Shown here: positions 1 through 64,000 of the stretch, in pieces | Layout: each line of letters begins with the position of its first letter | Numbering within the stretch: the stretch's first letter is position 1 | Assembly (NCBI GenBank): GCA_007922225.1 | Contig: ML679961.1 | Coordinates: 10,433,930-10,497,929, forward strand | Source of the DNA: Emydura subglobosa | Taxonomy: Eukaryota; Chordata; Testudines; Chelidae | Direction of reading: 5' to 3' | Length of the DNA: 64,000 bases | Position numbers and translations under genes: made by a program | The notes under the pieces: generated by a model | What the model saw: the letters and a program-made list of their open reading frames with translations, nothing else | Told to the model about the DNA's origin: nothing | Databases searched by the model: none

Positions 1-2359
1 GGCATACATTGGTCCTAGAAACGCCTTCTCCTCTTGTAGTGCTTCTAGGTCATTGTGATACGTAGATAACCCAGGACACGAAAACAAAAGAAAAAGAGGC
101 TGAAGCACTTTGGCAGTGGTTTGCTCCGACTCTGAGCGATGGTAGTATTCCTGCTGCATGCTACGGATATCCGGTGGAAGTTAAGGGGTTATTCTTTTCC
201 TCCCCATAGCGTCTATGAGCAGCAGGGCAATGAGGAGCCCACGGGTTCTTGCTGGTGTCTCCACGTGGAAACAGAACTGAGCTAATCTTGCTTTGAAGGG
301 TCCTTTGCCTACTTCACAAATAGGTTCACTCTTGGGGGTTTGTCTGATGTACTCAACAGACTGTCAGAGAAAGAAGATGAGCCACTGTGTTGCTTCCTTT
401 GGCTGAGTTTCATTCAACGTCTCAGGAGTTTTCAGAAGCATGCTCTGAATCAGCTTCCCTCAGCTGCCTGCAAGAAGTTCTTCTCTCCTTTCTGGGGAAT
501 GTTTGAACCCGTTAGAAGCTGGCGTTGTCAATGCTTTCCTTGGTACTCTCCTCAAGCGAGTGGTGGCGAGACTCTTGTTCAGGAAAACTTCCCTTGATAA
601 CCTGGCCGATTTTTCTGTGTCTCAGTTCTCCCCGTTTTGCAGCAGATTGGCGGGGAAGGTCTATCATTAGAACTGGGCTCATGGTGGAGAACACACTTAT
701 TTCTTGGGCTGCCCGTCTTCTCCTGCTGTTGAACAGACTTCAGGCCTCTCTGCTCATACTGTTAGCTCGTTCTGCAACATGTGACCGATTTGATTATGAA
801 GCACTCACTCTTTACTCATTCACGGGACCTGGTGGGGATGAATAGGATGGGCTTACAAGAGTGCCGTTCATTCTTTTCGGAGAGGACTGAAAGAGCTGCA
901 TTGGGTAATTTCTCCCAACTCCCTCAGATTTCCACACGTAGTGTTCCTTCCTGTCGTGCCTTCTGTTTAATGTGTATGTGAAGCTGCAGTAGGAGGCTGA
1001 AAGTTGCCTTGGGTTGCAGTCCCATGAGTATTCTCAGATACCACGCTGCTGAGTGTGGGGTCAATACCTAGATATGCTGATCTCAATGCTGATGTTTCTC
1101 ACCTGGATTCTGAGGTCACCCTGCCAGGCAAGGTGGGAAAAAAGAGTTCTGGTAAAAAGAGTTTGCTGAGTGAAAGCCAGATGGCGTAAATTCTGTAAGA
1201 GCAAGACAGGCAATGAAGAACTTCTGGGAGAATTGATAGGGGTTATGACTGCCCCTTCCACTGAAGTATTTCCACTCTTTGCCTCAAATGTTCACAATCT
1301 TGGACTTTTGTTGTGTTTACTGCTGCCCCTAGATTTCCAGACAATGTCAGTGACCATTAATCTATAATGTGGACCTCACTTCAGAGAACTATGCCTTTGT
1401 CACCACAGGTGCTGCTCTTATAGAACACTTGGAAGCTGCCGTTAGGGGTGAATGTGGCTGGCTGCCTTGTTAGTGGAGCTCACCAATGTCGAAGGAACAG
1501 CTGTGCGTTCCACACTGACTCCCGATCTGCTTCTGGATGCAACCCGAGGTGCCAGTTATCTGAAAAGCCCTGAATGGCTTGGGTTCTGGCTGTCTGAAAA
1601 GTTACCTCTGTTGCTGCGCCCTGTGGTCTCACCAGAAAGCTCTTGCTGCCTGTTCCCAAGTGAGGGAGGACACAGCTTTCTTGGAGGACCTCTCTGGGCC
1701 CTGGAGTCAGCTCCATTTTGTGCTTCGTCCCAGCTCAAGTGTGGAGACATTTAGGATGCAGTTCAGGTGGGGTTTTTCCCTTTGACTGTAGGCTTGCATG
1801 GAAGTCCTATCCACATGCTTTCGTTTGCGCTGACGTTTCCTTAGTTTGGTCAATGCGCCACAGGGTTTTTATTGCATCAAAACTAAATGGAGGTGGTAGA
1901 AGCTGGAAGTGGGTTTGATCTGAAAACACTGGTATCAAGAGTTGCCTTGTCTATAATGCATCCAGAGATCACAGTGATGAGTTCAATATACACAAACAGC
2001 CGGTACAACATGGGCAATCGTTGTGCAACTGGCACCACAAAGCCACACAACCTGCTACTTCGAACGTGACCCTATCTAGGGCTGAGAGGTCTCTGTGCCT
2101 GCTCCGTCGTTGGGCTCTCTGATGAGTCTGCCGACAGGGATGGGGGTAGTGGGGCAAGGTTCTGATGTTGTTCACTGTCCTAGTAGGAAACAGATTGTGA
2201 ACTCCAATTTACTACACGCCGGTCACCATGAGTTGGCAACTGCTTTGGGTCAGTACTAAATGAGGCTGAATTTGACCCTATAATGCAGAGATGAAAGGCC
2301 ATGTATCCACTATCAACCCCTACCTCTGAACTTGGGGTGTGGCTATTTCTCAGTTTCTC
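1..2359. other. Unassigned DNA, no gene recognised
   Basis: Only short overlapping open frames (about 60-106 codons) occur on both strands, with no recognisable domain, no consistent coding bias and no convincing exon structure. No repeat family known to me was identified here. The composition is ordinary for non-coding vertebrate DNA. An old, unrecognised repeat cannot be excluded. Confidence 0.5.
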
Positions 2360-3290
2360 CTTAATATGGAAGGAGTCGATTCTGTTGACAGAGCTGCCCT
2401 GTGGAAGGATCTATGAAGCACTGGTGTTCACAACATCCTCCTGAGGTTAATTCAAGATCTACATATCGATTCAGGGGGACGGGTGTAATGGGGGACCCAT
2501 AGGTCTGACGGGTTTGACAAAAGATCTGTGGTGAAGCAGGGATGTGTCCGGGACCCTGCCCTATTCTGCCACACAATGGATTGGCCCCTCGAGTGTGTCT
2601 CCAAAAATACTGGTCGAATGGTCGGTTAAATTTATTTGACTAACCTGGGTTATGCATAACCTGGGTTATGTCACCCTTTTTGGCCAGGGTGCAAATGAGC
2701 TTAAAAATGCACCAGAGAGCTTCCAGCACATGGTAGCTGACCTTCGACTAAGGATTTCTGGGGCAAAAACAAATATCCAGAGTGTCAGTGCAAAAGTTGT
2801 GATACAAGATATCTGGGCTACCAGGAAAATTGTGGAAGTAGTGCAAGATTTCATTTATCTAGGCAATAAATTACCATCAAATGGGTGTAGCCAGCTAGAC
2901 ATCCTAAGGAGAATCGGTCTACCAGCCTCAGCCATGGAGACCCTGCATAGGGTCTGAAGACGAAAGAAGATGACTTTGCATACTGAAGTACAAATTTATC
3001 AAATCTGTGTAGTTCTAATCTTATACGGATCTGAAACTTGGGTGTTGCTTAAACAAGACATCAGGAGGCTAGAGACATGTCATATGCATTGGTAGTGGCG
3101 ACTACTGAGTATAAGATGCTTTGATTTGATCAGTGATAAGGATGTATTATTAAGAACTGGCCTCAAGAGGACTGAAGTCACCATTGGTCAACACTGGCTG
3201 GCATTTTTATCACATAGCCTATCCTGGAGACAAGGCCCTGCACATTGAGCCCTGGAGATCAGACATCAGGAGGGGACATTGCCCGTTCAC
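2360..3290 (+). mobile_element. Decayed non-CR1 LINE, reverse transcriptase remnant
   Basis: Reading across several frames gives a degraded reverse transcriptase of the endonuclease-type LINEs. Near 2366-2413 there is EGVDSVDRAALWKDL, which fits the family pattern 'KAFDSVDR..LW..L'. Near 2530-2590 there is VVKQGCVRDPALF, which fits 'GVRQGC.LSP.LF'. The frame at 2652-2957 holds ISGAKTN, then VQDFIYLGNKLPSNG and ILRRIGLPASAM, matching 'KTK...F.YLGS....DG...EI..RIG.A..AM'. Around 3027-3075 comes LYGSETWVLLKQDIRRLE. Stops and frameshifts separate these blocks, so the copy is dead. The YLGS...LLYGSETW signature is absent from CR1 and resembles RTE-like or related clades; I cannot settle the clade by eye. 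Confidence 0.7.
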
Positions 3291-4015
3291 GGACTGACAG
3301 TGGCTAGAAGGTCATCTGCAATTAACCTGGCTGCCCCCGATCAGTAATTACCTGGTGGAGCTTTTAGACATTTAGAATAAAGACATACAATGTGGCCACA
3401 GACATCTGGCGTTACAGGCCCTCGCTGTCTGCGGGCGGTGGTGGTGCTGAGTCTGAAGAAGTAAGAAAATGTAAAAATCTGACCTTTTGTCCCTTTACTA
3501 GCCCTGACAACATTACTAACAAATAAACTATCTTGCAGATGAAACTATCCTACCTCAGGGAAGGGCAGTGAGTGCTAAAGACAAATGTCCTTGTCTGTAG
3601 CTATAGGTCACCTCTGCTATTCCCACAAAGTGACCCAAGACCCTCCCCCAAAACCCTCACCCTCCCGTCGCTCCTGGAAAGCACCCTTCCCTGACCTCCC
3701 CATCTACTCCTCCTGACTTGAACCTGGGCTGGATGATGGAAACCATTTCACATGCTTCAGACATGCCCCTCTCATGACCTCAAAACACTCAAGTTCCAGG
3801 TGGCATACTCTCAGATGGTGGCTGTCTGCAGGTTAATTTTTATTGCTCTGTTCTGATTATTTCCATGCAATGATGTGTATCCCTTGGGTCCTTCTGGAAA
3901 TGCTCTTCTCAGAGTTTTCTTTCATCGCATGGAAAACAGCGTTGCATAAACTCTGCAGCGGTCTGGTTCATAAATAATCCTTCAGTCAGAGGCGAGAAGC
4001 AAATCAAGCCTTTTA
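3291..4015. other. Unassigned DNA
   Basis: No gene, RNA or recognised repeat was seen between the LINE remnant and the CR1 tail. The right part is AT-richer and contains only chance-length frames. Confidence 0.45.
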
Positions 4016-4348
4016 TCATAGAATCATAAAATCATAGAAGATTAGGGTGCCTAGCAGGCATCTAGTCCAATCCCCTGTTCAAAGCAGGACCAATCCCAAC
4101 TAAACCATCCCAGCCAGGGCTTTGTCAAACTGGGCCTTAAAAACCTCTAAGGATGGAGATTCCACCACCTCCCTAGGTAACCCATTGCAGTGCTTCACCA
4201 GCCTCCTAGTGAATTTTTTTTTCCTAATAGCCAACCTAGCTCTTCCCCACTGCAATTTGAGACCATTTTTCCTTGTTCTATGCCCAAATTGCACTCCATG
4301 GAGAATCCCTCCACTGCCAGGACTTTTTTCTTCCCAACTTCCCATCAT
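4016..4348 (-). mobile_element. CR1 LINE 3' end, 5'-truncated
   Basis: On the minus strand this runs from the last codons of CR1 ORF2 through the 3' untranslated region. The plus strand begins with the reverse of the typical CR1 terminus (atcatagaatcataaaatc) and then reads 'catctagtccaatcccctg'. The minus-strand frame at 4100-4348 contains [18 protein letters not shown] and [17 protein letters not shown], the conserved C-terminus of CR1 ORF2. Copies B, C and D in this window carry the same block. The right edge is approximate, because the sequence beyond 4270 diverges. Confidence 0.9.
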
Positions 4349-4787
4349 AGGGAAACTTCTCCTTCTCCTTCCACATTGATGGGAACAATCTGACCAAACC
4401 TTCTGCAGCTGGCATTGAAGTTCTTAGACAATTACCAAATAATCTGTGGGTTTTAATTGTGTTGGGTATACGGTGTGCAAAATGCCAATCCCTTAACCGT
4501 ACTTATCTTTAGGATATAAATTAAAATGTCAGAGACATAAATATCTCTGGACTTGTGCTAACAGTATATTTTACTTAATTTCATCGATAGAAGACAATGC
4601 ATTGCATCATCTGGTGAATTCCCTATTCTCCAGTCGTGGTAGTTGCATTGAAGACAAGGGATAAGCCAGGGCAGCAGGGTTAGAGTCACAAAGCTACAGA
4701 GGATCAAATAACCTGCACACCTTGATTTTGTTGTAAAGTTCATGTTTTTAATAAAGGAGAATAAGTGCCGCTACCAAATTTCTGCGG

Positions 4788-4867
4788 GTCAGATTCTCCA
4801 CTGGCTTGCATCAAGCATTTGTACTCACTTTGCTTGGATGTAACAGCTATACAGTGGGGAGAAGGAT
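4788..4867. repeat. Short palindromic interspersed repeat (putative MITE)
   Basis: The ends are roughly complementary (cagattctccactgg against cagtggggagaagg). The sequence resembles other copies of the same short palindromic type near 31.4, 60.4 and 61.1 kb. No target duplication was made out. Confidence 0.4.
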
Positions 4868-4924
4868 GCCCAGTACGTTACACCCTTATATAGTCACTGG
4901 CATTGTTTGATTATCACTATTATT

Positions 4925-5480
4925 CATTATTTCTATTGCAGTGGCTCCCAGAGACTCTGGCCCCACTGTGCTAGGCACGGCGCAAACATGTAACAAAGAG
5001 ACGGTCCCTGCCCCAAGGAGTTTAGAATCTGTGTGTAAGATGAGAGACAACAAGTGGCTACAAAAAGACAGACAAGGAGGAGCAAAGGGCAATAATGAGA
5101 TGAAAGTGATCATCATGAATGGTCACAACAAACCAGCTGCGTAACTGTTGCTGAGCTTTTTTGTGGGTATTGTGGCAGGAGAGAGAGCCAGGAGGAGTTT
5201 GATGGAGGACAATGTGGTGGATTTAAACGGGAAGCTCCTTCCACTCATAAGGGCCAGCATGGCAGGAAATACGACAGGGATCATTAGAAAAAGGTCTGCT
5301 TTGTTGTCAGAGTGGTGCTAGGCATCAATGTCTCAGTACTGAATAAGAGATGATGGGTCCTGAAGGACTTTAATGATGAAGACAAGTAGTCTGTGGTTGC
5401 TTAGGGAGGAGAGACACAATCCATGTAGGGCATCCGCCGTCTGTCCCTTAAATTGCACCGTTTTGCTGAGATAGGAAAGC
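4925..5480 (-). mobile_element. L2-like LINE 3' end
   Basis: The plus strand starts with a segment reading 'ccccactgtgctaggcac', 'gacggtccctgccccaagga' and 'gtttagaatc'. This is the reverse of the '...gattgtaagctctttggggcagggac...' tail that also occurs near 14.7, 25.1, 36.7 and 58.2 kb. Further right, the minus strand translates to the worn C-terminus of an L2/CR1-group reverse transcriptase, with a recognisable FPFKSTTLSSIKLLLAL block. The copy is old, with many substitutions. The subfamily was not determined. Confidence 0.6.
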
Positions 5481-8020
5481 CCACTTGGGCGAGAGTCATG
5501 CGAAACGCTGGCGCTGTGTATTGGGTAAATGGCAGAATAACTGGGCTCGAAACATAGGTGGGGAACAGTCACACAAAACTTTGGCCCAACAAGACTACAA
5601 AGGATGAAATCCTAGCCATTGCAACAGCTCCCATTGATGTCAGTGGAGTCCAGATCTCACCCTAAGAGTGAACGGGGTCAAAAAAGGAGCCAGCATTCCC
5701 CTCCCCTGCCGCCAGAAATTGTTGTTTTCCATTGAAATTTTGGAAAATATTAACTAGCTTTAGCCGGGGCAAATTTATGTGCATCCTTCATTCACCAGGG
5801 GCTTCTGGGCACTCACAGGCCACCATTTGCACTAACATTTGCAGCAAGTCCCAGTTTATAGTTCGATATAAGATCCGAAGCTGAGTCAGCCTGCTCAGAC
5901 GAAGCAGAGAAGCTTGGCGTAGCACAGCTGGAGTAGAGACTGCAGGGGCAAATTGGTCAGTCCTCACCGTGCACAAACATCCATCGGCATGGTGTGCAAA
6001 TACCCAGGCTGCAGCACTGACCGCAAATGAAATCCACGCCATGCAGCAGACTCTAGCATGCGGTGGCCGTGTTGGGGAAACCCTGTGTCTCTGGGATGGT
6101 TGCAGGGGAAGGGAAATGCACAAAAGTGGAAGCAGTCTGAGGAGCAGAGCTGCTACTTGCTCAGGGATGTATCTTTCCCTTCTCCACTCATGCATCGCGT
6201 TCCCTCTCCCCAGTTTGCAGCCATTGCAGCATGTCGTTGATTGTCCTCCAGGTGAGCACTTGTATTGCAGTTCTTCCGGTTTAAAACATGGTGGATGGTG
6301 CCCATGGTCCGTGTGACTTTGGTGAACAACATTTCCACGACTTAGGCAGAGAAGCTGGGACCTAGTGCCAACAGGATCCATGCGGCGACCCTTGTTGTGG
6401 TGTCACTGAGGTGGGGAAATCCTTGTCTTTCCTTTGGCAGCCAACCAAGCATTAAGGGCTCGCTCCATTTCCCACAAAGGCCAAGGACAAAACTCCTTCT
6501 TGATTTCAAATGGGGGCAGGACCAGACCCGTGATCCCCATGGGGGGCCAGCACCGCTGTGGATGCCTTTCTTCAGAACGCTGGCATCTGGAAGAGATGGC
6601 ACTTGAACGGTGATGCCAACATTAAGCAGGCAACCTGTCTCCTTGTTTTGTGAAATGCCATGCAGTTTGTGAGCTGGCAGCTCCAAAGGTGTGCAGGCAC
6701 CAGGGTCACCCCTGTCTCTGTGGATGCATGTAGGACCGAGACAGCAGCATCCGCCAGAAACCTCAGAGACAGAGAGTGCGGATCATCTTGAATTTTACAC
6801 GAATGAGGCTCTGCAGGACAGCATGGACTAACTGTCGCTTGAAAGGCAAAGGACTAGGAAAGACACGAAAGCCGGCTACAGTGCTGGGCTTTGTTCTACT
6901 GCTCCGGTGTTTAAATCACTGATATATAATCTTGTTCCTGATTTTGGTTCCCGTCTCATCTGTCTTTTGTAAGCTGCTTCCTGTGACCTCTCCTCTGTCG
7001 AAGGGGGGAGCGTGTGACTACAGCCGGCCCTTCATGCCAGCTGGCAGAGGGTGCTCTTGCCTAGCATATGTAGCTCCCTCCCCCAAGTCAGACTGAATTG
7101 TGTTACCACTCCAGCACTGTCTGCTTCCACCTGCATGGACCCAAGCGTCCCCATGTTGCACGACAAACTGCTTCTGCTGTTCCACAAGGCTGGGCCAATG
7201 TTAGTACGAAGGATCATAGAATCCACTTGATAAATCTTCCTGCTATGTTGGGCACTTCCAGTTTAACCTACTTTATTCAAATAGGAAGCGTGTGTGTGAG
7301 AGCGGGAGAGATGTGCTCTGCAATAATTCCAGATTTAATTGGAAATTTAGTAAATCTGCTAAAATATTTAGTGGTTTCAATTTTTCCTCTTCTGTAAGAA
7401 ACAAAGGATCCTGGTTTATCATGTGTCTTTCAACAACTTTAATTTCATTTGTAGATTAAGGATGGAAATAGCATTGCCACTCGATTGCATACTGGGCATT
7501 AAGAAGACAAAAACGTTCATTGTTTGAAGCACTCAGATTTTTTTTCCCCAGACATTAAGCTGTAGGTGGCATTCTTTATACCTGACATCAGAGCACTTTT
7601 GTCAGGCGTTTAGTTGACAGGATTTACCGCAAACCCATCTTAGGTGTGTGAAGCAGTGAAAACAACAAAATGTTTCTGTCAGGTGACGGGGTTTGGTGAA
7701 GAGGGAGCCAGGCTGATCAGCACCGATAGGGTAACTGCTGCTTTTCAACCCACGTAATTAAAGATTTGTAGAGTGCTTTGAAGGGAATTAATTAGCAGAG
7801 AATGGTTGTTTTGTTTATAGTTTTTCTCATCAACATAATAAGAAGGTAGCCTTGCTCGAGGTATCAAACTGGACTGAGATTTCCCTGAGCCTGTGAATGC
7901 TTCATGCTTTTATGGTCCCTGCAGGCTTATTACATTGGTTTGTTTGCTTTTATTTCTATTGTTGTTCCTATTGTGATAGCCAGAAGGATGGTCTTGTGAT
8001 TACATCATTGGTTTGGGACC
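5481..8020. other. Unassigned DNA with long chance frames
   Basis: The longest frame is 5788-6381 on the minus strand, 197 codons without a recognisable domain. A plus-strand frame of 115 codons overlaps it at 5969-6316, and another minus-strand frame lies at 6342-6686. Their composition looks like translated GC-moderate non-coding DNA. I see no signal peptide, no repeated motif and no splice structure that would support a gene. A run near 5620-5660 (cccattgatgtcagtggagt) resembles the core of the short palindromic repeats seen elsewhere. Confidence 0.45.
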
Positions 8021-8480
8021 CAGGGCTTGTCTACACTAGAAAGCTGTATCATTTTAACTTCACTGTTATCATTAAAGTAGTACCACCCCACTGTGTGTGG
8101 ACTAAGGCTATGGTTGCCTTAGGAGCGCTTTACTGGTGTAGGAACACCAGTATACTACCCCAGCAAAGCACTAATAATGTGGGTGCAGCTAGACTGGCAA
8201 AGCTGAGGTTTATACCAGTATAGTATAGCCACCTGCCCACCCCTGCCCCCAAGCAAAGTAAGCTCAACTGGTAAAAGCACAGTTTTGCCGATGTAACTGA
8301 TGCCTCTACACTATTGGCGTCTACTGGCACAGCTGTGTCAGTGAGGGATCACACCTCTTCACACCCCTAACTGAGACGGCTGTGCCAGCAGAAGTCCCTA
8401 GCGTAGACACTAGTTACACTGGCAACATCGTGCTTTTACCGGTATAGCTTGTTTCTGTATAAAGTGCTTTATACTAGCAG
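8021..8480. mobile_element. Palindromic MITE with TTGTCTACACT end
   Basis: The left end is cagggcttgtctacacta, the terminus shared with the MITE at 32420-32651. Inside, 8265-8450 forms a long imperfect palindrome: 'ggtaaaagcac...gccgatgtaact' and 'ggcacagctgtgtcagtgag' pair with 'gacggctgtgccagcagaag' and 'actggcaacatcgtgctttt'. There is no coding capacity, so this is a non-autonomous DNA element. The right end is unclear, because a LINE fragment follows and MITE-like sequence resumes at 9120, so a larger interrupted element is possible. Confidence 0.65.
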
Positions 8481-8634
8481 AGTTATACATACATGATTTT
8501 CTGCAACAGAGAGCTATGACAGATACTGCTCGATGTTCTTCAGGGTCTCTTTATTGATCTGAATTACAGGAGCAGGATCCTCATGATTCGAAGTCTGGTG
8601 GTGGAGTACGTTAGTTTTTTTTTGGTGTTGAATG

Positions 8635-9115
8635 TGAGGCCGAGTTGGTTGTAGGCCTCAGAGAAAGTTGGGCTGCTCATGTTCTTCGAATGTCAGAAAA
8701 TTGGCTCCCAAAGCAGGTCGTGTTCTCACAACTGAGCCATGGCCAACAGTCAAGGGGCAGGCAAGAGAAGCACTTCAAAGACATCCTCAAAGCCAACATG
8801 AAGTGTGATATTGACATAAATTCATGGAAAACCCAAGCCCACGACTGACCAAAATGGAAAAGGACCTTGTGGCCAGGATCCCAGTATTTCAAGATCCAAT
8901 GGAGACAACAGGAAATGGAGAAATGGGAAAGATTGTACCACATCCGGACTCAGCACCCCAGATTCATCCCTTCCATTGGGAAACGTCAGCCCCAATTATG
9001 ATAAGTTTTGTGGATCCTAGATTGGCCTCATTAGCCACCTACAGACCCACCAGCAAAAACTGGCTATCATTTTATGAAGACAATTATCCTTGAACTCCGA
9101 GGGATCACCAACGAC
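8635..9115 (+). mobile_element. Non-CR1 LINE fragment, C-terminal region
   Basis: The frame beginning at 8645 reads ESWAAHVLRMSENWLPKQ, then QQSRGRQEKHFKDILKANMK and DIDINSW. This matches the C-terminal block of endonuclease-type LINE proteins, commonly R..W.GHV.RM.D.RLPKQ..., G+R..GRP.KR+KD.LK.NLK...ID...W. This is the part that would follow the segment preserved at 2360-3290, so both may come from one family. Sequence after the stop near 8846 still reads as related protein in another frame (up to about 9000), which indicates a frameshift. Confidence 0.65.
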
Positions 9116-9119
9116 ACAT

Positions 9120-9212
9120 ACATACAGGAAGGGGAGTAACTAGATCAGTATAAGGCACTTTTATACCAGTGTAACTGCACGCACACTAGGGATTTTACCA
9201 GTATAACTTTAA
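9120..9212. mobile_element. MITE fragment
   Basis: The segment 'agtataaggcacttttatac', 'cagtgtaactgcac' and 'ttttaccagtataacttt' repeats motifs found inside the MITE at 8021-8480. It may be the detached right part of that element, separated from it by the LINE fragment. Confidence 0.45.
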
Positions 9213-9378
9213 CATAAGAACCTAAGAACGGCCAGACTGGGTCAGACCAATGGTCCATCTAGCCCAATATCCTGTCTTCCTACAGTGGCCAATGCCAGGT
9301 GCTTGAGAGGCAATGAACAGAACAAGTGATTCATCCTGTTGCCCATTTCCAGCCTCTGGCAAACAGCAATCCCTTAAT
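9211..9378 (+). mobile_element. CR1-type 3' UTR repeat ('aacataagaac' family)
   Basis: The repeat starts with aacataagaacctaagaacg and continues with gactgggtcagaccaatggt, 'ccatctagcccaatatcctg' and 'cagtggccaatgccaggtg'. Two more copies lie at 41197-41310 and 50375-50574. Together they define a dispersed family with a sharp left end. The 'agtccagtatcc' style and lack of coding sequence fit the 3' untranslated part of a CR1-type LINE or a derived SINE. Confidence 0.7.
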
Positions 9379-9538
9379 TCACTTCCATGTGGATTAAACT
9401 AAACTGAATTAAGGCCACTTGAATTCTGAATGAGGGTGTTCACATAGGGATTCAATGTGGTTTAACTAACCCATTGCAAATTCACTTTTAGTTAATTTGG
9501 ATTAACTTTCCTGTATGTCCCTTTGTAGTCAAGCCCAA
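9379..9538. mobile_element. Half of a GTTTAA-rich palindromic MITE
   Basis: The internal text is 'tgtggattaaactaaactg', 'aattaaggccacttgaattc', 'atgtggtttaactaa' and 'agttaatttggattaacttt'. It ends with 'gtagtcaagccc', a worn form of the 'gtagacaagccct' terminus of the TTGTCTACACT-type MITEs. Only about half of the palindrome is present. No coding capacity. Confidence 0.6.
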
Positions 9539-9832
9539 AGTCTGACCTGAAATGTCTGCTACACTGCTAGAACTGTGGTGGTCACCTGCCTACCTAGCTG
9601 TAACAGCAGGCTCTTAAGATACATTGCTACTTTGGGATAGGATTTTTCCAAAGCCTGAACTCGGGTTCCATTGAAGTCAATAGCCCCCATTGAAGCCAGA
9701 GTTAGGGTTTATTTTTTGTCTTGATAACTGAGCTCAGCCTTTTTGGAAATCCTTTTGCTGTAATTCTCTTAACTGCTGTAATACAGACAGGCCCAAAAGC
9801 TTCTGAAGGAATCAAGCTTTGTGTGAGGACTA

Positions 9833-9872
9833 AAAGAAAAAGAAAGAAAGAAAGAAAGAAAGAAAAAGAAAA
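9833..9872 (+). repeat. (AAAG)n microsatellite
   Basis: Tandem aaag units with occasional interruptions. Lysine/glutamate-rich or phenylalanine/serine-rich open frames that cross it are artefacts of the repeat. Confidence 0.95.
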
Positions 9873-9879
9873 TCGTCGC

Positions 9880-11470
9880 CTTACCCCCAAGTTGTATGCT
9901 GTTTTCAGGGGAGCAAAGGGCGTTTTCTGGGAAGAAGATTTTTATCCATGGTAGTGAACCTAGATTTATTAACATGCCCCGGTTTTGGGGTGAGAAAGTA
10001 CCTTTTGTTTTCTTTGGACTTTAGGCAGTTCATCCTGCCATCATTAAACTGGATTTCAAACCACCATTTAATTTTTTTCTAGGCAGTTTTTGGCATCTAA
10101 TGTTAATCCTGAAATTGGAAACCCCAGTGGATAAAAGTTCTATGTAACTTGCTTCCAGCACAAATAAGGGACAGCAGATAATTTTAGTGTTACATTTCAA
10201 GGGGGGAAGGAGGAAAGGGAGGGACAGCACCTTTCCTTTATAACATCAGCCATCCTTCAAATGCAAGAGAAAAAAATTCGCAAACAGATCTAGTGCATGT
10301 AGAGAAGGTTCATTTTCAAAATTGCAACAGCCTGCACTTAGGTGATATTAGAAGACACCATGACAGTAAAGTAGTTTTATGCATAGCGGCTTAGCTAACA
10401 TTTTGAGAACTAGTTTAGTGAAGCTATCAGGTTTAAAAATACCAAGCCACAAAGTTTTAATGAAACTATGCGTGGATCAAAATATCATAAAGAGCATCCA
10501 AGAACTGCTTAAGAGATCCTTGAGTGGAAATTAGAATGGATCTTCAGGATTTATTCTGTAAAGCCCGTCTATTTTGACCTTTTTCAGTCTCATATTAAGG
10601 CTGCTGAAAGTGTGTTTTGTTTGGCTAATGCTTGGGACTTGCTGTAGCTCTTAGGTCTGTTAAACTGATGCTGCCACTGAAGTTTCAGTGTGCATTAATT
10701 GACTGATAAGGACTTGGAAATCAAATGGCTGAAGGAAGGGGCTATCATAGATTTTTTTTTTCTTGCTTTATTTCTCTTTGCACTTCATTTACATCTCAAG
10801 CCCTATTGGTGATCCAGATTTGAATAAAGCCACAGCTTAAGCAGTGATTAGATCTCAATAGCTTGGATTTTCAATGAAATTGCTGCTTTTTCCCCCCCTT
10901 AACCAGATGTATTTGGAAATAGTAGCGAAAACTGACACCTGGGGTAACTTTATCATTTAAAATGAAGCTTCCGTGTCTGTATAAAAAACCTGCTGAAATG
11001 AGGGCATTACCTGATAGGCCTTTGACTCTGTCGGTGTCAGGGGTTAGTGTGAAACAAAGCCTCGGCTAAGCAAAGCTTCAACAAGAATGAAAGCAGATAA
11101 GAAAGCTTCCCTCCTCATTCTCAGGTTAGCTCTTTAGCCATGCTATCCAAAAACATGCATTCAAAAAAATGATCCTGTAAACTCCAGAATAAGAAACAAA
11201 TCATTAGGAATATATAATGCAACAAGAAGCTGGGGGGGAGGAGGGGTTATTCTGATTTTATTGTTGTTGTTATTGGAAAGCAATATTTTTAACTCTAAAA
11301 TTCACCTTCTAATCCTTAAGCTGGTGATATGACAGTGTCAAATGCGATGGGATTTTGTGATTCTCATTACTGTTATGTATTGTTCTTGACTAGTCTTCCA
11401 TATTAATATTTATAAATGCCATGAAAAATAGTCTTTTTATGGAAACAGGAGGCCCCAAGCCTTTTATATT

Positions 11471-11503
<33 letters not shown>

Positions 11504-11985
11504 TCTTTTCAGCATACAAACATTGCATCCAATATAGTTGATTACATTTTAGAACAAAAATGATTTTGCAAACAATCCACTTGATGCTGGTTATGTGTGG
11601 GGGATGGTTTTGTGCAGAATGAGAAGCTGCAGATATGATCTTTTTACTAGTGTTCACACAAACTGGTATTCAAATTATAAAGAATAAAGGAATGTTGATT
11701 GCAAGGCATGAGTGATATCAGCCAGACATGAATATGGAAACAGAAAGGAAAATAATATTTGAATTCCAAAAAGTATACCTAAAATAACAACGAAACAAAG
11801 TCAACGATTAACTGGAGTTTGGTAATTAACCGTTGTCGTCTTATGAGTAATTTGAATAGCTACTGACCTCCCAGTGATTCTATTCTTGTCCAGTGCGAAT
11901 TCTCTCATGAAAGAGAAACATTGGGAATTGATTGCCTGAATAGATACGTTTTTAGTAGACAATAGATATATTTTATAAAGAAGAA
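9880..11985. other. AT-rich single-copy-looking DNA
   Basis: About 2.1 kb without any recognised transposable element or coding frame, which is unusual for this window. It contains only the TA-rich tract at 11462-11505. It could be ordinary intergenic or intronic DNA, or it could hold conserved regulatory sequence; the sequence alone does not decide. Confidence 0.5.
11462..11505. repeat. (TA)n microsatellite
   Basis: An alternating ta tract, imperfect at its left side (tatatttatatataaatat) and then a pure ta run. The frame at 11403-11657 on the minus strand is a by-product of it. Confidence 0.95.
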
Positions 11986-11988
11986 GGA

Positions 11989-12218
11989 AGGTCCAGTGGT
12001 TAGGACTTTAGTGCGGGTCTTGGGTGACCCGGTTTCTGTTCTCTTCTCCATCATAGACTTCCTGTGAGACCTTGTGCAAGTTGATTTGTCTTTGTATGAC
12101 TCAGTTGCCTGTCTGTAAAATGAGGGTAATAGTGCTGCTCTAACTGCTCAAAGGGGTGTTGTGAGGAGAAAGACATTAGAGAGTGTGAGGTGTTCAGACA
12201 CTGCAGTGATGGGAGCCA
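11989..12218 (+). mobile_element. MIR-like tRNA-derived SINE
   Basis: The copy starts at a worn tRNA-like head (tccagtggttaggactttag). It continues through the MIR-type core 'cttcctgtgagaccttgtgc' and 'ctgtctgtaaaatgagggta', then 'gggtgttgtgaggagaaaga' and 'gtgaggtgttcagacac'. Other copies in this window share the core. The internal RNA polymerase III boxes are degenerate. Confidence 0.8.
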
Positions 12219-14399
12219 GATGAGTATTGTTGATAAGACAGAAGGAAGCCAAATCTGTGAAACAATTAGTCAGATATTCTGCTGGAACAATAGCTTTGAT
12301 CCATTTTTTGGAGGAGAAAAAAACAGTGAACTTTTAAGCAGACGGTGCCAGCATTTGAAACGTAGCCTTTCCCTTTCTCTCTCAGAAAATGAACCTTTGG
12401 AAGACAGAAACCGACATCTGTTTCTATGAGGCTATATTAGACGCCCATTGTCTTCATACACTGGATTGGTGCTGAGGGTTGCCATGGTGGAGCATGCTGA
12501 ATTGGCAACATAGCCTTCTGAGCACCTGGATTTTAGCGTCTTGTCACTGCTGGAAGTAGCGTGCCAGAAGGGTGTCATAGCGTTGCCCAGGACTACAGGA
12601 CTGAGCATGCTAGATTGGCAGCAGAGGTTTGTCCTCTGCACACTGGCTCGGTGGCGTAATGTTGGATTGAGCATGCTGGAGTGAGATTATAGGGTTGTTT
12701 GTGGGTGCTGAGCTGCTGGCATTCAGTTGTTTCAAGAGTAGGCTGCTGCATTTATTTAAACAAGTGCATTAGATGTTACATGCAAACACAGGAAGATGAA
12801 AGGGTAAAACCTGGACTCCTCCCATCCTCCATCACTTGTTTGGTTGGGAGTTTGTATGGCACTGAAGGGAAACGAATGTCTTGGCTATCAGTGGGTCCCC
12901 AGAAATCAAAGCTGCATATAACTCAACTCCCAAGAAACACAGGTCTAGAAAAACAGTGATGGTGGCATTGATCGCGCTATGACAATCTCCAGAAAATACC
13001 TGTATTGTGAGAAGCAAAAGGCCACGTGTGCTAATGATGGATGAACTTCAGAAAATTGCCTTGGACTCAGATAATCACCCCAAAATGTGGATGCTTCCCA
13101 GAGCCTATAGTGCTCCCATCCCGCCGCCTTACCCCTCCTAACACAGGACACTCCCCAACTCCCTCTACTGCTTGTGGTGGATCTTCATAGAAGCTCCCTT
13201 CCAGCTCCAGGCCTGTGGGAAAACTTTCTCCTCCTTTATGGGGTTTGGGTCTGTTGGCTCCTCCTAACCCAGCAGTTCCCAATATCCACTTGCCTGAGTC
13301 CTGCAGATCTCTTTCTTCAGAAACATAGGGGCTCTCAGAGTGCCCTTGCTGTGCCTGTATACAGTTTGAAAGTTTCCTCTCCCTGTCTTCTCTTCGTTTC
13401 GGAGCCTCTAATTTCACAGGGATGGAAGTGATGGGATCTTGTGAACGACAATCAAGCACTGCTTTCTGGGGTGCGTGTTATGAAGGAGACCCCAAATTGC
13501 CTTTGTAAAGCACTGGGGAGTGTGTGTTGACGTCTGTCGTCAATCCACAGAGGAGATGAGCTTGTTACATCCGTATCTAGGGGAGCTTGGCTCTTTAATT
13601 CGCACTGAAGCTACTCATGCTTTGAGCTCTGGAGGTGGCTAGTTCATTCGCTGGTGTACCCACCAAGCTGTCACGCCTTTGCACTTTAAAAGGCCGAGAC
13701 CTCAGTGGGATCTCTCTTGCCTGCAGAGAGTGAAGGAGGCCCGTGGGTTTCTTTTAAAGCCCCCCAAGACCTCCCCCTTCATATGGGAAAGGGAGTTGAT
13801 GATGCCCACTGAATGGAAGTCTCAAATGAAGTGGGAGGAGACAGCAGGAACTTTAAGCTTCTCCCTAAAGAGGAAAGACCCGGCATCGAGAGGGAAACCA
13901 GGCCACGTCCCCTTGATCTGAGAGGCCCTGCCACTGCCGGGTAAGTAGCTGGATGAGGAGGTTGCCCTGAGTTCAACTGGCTGTGCTGGGTAAGTTTTGC
14001 TTTTTTACAAAATGGGAAGAAAAAGAATCCCCAAACCCTCTAATCTGGGGTTTAGATTTTTGTGCAAAATCCTTTGCATATCAGGGGAAGGCACTTTCCT
14101 CTTTTCTTTTTGGTAATATTCCTGAATAGTTTCCATGCACCACGTCAGAGTATGTTCCAAATGTGCACATGGGGTGAATCTCTTCGAAATAGCCACCCTC
14201 AATGAGGCAAACCCACGTTCAGACTACGGTACTGCCTTGAGTGAGAGAATGTCACGAGAGATACTGGACCGGTTCAGTGCTGGAGGAGCATCACATGGCT
14301 ACGTTAACAGATATTGGCCACTGTGAGCCGGTTTCAGACCACAGGGAATCCAGATAAGTCAGATTTCGGTAACGGAGGCGTCACATCTGCTCTCACATG
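12219..14399. other. Unassigned DNA
   Basis: No gene or recognised repeat. Three imperfect copies of gagcatgct plus an (a/g)attgg-like flank lie at 12490, 12603 and 12669. The minus-strand frame at 13067-13459 (130 codons) and the plus-strand frame at 13174-13431 overlap each other and show no domain. Confidence 0.45.
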
Positions 14400-14742
14400 T
14401 GGGCTCTTCGCTGTTTTCACATCTCCTTAGCTATCCCCACCCCCACGCTGCCACTGATCTCACCCTTCTTCCCTTCCTTGTCAGCGCCATCACCTCTGTG
14501 CATTTCTCCACACAGCCCCCTATGTGTGGTACCACCTCCCTGTGCTCATCCTGAAGGCCCCAGACTTGTCCGCATTAAAGCCTTCTTTGAGACCCTTTCC
14601 TCCAGTGCTGCCTATAGTGTATATAGTTTATGTATAAAAATCCCCCTATTTGTTGTTCTCCTTCCTTTGACCTGTCTTCTGATTGGTCTGTCTTTAGACT
14701 ATGAGCTCCTTAGAGCAGGGGACTGTCTCTTTTACCCTAGCA
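14400..14742 (+). mobile_element. L2-like LINE 3' end, part before the hAT insertion
   Basis: One frame gives WYHLPVLILKAPDLSALKAF, a worn form of the LINE C-terminal pattern 'W..LP..I+...L..FK..LKT'. It is followed by an untranslated tail ending in 'agactatgagctccttagag' and 'caggggactgtctc'. The same tail appears reversed at 4925, 25095 and 58195. The copy is interrupted at 14743 by a hAT-type MITE and resumes at 15221. Confidence 0.6.
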
Positions 14743-15220
14743 CAGCAGTTCCCAAACTCTGCCGCGTTGCGCACTACCACCAAGTGCTTCCTTGACAGAG
14801 CAAAGCTGGTAGATATCTTGGTTGGTGGATATCTGGTGAAATCTTGGGAGGTGGGGGCGGTCACTGCGCTACTTAGGGCAGGAGCTGCTTTTGGCCCGGG
14901 CGCTGGGCCCATGTGGGAAAGGGGCGGGGCCAGGAGGGGGGAGTGGCTGCCGCGCTGCTCGGGGGCGGGGCCAGCACCAGTATGGCTCCTGGCCAGCCGC
15001 TGTGAATGTGTTTGAGGGGGGGCGCTGGGGGCCGCTGTGCTCTGCCCCTGCATGGCCGAGCGCCACTGGAGGCTCCGCGGCCGGTCCCCCCCCAGCAGCA
15101 CAAAGATATTGGTGAAGCCGGGCCTACATTCTGCATTCTTAATTAGGCGGTGGACGCGTACCATTGGGAGGTGGCCTGCATACCACCGGTGGTACGCATA
15201 CCACACTTTGGGAACCGCTG
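14743..15220. mobile_element. hAT-type MITE with 8-bp target duplication
   Basis: The ends are cagcagttcccaaactct and, at the right, acactttgggaaccgctg, which pair as inverted repeats of about 18 bp with a few mismatches. The flanks are ccctagca (14735-14742) and ccctagcg (15221-15228), an 8-bp duplication with one difference, as expected for hAT transposition. The GC-rich interior (14880-15090) has no transposase, so the element is non-autonomous. It sits inside the tail of an L2-like LINE and is therefore younger than that LINE copy. Confidence 0.9.
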
Positions 15221-15275
15221 CCCTAGCGTATCGTGGGCATAACCATAAATAAATAATAATAACTGAGGTTGTACT
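15221..15275 (+). mobile_element. L2-like LINE 3' end, part after the hAT insertion
   Basis: This continues the tail broken at 14742: 'ctagcgtatcgtgggcataa' and then 'ataaataaataataataact', the A/T-rich terminal repeat seen in this LINE type. Confidence 0.6.
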
Positions 15276-17764
15276 TCAGTGTTGGGCGCCTTAGAAATAC
15301 ATGGAATAACAATCGTGCCTTTGTGTCAGAAAGATTTGTGCGGTTCCTGAGGTGCAAACACCCTTACAGTTTCCAGCTATCACTCAGTTGTTCATTTGAA
15401 TCTTTTTTTAATATGAAGAAAAATGGAGATTTTGGATGAAGCAGAGCTGACTATAATTGGACAGTAGACAGTGAAAAGTAGACAGTAGATAGTGAAAAGA
15501 ATAAACTTTCAGTGATTCAAAAAATGAAATACAATGGAAAGCTGAGTGGCTAGGGGAGTTGATCTTGTCAATGGCGTTCTGTGCTCTGTTCAAACAAAAC
15601 AAATCAAAACAACCTGCACTCCCCCCCCCCATATATTACATAAAATAATGCAATCTTCTTGGAAAACTCCTTAAAGAACCATCCCTGTAAATGTTTTGTT
15701 CCATATTAACAAGTTGTTACTTGTATTTAAAACACTTCTGTCCCTCTCACAGGTCCTGTGTGGATGGCATTTTACATGCCAGATCAGAAAATTGAACCGT
15801 CTCGCCCACTATTCTGCCTTGGGCAGTGGCTAGATACTTGGAGAGAAGACAAACATTCTCTCCCCAATAAGGTATGCAATGGTGCTGTCTGTGGAGGGTC
15901 AGTTTACACGCTGAAACAGGAGCTTTGATTACCCTTATTATCTTAGCTTCCATAACTACAAATGTTATTGGTCACCAGTGTATCCAAATCTTATTTAAAT
16001 CTATTCACAGCATCTGGGTGTTTCTGATGGGTGAATCGGACAGCTCGCTCACATGTTGGTGGATATGGATGCATTTTTATCACTGGACTCGAGGAATAAG
16101 TGATGCATACAATATAGGAACTGCAGTCGTAACGCTCCGAGCCCTGCCGATGGAAACTTATCCCATAGCATGGCTTGCTGTGTTAGTGGCGAATAAAACC
16201 AATGCAGCCCATTCACTTTGATGCTTTGTGGTGTGCACATATACATTACGAGTCATTCATGTTTACCTGAAATGATCTTCAGACCCGCTGCATGCATTTT
16301 TGTCCCAATAGATGCTGCTATTGCTGCACAGCTAATGAATCTACTTTTGAAGTCTGCCCAACTGGTTTATTGTTTCTAATGGCCTCAGATGGCCTAGTTG
16401 AACCATGAGGTTAGATAAGAAAACAGAAGTATACTTGAAGGAGGAGATTTTTGGGAATTGGGTCTCCAAATCCTTTAGGCAGCTTTGAAAAACTAAGCTT
16501 AATATTTAATTGCTGGGTAGAATCCGTTGTCATGATAGTAACAGGGCTGGGTGGAATGGTGGTGCTAGATGGGGATGGGAAAGTACAATTGTGGGTTTGA
16601 AAAGCTTTTCCCTGAGGAAAACTGATGTCCCGTTTTGGACAGCTTTCCTTCCTGCCTCCTCTGCGTATCATTCGTTCCACCTATTCATAAAAGGGACTGA
16701 AGCAAAACAGAGGGCTTTGTGTTACTTGCTGGCTGCCTTAATGAGAGGGGAGTTTCAGACCTGGGGAATGGGTGTGTGTGCTCACATACCATGGTATGAA
16801 TGCCTAGATAGATGAGGGGGTGGAGTTGGGGAATAACAACTGGGAAACTGAAGAAGAAAAGCAAAAGAGAACTGTGGGACCAACTTGTCGCCTGCAAAAC
16901 TTGAGCCTGTCTCAGATCTCATGCTGGTTTCACAGCGTGCGTAACCCCCTGGACTTTGGTAGAGATATTCCTGATTAGCACTGGTGTACTTGAAATCAGA
17001 ATCAAGTTCACTATGAGCAAAATTGTCAGTATAGCCAGTAGCACCACCTGTAGTTAAGGTTTTCTAACACTTTCCATTATAAGACCCTGTTTTCAGTTGC
17101 TTTTAACTTTCCTAAACTTGTCCATGCTCAGTGTCTGCGTCAGGCCGAGTTATTTTTATTTATTTATTTACAGTTTCAGCTCAAAGAGTTCAACATCACT
17201 CAGAACAAAGCGAGGGGAAAATACGTTGTTAAAAAGTTCTTGCTGCTGTTTCACTGACAAGCTCTAGCACCTCCATTCTTTGGAGTAGGGACTTAAAATT
17301 TGGGAGAGGGGTCGCCTTTGTGTAAGCGAGGTGCTTTTCACATGCTTGTAGAAACCCACCCATAGTTGGACATTTTATGAGCTTTCCACATGCTCTGTAG
17401 AGCTTTGTTAAAATTTCACAGCTAAATTCTTGGCAGACTGTATTCATGCTGAGGATGCTCCGCTCCTCTCCGAGGGCAACCAGGAGTTACTGTGGCACCA
17501 GGAACTGAGAGCAGCGAAGCTGTCGCTCCATCCTGTGCGCTCAATTCTCCCACTGCTGGAGGAGGAGACAAAGGAAGCTGATAGAGTGAATGCAGAGGGG
17601 TGAGGGTAGAAGTGGGGCAGAGACAGGCTGCAAACAATCTGCGAGCGGGGGTGAGGCGGAGCATGCTGCGTGTGGATCCAATCTGCCCCATGCAAGGGGT
17701 GCCTTCTGCTAGGAGACAAGGAGAGATGGGGGCAAGTGCGGGGAACAGGGAATGTGTTGTGGAT
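15276..17764. other. Unassigned DNA
   Basis: No gene or recognised repeat family over about 2.5 kb. It includes a short C run near 15618-15628, a (TTTA)n-like tract at 17148-17171 and several chance frames. The minus-strand frame at 17444-17782 is serine/proline-rich and lacks a domain. Confidence 0.45.
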
Positions 17765-18911
17765 CAAGTCATGTCTGACCAATTGGATTGCCTTCTATGA
17801 TGAGGTGACTGGCTCTGTGGATGTGGGGAAAGCGGTGGCCATGATATACCTTGACTTTAGCAAAGATTTTGATACGGTCTCCCACAGTATTCTTATCAGC
17901 AAGTTAAAGAAGTATTGGATGGATGAATGGACTATAAGATGATAGAAAGCTGGCTAGATCATTGGGCTCAATGGGTAGTGATCAACGGCTCGATGTCTAG
18001 CTGGCACCTGGTAAAAAGTGCAATGCCCCAGGGGTCAGTGCTGGGGCTAGTTTTGTTCAACATCTTCATTAATGATCTGGAGGATGGGGCGGATTGCACC
18101 CTCAGCAAGTTTGCAGATGACACTAAGATGGGGGGAGTGGTAGATACGCTGGGGGCAGGAATAGGATACAGAGTGACCTAGACAAATTAGAGGATTGGGA
18201 GAAAAGAAATCTGATGACGTTCAACAAGGACAAGTGCAGAGTCTTCCACTTAGGACGGAGGAATCCCATGCACTGCTACAGACTGGGGACCGACTGGCTA
18301 AGCAGCAGTTCTGCAGAAAAGGACCTGGGGGTTACAGTGAACAAGACGCTGGATATGAGTCAGCAGTGTGCCCCGGTTGCCAAGAAGGCTAATAGCATAT
18401 TGGGCTGCATTAGTAGGAGCATTGCCAGCAGATCGAGGGAAGTGATTATTCCCCTCTATTTGGCACTAGTGAGGCCACATCTGGAGTATTGTGTCCAGTT
18501 TTGGACCCCCATTACAGAAAGGATGTGGACAAGTTGGAGAGAGTCCAGAGAAGAGCAACAAAAATGATTAGGGGGCTGGAGCACAGGACTTATGAGGAGA
18601 GACTGAGGGAACTAGGCTTGTTTAGTCTGCAGAAGAGAGGAATGAGGGGGGACTTGATAGCAGCCTTCAACTACCTGAAAGAGGATTCCAGATAGGATGG
18701 AGCTAGGCTGTTCTCAGTGGTGGCAGATGACAGAACTAGGAGCAATGGTCTCAAGTTGCAGTGGGGGAGGTCTAGGTTGGATATTAGGAAAAACGTTTTC
18801 ACTAGGAGGGTGGTGAAGCACTGGAATGTGATACCTAGGGAGGTGGTGGAATCTCCATCCTTAGTGGTTTTTAAGGTGCCGCTTGACAAAGCCCTGGCTG
18901 GGATGGTTTAG
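17765..18911 (+). pseudogene. CR1 ORF2 fragment (reverse transcriptase), copy B
   Basis: The translation covers the palm and thumb of the reverse transcriptase and the C-terminus. Blocks in order are [17 protein letters not shown] (about 17845-17895), a region ending [12 protein letters not shown], the catalytic FADD at 18110-18121, [30 protein letters not shown], and at the end [17 protein letters not shown]. At least four frame changes or stops interrupt it, for example near 17940, 18181 and 18695. The endonuclease and the first reverse transcriptase motifs are missing because of truncation. It is not functional. Confidence 0.9.
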
Positions 18912-18996
18912 TTGGGGTTAGTCCTGCTTTGCGCAGGGGATTGGACTAGATGACCTCCTGAGGTCCCTTCCAATCCTAACCTTCTATGATTCTGTG
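17765..18996 (+). mobile_element. CR1 LINE copy B, 5'-truncated
   Basis: It begins abruptly at caagtcatgtctgac, homologous to the interior of copies C and D, and runs to the CR1 terminus 'ccttctatgattctg'. The truncation point is visible because D continues upstream in homologous sequence (about 55282) while B does not. The 3' untranslated tail contains 'ggggattggactagatgacc' and 'tcctgaggtcccttccaatc'. The same subfamily provides copies C and D. Confidence 0.95.
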
Positions 18997-19410
18997 GATT
19001 CAGTATCGTTTCAAGTGATGAAATTTCGGGGGGGAGGGGAGGCGTTCTTGGTTTTTAGTCTAGTTAGCAAATTACATTTAAAAAATCCCCTACATTAAAA
19101 GAATGCTAAGGTTGCAAAGTCACGTACTCAAAAGTTAGGAAATATCAGTATTCAAGTTTCCGGTGCACCTTAGTTTGACCTCTCTGTGCACATGCATTAT
19201 GATACAGTCTTTAATTACATGATCACATGCAATTTTTTTCACAGAGACTCTGAGTCCTTCAGTGCACAGGATGGACGGAACTCACTGAATAGGTAGCTAC
19301 CCAATATTTCTTTTTTATCTTTAGTACCGTACACTATTGAAACCTTGCACTGAATAGGAATTATTAATTCAGGACTCCACTGTGTCTATCAATTTAGTTT
19401 TACTTGTGGC
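18997..19410. other. Unassigned DNA between CR1 copy B and a hAT MITE
   Basis: No gene or repeat recognised. The right end carries the left copy of the hAT target duplication (cttgtggc, 19403-19410). Confidence 0.45.
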
Positions 19411-19701
19411 CAGGGTTGTGCACAGTCATAAAAATTTGGCTGCTTTTGGAGGGGCACTTTCTGTGCCCCCTGTGGCCAGAGGAGCTGGCGCCCTCGAGCT
19501 GGCTGTCCCGCTTCCCCCTCCACACCTGGAGAAACTGGCTGTCCTCCCACAGCTGTGGGTCTGGAGGAGCTGTCATCTCCCGCCCCGGCCCAGGGCAAGA
19601 GGAGCTCGCGCTCCCCACCCTGGCCCCAGAGAAGTGCTGTGCTCCTGATGATTGGGGGGGGGGACATGCCCTTGTTCCCCCCCCCCTTGTGCATACCCTT
19701 G
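19411..19701. mobile_element. hAT-type MITE with perfect 8-bp target duplication
   Basis: The ends cagggttgtgcac and gtgcatacccttg are imperfect inverted repeats. The flanks at 19403-19410 and 19702-19709 are both cttgtggc, a perfect 8-bp duplication typical of hAT. The element is 291 bp, GC-rich, and has poly-G/poly-C stretches near its right end and no transposase. Overlapping frames of about 70-104 codons inside it are accidental. Confidence 0.9.
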
Positions 19702-19744
19702 CTTGTGGCCTAAAATAGGCCAGGGCCAGTGCTTCCAGCAGGGT

Positions 19745-19925
19745 GGAAGGTTGCTTGTAAAGTTAAGGCACTGGACTCGGATTCAGTTCCAGCGTCTACC
19801 ACAGATTTCCCGTGTGAGCTTGGACAAGTCACTTAATCTCACTGTCAGAAGGGGATAACAGCATGTCCCTCTCTTACAGAGGTATGGGAGGAAAATTCTA
19901 TGATGTTGGTTAGGTGCTCAAATAT
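19745..19925 (+). mobile_element. MIR-like SINE
   Basis: The core reads 'aaggcactggactcggattc', 'cgtgtgagcttggacaagtc' and 'acttaatctcactgtcagaa'. It is followed by 'ggggataacagcatgtccct' and a tail with 'ggttaggtgctcaaatattg'. Same family and orientation as 11989-12218, with many substitutions. Confidence 0.8.
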
Positions 19926-19929
19926 TGCC

Positions 19930-20920
19930 GTAAAAGGGGTCATGTACAAAACTAGCTAGAGAAAGACAGGCAGTAAAAGTCTACGGCCTTTGTCCAAAGC
20001 ACCCTTTTGCATTTAATACATTCCTCACACACTTAAATAAAAATGTGAAAAATGTTTGCATTTCATTCTTTAAGTAACAGAGAAAGGCAAGGTGGAAGCA
20101 TCGGAAAGCTTTGAATCTGAAAGCGATATTATCCTCTGCCTGCGGTCTGATGATTGAAAATGACATCTTCTGCATGGCCAATTAAAATTCATACCTTTTA
20201 ACCTTCACAACCATCTGAGATCTGTATCATTAGAACGGATTCAACAAGATGCCTTGATATTCTAAATTATTTGTATGCCTGGTATTCCAAATAAACATTT
20301 GTGAAATTCATTTCAAAAGATGTTAACACTTGTGAAACCCATGTGCCCCAAAGGGATTATATAAATTTCCATGTCAAATATTTGAAGCAAAGCACTTGTA
20401 CAGAAACAATGTTTTTTTGTGTTTTGATGCCTTTCATTTCCATAAACTAGATTACTTTCCGAAATTACTTTCACACAGAGAACAGTTTCTATTGAATTCC
20501 AGTCAGTGAGCTCCTTGGAGTGTGATGTGAATAAAATATCGATGGGCTATGTAGCAGCCGGTATGCATATGCATTTGTGTTGTACGAAGAGGGCAAACCA
20601 AGTTTAGATTTTATCTGTAAGAGGGTCCATAGACAGAGATTTACTGTCTTAGAGTAATTGCTAAACAACTATTTCATTTATAGCATAACAAGAAAGCTCT
20701 CTGGATTTCTGTCTCCATCTCTTACCTGGCTAACAATGAGCTGATCTCTCTTGTTAAATACTTATTTGCTGGCATGCAGCTGTTCCTGGCTGTCAGTGGT
20801 TCTTCAACAGCAAAGTTTTATCTGCTTCTTGCAAACCCTGATTCTGCCAAAAAAAAAAAAAAAAAAAGTCACACACAAAAAAAATTGATCTGAGCCAACG
20901 TTATCCCTAGTGTCCCTTTT
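19930..20920. other. Unassigned AT-rich DNA
   Basis: No gene or repeat family recognised. Contains a 19-base A run at 20849-20867 that may mark the end of an old retroposed sequence, but no recognisable body precedes it. Confidence 0.45.
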
Positions 20921-20997
20921 GCCAACCCTGTGAAATGGTCAAATGCTCAGGTTTCTAAAGGAGGAGGAAAGAAACACTTGAAAAAGAAATTTGCAGT
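20921..20997 (+). repeat. Direct repeat, copy 1
   Basis: A segment with ccctgtgaaatggtcaaatg and aggaaagaaacacttgaaaa recurs at 21379-21454 in the same orientation with few changes. The offset is about 458 bp. It is not one of the repeat families recognised in this window. Confidence 0.85.
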
Positions 20998-21378
20998 TTT
21001 AAGATTCAATGTTTTGTATGAACGACTCCCACAACCTCTGTTTGAGATCATATCCTCTGTTTAGATTTTGTAGATCTTTGTGGGAATATGTTTGCGAGAG
21101 AATGGCGGGGACAGTGGTGACATCTGTGATAAATGTGGGTTCTAGGTTTCAGCCCCAAATCATGAGCTGTGGGGGCCTCTCTACTATCCCTTGAAAAGGA
21201 CACACATTAAGTTCACTGGTTTAAAAAAAGCCAGATCTGCAGAACATTGTGTCTCTTATCTGAATGCTTTCAGAAAATTAAAACAAAGTAAACAAGCCCA
21301 AAAGAGAGCCCATCAGTTGAGGATAGTGCAGCTACTGTTTCTAGTTATTATTTGCAGTATGTGATTCATGGATTATGG

Positions 21379-21454
21379 GCAATCCTGTGAAATGGTCAAA
21401 TGCCCAGGTTTCTAAAGGAGGAGAAAAGAAATGCTTGAAAAAGAAATTTACAGA
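21379..21454 (+). repeat. Direct repeat, copy 2
   Basis: Second copy of the segment at 20921-20997 (tcctgtgaaatggtcaaatg, then agaaaagaaatgcttgaaaa). The sequence between the copies does not itself look repeated. Confidence 0.85.
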
Positions 21455-22756
21455 AATTCTCACTGATCTGCCGTGAGGAACATCTTAACCACAGGTAAGA
21501 CGTTTATCATATGTTTTGTGCTTGTTCAGTAGATGGAGCCCTCGTTGATGTCAGTGGAAATTTCACCTACGAAGTATAAAATAAGGTTCAGTAGCATGGA
21601 TCAGGAAAGCAAAATCTGTTTTACAAAACCAAACTAAACTTTCAATCCTGCTCTAGTTAGAGTAGGCATCTGACTGCCCCCCAAAAGTGGGCAAGGAACC
21701 GCTTTGGGGTGTGCAAAGATTCGCTTGCATGCATAATTTAAACAGCACCCAGTCACCTGTGCAAACGAGCGCTGTGCACACACAAACACTGAAGATTTCT
21801 GCTCACTCCATTGGGTTTACACATCTGTGTACAGTAAGCAAAGTCAAGCTGAATATACTTACTCTTGATCTCGATCGGAATGTCTTGCTGCAGCGTAGTG
21901 CTGCTGGGGAGAGAAGCAGGGAGCCTGCACAGCTTTTCTCCATGGGTTTCCAGCCACAACGCTTAAAGGGGTGTTTTGGTGGCAGAGCGAGAGAGGGCAG
22001 ACAGGATGGGCTGGAGGCACAATAGCTGGGTCACAACTACATGGATCCATTGGTTTAACAACTTGGAAGTCACAGTTGTTGCAGAACTTCTCTACTGGTG
22101 CTCATCAGCCAAGCGGGGGAAGTTCTGTTTCCAACCATGAAGCGACCTTTGTACTTTTTGAGATTTATACGTCAACAAGAGAGCCCAGTCTGAACACTCT
22201 GGGCATTGCTGCCAAATACTAAACATACTTCATGGAGGCATCCTAGGGTAAAATGCTCCGTTTTGGACAGTCTCACATCTTCCTTCTCCTCTTTTCCTTT
22301 TGTCTTGTCATCTGAAGTTATCTGAAAGATGGGTTCCAGACAGAGACTACTATGTGGCAGCAGCATTTTGTCTCCATTCCCTTTTGGACTTGTGCAGCAG
22401 CTCCCAGTGCATACCAAGTGGTGGACCCATTGTTCAGCGACTAACAGAAGTTAGGGAATACTCATTTTGTATTAGTAACACAAGAGCTTCAGCTTGCACT
22501 CGTTTTTAGCGAAACAGAAAGAGAAGTTGGCTAAGCTAAAGGTGAGTCCTTTTATGTCCGTTTTTGGATGTACTTTCCTGCTTGTTTGTTGTTGCTTTTT
22601 TAAAAAAAGCAAACTGAAATTGGGTTCTTCGGGTGTAAATGCCTATCACAGTAGTCCATCCAGGAAAAAAAATGAAGTGGAGACCAGTGAGACAGAGGGT
22701 GAATGTGAGGGAACAAAAAAGTCAACAGAAAACCACTTTACATGGAATAGAATGAG
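21455..22756. other. Unassigned DNA
   Basis: No gene recognised. The frame at 21687-22025 (112 codons) overlaps two minus-strand frames and shows no domain. A phrase near 21546 (gatgtcagtggaaatttcac) resembles the core of the short palindromic repeats. Confidence 0.45.
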
Positions 22757-22850
22757 GGCCTGATTTAATCTTACCTGAACTGGTAGAAATCAGGAATAAC
22801 TCCACTGAAATCAGTGTAAACCCAGTGTTGGATCATCATCAGATGATATG
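22757..22850. repeat. Short interspersed repeat, palindromic type
   Basis: The sequence 'gggcctgatttaatcttacc', 'ggaataactccactgaaatc' and 'agtgtaaacccagtg' has the 'aactcca(t/c)tga(a)(g/a)tca' core shared by the other short palindromic copies. The arms are weak. Confidence 0.4.
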
Positions 22851-23556
22851 TAGGGAAACCGTCACGGATACCGGAGTCAGTAATTGCAATATGGTCCAGT
22901 TCAAATGCATGTCAAAATTACTTTGGAAGATCCTAACATATGTGAAGTCAGTGGCAGTGTTTGGAGAAGCCGCGCCCCCCCGGAGAAGAAATTAAATATT
23001 ACGCCAATGGAAAAGGCCCTTTGACTCACGATATGGTTTTCCTGTGAATGCAGACAGCAGCACTGCAGCCTGACAAGGCTGTGTCGGTCTTGGGCTACGT
23101 GTCTTCCCCAGAGCCTAAGCTTGTATTTCTCTCTCTCCAGCAAGGACATGTGACTTAGGACTGGGTGCAAAATTCATCTCCCATTGAGACTTCAAGCAGC
23201 AAAGACCCAATTGGTCATTTACTGGCAACTGTGTAGTGCGTCGTGGCACCGGGGGACGTTCATTTCCTGGTTTTGGCGAATGCACAGAAGACAAGCAACC
23301 AACCCAAATGAACCCGGCCTAAACATTCTGTGGGATTGTCCAAAACTCTCTGCATGGGGCTGACTCGTCTCCTGTTGGAGTCAATGCTAAAATTGCCATT
23401 GGCCTCACCTCCCACTACGGATTCCCAGTCAGTTAACATTTTCAGTGGCGAGAGAGATAAAAGGCTGGTCCCCGGCCACTGCTAATGTAATGTCAAAATG
23501 TGAAGTAAAAACTAAAAACTGGGCTGCAATACATTTTCTCTCTTCAGTGTATTTAT
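22851..23556. other. Unassigned DNA
   Basis: No gene or recognised repeat. Frames of up to 89 codons occur but have no domain. Confidence 0.45.
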
Positions 23557-23925
23557 TTAATCTGGTTAGCGCCAGTCTTCAGGGGCGGACTTTGCAAATC
23601 CCCAATTATTTTAGGCAGTTAATCTGGTCCCACCCAGGCTGGTGGCCAGCCTGTGTGCTCCCCACACACTATCTGAGTTAGTTAATCAGATCAGTGCCAG
23701 TCTATTCTGAGGACAGACCGGACACAGGCCATTTGACTGGGCTAATCTGATCACAGACAGTCTGTTGGTCAGGCTGGGTAAATCTCAGGTTGTTTTAGTT
23801 AATGTGGTCTGTGCTATCCAGTCCGCTGGGCAGTCTGATTAACGTGCAAGGTATTTTGATTAGTTAATCAAGTCTGGGCCAGTCTTGTCTACGTGCATCC
23901 CCTTTATTATTGCATTTAGGTCACC
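23557..23925 (+). repeat. Degenerate minisatellite, period about 60 bp
   Basis: Six units begin at about 23557, 23619, 23682, 23742, 23799 and 23864, that is, at intervals of 57-65 bp. Each starts with a form of ttaatc(t/a)(g/a)(g/a)tc and has an 'agtct' or 'ccagtc' element a little later. Examples are ttaatctggttagcgccag, ttaatctggtcccacccag, ttaatcagatcagtgccag and ttaatcaagtctgggccag. The units differ at many positions, so this is an old tandem array and easily missed. Confidence 0.75.
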
Positions 23926-24329
23926 TTGTTGCTTGTGGGTCACCTTCAGTGTTGTGTTATTGGAGGTTGGACCCCAGAGTTACTGGTGTGTTGTGGATCA
24001 GCCCATCTCCTTTTCCTTCCAAGTATTACTTATGTCAGAAGTGTCTAGCTTTTTGTGTTTAGTGTGGTGTGTCATTCTTACTGGTCCTATATATATTACA
24101 GTCTGGTTAGCACTCCCCTGTGTCATGAATTCACGCCTACACCCATCAAAATGAATGACAAAATATGTATTGACTTCTAAGGGAGGAGAATTGTGTAGCC
24201 TTCTCTATAGTTATGGGTTACTTCAACTAACTACCTGCCCCAAGGTGAGGGTTTACACCTATCGTAATCTGTGAGATTTCAGCCCCAAGACTGACTCCAG
24301 TAGAGAGGTTATTGATAGAAGGGAGAGCC
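23926..24329. other. Unassigned DNA
   Basis: No gene or recognised repeat. It may include outer parts of the putative LTR that follows. Confidence 0.35.
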
Positions 24330-24790
24330 CATGGTGCACAATAAGGACAACGCAGTGCTCTTTCAATAATCATCATTTATATTAGCCAACTAAACAGCAA
24401 TTCACAGCCTGCAATCTGGTAAAGAAGGCAGAGACCGACACAGAACGCAGAGTATTTGCATTACTCACCCCATGCCTTGCGGATAAACCCGAAGCGTTAG
24501 TCTTCATCCTCATCTTCATCACCATCGTCACCACCAGTGGTCATAATCCTAGCTGTTCCCCTACCACAGCACACAGGCCAGGATACAGCTTGTATGATGT
24601 GCGATGCTGATGCTCGCTGGGGTTTTTGAAGCTTTTAAGCCCTTTTTTGAACTTCCACACCCCACGACTTTTGGGTTGCCCCGTTTTTCATAGGCGAGCT
24701 CATTGGTTCTCAGTTATACTCATTAACATTTTTGTTACCTTATCACCATAGTAACCTTAAGGAAGTCTCTAACATTTCACCCCAGCCACC
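24330..24790 (-). mobile_element. Putative solo LTR
   Basis: On the minus strand the segment starts tgttagagacttccttaagg. It contains a CCAAT-like promoter block (gagaaccaatgagctc), then a TATA-like 'gcttaaaagcttc' about 80 bases further on. A possible polyadenylation signal (aatataaatgatg) follows, and the 3' side reads 'ccttattgtgcacca'. This promoter and polyadenylation layout over 400-500 bp suggests a retroviral or retrotransposon LTR. I saw no second copy, no clear target duplication and no internal genes, so the call is tentative. Confidence 0.35.
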
Positions 24791-25094
24791 AACGGTCAAT
24801 CTTGTGCTGTCTATTGATCTCTCCTAGATATTATTATCCAAACTCTCAGTAGCTATTTTCAAAACATTGACATGTCACAAACATACACACAAGCGCAGCA
24901 AGTTTATTATTAACTAACATGTTAATTTATCCTAAAATCTAATTTGGATAACCTAAATATTTTACAGGCCTCAGGCCTGTAGGCCCTATGTTGCAGCATT
25001 AATTAATACTTACTTTTCACCTCTGTTGTCTACATATAGCTAAAGTCTTTTATCCTAGGCTACAATTGAGATTTCTTTCTTCTTCCTGTTATTG

Positions 25095-25350
25095 TGTGTT
25101 CTACAGTAGAGCCTAGAAACCACCAATTGAGATTGGGCCCCATTGTGCTAGGGGCTGTACAAACTTGTAACAAGAGTCAGCCACTGCCCTGAAGCGCTTG
25201 CTATCTAAATAGACAGGACAGTCAAAGGGTGGGGAAAAGGGCATGTTATTATCACCATTTTAGAGGGTGGGAAATGGGCTGCAGAGAGATTGAGTGACTC
25301 GCTCAAGGTCACACATGAGCCCAGCTCTCTAGCTGGTACATTAACCCCAA
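25095..25350 (-). mobile_element. L2/L3-like LINE tail joined to MIR-like SINE
   Basis: On the plus strand the left part (gattgggccccattgtgcta, then 'ggggctgtacaaacttgtaa') is the reverse of the LINE tail seen at 14.7 kb. The right part (gagagattgagtgactcgct, then 'caaggtcacacatgagccca') is the reverse of the MIR-like SINE core. A SINE whose 3' end copies a LINE tail is normal for this superfamily (MIR with L2 or L3), so this is probably one SINE. The arrangement at 58195-58440 is the same. Confidence 0.7.
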
Positions 25351-25764
25351 CATCACCCTTTTCTCTCCCTTCCTGAACACAGAGGAGATCCTTTTTCTGA
25401 CAAGTACAATGTCTCCCCCTTGAGCTGCAACCTCCAGTCTATCAGATCATGCTTTTGTGGCAAGAGTGGTCTCTTTCTCGTCGTGTTGGTTTTTTTAATC
25501 TAAAGACTGTTTTTATCTGAAGAATTTCACAGAACAGAGGAGAAGAGGTCATGCAGAATCCGCCAGCCTTTTGTGCAGACTATTTTTAGAAGACAACATT
25601 TATAGGTTGTTGTAAAAGGTGAGTAAAAATGAACACACACTACGAGAAAGATAAATGATGATAAACCAGCATAAAGATAAGAGTCAAAACGCTACCAAAC
25701 ATTCATATTTACCACTGAAATAATGCCACTCTAGAGGAAAAGGTGACACACAATGGCAAAGAAA

Positions 25765-26040
25765 CCATGGTCTTGTGGGTAAGATACTGGACTGAGTATC
25801 AGGAGATGTGTGTTTTATTCTGGGGTCTGCCAAATACTTCCTGTGAGACAGTGGATGTGTATTTCTTCCTCATCCGTAAAATGAGGTTATTATATACTAA
25901 GGGTCCTAGGCTCTATGGTCTATCATTAAATAATAATAATATTAGCCTCACCTCCCAGGCAGGGTGCTGTGAGGCTTATTTGTACTGTGTGTTCAAATTC
26001 AGGTGTGGAAGGTGCTGTGAAAGGGCAAAGGTTTATTCTT
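25765..26040 (+). mobile_element. MIR-like SINE
   Basis: The tRNA-like head region (gtgggtaagatactggactg) is followed by the core 'cttcctgtgagacagtgga' and 'cctcatccgtaaaatgaggt'. The tail has 'caggcagggtgctgtgaggc' and 'gtggaaggtgctgtgaa'. An 'aataataataat' run lies between core and tail. Confidence 0.7.
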
Positions 26041-26950
26041 ATTTTGTATATAAAATCAGGATTTGGAAATGGAATTGGAGCATGACGCCATGATAACCCG
26101 AGTGATTATCCTTTGTATGATACCGAGCGAGAGAGCAGCCCAGCCATGGGGGGTGGGGGTGGGGGGATGAATTGTTCGGTGGAAAGGCAAATCCTTTCAA
26201 GGAAGCTGCGGTGCAGCCAGGACTTGGCTTGACCCAGTTGCGCAAATTAACCCTCAACGTGCTGGAGTCATTGTCGGAAGTCGATCTGGAGCAGCCTGGC
26301 CAGGCTCAGAGCTCTTCAGTGAGGTGGCTTCCTCAGTGTCAGCTTCAAGCTGTATTGTAAGGGAGCCCCGTTTTCCTGACTCGGCGCATGACATGCTGCT
26401 GGGCTATTTCACCCGTGTGTGCAGGACGCTAACACCTTGACGGGCCCCATCTGTTCCAGTGAGCAGGGTACAGCTGAATGCTTCCAGGGTGCCAAGGTGC
26501 AGCTTGGGAAAGGTCCTTTCCTTTTTCATGTCGAAGCAGTTGGCATCAGAGCGGTTCCCCGGCACCCAGAGTGGGGAAATCCTGAAGCAAATGTGAATAG
26601 ACGTGATGTTAGAAAAGAACTAACAGTTAGGGCAACTCAGGGTCACCAGGTCTCCCAGCAGGGACAGGTGCATGCTACTCTGCTTTTGGCGGGCAGCCAA
26701 AGACTTAGCTGTGGGACTCGTGCCAGTCACGCATGAAGAACAGACACAAGACTGTATCTGCTGTGACTCTGCACCGCCAGAGACAAAAAGTAGTTTCTTC
26801 TTCTCTTTTTTCCTCCCCCTTGCAAATGCACCCCACTCACAGAGGACTCCTGAAGTCAGCACCGACACTTTGCAATACCATTAAATCCCCGAGACTCTTT
26901 TGTGTCTCTTCCACTGCGGGCAGGGGGAGATAGCGGGGAGAAGTGAACAT
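26041..26950. other. Unassigned DNA
   Basis: No gene recognised. The plus-strand frame 26419-26736 (105 codons) has no domain and is overlapped by frames on the other strand. A G-rich run lies near 26150-26167. Confidence 0.45.
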
Positions 26951-26952
26951 CG

Positions 26953-27070
26953 ATTTGCATTCACAACTCAGGTAGCTGTATGTACAAACTGCTATTTGCA
27001 TATGCAAGTATCCAGCTGTGCATTCAATTGCTTGATATGCATAAGCAAATGCAGATGCATGCATATTTAG
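26953..27070. repeat. Octamer-rich segment (ATTTGCAT), possible old repeat
   Basis: There are two perfect ATTTGCAT octamers (26953-26960 and 26994-27001). They are followed by atgcataagcaaatgcagat and gcatgcatat, so the stretch is dense in tgcat/atgca palindromes. A similar segment lies at 61975-62100. The octamer is the known binding site of POU/Oct factors, but here it may only reflect an old dispersed repeat with this word. Confidence 0.45.
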
Positions 27071-28106
27071 TGGGCTCTAGTCAGCATTTGTTTGGTGAAA
27101 ATTTGGCTGTTGCAGCCAGCTTAACTCACTGAGATGACTTGTTGTCAGAAAGGTTAAAATCTAGCTGTCAGAGCAGAAGAGCTGCATAATATAGATATGT
27201 AGCTTTCTGCACTTCCCCCCCACCCCACCTTATATCTGAACAGTGTCTTTTTTTAGACTATTTGTTATACATATGTCAGGACTTAAAGAAATCACTTCCG
27301 CACAATATGGAATATCCAGATATTCGTCACATAAACAGTGAGCTAAGTAAACACCCTGCCTGGCATGCCGTAAGTCTCTTACAGCCAGACAAGATATGAC
27401 TCAGTTTAAATCACAGTCAGAGAAAGTACTTTTTTTTTTTTTTTTTGGTCTTCTCCTCCACATTTTCTCTTTTCCCTTTTCTGTGTTCCCTTCTCACATC
27501 CAGTGTTAGCAAGAGACCTTTCCAAAGAGATTAATTCAACACAGGATGGCAGCAGCAGAGGCTAGGAGCTACGAGAGAGAATGGATTTACGACCAGCGGA
27601 CAGTGTTAAAGGTGGGCTGTTGTAGCTACAGAATATGTCGCAGATAGTCGGAGGATCTGAAATCTGTCTATGCTCGTGTTCAATGAATGTCTGATGGTGC
27701 TTTAAATAAAATGCATTTTATTTAAATCAGCAGCTGGTCACTGTGACCTCTATCTTCTTTTACATTTCAGGGGGTGTTTATAGGGCTGCCGGGCTGCCCC
27801 AAGAGGATGACGTAGGGTTCAGAGCACTAACTTTGCCACGAGGTGTATCAGTATTGATGTTTTGCGTTTGTTGTATTTCTTACTCACTTGGCACCTGTGA
27901 CAGCACATTACAGTAACCCTAAAAGCCTGATGACTCATCAAAAGGGATTCAATAAGAAAACAACCACGAAAGTAACCTGGATTTCTCTCTCTCGTTCACT
28001 TGAACAAAACAAGAGAGGAAGAAAAGTAAACTGGAGTTATCTCTACTCTACTTGAACAAAACAAGCAAACAAAAAGTATCTGGTAATCTTAACTCCTCCA
28101 GCCTCA
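27071..28106. other. Unassigned DNA
   Basis: No gene or transposable element recognised. A 17-base T run lies at 27430-27446. Confidence 0.45.
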
Positions 28107-28265
28107 AGACATGGCTACACTAGAGAGTTTACAGTGGGGCAGCTGCTCCGATGCCGACCGACGGGCCCATCACTTATGGCGGTGTAACTTATATTGCTCA
28201 GAGGGGTGATTTTTCACACCCCTGAGTAACACACGTTATGCCGACAGGAGCTGTCGTGTAGCTTC
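28107..28265. mobile_element. Palindromic MITE, TGGCTACACT type
   Basis: It starts agacatggctacactagag and ends 'gccgacaggagctgtcgtgt'. The interior carries 'ttcacacccctgagtaacac', which is nearly identical to 'tcacacccctgagtgacaaa' in the MITE at 32420-32651. It therefore belongs to the same family, with a shorter and more diverged body. Confidence 0.7.
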
Positions 28266-28642
28266 TTGGGCCCAATCAGAGAGAGAGAAATCCATTCAAC
28301 TGCTTATTCCGTATGGTTAGCCCTGGAGAGCCGTACGCCAGGCTGGTGGCATGAGAGCGGCACAGAGCCCGTACCACGCAGGGCTGCTCTGGAGAGCAGG
28401 CAGAGGTGCCGTGTGTTGGTGGATGCTCTCCCGGCTCAGAAGGCGGGAAGTGGTGTTGTTTTCCACCAGCTGCGCTGTACAGAGATTCCAGCAGCTCATC
28501 ACGGGCAGCCCTGACTAAGCAGGTGGCAGGGCTCTAACCTGCCAGAGACCGAATGGCCAGAAAAGTGCGGCGTGACCCGGGTCAGCTGCAGGGGGAGGAC
28601 ATTACGGGTCACCCATTGCCCTCTGCTCACGTGCTGAAAGGA
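28266..28642. other. Unassigned GC-rich DNA
   Basis: Overlapping frames of 61-82 codons on both strands, no domain, no recognised repeat. Confidence 0.4.
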
Positions 28643-28895
28643 CACTGAGGCCTGGCCTTCCCTGCTCACGAAGCTCCCTGCTTTTTACCTCAAGGTGAAA
28701 AATGAGCTCATTTCCTTTTACTGCAGGGTAAAGGAGGCAAGATCAACGCGACACGCCCACCTGGACCTCGCCTCGTTTATTCTGAAGTAAAACTAAAGTG
28801 CCGGGTCTTCCCCGGTGTCGTGCCTCAGGCAGGCACTTTAGCTCTCCTGAGGTAAAAATGCACCTGTTTTAGCTGTGAAGACAAGGCCTGAGGCT
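28643..28895. mobile_element. Putative palindromic MITE
   Basis: The left end 'actgaggcctggccttccct' pairs imperfectly with the right end 'gaagacaaggcctgaggct', and the interior also shows complementary parts (gtaaaggaggcaag and neighbours). No coding capacity. The terminus resembles the GTCTACAC-type MITEs in worn form. Confidence 0.5.
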
Positions 28896-29949
28896 GTGGC
28901 CCTGACTGGCTAAGAGTCACTAGGACAGGCTGGACCCCGCTCAGCCTGCCAGTTAAAAGGAACTTGTTTGCCCCTGGACTCATCAGAGCATGAGTTTCAG
29001 CAGGATGAGGCAGTCCCGGGGCTTCCTTTTTCCCCATCTGAGGAGAACCTCCCAAGGAAGGTTTGAGACATTGACACAGGCTCGCCATGGAGAGCCCACA
29101 GGGAGGGAGGGAGAAGGGAATGGACGGAGCCTCAAAGGCGTCCCAGCTTGGGACCAGCCAGTTTGGTTGGAGCGGACAGTTGGATCGTGGGGTGATATCC
29201 TAAAGGGAGATGGTTTAATTTGGCTGGACGCCAGCAAGCAGGAGGTTTGCGTACCCACCTTCCTCCCCTGAAGGATAGGAGAGACGCAAAGGCACTGAGG
29301 AAGAGGAAGGAAGTGGAGTGGGTTTGAGGCTCATACATAAGATGCTGCAGTAATGGGTAGATAGATGACACCCACTTCTTCTACCGGGGCCAAGGGCAGG
29401 AGTCACGGCTCAGCCACACCGATGGGAACCGGTCACAGTGGCACTACAATCCTCTTCCATTCCTCTAGCTGACCTGCCCCTGCTGCATCAGCATCGCTCC
29501 TGTCTTGTCCAGGTCAAGTCCTAGCCAGTTCAATCCTACCCAGATCCAAGCTGCATTTAAACCTGGAGAAAGCCGAGAAACAGCAGACTTTGAGTGCAAT
29601 GAAAAGGATAAATCACGATGAGTTTCATGCACATATTATTGCTACTGTGTTGCATCACAATCTCCTCAAGCATTGAACCAGAGCGCTAGCCCTGTCTAAC
29701 CCTGCATTTGAAAACCTTAGGCGAGGGGGGGACATGACTGAACGCCACCGTCTTAGAGAAGAATAACTCCACCCAGCAACATGCATCAGTTTCAGCTGCT
29801 GAGGCTTTGTGTCAGATTGGAGAGATTTGGTTTGGCTCTTCACTTCCTCTGAATCAGACTGGAAAACCAACATAAAAATGTAGAGCTTTCTCCTGACTGA
29901 GATGAAGAATCCATCTTTAAATGTGGGGTCCCTCCATATGTATCTAGGT
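28896..29949. other. Unassigned DNA
   Basis: No gene recognised. Frames of 60-93 codons overlap on both strands. The right end holds the left hAT target duplication (atctaggt, 29942-29949). Confidence 0.45.
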
Positions 29950-30488
29950 CACTGATTCCCAACCTGTGGCCCGGGGGCCAAGAGTGGCCCACGGGAGTTT
30001 TCAAAGTGGCCGATGGCTCCCTTCCCGCTGGCTGCAGAACGGAGCCACCGCCTAGGGACCCAGGTGGAGCGCGTTTCCACAGGACTAAAAGGCGGTGCCG
30101 ACTCCTTGCTGTAGCCAAGGGGACGGGGGATCAGCGCTCCCCTCCCCCCTGGCTGTAGCAGGGAGCATGGAAAAGTGCTCCACCAAGGTCCCTAGGTGCT
30201 GGGGTCCCTGCTGGAGCCAGAGGAAGGGGAGCCCTGATCTTCCATCCCCCAGCTGCAGAAGAGAGCCATTGCCTAGGGACCCAGGTGGAGCGCACGGGGC
30301 TACAGGACGTGTGCTGTTTCCCTGCTGCAGCCAGGGAGCTGGGAGATCAGCGAGGAAGCAGCCTCCTCGTTGAACTCTTTCCCTCTGGCTGCAGTGAGGT
30401 GGGGGGCTTCATGGCAGAGGGTGGTGGCCCTTCAGGGTTGTATAAATGATGTCTGTGGCCCTTGAGCCAAAAAGGTTGGGAACCACTG
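29950..30488. mobile_element. hAT-type MITE with perfect 8-bp target duplication
   Basis: The left end cactgattcccaacctgtgg and right end aaaaaggttgggaaccactg pair as inverted repeats over about 16 bp. The flanks at 29942-29949 and 30489-30496 are both atctaggt. The 539-bp body is GC-rich and partly self-repetitive: 'gcctagggacccaggtggag' occurs at about 30049 and again at about 30271. There is no transposase. The intact duplication suggests a fairly young insertion relative to the SINEs. Confidence 0.95.
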
Positions 30489-31369
30489 ATCTAGGTGTAC
30501 TGCTCTTTCTTGTGCAAAAAAAGTCCAGAGCAGACTTCATAATGCTCTTTAAGATTAGGCCTGATTACCTCTGGCTGTCCATGCGTCCCTCAAGAACTCC
30601 CTTCCCCAGACCATTCTTCAGTAGATGAATCAGCTTTTAAACCTTAGGTCATCCAATCAGGATGGAAACAGTACCTATGTGACTTAAAGGAGCAGTCCCA
30701 CAGTGCAATAAACGATAGCAGCAGTGATCAGGCTGGAAGCTAAAATTTGTTTGCACCAATGGATTAGTGAGCTTTGCATGTAGAGAACAAATGTTTAAAT
30801 GCTGTTCGGGGATCATTCACACACAGAAAAAAAAAGGGGAGGGGGGACATGGAAGGGACGACTATATTTTCCAGATAAATGGGTAAGTTGCCTAGTTCTA
30901 CCACAAAAGCAGTGTGCTTAGCCCATTATCCAGCAGACTCATCTAGTCATGCTAAAAATGTTGGGCTGCAAAATAAGTGTAACCTGACCATTCCTAGCCT
31001 CGGAAGGCTGTTATGAATAATGTGTGGTGTTTGTGGAATTTGTGGGCACTGGGACATGTCCACCAGAGAGTCCAAAAGTGCAAATAAAGCATGCAAAATA
31101 CTTAATCATTGAATGATCAATACATCAAGAAACTAAGGGCCTAAGGTGCAATAAAAATATGTTGTGTGGAAATAAGACAAAAATATCAGTTGTATATCTA
31201 CGTTCCAAAGGGTTTGTTATTAATTTCCACTTTCAGTGCACAGTCTTTGCTGTAATTATTGCCAATGCATTTTTCTAAGTAAAATCTTACCATCCAGAGA
31301 TGTGTGACAGTTGGGATCTTATGTTTTTTCCTTCCAAATAAGTTAGTTAATTCTTTGTGAACACAATTG
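30489..31369. other. Unassigned DNA
   Basis: No gene or recognised repeat beyond the right hAT duplication at 30489-30496. Confidence 0.45.
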
Positions 31370-31458
31370 GACCAAAATCTCATCTGGTGTAAATTGGTGT
31401 ACCTCCATAGAACTCATGGATCTATTCCAATTCATACCAGGTGAGGATCTGACCCAGA
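31370..31458. repeat. Short palindromic interspersed repeat
   Basis: Left arm caaaatctcatctggtgtaa and right arm 'cataccaggtgaggatctga' followed by ccc are complementary with mismatches, leaving a small central loop. It is the same type as 60438-60525 and 61132-61212. Confidence 0.6.
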
Positions 31459-32419
31459 TGTCTGGAGATCCAAAGTTTTCATGAATAATTATAGAACTTA
31501 AGTGGTTTGTAATGTTTTGATCCGAAAAATCTAGACACCACTGCTGTTGTGAATGACTTTATTACATGGGTAAGCTTTAAGGAATTAGGTCACAGCAACA
31601 ATCAACACGAACATTTTTAATCATAAACTTTGTGACATGAGGACAAATGTGGAAATCTCAGGACCAAATTATGTATAATTGCTGTTCAACAGGAATCACT
31701 CCAGTAAATTGGCAATTTGCAAATGTAGGAAGGAGACATGCTGCATTGTTTTAAAACATGTTTACCAAACATATAATTAACTAAAAGCTACCAGTCACCT
31801 TTTTATTCTGAATCAGAGCTCCAAAACATGCCTTTTGCCATCCTCTTACATTGGGTGTTTGTTTATTAGGAACTTGTAAGGATGCTATCCCTAGGAGGTA
31901 AAGATCAAATATAAATAACAGAGTCCGTCTGTTCAGCCTGGACACTGATCACAAAGCAGAGCTGGGAATTGAGATTTATGGATGCTCCACAATAATTTTA
32001 AATTCTTTTATATCTCAGAAGTTGAATCAAACACATGCGAGGGTCATAGGTCTAATGCTTTGTAATTTATTGAAAGGTGGTCTTGAGTCATCAGTTTTCC
32101 ATAGGCATCCGTAGGCTATATTTATATGGCACAGTTAATAATAAACATTACATTTAGAGCTGACCCAAAACATTCACAGTGAATAGTTTCCTTTAAAATG
32201 TAGCATCTCTTCTTACTTTTGGAACATTCATGAACATATCTCAGTTTTATTACTTGAATTGACATGATGTTTTGCATAGTTTTTTTAAGTATTATTACTC
32301 TGTGGATTGATCAAAAATAGTTCATTTCAAGTATCTGACAATAAATACAATATGGGCTGTGCTGGTTACTTGCCATTAGACGCATTACACTGGTTCTGTT
32401 CCCGGGTCAGATGAGATTT
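31459..32419. other. Unassigned AT-rich DNA
   Basis: No gene or recognised repeat. Only chance frames. Confidence 0.45.
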
Positions 32420-32651
32420 AGGGCTTGTCTACACTTAAGACTTACAGTGGCACAGCTGTATCGGTACAGCTGTGTCGCTTCAAGAGTGCTCGTGAGTTGC
32501 ATTATGTGGGCGGGAGGTGCTCTCCCGCTGACACGACACTCTCCACACTAGCGCTTCTGCCGACAAAACGTATGTTGCTCAGGAGGGTGTTTTTTCACAC
32601 CCCTGAGTGACAAACGTTTTGTTGGCATGAGTGCTAGTGTAGACAAGGTCT
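32420..32651. mobile_element. MITE with TTGTCTACACT inverted ends
   Basis: The left end agggcttgtctacact and right end agtgtagacaaggtct are inverted repeats. The interior is strongly palindromic (ggcacagctgtatcggtaca, 'tcacacccctgagtgacaaa'). It is 232 bp with no coding capacity. The neighbours 8021-8480, 28107-28265 and 48101-48208 share its ends or interior, so this is the clearest copy of a family that is frequent in this window. A clean 8-bp target duplication was not found. Confidence 0.85.
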
Positions 32652-33007
32652 AAGGCTCATGATCAGGAGAATGACTTGATCCTGTGGCATCACTCTAGCC
32701 AGTGTAACTTAGAGCAGCCCTTAGGTTTCTCTAATTTACACCTGAGGTTATTTCAGCCCTGAGTGGCCCACTCAGGCACTGGGGAAATAGCTTTCAGCCA
32801 ATGCCCTCTCTCCTTTCCTTGGCTACAATGAGCACAAGCTTAGCCCAAAGTATTAAGAACCAAACAAAAACACTCTTTTCAACGGGTCCATGGAAGGGCT
32901 GCACCAGGGGCAAAGGGTGACTTCAGGAAGTGGGCTGGAGTTTCTTAAAAAAAAAAAACCCTCTACATGGCTGAACCCCCGATCTGATGCCTTCAGGGAG
33001 GCATGGA
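32652..33007. other. Unassigned DNA
   Basis: No gene recognised. Around 32690-32765 the text 'tagccagtgtaacttagagc' and 'aatttacacctgaggttatt' resembles a worn copy of the short palindromic repeats. Confidence 0.4.
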
Positions 33008-33280
33008 TCGATTGGTATTATCCCCATTTTACAGATGGAGAAATGAGGCACAGCAAGACACTAAGGCCCAGAGTTGTAAAGGTACCTGGGAGCCGAAAGA
33101 TGCAGATAGGTATCTAGGAGCTTCTGGAAATCCCATGAGGTGCCTAACTCCCATGGCTTTTTTGAAAAATCTCATAAGGGGATAATAGCACAACAGGGGT
33201 ATTGTGAGGAAAAATGCATTGAAAGATTGTGAGGTAATGAGTTACGAGGGTGATGACCACCATGTAAGTACCTCAGCTAG
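33008..33280. repeat. Compound of MIR-like SINE pieces and a palindromic repeat
   Basis: 33008-33062 is a reversed MIR-type core (tatccccattttacagatgg, then agaaatgaggcacag). 33063-33175 is an imperfect palindrome ('aaggtacctgggagcc' and 'ggtgcctaactcccatgg'). 33176-33280 is a plus-strand SINE tail (ggggataatagcacaacagg, then 'ggtattgtgaggaaaaatgc'). The opposite orientations mean at least two SINE pieces rather than one interrupted copy. Confidence 0.55.
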
Positions 33281-33798
33281 ATAGATAAAACCAGTGGTCA
33301 CCATTAAAAAGTCAAGCCAAGTATGGGCAGCTGAGATATGACATTTGTTGCTTATTCTGACTAGGGGTTTGTAATATCACAGGGACCATTCTGCAGTAAT
33401 TGTTGTTAAACACTGGCCTTTCTAATAGATATCACAGTGACTATGCAGAGTGGAAATGCTTACAATAACTGGTATAATAAATACTGAGGTACAGTTGTCC
33501 GATTGTCTAAGGTAAAATGGGTGGCAAAATATAACGCACAACCACAGCACCATGTTTGGCCTCTGCCTTTATTAAAAATTACATCATGTGACTATATATG
33601 CTTCACATGTTTCCAGTGGAGCACCATTAACACTGCACATGTTACGTGTAAATGTACAAGAACATCTCTCACAAGCGCTGACTCCACTCATAACTGGAAT
33701 GGTGTGTCAACGCCAGTCTAAGAGCTGCAGTACTGGATCCCTGGTGAATGTGAAATGTCAGGATAATGGCCTACACATGCTCCTCTCCCTTTGCCAAT
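33281..33798. other. Unassigned DNA
   Basis: No gene or recognised repeat up to the CR1 terminus at 33799. Confidence 0.45.
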
Positions 33799-35707
33799 TC
33801 ATAGAATCATAGAAGATTAGAAGGGATCTCAGGAGGTCATCTAGTCCAACCCCCTGCTCAAAGCAGCACCAACCCCAATTAAATCATCCCAGCCAGGGCT
33901 TTGTCAAGCCAGGCCTTAAACACCAGTAAGTATGCAGATTCCACCACCTCCCTAGGTAACCCATTCCAGTGATTCACCACTCACCTAGTGAAAAAGTTTT
34001 TTCTAATATCCAACCTAGACCTTCACCACTGCAACTTGAGACCATTGCTCCTAGTTCCGCTACCTACCACCACTGACAACAGCCTAGCTCCATCCTCCCT
34101 AGAACCCCTTTCAAATAGTTAAAGGCTGCTATCAAATCCTCCCTCATTCTTCTCATCTGCAAACTAAACAAGCCTAGTTCCCTCAGCTTCTCCTCCGAAG
34201 TCACAATCTCCAGCCCCCTAATCATTTTCGTTGCTCTCCGCTGGACTCTTTCCAATTTGCCCACATCCTTGCAGTAGTGGGGGGCCCAAAACTGGACACG
34301 GTACTCCAGATGTGACCTCACTAGTGCTAAATAGAGGGGAATAATCACTGCCCTTGATCTGCTGGCAATGCTCCTACTAATGCAGCCCAATATGCCATTA
34401 GCCTTCTTGGCAATAAGGACACACTGTTGACTCATATTCAACTTCTTGTTCACTGTAAACCCCAGGTCCTTTTCTGCAGAACTGCTGCCTAGCCAGTCGG
34501 TCCCCAGTCTGTAGCTGTGCATGGGATTCTTCTGTCCTAAGTGCAGGACTCTCCGCTTGTCCTTGATGAACTTTATCAGATTTCTTTTGGCCCAATCTTT
34601 TAATTTGTCTAAGTCACTCTGTATCCAATCCCTGCCCTCCAGCGTATCTACCACTCCCCCCATCTTAGTGTCACCTGCAAACTTGCTGAGGGTGCAATCC
34701 ACCCCATCCTCCAGATCATTAATGAGGATGTTGAACAAAATCGGCCCCAGCACCGACACTTGGAGCACTCCGCTTGTTACCAGCTGCCAACTAAACATCG
34801 AACCATTGATCACTACCCGTTGAGCCTGATGATCCAGTCAGCTTTCTATCCACCTTATAGTCCATTTGTCCAACCCATATTTCTTTAACTTGCTGGTAAG
34901 AATACTGTGGGAGGCCGTATCAAAAGCTTTGCTAAAGTCAAGGTATATCATATCCACATCTACAGAGCCAGTCATCTCGTCATAGAAGGCAATCGGGTTG
35001 GTCAGACATGACCTGCCCTTGGTGAATTCATGCTGACTGTTCTTGATCACCTTCCTCTCCTCCAAGTGCCTCAAAATGGATTCCTTGAGGACCTGCTCTA
35101 TGATTTTACGGGGTCTGAGGTGAGGCTGACTGGTCTGTAGTTCCTCAGATCCTGCTTCTTCCCTTTTTTGAAGATGGGCACTATATTTGCCTTTTCCCAA
35201 TAGACCGGGACCACCCCCCCCCCCTTGCCACAAGTTTTCAAAGATAATGGCCATAGCTCTGCAATCACATCAGCCAACTCCCTCGGATGCATTGCATCCA
35301 GCCCCATGGACTTGTGCATGTCCAATCTTTCTAAATAGTCCTGAACCTGTTCTTTCAGCACTGATGGCTGCTCACCTCCTTCCCATTCTGTGCTACCTAC
35401 TGCAGTAGTCTTGGAGCTGACCTTGTCTGTAAAGACAGAGGCAAAAAAAGCATTGAATACTTCAGCTTTTTCCACATCATCTGGCACTAGGTTGCCTCCT
35501 TCATTGTGTAAGGGGTCCACATTTTCCCTGACCTTCTTATTGCTAACATAACTGTAGAAACCCTTCTTGTTACTCTTCATGTCTCTTGCTAGCTGTCACT
35601 CTGTGATTTGGCCTTCCTGATTTCACTCCTGCATGCTCAAGCAGTATTTTTATACTCCTCCCTGGTCATCTGACCAAGCTTCCACTTCTTGTAAACTTCC
35701 TTTTTGG
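33799..35707 (-). mobile_element. CR1 LINE copy C, 5'-truncated
   Basis: The plus strand begins with the reversed CR1 terminus (atcatagaagattagaaggg, then 'gatctcaggaggtcatctag'). Homology to copy D holds through the 3' UTR, the reverse transcriptase and the linker, and ends near 35707. There the minus strand starts caaaaaggaagtttacaag, matching D at about 54570. The missing 5' part (ORF1 and endonuclease) is the usual CR1 truncation. Same subfamily as B and D. Confidence 0.95.
33880..35700 (-). pseudogene. CR1 ORF2 fragment (reverse transcriptase), copy C
   Basis: In minus-strand order the blocks are: the linker domain with [17 protein letters not shown] and [15 protein letters not shown] (35098-35580); [20 protein letters not shown]; then [18 protein letters not shown] (34838-35254); then a 249-codon frame (34064-34813) with the thumb and C-terminal region, including LVRSHLEYRVQFWAPHY and [16 protein letters not shown]. 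The catalytic block at 34670-34681 reads FAGD instead of FADD, so an essential aspartate is lost. Frame changes lie near 35100, 34830 and 34064. It is a dead copy. Confidence 0.9.
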
Positions 35708-36274
35708 CCGCTCTGGAAGCAATACTATGCAGAAGAGTGTTGAAGGAACGAAAGGGGGAGGGAGGAGAGCATGTGAAAGAGTTGCTACTCATTCTGCGTA
35801 GCTTTCTTGCCGATTGGAAGTACCATGCCGTATTGCCATGCATATGTACTTCGCAGGATCAGCCCCTGAGTAAGGCCCAGATTCTGGTGCCCTGACTCAC
35901 GCTGAAGAATACCTAACTCTGTGAATAGACACATTGAGTGCAATGGCACCACTCTGGGAAGGAGGGTAAGCTGCTGCTGCTCTGTAAGAGTCACGGAGGG
36001 AGACTCAAGCCACAAGCACAAAGTCAGAAAACAATTCAGTATCAAAAGAAAATGCCGTCGTGGTGTCCCATGAGATGATTTGACATGAGGCTAAAGGCAG
36101 TTCTCATATCACATATCTGACACAGGAAGACAACTAGCTTCCCATGACTAAAAACTGGCAAGCCCATCAAACAACGTGTCTTGCCTGTGTTATAACACAT
36201 TCACCCTTAAGAAATTAGCTATCCCCCATTAGCCTGGGAACTGATTCATGTCAAGGGCTGTGATGGGGACATTG
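35708..36274. other. Unassigned DNA between CR1 copies
   Basis: No gene recognised. A frame at 35637-35843 (minus) mixes the end of copy C with flanking DNA. Confidence 0.45.
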
Positions 36275-36690
36275 GGTGCAAAATGAAGACTGTAATACCC
36301 CCTTTCTAACAAAGAGAAAGTTTAGGGGTGACTTGATGACAGTCTATAAGTACCTACAAGGGGAGCAAGTATTTCATAATGGGCTCTTCAATCTAGCAGA
36401 GACAGGTCTAACACAACCCAGTGGCTGGAAGTTGAAGCTAGACGAATTCAGACTGGAAATAAGGCACAACTTTTTATCAACAAGGGTAATTAACCATTGG
36501 AATAATTTACCAGCAGTAGTGGTAGTTTTTTCTGTCACTGGCAATTTTCAAATCAAGATTGGCTGTTTTTGATAAAATATCTGCTCTTAGGATTATTTGG
36601 GGGCAAGTTCTAGGGCCTCCTCTATGCAGGAGGTCAGATGGGATGATCACAATGGTCCCTTCTGGCCTTAGAATCTATGGATCCATGAAT
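36275..36690 (+). mobile_element. CR1 LINE 3' end, different subfamily
   Basis: The frame at 36276-36572 reads KFRGDLMTVYKYLQGE and TRVINHWNNLPAVVV, the CR1 C-terminal pattern 'RGDLI..YKYL' and 'VV.HWN.LP..VV'. It is followed by the 3' tail 'tgggatgatcacaatggtcc', 'cttctggccttagaatctat' and 'ggatccatgaa'. The tail differs from copies B, C and D, so it is another subfamily. Strongly 5'-truncated. Confidence 0.9.
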
Positions 36691-36704
36691 CCTCTCCTTA
36701 GGTG

Positions 36705-36784
36705 ACTGTATGGTACTTAGATTGTAAAAACTCTGCATGCCAGGGATTGTCTCTGACTATTTGTTAGCACAATTAGCCTCTCTC
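36705..36784 (+). mobile_element. L2/L3-like LINE tail fragment
   Basis: The stretch 'tggtacttagattgtaaaaa' and 'ccagggattgtctctgacta' resembles the 'gactgtaagctctttggggcagggactgtctc' type tail seen at 14.7 kb. Short and diverged. Confidence 0.4.
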
Positions 36785-37117
36785 CCCTGTGCCAAAATCT
36801 CAGAGAGCCAGAACCAGCTCCTTTGAGCCCGGGGATCAGGTCCTAGTTTTGCTGCCCTCAGCGGAATCTAAGATGCTCACCAGGGACCCTATGAAGTCCT
36901 CCGGGCGGTTGGCCCCGTGAACTATGAGATCTGCCAACCCGACCGGAGAAAAAAGAAACAGGTGTATCACGTAAACCTGTTAAAACCCTGGCGGGAACGA
37001 GAGGGACCACTGATCAACCCGCACCCCCAAGACCCAGAGTTGGGCCCACTGATCCCTGAGCAGGAGGAGCCGGGAGAACCCCATCTCAGGGGCACCCTTA
37101 CCGGACCCCAATTATGA
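36785..37117 (+). pseudogene. Gypsy integrase C-terminal (GPY/F) region
   Basis: The frame containing GPYEVLRAVGPVNYEICQPD (from 36884) and KKKQVYHVNLLKPWRERE is the GPY/F module found at the C-terminus of gypsy and retroviral integrases, where it helps multimerise the enzyme. Upstream, in another frame, EPGDQVLVLLP-like sequence is worn. The frame stops at TGA 37115-37117. The next reading frame, the reverse transcriptase, is in the same phase, so the ancestral element most likely had a continuous integrase-reverse transcriptase polyprotein. The catalytic core of the integrase is missing. Confidence 0.8.
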
Positions 37118-38500
37118 CAGGCCAGGTACTTGATTGAGACCTTTGCCACCACCTTCACCACAACCCTCGGAAAGACCAGCCAGGTATACCACCACATCGA
37201 AACTTCTCCAGGTGAGGTCATGCAGACGGGCACACGCTCGCCTCCCTGCCACCTACAAGTGGCAGTAGAGGAGGAGGTCCAGGCCATGTTGCGCCTGGGA
37301 GTCATAGAGCCCTCGACTAGTGCGTGGCAGAGTCCGATAGTGCTAGTGCCCAAGCCTGACGGGTCCTGGCGCTTTTGTATCAACTTCCGGCGGGTCAATG
37401 AGATTTTGAAATTCAATGCCTACCCCATGCCTCGCATTGACGAGTTACTAGACCAACTAGGGGAGGCCCGGTATTTCTCCACTCTGGATCTTACAAAGGG
37501 GTACTGGCAGATCCCCCTGGAAGCTCGGTCCCGCAAAAAAACAGCCTTTGCGACACCCAGCGGCCTGTATCACTTCATTCGAATGCCTTTCAGACTACAC
37601 GGGGTCCCCGCTACCTTCCAGAGGCTGATGGATCAGCTCCTGGTACCCCACCTAGAATACGCCGCCACCTACTTGGATGATGTTGTCATCTATAGCCATG
37701 ACTGGGACGACCACCTCAACCAAGTGGCCGCCCTGCTGCAGGCCCTCCGAGATGCGGGCTTGACCACCAACCCCCGGAAGTACCGCATTGGGTGGCAAGA
37801 GACCACGTACCCAGGTTATACCCTGGGCCAGGGGACCCTGTGACCCCTGAATAGCAAGGTACAAGCCCTGCAAGAGTACCCTGACCGGCCACCAAGAAAC
37901 AGGTACGACAGTTCTTAAGGTTGGCCGGCTATTACCGGCGTTTCGTGCCAAATTTTGCCAACCTCACTGCCCCCTTCACGGACACCCTGTGGAAGGACCA
38001 ACCACTCCATGTTCAGAGGACTCCCAGAATGGGACAGGGCCTTCGTAGCGCTCAAGGAGGCCCTGTGCCACAAGCCAGTCCTCCACATCCCGGACTTTGC
38101 TTGCCCGTTCATGGTGCAGACTGACGCCTTGGCCATTGGACTAGGGGCCATGTTGACTCAAGTGTTTGGCGAAGAGGAGCACCCCATCCTCTACTTGAGC
38201 TGCAGGCTGTTTCCCCATGAGGAGTGATACGTGACAGTTGAAAAAGAGGCTCTAGCCAGGAAGTGGGCACTAGAAGCCCTAAGGTACTATCTGCTGGGGA
38301 GCCCCTTCACCATGGTCACAGACCACGTCCCCCTCTGCTGGCTCCAGCGGATGAAGGACACCAACGCCCGGGTAATGCGGTGGTACCATGCCCTGCAGCC
38401 ATTCGCATTCACCATTAAACACCGCGCGGGGGCGGGACCATGCTAATGCGGATGCGTTGTCACGGATGGACCCCAAGGAGCCGGCCAGCCCCGGAGACTG
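37118..38500 (+). pseudogene. Gypsy reverse transcriptase and RNase H
   Basis: The reverse transcriptase frame (37130-37843) contains YHHIETSPGE, IEPSTSAWQSPIVLVPKPDG, FCINFRRVNE, YFSTLDLTKGYWQIPLEA, GVPATFQRLMDQLL and the catalytic YLDD at 37670-37681. After TGA 37841-37843 the protein continues as LAGYYRRFVPNFANLTAPF in the next frame. It then shifts back to RNase H: VLHIPDFACPFMVQTDA, GLGAML, HPILYLSCRLFPHE, a stop at 38225-38227, then TVEKEALARKWALEALRYYL and TDHVPLCWLQRM. The last homologous residues are NADALSRMD near 38447-38470. No integrase follows. The missing or altered spots (three stops or shifts) show it is a pseudogene. Confidence 0.9.
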
Positions 38501-38512
38501 GGGGCTTGTCTT

Positions 38513-38521
38513 GGGGGGGGG
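38513..38521 (+). other. Polypurine tract of the gypsy element
   Basis: Nine G residues lie just after the RNase H region and directly before the LTR start. This is where plus-strand synthesis would be primed in an LTR retrotransposon. Confidence 0.65.
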
Positions 38522-39627
38522 TATAGGAAGTTGCAGTGGCCTTCCTCAGAGCCTGGGCCTGAGGAAGGCCCACGGCAACGAGAGCAGACAGTGAAAGGGC
38601 CGGCAGACCAGTCTGCCCGGCAACCAGGGAGCCGGACAGGGATAGGTTCACCCAACCAGCCTATCCGGCAACAGAGGGGCGGAGCTTCTGTCGGGGCAGG
38701 GAGTACAAAAGGCAGTCCCCGCAGCTCAGTGGGAGACAGGCGGCCGCCAGAGGCAGACGTGCCAGCCTGCTGGCTGCAGTGTAGACCTGACCCCAGCCAG
38801 GCCGCTGCCCCGAGTGAGCACCTCCCAGAGCAGAGGCGCCAGGAACGGCCCTGCCGACCAACCCCTAAGGACTGGATAGGTCCCCCCAGAACCTCATGAC
38901 TGGACTGGGGCCCCAAACCCCAAGGACTGCAATGGGCCTCTGGGCCCAAGTGACTGGACTAGAGGGCTGGGAGATACCCTCGGAGGCCGGCCCTGACCTG
39001 GAGGAGTTGCCCTCTGCTGAGGAACCCCAGGACACCTGAGACCTAGAGGAGCTGCCCTCCGCCGAGGAGCTCCCCGCCTTGCCGCTGGTGGATGAAGAGG
39101 GACTAGTGAGCCTGCCACGGGCCATGTACCCCAGCGACCCTGAGGACCCAGAAGAGACAGGTACCTGGGGATACAGGGAGGAAGTGGCCCAGGGACAGCC
39201 ATTGACAGTGGCTCTGACAGGGGCAAGACCCCATCAGCGTGTTGCGGTGGGAGCCCCGCCAACTCAGTGGCAACGTCCTTGCCACTGCTAGGGCCCTGGG
39301 CTGGGAAACAGTGGAGACGGGTGGGCCTGCGTCCCCCTCTCCCTTTCCCTATCCACCCTGGGAGAACGTGCTCTCCCCCTGCCGCTACTGAGTGGACCCA
39401 CTGCCCGCCTCGCCCTGCCTAAGGGCCAGGGTACTAGACTACTTGCTTGCCCGCCATGCCTGAGGGCAGGGCCAATAAACTACTCGCTTGCCCACACTGC
39501 CAAGGGCCGGGGCAATAGGGCAAGGCAGGAGAACAAGTAGTCTATCTCAGGGCCCGAGGAGGCCCGACTACTTGGCAGTCCGCCCTGCCTGGGGACCAGG
39601 ACCAAGACTAGTACAGAGGTGCTAACA
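38522..39627 (+). mobile_element. 3' LTR of the Gmr1-like element
   Basis: It begins tataggaagttgcagtgg right after the polypurine tract (a normal LTR would start TG, so one base has changed). A GC box (gaggggcgg, 38674-38682), a TATA-like tacaaaag (38704-38711) and a polyadenylation signal aataaa (39474-39479) appear in the right order. The right end is placed at gctaaca near 39627, because the LTR's first bases recur at 39639. The long GC-rich frames inside it (for example 38443-38949 minus) are not genes. Confidence 0.65.
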
Positions 39628-39638
39628 TTCCCCTTTTT

Positions 39639-39700
39639 GGAAGGTGCAGTGGCCTTCCTCAGAGCCTGGGCCCGAGGAAGGGCCACGGCGACCAAGCCGG
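39639..39700 (+). repeat. Partial second copy of the LTR start
   Basis: The sequence ggaaggtgcagtggccttcc, then 'tcagagcctgggcccgagga', repeats 38526-38590 with few differences at an offset of 1113 bp. It breaks off after 'agccggaca'. It may be the start of another LTR in tandem. Confidence 0.75.
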
Positions 39701-39707
39701 ACAAGAT

Positions 39708-39860
39708 GCCAGCTTACAGTGACCTTGAGCTTCTTTGTGCCTTATTTTCTCTATCTGTAAAATGGGGGATAATGATACATCCTTTGAAAAGTGCATTGAG
39801 CTCTATGGATGAAAAACACAACATCAGAGCTAGGTGTTGTTACCGGCACTACTGTAATAT
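39708..39860 (+). mobile_element. MIR-like SINE fragment
   Basis: Core words 'ttctctatctgtaaaatggg' and 'gggataatgatacatccttt' with a tail 'gctaggtgttgttaccggca'. The head is missing or lost at the junction with the LTR fragment. Confidence 0.65.
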
Positions 39861-40372
39861 AAATAACGATGATGCTGTCAGTTTCCAGAATTTGAGTGTC
39901 CTGATCAGTTTTGTTTTTGCCTTATTGTTCCTTTTCAGTCAGGAATTAAACTAAAGTAAATCTATGGCAAACTGTACACTTCATGAGATTGTATGGAGAA
40001 ATGTGAAATTCTAGGTGAATGCTTCCTTAAGCTTAGTGCTACCATTCTCTGAATGGCAGACGGTTACATCTGGGTGGTTTTGTTCATTTTCAGTTGAATG
40101 TAAAAGTCGGAGATGTGAGTCCTCTGGGAAGCTTGCATATACTAATAATTTATAGTTGAATAATCTTTTTACATTAAAGAATAATATTACTGTTTTCAAA
40201 CTTTACATTCCAAACATTGAAATTGAATTAAGTATTGTTTAAAATAACAATAATATAAATTTGTTTTAAATGACTTTTTAGTGTAATTCCACTGTTTGGA
40301 ATGCAATGTGTGAAAATATTACTGCTGCGGCAAGAGTAAATATCTAACTCTATTAATTTTATTGAAGTAGCG
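39861..40372. other. Unassigned AT-rich DNA
   Basis: No gene or recognised repeat. Confidence 0.45.
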
Positions 40373-41154
40373 GATAGATCCACATGAACTATTTCTGTGT
40401 GTGTTTGGTTAATATTTTCTGAAAATTGGTGTTAGCTGTGACTAATGAAAATCCAAACTCACTTCACATATGAAGGTGTAAAATACATCCAACAACTTAA
40501 TAACCAGTTAACATCCATGGTCTGTTCTTAGTGTTAAAATAATATTTAAAACAAAAACAAAAAAAAAACACCTCACCTAGAGAAATGCCAGTGTGGATAC
40601 AGGATGTAGAAGAGCAAAAATCAGACATTCCAGCCAGCACAGTTGCATTTATCCTAGGTTAACAGGGAGGAGCAGAGAGTAGAGAACCATGTGGAAACAT
40701 GAAGTTTGTCACAAAGACAGTCTGAGCATGTAGCTGAAAGCTAAGAGGCAGTTAGGAATGCACTGACCGATAAGCATGGTCAGCAAGGCGTGGGCAAACG
40801 TTTTCTCTGAAGCTAAATGAGATAAGTAAACTGCCCAACTGTCTCTTTCTTTTAACTGAAGTTGTGTTTTTCCATTTTAACAATAAGCTATGCGCGTGCC
40901 TTCCTTTGTAACCAAATACGGAAAGTTCCTTGTATACATGACACTGTTTGTGCAAACTCACTGTTATTTCTTCTTTTTACGCATGCTTAATGCATTTTGT
41001 TGTATAACAATGACTTGGTAATAAGGCTATATAAAAACCCTCACACGACACAGATCGGGGGCGCAGTTCAGCTAAAGCTGTTGCCCCAGGTAATTACCTT
41101 GTTAATAAAGGTCTTTTCCTTGCCTACCCAAACAGATAGATCCACATGAACTAT
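40373..41154 (+). mobile_element. LTR-like insertion between 20-bp direct repeats
   Basis: The 20-mer gatagatccacatgaactat occurs at 40373-40392 and again at 41135-41154, bracketing 742 bp. The right half of the enclosed DNA has the layout of an LTR: TATA (ggctatataaaaaccc near 41030), then a short transcript region, then aataaag (41104-41110), then an end in 'tgcctacccaaaca' that is flush with the second direct repeat. The left half (40393-40600) looks like unrelated AT-rich DNA. A 20-bp duplication is too long for normal LTR integration (4-6 bp), so the mechanism is open. Confidence 0.5.
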
Positions 41155-41196
41155 GAAGACTGTGTTTTCTTCAACAACCACCAGCAGAATGGATAG

Positions 41197-41310
41197 TTCT
41201 CAACATAGGAATTGCCAGACCAGATCAGATCCAAGGTCCCTCTAGTCCAGTATCCCGTCTTTAGCAGTGGCCAGCACCAGATGCTTGAGATGAATATGCA
41301 AGAAGCCCTG
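41197..41310 (+). mobile_element. CR1-type 3' UTR repeat ('aacataagaac' family)
   Basis: Copy of the family at 9211-9378: aacataggaattgccagacc, 'ctctagtccagtatcccgtc' and 'agtggccagcaccagatgct'. Confidence 0.65.
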
Positions 41311-41329
41311 CTGTGGGCAGTTAGACTCT

Positions 41330-41565
41330 AATTATAATACTACTACTACTTTCTCTTATATAACACTTTTCATCCCTAGATCTCCAAGCACTTTACAAGG
41401 GTGGTCAGTATCCTCAGCACTGTTTGATATATAGACAGATTGAGGCACAGAAAGGGGAAGTAACTTGCCCAGTGTAGGCCAACAATAGAGTTGGGAACTG
41501 ACCCCAGGTCTCCAGAGTCCTAGCTCAGTCAGTTCCTTGGCCGGCAAGCCACACTACCTCCTGAT
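41330..41565 (-). mobile_element. MIR-like SINE
   Basis: The plus strand carries the reverse of the SINE: 'ttatataacacttttcatcc', 'caagcactttacaagggtgg', 'gattgaggcacagaaagggg', 'aagtaacttgcccagtgtag' and 'ctgaccccaggtctccagag'. It ends with 'gccacactacctcct', the reversed tRNA-like head. This is the most complete SINE in the window. Confidence 0.85.
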
Positions 41566-42767
41566 TTAGGAAAACACTCCTAGTCAGGATAAGACCTAAG
41601 CACAGGATTAAATTTAAGTCAGTGGGAATTAATCACATGCTTAAAGCTAAACACACATTGCTTTCCTGAATCAAGTCCTTATGGAGTAACCTGCCCAAAG
41701 GGGTAATTTTTTTTCTGTCCCCTATAATTAGAGATTCAATAGATTCCAAGACCAGAGGGGACTACTGTGATCACCTAATCTGACCTCCTGTATAACACAG
41801 GACATAGAATTTCCCAAATATAATTCCGAGAGCAGATGTTTTAGGAAAACATCCAATCTTGATTTAAAAATTGCCATTGATGGAGAAAGCACCACTACTC
41901 TTGGTAAATTGTTCCCATGTTAATTACCCTCACTGTTTAATTACCCTCACTGTTAAAAAATTATTTCCAGTCTGAGTTTGTCTAGCTTCAGCTTCCAGCC
42001 ATTGGATTGTGTTAGATCTTTCTTTGCTAGACTGAAGAGGCCATTACTAAATATTTGTTCCCATTGAAGACACTTATAGACTGTGATCAAGTCACCCTTA
42101 ACCTTTTCTAAATATAGAAGCTAAATATAGACTCATAGACTTTAAGGTCAGAAGGGACCATCGTGATCATCTAGTCTGACCTCCTGCACAAGACAGGCCA
42201 CAGAACCTGACCCCCACACTCCTGTAATAGGCCCCTAACCTCTGGCTGAGTTACTGAAGTCCTCAAACTGTGGTTTAAAGACTTAAAGTTACAGAGAATC
42301 CACCATTTACACAAGCTTAAACGTGCAAGTGACCCCATGACCCATGCTTCAGAGGAAGGTGAAACACCCCCAGGTCTCTGCCAATCTGACCTGGGGGACA
42401 ATTCCTTCATGACTCCAAATATGGCGACCAGTTAGACCCTCTGCATGGTGGGCGAGACCCACCAGGCAGGTACCTGGGAAAAAATTCTCTGTAGAAACTC
42501 AGAGTTCTCCCCATCTCGTGTGCTATCTCCCACCATTGGGGATTTTTGCTACTGTCAGTCGCTGATGGGCCACGTGCCATTATAGGCAGTCTCATCCTAC
42601 CATCCCCTCCAGAAAATTATCAAGCTCAGTCTTGAAGCCAGCTAGGTTTTTGGCCTCCACTGCTCCCCTTGGAAGGCTGTTCCAGAACGTCACTCCGCTG
42701 ATGGTTAGAAACTTTCGCCTAATTTCAAGCCTAAACTTGTTGATGGTGAGTTTATAGCCAGTTGTTC

Positions 42768-42828
42768 ATAGAATCATAGAATATTAGAGTTGGAAGGGAC
42801 CTCAGGAGGGCATCTAGTCCAACCCTCT
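42768..42828 (-). mobile_element. 61-bp CR1 3' tip insertion
   Basis: The segment atagaatcatagaatattag ... agtccaaccctct is only the very 3' end of a CR1 element of the B/C/D type. It interrupts the E1 sequence, which reads '...atagccagttgttc' before and 'ttgagtccattttggc' after. The tetramer gttc occurs on both sides (42764-42767 and 42829-42832), consistent with a short target duplication. Confidence 0.75.
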
Positions 42829-42981
42829 GTTCTTGAGTCCATTTTGGCACTTAACTTAAAAACCTCCTCTCTCTCTCTGGTATTTATCCCTCTGATGTAT
42901 TCATAGAGAGCAATCATCTCCCAATCATCTAAACTAGCCAAGCTCTTTGAATCTACTCTCATATGGCAGGTTTTCCATTCC

Positions 42982-44678
42982 TCAAATCATCCTAGTAGCC
43001 CTTCTCTGCACCTGTTCCAGTTTGTATTGATCTGTCTTAAACATAGGAGACCAGAATTGCACACCGGATTCCAGATAAGGTCTCACCAGTGCCTTGTATA
43101 ATGTTACTAATACTTCTCTGTCTCTACTGGAAATACCTTTCCTGATGCATCCTAGGACAGCATTACCCTTTTTCACAGCTGCATCATGCTGATGGTTCAT
43201 TGTCATCCTGTGATTAACCAATATACCCAGATTTTTCTCCTTCTCTATCACTTCCAACCAATAAGTCCCCAGCTTCTAACAAAAATTCTTGTTGTTAGTC
43301 CCTAGATGCGTGACTTTGCACTATGAAATTTCATCCCATTTCTATTACGCCCGTTTACAAAGTCATCCAGATCTTCTTGTATGACATTTTGGCCCTCCTC
43401 CATATTGGCTATGCCTCCCAGCTTTGTGTAATCCGCAAATTTTTGTGCCAAGCTCAATAATAAAAATATTAAATAAGTTTTATTCCAAGACCGATGCCTG
43501 AGGAACTCCACTAATAACTGCCCTCCAGCCTGACAGTTCACCTTTCGGTATGACCCATTGTAGTCTCTCCTTTAACCAGTTCTTTATCCACCATTCAATT
43601 CCCATATTAATCCCCCCCATCTTCTCCAATTTAACTTATATTTCTCATGTGGAACTGTATCAAATGCCTTACTGAAATCCAGATAGATTAGATCTACTGC
43701 ATTTCCTTTGTCTAAAGAATCAGTTATCTTCTCAACGAAGGAGATCAGGTTGGTCTGGCACCATCTACTTTTTGTTAAGCCATGTTGTATTTTACTCAAA
43801 TTACTGTTCACCATTATGTCCTTAACTACTTTCTCTTTCAAAATTTGTTCCGAAACCTTGCATATAATTGAGGTCAAATTAACAGGCCATTAGTTTTCTG
43901 GATCACTTTTTTCCCTTTCTTAAAAATAGGAATGCTCCAGTCATAGGGTATGACCCCCCAAGTTTAAAGATTCATTAAAAATCCTTGCTATTGCACTTGC
44001 AATTTCATGTGCCAATTCCTTAATATTCTTGGATGGAGGTTATCCCTGATTTATTCCCATTAACCTGTTTGAGTTTGACTTCCACCTCGGATGTGGTAAT
44101 TTCTATCTCTGTATCTTTGTTGCCATTAGCCACCCTGCCACATAACCCCAAACTCTTCATTAGCCTCATTAGAAACTGACGCAAACTATTTGTTTAGGTG
44201 TTGGGCCATGCCTAGATAATCTTAAATCTCCAGCCCATTGTCACTGCTTAGTGGTGCTAGTTCTTTCCTTGTTTTCTTCTTATTTATATGGGGGCTATAG
44301 AACCCTTTACTACTGGTTTTAATTCTCTTTGCAAGGTTCCAGTTCTGCTTGGCTTTTGGCAGTTCCCACTTTATCCCTAAACTTTCTGACCTTCAAGTGG
44401 TAGCTTTCCTTGCTGATGTCTCCCATCTTCCATTCCTTATAGGCTTTCTGCTTTTTCTTAATCACCAGTCTGAGATGCTTGCTCATCCACCTTGGTCTGC
44501 AGCCCTTCCCTATGAATTTTTTCCTCTTGCTTGGGATACAGGAGGCTTCAGATGGTTTCTGCAACTTTGACTTAAAGTGATTCCAAAGCTCCTCCACATT
44601 CAGATTCTTGAGCTCTTCAGTCCAGTCTACTTCCCTAACTAGTTCCCTTAATTTTATAGTTAGTTCTTTTGAAATCAA
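42982..44678 (-). pseudogene. CR1 ORF2 remnant, copy E1
   Basis: Minus-strand blocks from 5' to 3' are: 44319-44678 (linker, with KKKQKAYKEWKMGDISKESY), 43584-43877 (RT, with DLIYLDFSKAFDTVPHEKYK), and 42982-43257 (C-terminal region, with LVNHRMTMNHQHDAAVKKGN, LVRPYLESGVQFWSPM and LEQVQRRATRMI). Stops and frame changes lie between the blocks. The part with the catalytic aspartates (about 43400-43460) is readable in pieces as FADYTKLGG, so the normal FADDTK has lost one aspartate. Confidence 0.85.
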
Positions 44679-44705
44679 GAACCCTTGTTGCAGATCTATT
44701 TTTGT

Positions 44706-46093
44706 TTATCCTTCCATTTTGTTTAAACTGAATGTATTGAGCTCTTTGAGTCTATCACTATAAGGCAGGTTTTCTAATCCTTTAATCATTCTCATGGCTC
44801 TTCTCTGAACCCTCTCCAATTTATCAACATCTTCTTGAATTGGGGCTCCAGAACTGGACACAATATTCCGGCAGTGGTTGCAGAAGTGCCAAATGCAGAG
44901 GTAAAATAATCTCACTACAACTTGATATCCTCCTATTAATGTGCCCAAGGATCACATTAGCTTTTTCGGCCACAGTGTTGCACTGAAAGCTCATGGTCAG
45001 CTGATTATCCACCATGACTACAAATCTTTTTCAGAGTCACTGCTTCCCATGATAGCATCCCCCATCCTGTAAGTATGGCCTACATTCTTCACTCCTGGAT
45101 GTACATGTTTGGATTTAGCCATATTAAACATATTGTTTACCTGCGCCCAGCTTACCAAGCGTTCCAGAACACTCTGTACCAATGACCTGTCCTCTTCAGT
45201 ATTTACCACTCCTCCAATTTTTGTGTCATTTGCAAACTTTATCAGTGATGATTTTATGTTTTCTTTCAGGTCATTGATAAAAATGTTGAATAGTGTAGGG
45301 CCCAGAACCGATCATTGAGGGACCCCACTAGAAACACATCTGCTTGATAAAGATTCCCCATTTACCATTACATTTGACACCTAGCAGTTAGCCAGCCATT
45401 TAATGTGCGCTATGTTAATTTTATGTCATTCTAGTTTTTTAATCAAAATTTTGTGCAGTACCAAGTTCCACCTTTCAGAAGTCTATGTATATTTCATCAA
45501 CACTATGACCTTTATCAACCAAACTTACTATCTCTTTAAAACAAAAAGATGTCAAGTTAGTTTGACGGGATCTATTTTCCATAAACCCATGTCAGGCTGA
45601 CAGGCCTATAATTACCCAGATCATCGCATTTACCCTTTTTAAATATTAGCACAACATTAGCCTTCTTTCTGTCTTCTGGAACTTCCCCAGTGTTCCAAGA
45701 CTTATTGAAAATCAGCATTAATGATCCAGCAAGCACTTCAGTCAGCTCTTGTAAAATTCTTAGATACAAGTTATCCAGACATGCTGATTTAAAAATACCT
45801 AACTTTAGTACCTGCTGTTTAACATCCTCCTGATATACTCATGGAATGGAAAGAGTGCTATCGTATGATATGACTACACCATCTGTGTTTTTCCCAAATA
45901 TAGGCCAGAAATATTTATTGAACTCTTCTGCCTTTTTGGCAATATTATTGATAATGCTACCATTTCCATCTGGTAGTGGACCAATACCATTGTCATCATT
46001 CTTTCTGGTACTAAGATGCTTTAAAAACTCCTCATCATCCTGAACTACGCTGGCCATAGATTTCTCCTTGTGTCCCTTTCCTTTCCATATCAA
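44706..46093 (-). pseudogene. CR1 reverse transcriptase remnant, copy E
   Basis: Minus-strand blocks are: 45839-46093 (KHLSTRKNDDNGIGPLPDGN, then EEFNKYFWPIFGKN), 45572-45769 (KKANVVLIFKKGKCDDLGNY, then RPVSLTW), 45018-45209 (LERLVSWAQVNNMFNMAKSK), 44824-45015 (DNQLTMSFQCNTVAEKANVI) and 44706-44948 ([20 protein letters not shown]). The order matches CR1 ORF2. It breaks off at the C-terminal LKELNTFSLNKM block, exactly where E1 is inserted. Confidence 0.85.
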
Positions 46094-46331
46094 TTTTCCT
46101 CTTTAAACCAGATTGTTTATTTTTTAACCAATATGCTCATCTTCCTTCATTGTGGGATTGTGGCTTTTGAGGCACCTAGCAAAATGTACATTAAAAATTC
46201 CCAATTATCATTCACATTTTTCTCATTAAATTCTTTCTCCCAGCTGATCTGGCTCATAATTGCTTTCAGCTATATGAAAATTGCCTTTTAAAGACCCAGA
46301 TCTGTATATATTAGTGGGCTGGAATTTTTTT

Positions 46332-46514
46332 TTATTTCCACATTATAAATGTGATCAACTCATGATCACTTCTATCTAAGCCACCGTTAATTTTTAGCTC
46401 TGTGATCAGTTCCTCTTTAAGCGTCAAGATGAGGTCTAATAAAGAATTTTGCTGTCTTGGATGCAACACTTTTTGAGTTAGGAAATTGTCATCTGTGATA
46501 TTTAGAAATTCCAA
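46332..46514 (-). pseudogene. CR1 endonuclease C-terminal fragment, copy E
   Basis: The frame contains NSLLDLILTLKEELITEL and GGLDRSDHELITF, matching the 'DL.LTN.EELI...G.LG.SDHE.I.F' end of the CR1 apurinic-type endonuclease, which nicks the target DNA. The SDHE motif, normally with a catalytic histidine, is intact. The N-terminal half is missing: the sequence passes within about 50-100 bases to ORF1-like DNA, so there was an internal deletion. Confidence 0.8.
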
Positions 46515-46801
46515 GAATTTTTAGTACTGGCAGCATGAGACCTCCAGCACGTGTCACTCACACTGAAATCCCTCATGATCACACAGCTTTTTTTCCTCCC
46601 GGTCCTCTTCTCTCTGGTGCTACAGCCTGCCCCTCCTCATCTATCTCCAGATGTGTAGAATGCCAATATGACCTCTTGCCTCTGGTGCTTATGAACTGTC
46701 TGACCTCCTCACTGACTTTCTTTCTCTGACTCTTTGGGGGCCAGCTCTATTCTTCCATGAACCTGGGGTACTGATGTTTCCCAAACCTGACTGTCTAGGA
46801 A

Positions 46802-47026
46802 CTATTCAGTATCTCTGATTCTCAGAAGTCTCTTCCTTTGCCCCTCCAATCCAAGAATCTTTTCCTCCAACACAGCCACCAACTTGCACTCCATGCACAA
46901 GAGGTCCCTTCTGGCTTCAGGCAGCAAAGAAAACCTGGCACATCCATTGCAGGTTACCCCTACTGTTCCATCGCTGACCATCTTGAAATCATATGTAGAG
47001 CTGAACCTGGAAAGAAAGCTTCTCAC
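46802..47026 (-). pseudogene. CR1 ORF1 N-terminal fragment with Cys-rich domain
   Basis: The 74-codon frame contains VTCNGCARFSLLPEARRDLL followed by CMECKLVAVLEEKILGLEGQ. The paired CxxC motifs followed by a leucine-rich coiled-coil stretch match the zinc-finger (PHD-like) start of CR1 ORF1, the nucleic-acid binding protein of these LINEs. CR1-like ORF1 proteins are known to carry PHD-like and esterase domains; the esterase part is not recognisable here. It belongs to copy E, upstream of its endonuclease piece. Confidence 0.65.
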
Positions 47027-47090
47027 ACTCCCTCTGAAACTCTTCTGTTAGCAATCTCTATTCACAGCTGTGGTTGGCTTATGCCCTGAA

Positions 47091-48100
47091 GCCTGAATGT
47101 TTACATCTTTTCCAAAGTTCTTGGGTTTGCTTTAATTTTTTTTAATTCTTACAATTCTAGCTCTGAGTGTCCTTCTTATCCATATAAATGACCAGTTCTT
47201 TCTTGAAACATGCTATGTTCTTGGCTTTTGTTATGTTAAATATTTGTCAAGTCTCAACTCTGTGGAATACAGGGTTTTAAAAAGGGTGTGTGATGGGAAA
47301 TCAAGCTTAGAGACACAGCAAAAATAGCAAAGGAGGGAGGTTGAAACAATGTGAAGGTCATTCTGTTAATGTTAGCGAAAATGCACGCTCAGTTGCATGA
47401 TTTAATATTTCTGATGTTCATAAATTTTAATAATAATAATCAGATAATTTAGCTTGTTTGTATGGGATTGAGGCATGTGTGAATATGAAAACAGAGCTAT
47501 TCCTTTCAGTGAAATACAGTCGAGGAGTCAATGCTATAACTGGTGATGATTCAGAGAGAGGTTCAATAAAAAGACAAGTTATTTGTAGCTGATACCAATA
47601 AAACATAGTTCAATCCTGTAAATAAATATTTTAGGAGATACACTCATCCTCAGTAATATGCTGACAGAATTTGATCTACGTGACAATCACAGTGCAAAAA
47701 ATGTTATCATTACCTGTTAAGCTGTAGTCAAAATCTTATCAATGCTAAAGGTAAATTTTCTAAGCATTGCATCAGTGATTGTGAAAGGCACTGGATGGGC
47801 AGGCACAGATAGCAGAGTCGTCTGTTTATCCACAAAACACATACATAATAGGTTGTGGCATTGAAAGCTTCTCCACATTGCGCTACCAAAGAGACTCAAC
47901 ACAGAGTTAGGAGGGCCACCTCTAGGGGTTATAATAATTCAGGCCATATATCCATTCGAGATTTGACCTCTGTCTTGACTGATTATGGGGATCTCAACTG
48001 CAGTGATGTCTATGATGTGGCCATCTGCTTCTTAGGAACTGCACTTATCAGCAGAGAATCAGATCACTTCCTACTGCTAAAAGACAGCTATTCTGGGTTA
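47091..48100. other. Unassigned DNA
   Basis: No gene recognised. 47850-48100 contains phrases (tgtctatgatgtggccatct, 'ccatatatccattcgagatt') that look like a frayed repeat, but I cannot place the family. Confidence 0.4.
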
Positions 48101-48208
48101 CGCCCAGTCTACACCACAGACTTCTGCTATCTCTGTTTTTAGCGGTGTGAAGAGGTGTGATCCCTGACTGACATAGCTGTGCTGGCAAAAGCCCCTAGTG
48201 TAGACCTG
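48101..48208. mobile_element. MITE fragment, GTCTACAC type
   Basis: The left end is cgcccagtctacacc and the right end ctagtgtagacctg, inverted to each other. The interior 'gtgaagaggtgtgatccctg' and 'actgacatagctgtgctggc' matches the MITE at 8340-8413 in reverse. It abuts the 5' edge of CR1 copy F. Confidence 0.75.
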
Positions 48209-50001
48209 CATTCCACAGCTGGGAAGAGATAGGGTCCACCTGACCAAGAAGGGGAAGAACATCTTTGCACGCCATCTCACCAACCTAATGAGGAGGGCTT
48301 TAAACTAGGTCCAAAGGGGGCAAGTGACAAAAGCCCATAGGTAAGTACAAAAAAGGTGACTTGAACAGAGGCTTATGTGTTGGGGGAGGGGCATGGAACA
48401 TTACAGTAGGGTCATAGCGGGACCAAGAGGGAAATCTGCTCAACACCTTAGATCTCAAATACAGATATATGGGGAATAAACAGGAAGAACTGGAAGTATT
48501 AGTACATAAGCTAAATTAAGACTTAATTGGCACCACACAGAGTTGGTGGGATAAGTTTCATGACTAGAATATTGGTCTAGGGGGTATAGTTGTTTAGGCA
48601 GGGAGAAAAGGGACAAGGTGTTGCATTATACATCAAAATATATACACTTGTGCTGAGATCCAGAAAGAGGTGAGAGGCAAACCAGTGAGTCTCTGGGTAA
48701 AGATAAAAGGGGTAAAAATAGGGGTAATACCATGGTAGGGGTCTTCTATAGACCACCAAATCAGGAAGAGGAAAAGAATGAGGCATTTCTAAAACAAATT
48801 ACAGAAATATCCAAAACACAAGACCTAGTAGTAAAAGGAGACTTTAACTACCCAGACATCTGTTGGAAAACTAATATGGAAAAAACACAAGTCAGTTATT
48901 GGAATGTATTGGGGACAACTTTTCAGTCCAGAAAGTGGAGGAAGTAACCAGGGGGACAGACTTGATCTTTAGATTTGGTTTTGATCAACAGGGAGGGATT
49001 GGTAGTGCATCTGAAGTGAAACTATAGGTTTCATGATTTTAAGGAAAAGAAGCAGTGAGAACAGCAGAATAAGAACAATGAACTTCAAAAAAAGCAGTCT
49101 TTAACAAATTAAGAGAACTGGTTGGTAAGGCCCCATGGGAAGAAAAATCTAAGGGAAAAAGAAGTTCAGGAGAGATTGCAGTTTCTCAAGGGGACAATAT
49201 AGGAAGAACCTAGTTTGGCTTCATTCAGAGCTCTTTAATGACCTGAAAATCAAAAAGGAATCCTATAAAAAAGTGGAAACATGGACAAATTACTAAGGAA
49301 GGGTTCAAAAGAATAGCACAAACAAATAAGAACAAAATTAGAAGTCTAAGGCACAAAATTACTTACACCTAGCTAGGGCCATATAAGACAATAAGAAGAG
49401 GCTCTTTAAACACATTAGAAGCAAAAGAAAGACAAAGGAAAGTGTAGGTCCTCTACTTAATAGGGAAGGAGAGCTCTGGTGACACCAAGAAAGCTGAGGT
49501 GTTTAATGCTTATATTGCTCCAGTCTTGATGACCAGATACTCAACACAATTAACACAGGTGAAGGAATGCAAGCCAAAATAGAGAAAGAGCAGGTTAAAG
49601 AATATCTAGATACGTTAGATGTATTCAAGTTGGCAGAAACTGATGAAATTCATCCTAGGGTACTTAAGGAACAAGCTGAAGCAATATTGGAACCATTAGC
49701 AGTTGTCTTTGAGAATTCCTGGAGGGTGGATTTGCTCCCAAAAGGATGTAGAAGGACAAACATAGTACCCCTCTTTAAAAAGAGGAACAAAGGGGACTGT
49801 GGAAATTATAGACAAGTCAGCCTAAAAGGATACTGGAACAAATTATTAAACAATCAGTTTGTAAACACCTGGAGGTTAACTGGGTTGTAAGGAATAACCA
49901 GCATGGATTTGTCAAGAACAAATCAGGCCAAACCAACCTAATTTCCTTCTTTGATAGAGTTACTGGCGTTTCGGACGAGGGGAAGCAGTAGACATGGTAT
50001 A

Positions 50002-50327
50002 TGGTAGAACCTCAGAGTTGTTCTTTCAAAAGTTTACAACTGAACATTGACAATACAAAACATTGACTTTACTATGCAGAAGAAAAATGCTGCTTTTAAC
50101 CATCTTAATTTAAATGAAACAAGCATAGAAACAGTTTCCTTACCTTGTCAATTTTTTTTTAAATTTCCCTTTATTTTTTTAGTAGTTTATGTTTAAACAC
50201 AGTATTGTGCTGTATTTGCTTTTTTTGTTTGTTTCTGCTGCTGATTGTATACTTCCAGTTCCAAATGAGGTGTGTGGTTGACTGGTCAGTTCATAACTCT
50301 GGTATTTGTAACTCTGAGGTTCTACTG
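50002..50327. mobile_element. TA-target MITE (Tc1/mariner- or pogo-like)
   Basis: The ends are tggtagaacctcagagtt and aactctgaggttctactg, inverted repeats of about 18 bp. The CR1 sequence 'gacatggta-ta / tcttgatttta' is split exactly at a TA: left TA at 50000-50001, right TG at 50328-50329, a worn TA. The insertion therefore broke the YLDFSK codons of copy F. The interior is AT-rich with poly-T runs and no transposase. Confidence 0.9.
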
Positions 50328-50374
50328 TGTCTTGATTTTAGTAAGGTTTTTGACACCGTTCCGTGTGACATTTT

Positions 50375-50574
50375 AGAACATAAGAATGACCATAATGAGT
50401 CTGATGAATGGTCCATCTAGCCCAGTATCCTGTCTTCTGACAGTGGCCAATGCCAGGTGTTTCACTGGGAATGAATAGAACAGGTAATCATCCATCGGCC
50501 ATTCCCAGCCTCTGGCAAACTGCAATCCCTGCCTATCCTGGCTAATAGCCATTGATGGAGCTATCCTATTTTCA
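50375..50574 (+). mobile_element. CR1-type 3' UTR repeat ('aacataagaac' family) inside copy F
   Basis: It starts aacataagaatgaccataat and continues 'gtccatctagcccagtatcc', 'tgacagtggccaatgccagg' and 'ccattcccagcctctggcaa'. The CR1 text 'gtgacatttt' before it and 'tattttcataagcaaacta' after it share 'atttt', a likely short target duplication. Same family as 9211-9378. Confidence 0.8.
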
Positions 50575-51634
50575 TAAGCAAACTAGGGAAATGTGGTTTA
50601 AATGAAATTACTACGAAGTGGGTGCATAACTGGTTGAAAGAACGTACTCAAAGAGTAGTTATCAATGGTTCACTGTCAGACTGGGAGTGAGTATCTAGTG
50701 GGGTCCCATGGAGGTCTGTCCTAGGTCTGGTACTACTGAATGTTTTCATGAATGACTTGAAAAATGGAGTGGAGAGTATGCTTATACAATGTGTGGATGA
50801 CACCAAACTAGGAGGAGTTGCAAGCAATTTGGAGTACAGTATTGGCGTTCAAAATGGCCTTGACAAATTGGAGAACTGTCCTGAATCAAAAAAGTTGAAA
50901 ATCAATAAAGACAAGGGCAAAGTACCTCCCATAGGAAGGAAAAATCAAGTACAAAACTACAAAATGGGGAATAACTGGCTAGGTGATAGTACTGCTGGAA
51001 AGGAGTGGAGAGTTATAATGGATCACCAGTTGAATATGCGTCAACAGTGTGATGAAGCTGTGAAAAAGGCTAATGTCATTCTGAGGTGAATTAACAGGAG
51101 TGTCATATGTAAGACATTGGAGGTGATTTTCCCACTCTCCTTGGCACTGGTGAGCCTCAGTTGACGTATCGTGTCCATTTCTGGGTGGCACACTTTAGGA
51201 AGAATGTGGACACATTGGAGAGAGGCCAGAGTACAGCAACAAAAATGATAAGTGTAGAAAACCTGACCTATGAGGAAAGGTTAAAAAAAGGTGGGTGTGT
51301 TTAGTGTCGGGGAAGAACCTGATAACAGCTGTTGGCTATGTTAAGCAGTGTTATAAAGATGATAGTGATCAATTGTTTTTCATGTCCACTGAAGGTAGGA
51401 CATGAAGTAATAGGGTATCTAGGTTTGATATTAGGAAAAAACTTTCTAACTATAAGGGTAGTTATGTTCTGGAATAGACTTTCAAGGGAGGTTGTGGAAT
51501 CCTCATCACTGGAGGTTTTTCAAAAACAGCTTGGTCAAAGATGGTCTAGGTTTACTTGGTCCTGCCTCATCCCAGAGGGCTGGACTAGATGACTTCTTAA
51601 TGTCGCTTCCAGTCCTACGTTTCTATGTTTCTAC

Positions 51635-52974
51635 ATACAGACAAAACTGTACATTTGACTGTTTGGAAAATTTTTTTATTTTAGTATTATTTTGCTCAGG
51701 GATCTAGCTATACCAGGTACCGACAAAGTGTTCCTAGATAGACCTGGACTCTGATTCAGATTGGTGATTTAAGTCTGGAAGTCTTCCCATCTCATCAGTT
51801 GTATGGGGGTTTAGCTGAATTATTGCTATTAAGATCATATATATTAGGAAAGTGACTACGATTACTAACTAAGCAAAGACAGGACTGAATGAAGGCCCAG
51901 AAACAGCTGGTAGAGCACCCATACACCATACTGTCACTTCTCTGAAGCCTCTATCGCATTTTCCAAAAATCTTAGCTTTACTGTTTGTTAAAAACAAAAA
52001 AGTCTTTAGTTATTACGGTTGTGGACCTCAAAAATGTGCACTGAATGTAACAGACATAGCGATAAGTCTGCAAAAGGCCTGGAACAATAGCTCTGAGAGG
52101 GGTGGACTGTCTCGTGCATCTCAAGGTAGGGTTAACTCAGATCCCAGTGATAGTCTAAAGGTCAATATTTTGTTAACTCTTTCATTCCTCATGTAAGAAA
52201 GGAAAAGGAGGGTCACCGACCTTCTCAATCTACTGTGAGTCACATCTCATTTTGTTGCCACAAGTCGGTGGTGGTTGGGAGATATCACAACCTCGTCTTT
52301 CCCCCCCATCAAGAAGGAGCCAAGCCCAAAAGCAAGTAGAACTGATGGGCATGAACTGAGAGAGCCAAGTTCAAAGAGCCCTAGGGAGCCAGACAGCACA
52401 CACAGTCATATTTTGTATATCTGCCCAGTCTACTAGGAGCAATGGGCTTTTTCTTTTGGCAAGTCAGATGAGCAGAGCTTGTTTTGTGGCTGGAGTCTGG
52501 AAGGGTACCATCTACTTTGTTGTTCCCAGTCTGACCCGTGGACTGAGCCCACTAACTGATCCAGACTGGGCAGTGAATAAGTGACCAAAGAAAGTGGCTA
52601 ATGTTGAAAACAAGCCATGTAATTGGAGATATGCCGAGGAACATTTTCAAAATGGTGTTCAGGGGTTTTGCCATAGACAAGAACGTCTTCTGTTTGGAAT
52701 GGTGTTGGGATGCTTCCCAGAGGGCCTTGAAGTTAAAATTCTACTTTGATGAATGGGGAAGTTTATGCATCTCAGAGCTATTGTTTCAGACTCACCGCAG
52801 ACTCAGGCAGACACTAATGAATGGCTTACATCCAGCTCACATTTTCAAACTTTCCTTTACAACAATAAGGGCTGAAAACTTTTGAAGAATGAGAACTGAG
52901 ATTCGGATGTAATCAAATGACTCCAGGAGCTGGGTCCTAGTCACTGGTCTTTACTACCTATGCCTTAATCCTTT
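51635..52974. other. Unassigned DNA
   Basis: No gene recognised. The plus-strand frame at 52601-52885 (94 codons) shows no domain. 52200-52580 has a different texture (ggtcaccgaccttctcaatc, 'ggtggtggttgggagatatc') and might be an old LTR, but nothing confirms that. Confidence 0.4.
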
Positions 52975-53140
52975 CATCAGCTCTGTCAGTGACCTGCTGT
53001 GTGACCTGGGGCCAATAAATCACGTCACTTGTCTATGCTTCTGTTTACCGTAATTCTCCTATTACTGTATTTAGACTGTAAGGTGTTTGGATCTCCTACT
53101 GTTCTGGTACAGTGACTAAACAATGAAAGGTAGATGCTAC
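52975..53140 (+). mobile_element. MIR-like SINE
   Basis: Core 'gtgacctgctgtgtgacctg' and 'cacgtcacttgtctatgctt', tail 'tttagactgtaaggtgtttg'. The tail resembles the L2/L3-type ends seen elsewhere. Strongly diverged. Confidence 0.65.
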
Positions 53141-53346
53141 TGACCTAATTATCATCAATATCACCAAAAAAATAATAGGGCACTAAATCTTAACTGGTCC
53201 CAGTGAATACAATTGATTAGAACTCCAGAGAAACGTGCCCTCAGTAGAATTGTGACATGTGAGTTAAATGTCTTTGGAAAATATAACTGTTGTTCTTGAG
53301 CCTCGTCCATCCTCCCTGTGGAAGGAAAAGGCCCACGTAGGGACCA

Positions 53347-53557
53347 TTGAACTGTGGAAGTGAATGCGTGGTTACACAGGTGGTGTTGGAGACAGGGCTT
53401 TGGATTCTTCAGCCACGGGATGCTTTTCCAGGACGAAGGATTGCTAGGAAGAGAGGGGATCCACCTAACAAAGAGAGGGAAGAGCATCTTCGCAGACAGG
53501 CTGACAAACCTAGTGAGGAGGGCTTTAAACTATGTTCGCCAGGGGACGGGGACCTAA
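53347..53557 (+). pseudogene. CR1 ORF1 C-terminal fragment, copy D
   Basis: The frame at 53354-53557 reads NAWLHRWCWRQGFGFFSHG, then DEGLLGREGIHLTKRGKSIF and ADRLTNLVRRALN. The last block (IHLTK.GK.IFA..LTNLVRRALN) is the end of the CR1 ORF1 esterase-type region and also appears in copy F. The reading frame ends just before ORF2 begins. Confidence 0.8.
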
Positions 53558-53639
53558 GCCCAGAGGTAAGTGGGGAAGTAGGACACCAGGAGAAAGTACA
53601 AGGAGGAGGGTGCAACAGAGGAGGCCTCCTGATTCGTAC

Positions 53640-56421
53640 TGAGAAAGTAGGGCAATTGGCTAGTTATTTTAGGTGCCTGAACAAGAACGCGGGAAGCCTG
53701 GGAAACAAGCAGGAGGAATTGGAAGTCCTGGCACAGTCAAGGAACTATGATGTGATTGGAATAACCGAGACCTGTTGGGGTAACTCACACAACTGGAGCA
53801 CTGTCATGGATGGGTATAAACTGTTCAAGAAGGACAGGCAGGGGCGAAAGGGTGGAGGAGTTGCAGTGTATGTATGAGAGCACTATGATTGCTCAGAGCT
53901 CCAGTATGAAACTGGAGAAGTCTGTTCAGAGTCTCTGGGTTAAGTTTAGTGGAGACAGCAACAAGGGTGATGTTGTGGTGGGCGACTGTTATAGACCACC
54001 AGACCAGGAGGATGAGATAGACGAGGCTTTTTTCAGACAACTAGTGAAAGTTTCCAGGTCACAGGACCTGGTTCTCATGGGGGACTTCAATCACCCTGAC
54101 ATCTGCTGGGAGAGCAATCCAGCAGAGCACAGACAATCCAGGAAGTTTTTGGAGAGTGTTGTGGACAACTTCCTGCTGCAAGTGCTGGAGCAACCAACTA
54201 GGGCCTTGCTCCTCTTGACCTACTGCTCACAAACAGGGAAGAGTTGGTAAGGGAAGTAGAAGTGGGTGGGAACCTGGGCAGCAGTGACCATGAAATGGTC
54301 GAGTTCAGAATCCTGACAAAAGGAAGAAAGGAGAACAGCAGAATACAGAACATGGACTTCAGAAAAGCAGACTTTGACTCCCTCAGGTAGCTGATGGGCA
54401 GGATCTCCTGGGAGTCTAATATGAGGAGGACAGGAATCCAAGAGAGCTGGCTGTATTTTAAAGAAATCTTATTGAGTGTGTGGGAACAAACCATCCCAAT
54501 GTGCAGAAAGAATAGCAAATATGGAAGGCAAGCAGTTGGCTTAACAAAGAAGTTTCCATGAGCTTAACCACAAAAAGGAAGCATACAAGAAGTGGAGCTT
54601 GGTCAGATGACTAGGGAGGAGTATGAAAAATACTGCTTGAGCATGCAGGAAAAATCAGGAAGGCCAAAGCACAATTGGAGTTACAGCTAGCAAAGGACGT
54701 GAAGGGTAACAAGAAGGGTTTCTACAGGTATGTTAGTAACAAGAAGAAGGTCAGGGAAAGTGTGGACCCATTACACAATGGGGGAGGCAACCTAGTGCCA
54801 GATGATGTGGAAAAAGCTGAGGTACTCAATGCCTTTTTTGCCTCTGTCTTCACAGACAAGGTCAGCTCCCAGACTACTGCACTGGGTGGCACAGAATGGG
54901 GAGGAGGTGAGCAGCCCTCAGTGCTGAAAGAACAGGTTCAGGACTATTTAGAAATATTGGACATGAACAAGTCCCTGGGGCCGGATGCAATGCATCCAAG
55001 GGTGCTGAGGGAGTTGGCTGATGTGACTGCAGAGCCATTGGCCATTATCTTTGAAAACTTGCGGCAAGTGGGGGAGGTCCCGGTCTATTGGAAAAAGGCA
55101 AATATAGTGCCCATCTTCAAAAAAGGGAAGAAGGAGGATCTGGGGAACTACAGACCAGTCAGCCTCACCTCAGACCCCATAAAATCATGGAGCAGGTCCT
55201 CAAGGAATCCATTTTGAGGTATTTTGAGGCACTTGGAGGAGAGGAAAGTGATCAAAAACAGTCAGCATGGATTCACCAAGGGCAAGTCATGTCTGACTAA
55301 CCCGATTGCCTCCTATGATGAGATGACTGGCTCTGTAAATGTGGGTATGATATACCTTGACTTTATTAAAGTTTTTGATACGGTCTCCCACAGTATTCTT
55401 ACCAGCAAGTTAAAGAAATATGGATTGGACGAACGGACTATAAGATGGATAGAAAGCTAGCTAGATCATCGGGCTCAATGGGTAGTGATCAGTGGCTTGA
55501 TGTCTAGTTGGCAGCCGGTAACAAGCGGAGTGCTCCAAGGGTCGGTGCTGGGGCCGGTTTTGTTCAACATCTTCATTAATGATCTGGAGGATGGGATGGA
55601 TTGCACCCTCAGCAAGTTTGCAGATGACACTAAACTGGGGTGAATGGTAGATACGCCAGAGGGCAGGGATTGGATACAGAGTGACCTAGACAAATTAGAG
55701 GGTTAGGCCAAAAGAAATCTGATGAGGTTCAACAAGGACAAGTGGAGAGTCCTGCACTCAGGACAGAAGAATCCCATGCACTGCTACAGACTGGGGACCG
55801 ACGGGCTAGGCAGCAGTTCTGCACAAAAGGACGTGTGGGGTTACAGTAGACAAGAAGCTGGATATGAGTCAAGAGTGTGCCCTGGTTGCCAAGAAGGCTA
55901 ATGGCATATTGGGCTGCATTAGTAGGAGCATTGCCAGCAGATCGCGGGAAGTGATTATTCCTCTCTATTCAGCACTAGTGAGGCCATATCTGGAGTACTG
56001 TGTCTAGTTTTGGGCCCCCCACTACAGAAAGGATGTGGGCAAATTGGAAAGAGTCCAGCAGAGGGCACCAAAATCATTAGGGGGCTGGAGCACAAGACTT
56101 ATGAGGAGAGGCTGAGGGAACTAGGCTTGTTTGATTTGCAGAAGAGAAGAATGAGGGGGGGATTTGATAGCAGCCTTTAACTACTTGAAAGGGGGTTCCA
56201 GGGAGGATGGAGCTAGGCTGTTCTCAGTGATGGCAGATGACAGAACAAGGAGCAATGGTCTCAAGTTGCAGTGGGGGAGGTCTAGGTTGGACATTAGGAA
56301 AAAGTTTTTCACTCGGAGGGTGGTGTAGCACTGGAATGGGTTACCTAGGGAGGTGGTGGAATCTCCATCCTTAGAGGTTTTTAAGGCACGGCTTGACAAA
56401 GCCCTGGCTGGGATGATTTAG
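53640..56421 (+). pseudogene. CR1 ORF2 (endonuclease and reverse transcriptase), copy D
   Basis: Endonuclease: LNKNAGSLGNKQEELEVL and [10 protein letters not shown] (53660-53780; the E of TETCW is a metal ligand), [18 protein letters not shown] and [14 protein letters not shown] (53975-54110). The SDHE-type end is near 54285 in another frame. Linker: [20 protein letters not shown], then [18 protein letters not shown] (54675-54870). Reverse transcriptase: [20 protein letters not shown] (55099-55158), [18 protein letters not shown] (55345-55400) and catalytic FADD at 55617-55628. The C-terminus carries [19 protein letters not shown] and a stop at 56419-56421. Frame changes near 53870, 54250, 55190 and 55460 and stops (for example after LG at 55641) disable it. 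The catalytic residues themselves are mostly intact. Confidence 0.92.
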
Positions 56422-56519
56422 TTGGGGTTGGTGCTGCTTTGAACAGGGGGTTGGACTAGATGACCTCCCAAGATCCCTCCCAACCCTAATCTTCTATGAT
56501 TCTTTGATTCTCTGCAAAT

Positions 56520-57100
56520 GGGTAGTGTGGTAAAGTCAGCCAGATGGCAACAAAAGGGTATACCAGGGCCGGTATGTGAGCCCTAGACTGCTAAAGGCCC
56601 TTTTCCCTGCAGGAAAAGGAGAGGTTACTGCTGGTCAATTTGAGACACGTGGACCCAATTAAGGGCTACTCCATGTGTACTTCAACCCTGCCACCCCTAA
56701 AGGGCGAGGTGAGGAGAAAGGAGCTGCCAGAAGGTTTGTGGCAGCAGGAGGAAAGACACCCCCTCCCCGCCAAGGAGATAGTGCTTCTCCACAGCCAGAG
56801 AAGCAGAGAAGAGAAAGCCCGGCCCCAGCATGCAGGAAGGACCAGTGCGGCTCTGACTTTCCAGGGCTTTACCACCACCTCTACAGCCCCATGCAGGAGC
56901 CATGGGGCCCTGGGATATAAACTGACTGGAACTACCCGCCCTCCCGTGGGGTTGAAGGGAACCCCTCAGGCCTGGAACAAGGCCGGCACCCCAAATGCTC
57001 TGCTAAAGAGGTGCTGAGGGGAAAGGACAAAAGACTTGTCCAGGTTGGGGCAGAGTTACCACAGGCCCCGCTGCCAAAGGAGACTGTGGCTAGACCATAG
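56520..57100 (+). mobile_element. Putative LTR or LTR-retroelement leader
   Basis: This is a GC-rich block directly after CR1 copy D: 'agccagatggcaacaaaagg', 'gagacacgtggacccaatta', 'agggctactccatgtgtact'. A TATA-like gggatataaactgactgg lies near 56910, and the block ends with 'gggcagagttaccacaggcc' and 'ccgctgccaaaggagac'. The composition contrasts sharply with the AT-rich DNA to the right. It resembles a gypsy-type LTR, but no second copy is in the window. The frames inside it (for example 56640-57017) are not supported as genes. Confidence 0.4.
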
Positions 57101-58194
57101 TAGCCAATGGCTGATTGCCTGAGCGTATGTGGTTCTGCACACTTGAGCTAATCCACAGATCCAAATGGAAATTCTCATGTTCAGGAATAAGTCTTTATAT
57201 TTTTCACTTTTCCTACTGAATTCAGCACCATAAATCAGTGAGCATTTTACACTGGTCCAGATATGGTACATTGTTTTTCTATCTTTGACAGGTATGATAT
57301 TGACAATGTAATTAATTTAAATACTATTCCTCTAATAATGTCCCTACATTGCATTCACTGACTGCAAAAGGCAAAATACCATTCCCTTTGTTTCTATCTT
57401 TGTACCCAAAGCCACTAATCCTAAAATTCCCATTCCATTTTATTTAAAATGAACTACAATCACAGCTTCTGTGCTGGATGAGATTTGTAAATTTATACAA
57501 TGATGGGCCAGAATCAAACCATGAAGTATTCACCCTGCTCCTTTTTTTTAAAATCCTGTAGAAAGTAGATTTTCCCACTTCCAATAATTCTTAGTGAAAG
57601 AAAACCGTCATGAGACTATGTGATGCTTTAGCTATGTCTGTAGCATTCTGTAATCAATTAAAAAACTGCATTTACATAAGGTAAAGATAATCCAATGCAA
57701 AGCAGCTGAAGGTCAAAGAGCCAGAATATAAGGTCATCCAGGGATCTCAGGCTTCATGTCACCAGGTAGGAAAATAATGATGGGTGTGTTTGTGCAATGT
57801 TTATGTTTAATTTGACAATTAACATCGGCCTCACCTATTGATCTTAAAGTAAATATTAAACATGGGACATCATAACATTGTATTTATCAACTTTGAATTG
57901 TACCAGCGGCGTTTTCAATGGGACTGAATTTTAAAAATGCTAACTGAAGCAGGCCTTGGAAACATTGTTGAGGAAAAGTACATCAAACATTTGCAATGGA
58001 AGTCCTGGTCTGTGACACAGACATAACTATTAGAAGCATAATTATTTAATATCAGCAAGGTGTGTTGGAGTCTTTGGATAAATGGCACTATAGGAAGCTA
58101 AAAGTATGATTGCTGGTGTCACAGGAGTTTATGGACAGAAGCAGTTGTGGGTATGAGTCCCTCATCTCGTACGGAATTAAATATTAGTTGTATT
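57101..58194. other. Unassigned AT-rich DNA
   Basis: No gene or recognised repeat. Confidence 0.45.
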
Positions 58195-58440
58195 ATAGTA
58201 CTGCCTAGAGGACCCAAATCAGATTGAGGCCCAGTTATGTAAGCATTGTATTTAGACAGGCCCTGAAGAGGATTTTATGGAAATGGACAAGACAGACAAA
58301 AGGCAATGGGGGAAATTGAACCACAGAGTGGCGAAGTGACTTGCCCAAGGTCATGCAGCATGTTAATGGCAGAGCCAGGAAGAGAACTAGCTCCTAGTCC
58401 AGGGTCTCGTCCATTAGATTACACTGATTCCTAATTCTAC
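58195..58440 (-). mobile_element. MIR-like SINE with L2/L3-type tail
   Basis: On the plus strand the left end is the reversed LINE-like tail ('tagtactgcctagaggaccc', 'gattgaggcccagttatgta'). It is followed by 'agacaagacagacaaaaggc', 'gaagtgacttgcccaaggtc', 'atgcagcatgttaatggcag' and 'gtctcgtccattagattaca', the reversed SINE core and tRNA-like head. The layout equals 25095-25350. Confidence 0.8.
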
Positions 58441-60437
58441 TCCCCCATAGCTGTCCCCTCAAAATACCTGCCATTTAAAAAGCGATTCACACTGGTTGAA
58501 CCTATTTTGCCTTTGTTAGTCCAATGTACATATTGGCTGTTCTGCATATGGAGGAAATCAGCCTCAGTGCCTTTTAAAAAGGAATTAGAAGGAGCTTGAA
58601 TGTGCTACAGTAAAACACAGGGAGCCAGTGAAATGATTAAAGGGTTGGTGAGGTGGTTCAAGTGTTAGGAGAGGAAGATGGCATTGGTATTTTACACAGA
58701 TTGGATTGGGAAGAGGTGATAGGAAAAGAAGCCAGAGCTGAGAAGTGCACAATAGTTAAAGGGAGACACGATCAAGTTGGGGATAAATGTTTGAGCAATG
58801 GGGGCAGTGAGGAAAGGGCAGATATCGAAAGCCTGCTCTGGATACTTTCTAATCTATTGTTGGTATAGCCCTTCCCCTGGCCCCTTTTCCTTGTGTCCTG
58901 AATGATCTTGGGACAAATTGTTGTCCCTGATTTTATTATCTTCTATATCTATATGCAAAATACATACACATGTATGAGCCACTTATTCCTCGTCTGTTTG
59001 GGTCATTCTGAATTTATTTATCCCCTCTTTACTATTGATTGATACCCAGTTTTGCATCTCCTGCAACTTTCATTCCCTTATTACACGTTTTTTCTTCTAG
59101 GTCACAGACGCATAAAGCAAACAGTAACATACTTAACGCAATCCTTGAGGCATTCCACCTGTCACCTCTCTCCAGCCCCAAATGATTTAACTTATTTGTA
59201 CTCTTTGTTCTCGTCTCCAAGTCAGTTCTTTAGCTGCTTATATGGTTAGCCTCGCTTCTGCCCCCTACCATATTTACTGACCTTGTGGATTAATCTATAG
59301 CCGGGTACTGTAAGCTTTCTTGAAGTCTGGATGAATTATGTCCTCGGCTTCCCATCTGTCACCTCTTTATCTCCTTTCCTTCTGCATGGCGATGCCAGCA
59401 GAATTGGAAACTTTAAATGAAATAGAGAAGAACTAGTTGTTCATATTACTTTTACATCTTTTTGTTGGGGAGTTTCCAATTGGGCAACTGATCTGTAAGA
59501 GCTTTCTTCTTGTAGGAACCACATTTGATCAGGGAATTGCTAGGTATGAACATTGATGGGATTTACTTAAAATGGGTTAAAAGTGGGATCTATCTATTTA
59601 TCTAGTTCCAGTGATAATGCACAGGGCCAAGTTAAACTGGAGACTGCTGTTAGGCTAGTTTGTCTCCCGGATTTTGTGTGTTGGAGAGCTCAGGGGAGGA
59701 CTACAGTATAAATCCACTTGTAGGAAAAGAGTGGTTGGATCTTAAAATCTTGGGGCCTGATCCAAAGACTAAGGATGTCAAGGAAAATCTTGCCATTGAC
59801 TTCCATAGGGTTTGGATAAGACCCCTATGTTAGCTAGTCCACCGTCGACATTCCACGTGTTGTCTTTGCAAAGAATGCACCCAAATTCAGTATTCTGGTA
59901 ATGAAACACAGAAGGCTTGGGAATGGCAGGAAAGGTTATCCTATTAGCAAGGAAGCTGGAGAGTCCCAGAATGGCCATGGAAACACATTGCTAAGTGCAA
60001 CCAAAAGGAGAAGGTATCACAGTGCAGCGTAGCTGACACAAAGAGGGTTTGCATGAGTGAGAGACACAAGTTTTAAGTCTCAACAGGTATTGATAGGATT
60101 CGTGTTTGTTCCACGTGCTTTATGAGAGAGGTTTTTTATTTGTGTCTCTTGTTTTATGCTTCCTTTGTTGTGGAACAGTGGTTTTTCATGGAGCACTTGC
60201 TAGTGGTCCCCAGATCGCTGGCATGCCTCCTTGTTAAACTGCACTAAAAGAGAGTAAAAAGCTGCACTTAACATGCATTAAACACTTTCCTAATGTTACT
60301 GTTCCATGTAAGCATTTGTTGGGGTGGCCACAGGGATGTTTTGTGACCACAAATGGGAGAAGAAGTGACCCACTCAATTATGAATAGATGGTAAGGTGAT
60401 CTATGTGACTGTGTATGGGAAGGGGTCTATGATAGAA
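58441..60437. other. Unassigned DNA
   Basis: No gene recognised. The segment near 59745-59830 (ggggcctgatccaaagacta, 'ccattgacttccatagggtt') resembles another worn copy of the short palindromic repeats. Confidence 0.45.
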
Positions 60438-60525
60438 AGCCAGATTCTCAGCCGGAGTAAGTCAGGATAACTCTAGTGAAGTCAAAGGAGTGACACCAAT
60501 TTATGCCAGCTGAAAATATGGCTCT
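60438..60525. repeat. Short palindromic interspersed repeat
   Basis: Left arm agccagattctcagc pairs with right arm gctgaaaatatggct. Between them 'gtaagtcaggataactctag' and 'aggagtgacaccaatttatg' are partly complementary. No coding capacity; likely a MITE. Confidence 0.6.
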
Positions 60526-61131
60526 TATTGCTCTATTAAGATGTGGTTCATGCTATGACAAATTTAGAGACCCCCTTCTTTTGCAACAAAAGGGAGATGT
60601 CTCAATATATACATTAGAGCTGATTGAAAAATGAAATTTCTATCCTGTGGGAAATTCTGTTATTTCAACATTTGCTTTTATCCCAGATCGGGACACAAGA
60701 TTGAAATATAGAAACTTTGTTTGGAACAATAAGTTCCTGAAAATTTTTATTTGGACATGGATGAATGTTTTATTTTGACATTTTCAACTGAAACGGAAGG
60801 TTTCATTTTGAGTCAGGTCAGTCTCAATCTCTGCACCTGCCTGAGCAGCCCCTTTGCCTCATGGGACTTTTATTCTATGACCTCAGTCTCCCTTTCAGAT
60901 CCAGTTCGCTGGCTGGGCTAGGTCTCCCAACAGACACCACCGTTTCTTCCTTAGGGAGTCCCATAATTTACCATGGCAGCTCAGGCAGGTACAGAAATTA
61001 TGATTGACCCATTTGAATTCCTCTGAAATGTTTTTTTTCTTCCCCCCTGTGGAAAATTTTGATTTCAATGAAACCCCATTTTCCAATGGGAAAATTGTTT
61101 GCTAGTAGAGAAAGTGAATGGACCATAGGCA
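60526..61131. other. Unassigned DNA
   Basis: No gene or recognised repeat. Confidence 0.4.
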
Positions 61132-61212
61132 CTGGGGGCTAGATCCTCAGCCGGCGTAAACCAGTGAAGTTAATAGTTACACTAATTTATACCAGCCAAG
61201 GATCTGACCCAC
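61132..61212. repeat. Short palindromic interspersed repeat
   Basis: Left arm gggggctagatcctcagccg and right arm 'ccagccaaggatctgaccc' are complementary with a few mismatches, with 'gtaaaccagtgaagttaata' in the middle. Same type as 60438-60525 and 31370-31458. Confidence 0.65.
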
Positions 61213-61974
61213 AATACGTTAATACATCTTTTTTGTAGTTACAAATGTCTTTATGATCCCTGTACAATGTCGTCAGAATGAAAGCCGCACAGTGCAATCC
61301 ACCTGACTCGGATTTGCAGTGAAGGTTTCTTGGATTTTATGTTCAGTTTCCAGCACACACTGAAGCCCTTGTCTCTTGTTCCTCTCCTCTCAGTCTGCCC
61401 AAGGCTGTTTGTCTAAAGGTCCCCATCACGTCACAGTATCTTCTCATTAAGGACCTCTCCTTTTGTTCGCCTGCTCAGCTATGCATTAACTTGTTTCAAC
61501 ACAGTCATTGTGAGCTGCACGTATGCATCTGAGGGCAGAATTTGGGCTTAAAATTGGTAATATGTTAGGAGCATGCTAATTGCCTAAGGTGACATCCAGT
61601 TGATAGCTGATATAACTGTGTTCTCATTCCTGTTTAAAATTATGTCTCCTAAGTACGTGAGTGATTGGATCGATAGCCTTACTCAATTAACAGCAGCTCT
61701 TTGCTGCACCACTGTGATTTTGATTTGAATATTTTCTTTGCTAACTAATTTTGACAAAATGACACACTAGATGATCTTCACCTATTCTGGAGACATTTTA
61801 AAAACTATTTCTTAGGTTGTTTTGCCAGAGACGTTGCTTCTTCATCTGCTTCCATGGTGTTCTGCTTGTTACATGTGGTGACAAATTCTCAGATGAGTGC
61901 ATCAAAGTTGTGCCCTCAAGATTTTCTTGTATACTATTGTGTCTGCATTTGAATGCTTAGGAGGGCATTTTTAA
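61213..61974. other. Unassigned DNA
   Basis: No gene or recognised repeat. Confidence 0.4.
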
Positions 61975-62100
61975 ATGTAGCTCAGTTGATTGCATGTGCA
62001 AACGTTTGCCTGCGCAGAAATCTGCATATCAATACAATGCCAAGCAATCCATTTGCATTGGCAAATACCAGTTTGCATATGTAAATGAAGGATCTGGGTG
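61975..62100. repeat. Octamer-rich segment, possible partner of 26953-27070
   Basis: It contains 'ttgcatgtgcaaac', 'tctgcatatcaatac', a perfect ATTTGCAT at 62051-62058 and 'gtttgcatatgtaaatg'. The word content matches 26953-27070, although a clean alignment could not be made by eye. Confidence 0.45.
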
Positions 62101-62344
62101 CAATTTTGGCATCTGCATTAGAAAATAAATAGGATTGCTATTTTTCCAACTCTTTATTAAGATTTCCTAATAATTCATGGGAGAATGTATGAAATAGTCC
62201 TCCTGAGGTTTAGAACCTAACTTCACTGAAATATGAAACTGTGTTAGAATCAGTTTTAAATGTGGTTCTCTAGATATGTTGTAATGTGGTTTCCGATCTC
62301 ACTGCAGACTAGTCAAAGGATATACATTGCCCAGTTTTATGCTG
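62101..62344. other. Unassigned DNA left of the gypsy LTR
   Basis: AT-rich flank with no recognised feature. Confidence 0.4.
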
Positions 62345-62626
62345 TGTGATGGGGTGTACAAACCCCACACTGGACAACTAGGGGTTAAGGTATTATTTTG
62401 AGCCGAGTCAGTCCTGCTCCGCCACACCTGCCGCAAATGCTCCATCTGGTGGAGCATTTAAAAGAGAGAAGAACAGCTCATTTGGGCAACAGAGCTGGAA
62501 AAAAGCAGTCCCCCAATGGACCCTAGACACTGGTAAGCCCCCCATACAATTCCCCTGCTGGTCACAGGTTGTGGCCTTGACCACTAGGCCACGCTTCCCT
62601 ACAAACCCACCAGGAGAGGCATTACA
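62345..62626 (+). mobile_element. 5' LTR of the second gypsy element
   Basis: It starts tgtgatggggtgtacaaacc and ends 'ggcattaca', giving the TG...CA ends of an LTR, 282 bp long. 'gagcatttaaaagagagaag' near 62451 offers a TATA-like element (atttaaaag). It is not visibly related to the 1.1-kb LTR at 38522, so the two gypsy copies are of different families. Confidence 0.65.
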
Positions 62627-62645
62627 AATTGGTGGAGAATGTGGG
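62627..62645 (+). other. Possible primer-binding site
   Basis: The text aattggtggagaatgtggg follows the LTR end at once, where an LTR element binds its tRNA primer. It starts with tggt-like bases after two A residues; I cannot name the tRNA with confidence. Confidence 0.4.
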
Positions 62646-62691
62646 CATTGCCCCACCCCTGAGAGAAGGGAGGACTGACTGACCTAGGTGG

Positions 62692-62907
62692 CAGGGCCCA
62701 AGCATAATTTTTTTGGGCCCAGTACAAACATGTAACACGGGCCCCCTCCCACACACATATCACAATCCCTCATGCCGTACATACAATCTCATGAGCCATG
62801 AAAAAATTTTTCCTTATGGTAATGGGGGTTGCAGCCTGGGCCGGGCCCTTAGGGCCTCTGGGCGCTGGTAAAGTGGTACCCTTCCCCCCCACCCATGGGG
62901 GGCACTG
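62692..62907. mobile_element. Putative hAT-type MITE in the gypsy leader
   Basis: The left end is cagggcccaagca and the right end atggggggcactg. Flanks ctaggtgg (62684-62691) and ctaggcag (62908-62915) agree at six of eight positions, suggesting an 8-bp duplication. The 216-bp interior (gggcccagtacaaacatgta, 'tgagccatgaaaaaattttt') has no coding capacity. The ends are weaker than in the other hAT-type copies. Confidence 0.55.
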
Positions 62908-62958
62908 CTAGGCAGCCGAACAACCTGACTGAAAACAATGTGGGCTGGTAGGCCAGCC

Positions 62959-63640
62959 ATGATAGATTTAGAATGGTTGATGAAATGGATGACTGAGAAC
63001 CAGCAGCAGCAGCAACAACAGCTCCTACAGCAAATGGCCGCCCAGCAGCAACTGGTACAGGGCCAAGGGGCCTAGCAAAAAGAACAGCAGCCAAAGGCTA
63101 GTTCACCAAGTTGTGGCATTGATGAAGCCCGGAGTTCCCTCAGAGCATCTCCATCAGGGGGCCCTGGCCAAACCCAGGGCCCCTGCCTGTATTCATGAAG
63201 CTCACAAAGATGGACACTGAGGATGACCCCAAGGATTTCCTGACAACATTTGCATGGGTTGAGACGGCTGCCTGATGGCTCTCTGACCAGTGGGCCATCC
63301 TGCTTGCCCTCTACCTGACGGGCCAGTGCAGGCTGCATATCAGGGACTGGATGCGGAGTCTGCCCAAGACTACCCCCAGGTCAAAGCGGCTATCTTGGAC
63401 TACCTCAACATCAGAGGAGACCTTCCATCAGAGGCTCTGGGGAGAGAGGTACCCTCCGGGGGCCAGACCCTATGTCATTGCCCAGAAACTATGAAACATG
63501 TGTTGGAGGTGGCTAAAGCCAGAAACATGAACCGGAGTAAACATGGCTGAACTCCTCCTGGTGGAACAGTTCACCCAAATCCTTCCAAAAGGGGGAAGGG
63601 ACTGGATGCTCAGTTACTGACACCGTGTGATTGATGGAGA
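62959..63640 (+). pseudogene. Gypsy gag with SCAN-like C-terminal segment
   Basis: The start is ATG 62959, giving MIDLEWLMKWMTENQQQQQQ and a glutamine-rich stretch (QQMAAQQQLVQGQ), ended early by TAG at 63073-63075. Capsid-like sequence continues in other frames. The frame at 63290-63550 has GPVQAAYQGLDAESAQDYPQ and VKAAILDYLNI. The frame at 63546-63611 has LLVEQFTQILPKGGRDW, followed by LMENYLAAKTAL-type sequence. The LLVLEQFL.ILP...W pattern is the core of the SCAN domain, which in vertebrate zinc-finger proteins mediates dimerisation and is derived from Gmr1-like gag. Several frameshifts make it a pseudogene. Confidence 0.75.
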
Positions 63641-63744
63641 ACTACCTGGCAGCCAAGACAGCTCTAACTCCCACACCCGAGCCATTGCCTGAGGCCAGAG
63701 GGATCCTTCAACATAAGGGAGAAGCCATTCAGGGAAGACAGAAA

Positions 63745-64000
63745 ATAGATAGGCTTTATTTAATGAAGGGGTATTGGAAAATCCCACTACCACCTTCACA
63801 CTCCATTTGGCCTCTACCAGTTGCAAACTGTGTCTTTTGGACTCCACGGGGACCTGCGACATTGCAGCACCTTATGGACCAGGTTTTTCAGTCCCATAAC
63901 TCATACGCCCCAGCCTATTTAAATGATGTAGCCATCTATAGCCGAACCTGAAAGGAATGCCTGGCACAAGTTGCAGCCATGATCCTGTCTCTACGGCAGA
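63745..64000 (+). pseudogene. Gypsy reverse transcriptase fragment, runs off the window
   Basis: The frame up to 63951 reads DRLYLMKGYWKIPLPP (KGYWK at 63766-63780), GPATLQHLMDQVF, then YAPAYLNDVAIYSRT. This matches LDL.KGYWQIPL, GAPATFQRLMD and AYLDDVVIYS of gypsy reverse transcriptase. The catalytic motif is YLND (63916-63927), so one metal-binding aspartate is replaced. A stop follows IYSRT at 63949-63951; CLAQVAAMILSLR continues after it. The region between KGYWK and GPATL is disturbed. Confidence 0.85.

What the first reader, a model, noticed from the sequence alone, without database searches (positions are those of the whole stretch)
36785..39627. Gypsy element with integrase upstream of reverse transcriptase (Gmr1-type order)
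Seen: a GPY/F integrase end (GPYEV from 36884) lies upstream of, and in the same frame as, the reverse transcriptase (YLDD 37670-37681). RNase H then runs straight into a G9 polypurine tract and an LTR, with no integrase after it. Known: most Ty3/gypsy elements have reverse transcriptase before integrase; Gmr1-like elements have the reverse order, like Ty1/copia. Inferred: this is a reptilian member of that lineage. A chance tail-to-head arrangement of two elements is the alternative, but the shared frame and close spacing (about 30 codons) argue against it.
Basis: partly seen in the sequence, partly recalled or inferred. Interest (0 to 1): 0.75.

Follow-up and report, generated by a model that had tools for sequence, protein, structure and literature searches.

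The report
Decayed Gmr1-type gypsy retrotransposon, turtle genome
This is the broken rear half of a mobile DNA element of a known kind (a Gmr1-like gypsy retrotransposon, whose integrase is encoded before its reverse transcriptase); complete relatives in the same genome, probably a turtle's, show that the unusual gene order is real but not new.

Summary
One painted-turtle protein (P0227) aligns to it collinearly over 520 residues, which argues strongly against two elements abutting by chance. Of 19 other copies read (of 150 scored matches), 18 have integrase upstream of RT and none has it downstream within 1.5 kb. Of 7 copies read further out, 4 run LTR-gag-PR-IN-RT-RH-LTR; 4 of 5 tested have 4-5 bp target-site duplications. 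Of 218 listed database relatives with both domains, 217 have integrase first. Five of the 7 copies have a SCAN-like gag, a reported Gmr1 trait. The window copy is a fossil: no 5' half, several stops and frame changes. The Gmr1 order is long published and turtle proteins with it are already deposited, so this is a new member of a known kind, of low interest. Placement against named gypsy clades is only partly tested.

The parts
36798..37114 (+). C-terminal end of integrase (SH3-like / GPY module), 5'-truncated, with a frame change near 36881; stop TGA at 37115-37117
   Evidence: PF22938 3.5e-16 and PF24626 3.5e-7 for 36872-37114; tblastn of P0227 residues 519-572 at 36798-36953 and 549-1065 at 36881-38431
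37118..37840 (+). reverse transcriptase, one open stretch of 241 codons, YLDD at 37670-37681, then TGA at 37841-37843
   Evidence: RVT_1 1.6e-28; 1530 database relatives at E<=1e-3, best 120 listed; Ty3 RT 4ol8 7.8e-45
37844..38446 (+). connection region and RNase H, broken by a stop (38225-38227) and frame changes
   Evidence: PF17919 2.5e-15 at 37919-38227, PF17917 1.5e-15 at 38231-38446
38513..38521 (+). G9 polypurine tract (likely plus-strand primer)
   Evidence: sequence; in copies L007, L009, L012 and L017 a similar G run lies two bases before the LTR start
38522..39718 (+). 3' LTR, 1197 bp, decayed ends (TATAGGA...TTACA; ends read in other copies TGTAGG...CCTACA)
   Evidence: boundaries by comparison with other copies; LTR matches in the genome; LTR match behind RNase H in 19 of 19 other copies
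38526..38580 (+). about 50-nt segment near the LTR start, repeated near the LTR end; can fold back on itself
   Evidence: direct repeat D2; DNA fold z -5.5 for 38526-38590; in other copies
39639..39693 (+). second copy of the LTR-end segment
63174..64000 (+). separate remnant of the same kind of element: SCAN-like gag pieces followed at once by RT pieces; no PR or IN match between; runs off the window's end
   Evidence: tblastn of P0149 63174-63593 2.3e-9, of P0227 63682-63999 3.8e-16; PF02023 SCAN 8.8e-4 for 63531-63617, below the curated cut-off; four other pieces of this stretch gave no Pfam match

Best explanation
The locus is the 5'-truncated, inactivated 3' half of an LTR retrotransposon of the Gmr1-like group of Ty3/gypsy elements, with pol order PR-IN-RT-RH. 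Complete relatives presumably move as other LTR retrotransposons do. An LTR-to-LTR transcript is packaged in a SCAN-like Gag shell, the pol polyprotein is cut into IN, RT and RNase H, reverse transcription starts at a primer site just behind the 5' LTR (TGGTGGAGAATGC, two bases behind it in 3 of 4 copies read; tRNA not identified) and at the G-rich tract before the 3' LTR, and integrase inserts the copy with a 4-5 bp duplication. Shown here: domain order, LTR pairs, target-site duplications, G-rich tract, decay of this copy. Inferred: all biochemical steps and the polyprotein cuts. This copy is too broken to make the proteins.
For: Domains in order IN-RT-RH then LTR. Collinear match of 520 residues at 58.8% to one Chrysemys picta protein. 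Of 218 listed database proteins with RT and an IN piece, 217 have IN upstream. Own genome: IN upstream in 18 of 19 other copies, downstream in 0 of 19 within 1.5 kb; LTR match behind RH in 19 of 19. LTR-gag-PR-IN-RT-RH-LTR in 4 of 7 copies read further out. First ~820 bases of the LTR pairs 92.8-98.9% identical in 5 of 6 copies compared. TSDs in 4 of 5. SCAN-like gag piece in 5 of 7; PMC4131045 reports SCAN in over half of Gmr elements and in no other type in frogs (passages). Tree.
Against: Two of the 218 database proteins have an IN piece after RNase H (P0178, P0281). Both look like joins of neighbouring elements: P0178 also has the IN C-terminus in front and its RNase H match stops at position 40 of 100; P0281 reads RT-RH-SCAN-IN-RT. 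L019 shows nothing upstream of RT, L008 no gag, L007 only short LTR pieces; no TSD was found for L014, and that of L012 is only 4 bases. The sixth LTR pair (L007) gave only 89 bases, and the repeat-rich rest of the LTR aligned less well in places (78.8% in L009 and L012). Four of 21 turtle RT rows fall outside the main group, and with L004 included the three standard-order rows did not form one group (long branches; AU p 0.33). The PR match of P0227 is below Pfam's cut-off and P0229 lacks most of the integrase core. The published Gmr1 itself was not in hand.
Confidence: 0.95

Rival explanations
1. Two standard-order gypsy elements lie tail to head: the integrase end of one happens to abut the RT of another.
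For: The integrase piece is truncated in front and a stop separates it from RT. Joins of neighbouring elements seem to occur in database proteins (P0178, P0281).
Against: Single database proteins cover IN-RT-RH collinearly with the same 262-residue spacing. 18 of 19 other genomic copies have the same order. Four copies with LTR pairs contain it as one unit, three of them with TSDs.
Confidence: 0.01
2. An integrase-first gypsy element that arose independently of Gmr1 (convergent reordering in reptiles).
For: No published Gmr1 reference was in the tree, and only three standard-order elements were available.
Against: A 43-row group (97/91) holds the window's RT with fish (including Gadus morhua), frog, newt, caecilian, coelacanth, lizard, crocodile and 17 of 21 turtle rows; where integrase can be read in them it lies upstream of RT (P0178 has a piece on both sides). 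Elements in L001 and L002 share the order and a SCAN-like gag (L002's SCAN match is below the curated cut-off).
Confidence: 0.04
3. A domesticated host gene made from the element.
For: RT is open for 241 codons.
Against: Stops and frame changes before, after and within RNase H; no integrase core, PR or gag found with it. No expression, selection or cross-species test was done.
Confidence: 0.01

Closest known systems
Gmr1-like clade of Ty3/gypsy (Butler, Goodwin and Poulter 2001; Goodwin and Poulter 2002; seen only as entries in the reference list of PMC2577118)
   Same: Integrase upstream of RT (stated for Gmr1 in PMC8220671 and PMC2774666); SCAN-like gag in full copies (reported for frog Gmr elements in PMC4131045 and for Gmr1-like gag in PMC4592553)
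   Different: No structural difference noticed, but no published Gmr1 sequence was compared; a turtle branch with its own LTR; this copy is truncated and broken
Chrysemys picta, Mauremys mutica and Pelodiscus sinensis proteins P0227, P0229, P0228 (deposited as uncharacterized proteins)
   Same: PR-IN-RT-RH order and spacing; 65-67% identity in RT
   Different: Long open proteins; the window copy is not. P0229 lacks most of the integrase core
Ty3 (yeast), the moth-associated element in L003 and the chromodomain element in L004
   Same: Gypsy-type RT and RNase H
   Different: Integrase after RNase H in L003 and L004; for Ty3 the order is recalled
Ty1/copia elements
   Same: Integrase before RT (stated in PMC8220671)
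   Different: RT, RNase H and IN here match gypsy-type families

Membership tests
Gmr1-like Ty3/gypsy | Integrase upstream of reverse transcriptase within one pol | tested here: met
   Window; 18 of 19 other genomic copies; 217 of 218 listed database proteins
Gmr1-like Ty3/gypsy | RT groups with Gmr1 and apart from standard-order gypsy clades | tested here: inconclusive
   In a 43-row group with an integrase-first Gadus morhua protein (97/91); L003 and Ty3 outside (99/90 with L004 left out). With L004 the standard rows did not group (AU p 0.33). Named Mag, CsRn1 and chromovirus references and published Gmr1 were not available
Gmr1-like Ty3/gypsy | Gypsy-type RT/RNase H and integrase with GPY/F module | tested here: met
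   PF00078, PF17917/PF17919, PF22938; GPY at 36884
Gmr1-like Ty3/gypsy | Gag capsid related to the SCAN domain | tested here: met
   Not found in the truncated window copy; SCAN-like gag piece by tblastn in 5 of 7 genomic copies; also in the second remnant at 63174-63593 (Pfam match below cut-off)
Gmr1-like Ty3/gypsy | Complete element bounded by LTRs with target-site duplication | tested here: met
   Not in the window copy (no 5' LTR); 4 of 7 other copies complete in order, TSD in 4 of 5 tested
Ty1/copia | Copia-type RT and integrase | tested here: not met
   Pfam and PDB matches are gypsy-type

The most novel reading that the evidence does not exclude
A large, recently active and undescribed turtle branch of Gmr1-like elements, whose LTRs carry the same roughly 50-nt foldback-prone segment near both ends, kept because it works in cis (for example in strand transfer, integration or transcription).
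Probability: 0.2. Interest if true: 0.35.

Novelty: new member of a known kind. Interest (0 to 1): 0.15.

Why it matters
Mainly as a clean confirmation that the integrase-first order runs through the turtle elements read here and that complete copies exist. Gmr1-like gag is the reported source of the SCAN domain of vertebrate zinc-finger genes (PMC4592553, PMC3406341; passages), so reptilian copies with a SCAN-like gag are useful for that comparison. It does not change the picture of gypsy evolution.

Tried and rejected
Led nowhere: three scans of viral contigs gave no relative; tblastn in phages gave none. The plasmid collection (3 records) and GTDB contigs (2 loci) gave only stray eukaryotic-looking elements, used as outgroups or far relatives. 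A contrast with standard-order elements of the same genome (query L003 RNase H-integrase, and a Ty3 RT query) did not complete. The repeat finder on three LTR loci gave nothing. The idea that the duplicated LTR-end segment is a conserved structure got no support from base changes: 0 of 12 predicted pairs with changes on both sides in 14 sequences.

Rejected: two abutting elements; copia membership; domesticated gene. Dropped rows: of 340 database proteins 50 were picked by hand for the tree, mostly those with an organism name; P0001 was then dropped as too short. L005 was left out of the tree because its RT lies in broken frames.

Not in print? Gmr1+turtle+retrotransposon gave 0 papers, Gmr1+Anolis 3 (one of them matches only a journal code), Gmr1+Chrysemys 1 (listing only, on fish sex chromosomes), Gmr1+reptile 30, of which 20 were listed and mostly not opened. 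I saw no paper on turtle Gmr1 in these listings; the held library lacks most subscription journals. Reptilian Gmr1-like elements are implied for lizards (PMC4592553, passage). An id recalled for the SCAN-origin paper was not held.

Full report
What is there. Between 36798 and 38521 the plus strand encodes in order an integrase C-terminus, reverse transcriptase and RNase H, followed by a G9 tract and an LTR. Pfam gives PF22938 3.5e-16 for 36872-37114, RVT_1 1.6e-28 for 37118-37840, and RNase H families 2.5e-15 and 1.5e-15 for 37919-38227 and 38231-38446. The copy is decayed: TGA at 37115-37117, 37841-37843 and 38225-38227, frame changes near 36881 and around RNase H, and no match in the window to the integrase core or protease of P0227 and P0229; gag-like matches lie only in the separate remnant at 63.2 kb.

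One element, not two. Painted-turtle protein P0227 (1158 aa; PR, H2C2, rve, IN C-terminus, RT, RNase H in that order, its PR match below Pfam's cut-off) matches 36881-38431 in one collinear stretch of 520 residues at 58.8%; Mauremys P0229 does so over 493 residues at 57.2%. The GPY-to-YLDD distance is 262 residues in the window and in P0227, P0228, P0229, P0177 and P0178; the median is 263 in the 176 of 213 proteins where both motifs could be read.

Database relatives. Three searches listed the best 120 each of 1530, 2725 and 2334 matches, 340 different proteins in all. 218 of the 340 have RT and an integrase piece; in 217 integrase is upstream of RT, and 27 read PR-H2C2-RVE-INc-RT-RH. Two have an integrase piece after RNase H: P0178 (which also has one in front) and P0281, both readable as joins of neighbouring elements. 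The other 122 show no integrase piece. The queries were themselves integrase-first or RT alone, so distant standard-order elements would not be listed; the third query, P0178, has integrase pieces after RNase H and could have drawn in close ones, but apart from itself and P0281 none was listed.

The same genome. The window lies in an unnamed assembly of 1.93 Gb; the RT query gave 150 scored matches from 10256 candidates. 20 loci were read with 1.5 kb on each side, one of them the window itself. Of the other 19, 18 have the integrase C-terminus upstream, 15 also H2C2 and rve, none has integrase downstream, and 19 of 19 have an LTR match behind RNase H. For 7 copies further pieces were fetched: 4 (L009, L012, L014, L017) read LTR-gag-PR-IN-RT-RH-LTR; L008 lacks a gag match, L007 shows only short LTR pieces, L019 has nothing upstream of RT. 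The first ~820 bases of the LTR pairs are 92.8-98.9% identical in 5 of 6 compared; the sixth, L007, gave an 89-base match; the repeat-rich remainder aligned at 78.8% in L009 and L012 and 91-98% in L014 and L017. Exact target-site duplications (CAGTT, GCAG, AGGGG, GCAGG) were found in 4 of 5 copies tested, not in L014.

LTR. Comparison with the other copies fixes the window LTR at 38522-39718; in the copies with target-site duplications it starts TGTAGG and ends CCTACA. A segment of about 50 nt near the start (38526-38580) recurs near the end (39639-39693) in the window and, by my count of the rows, at 36 of the 40 scored LTR places. It folds well as DNA in the window copy (z -5.5), but across 14 segments no predicted pair changes on both sides, so a structural role is not shown.

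Tree. 55 RT rows: the window, 49 database proteins, L001-L004 and Ty3. The window RT lies in an 11-row clade whose other 10 rows are turtle (100/99), within a 43-row group (97/91) with lizard, crocodile, fish (including Gadus morhua P0261), amphibian and coelacanth rows and 17 of 21 turtle rows. The other four turtle rows (P0090, P0103, P0109, P0116) sit in a separate 6-row set with L001 and L004, although P0090, P0103 and P0109 also have integrase first. L003 and L004 have the standard order; for Ty3 it is recalled. L003 and Ty3 fall outside (99/90 with L004 left out). With L004 in, it joins L001 on long branches and the three standard rows are not together; the AU test does not reject their being together (p 0.33). 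Standard-order animal clades with names are missing, so the phylogenetic half of membership is only partly tested.

Literature. PMC8220671 (passages and Discussion) and PMC2774666 (passage) state the integrase-first order of Gmr1. PMC4131045 (passages) reports about 200 Gmr1-like copies in a frog and SCAN in over half of Gmr elements only. PMC4592553 and PMC3406341 (passages) link SCAN to Gmr1-like gag and mention lizards. Titles of the founding papers were seen in a reference list.

Verdict. The element is an ordinary, dead member of a known lineage; novelty and interest are low.

Noticed in passing
63174-64000: A second remnant of the same kind of element: SCAN-like gag pieces run directly into RT pieces, with no PR or IN match between.
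   Followed up: partly
38526-38580 and 39639-39693: The LTR carries the same ~50-nt segment near both ends, foldback-prone, also in other copies of the genome; no covariation.
   Followed up: partly
36317-36686 and 41961-42214: A repeat in inverted copies flanks the element; from recall it looks like the 3' end of a CR1 LINE, and the element's truncation lies close to it.
   Followed up: no
34064-35595, minus strand: Decayed LINE-like reverse transcriptase pieces (ORFs; one weak RVT_1 match, 0.014, below cut-off).
   Followed up: no
L003:1-5332 (NZ_CP087956.1): A circular 'Wolbachia plasmid' record from a moth sample holds PR, RT, RNase H, then integrase: a standard-order gypsy element by content.
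   Followed up: partly
L004, L005 (NZ_CP065945.1, NZ_CP065944.1): Records named Bacillus licheniformis plasmids hold gypsy-type pol frames with a second RNase H-like domain (RVT_3) before integrase; L004 also a chromodomain. They look eukaryotic.
   Followed up: partly
L001:1-5157 and L002:845-5275: Contigs of a Heimdallarchaeota MAG and a Thiodubiliella MAG carry integrase-first gypsy elements with SCAN-like gag in one frame, probably eukaryotic contamination.
   Followed up: partly
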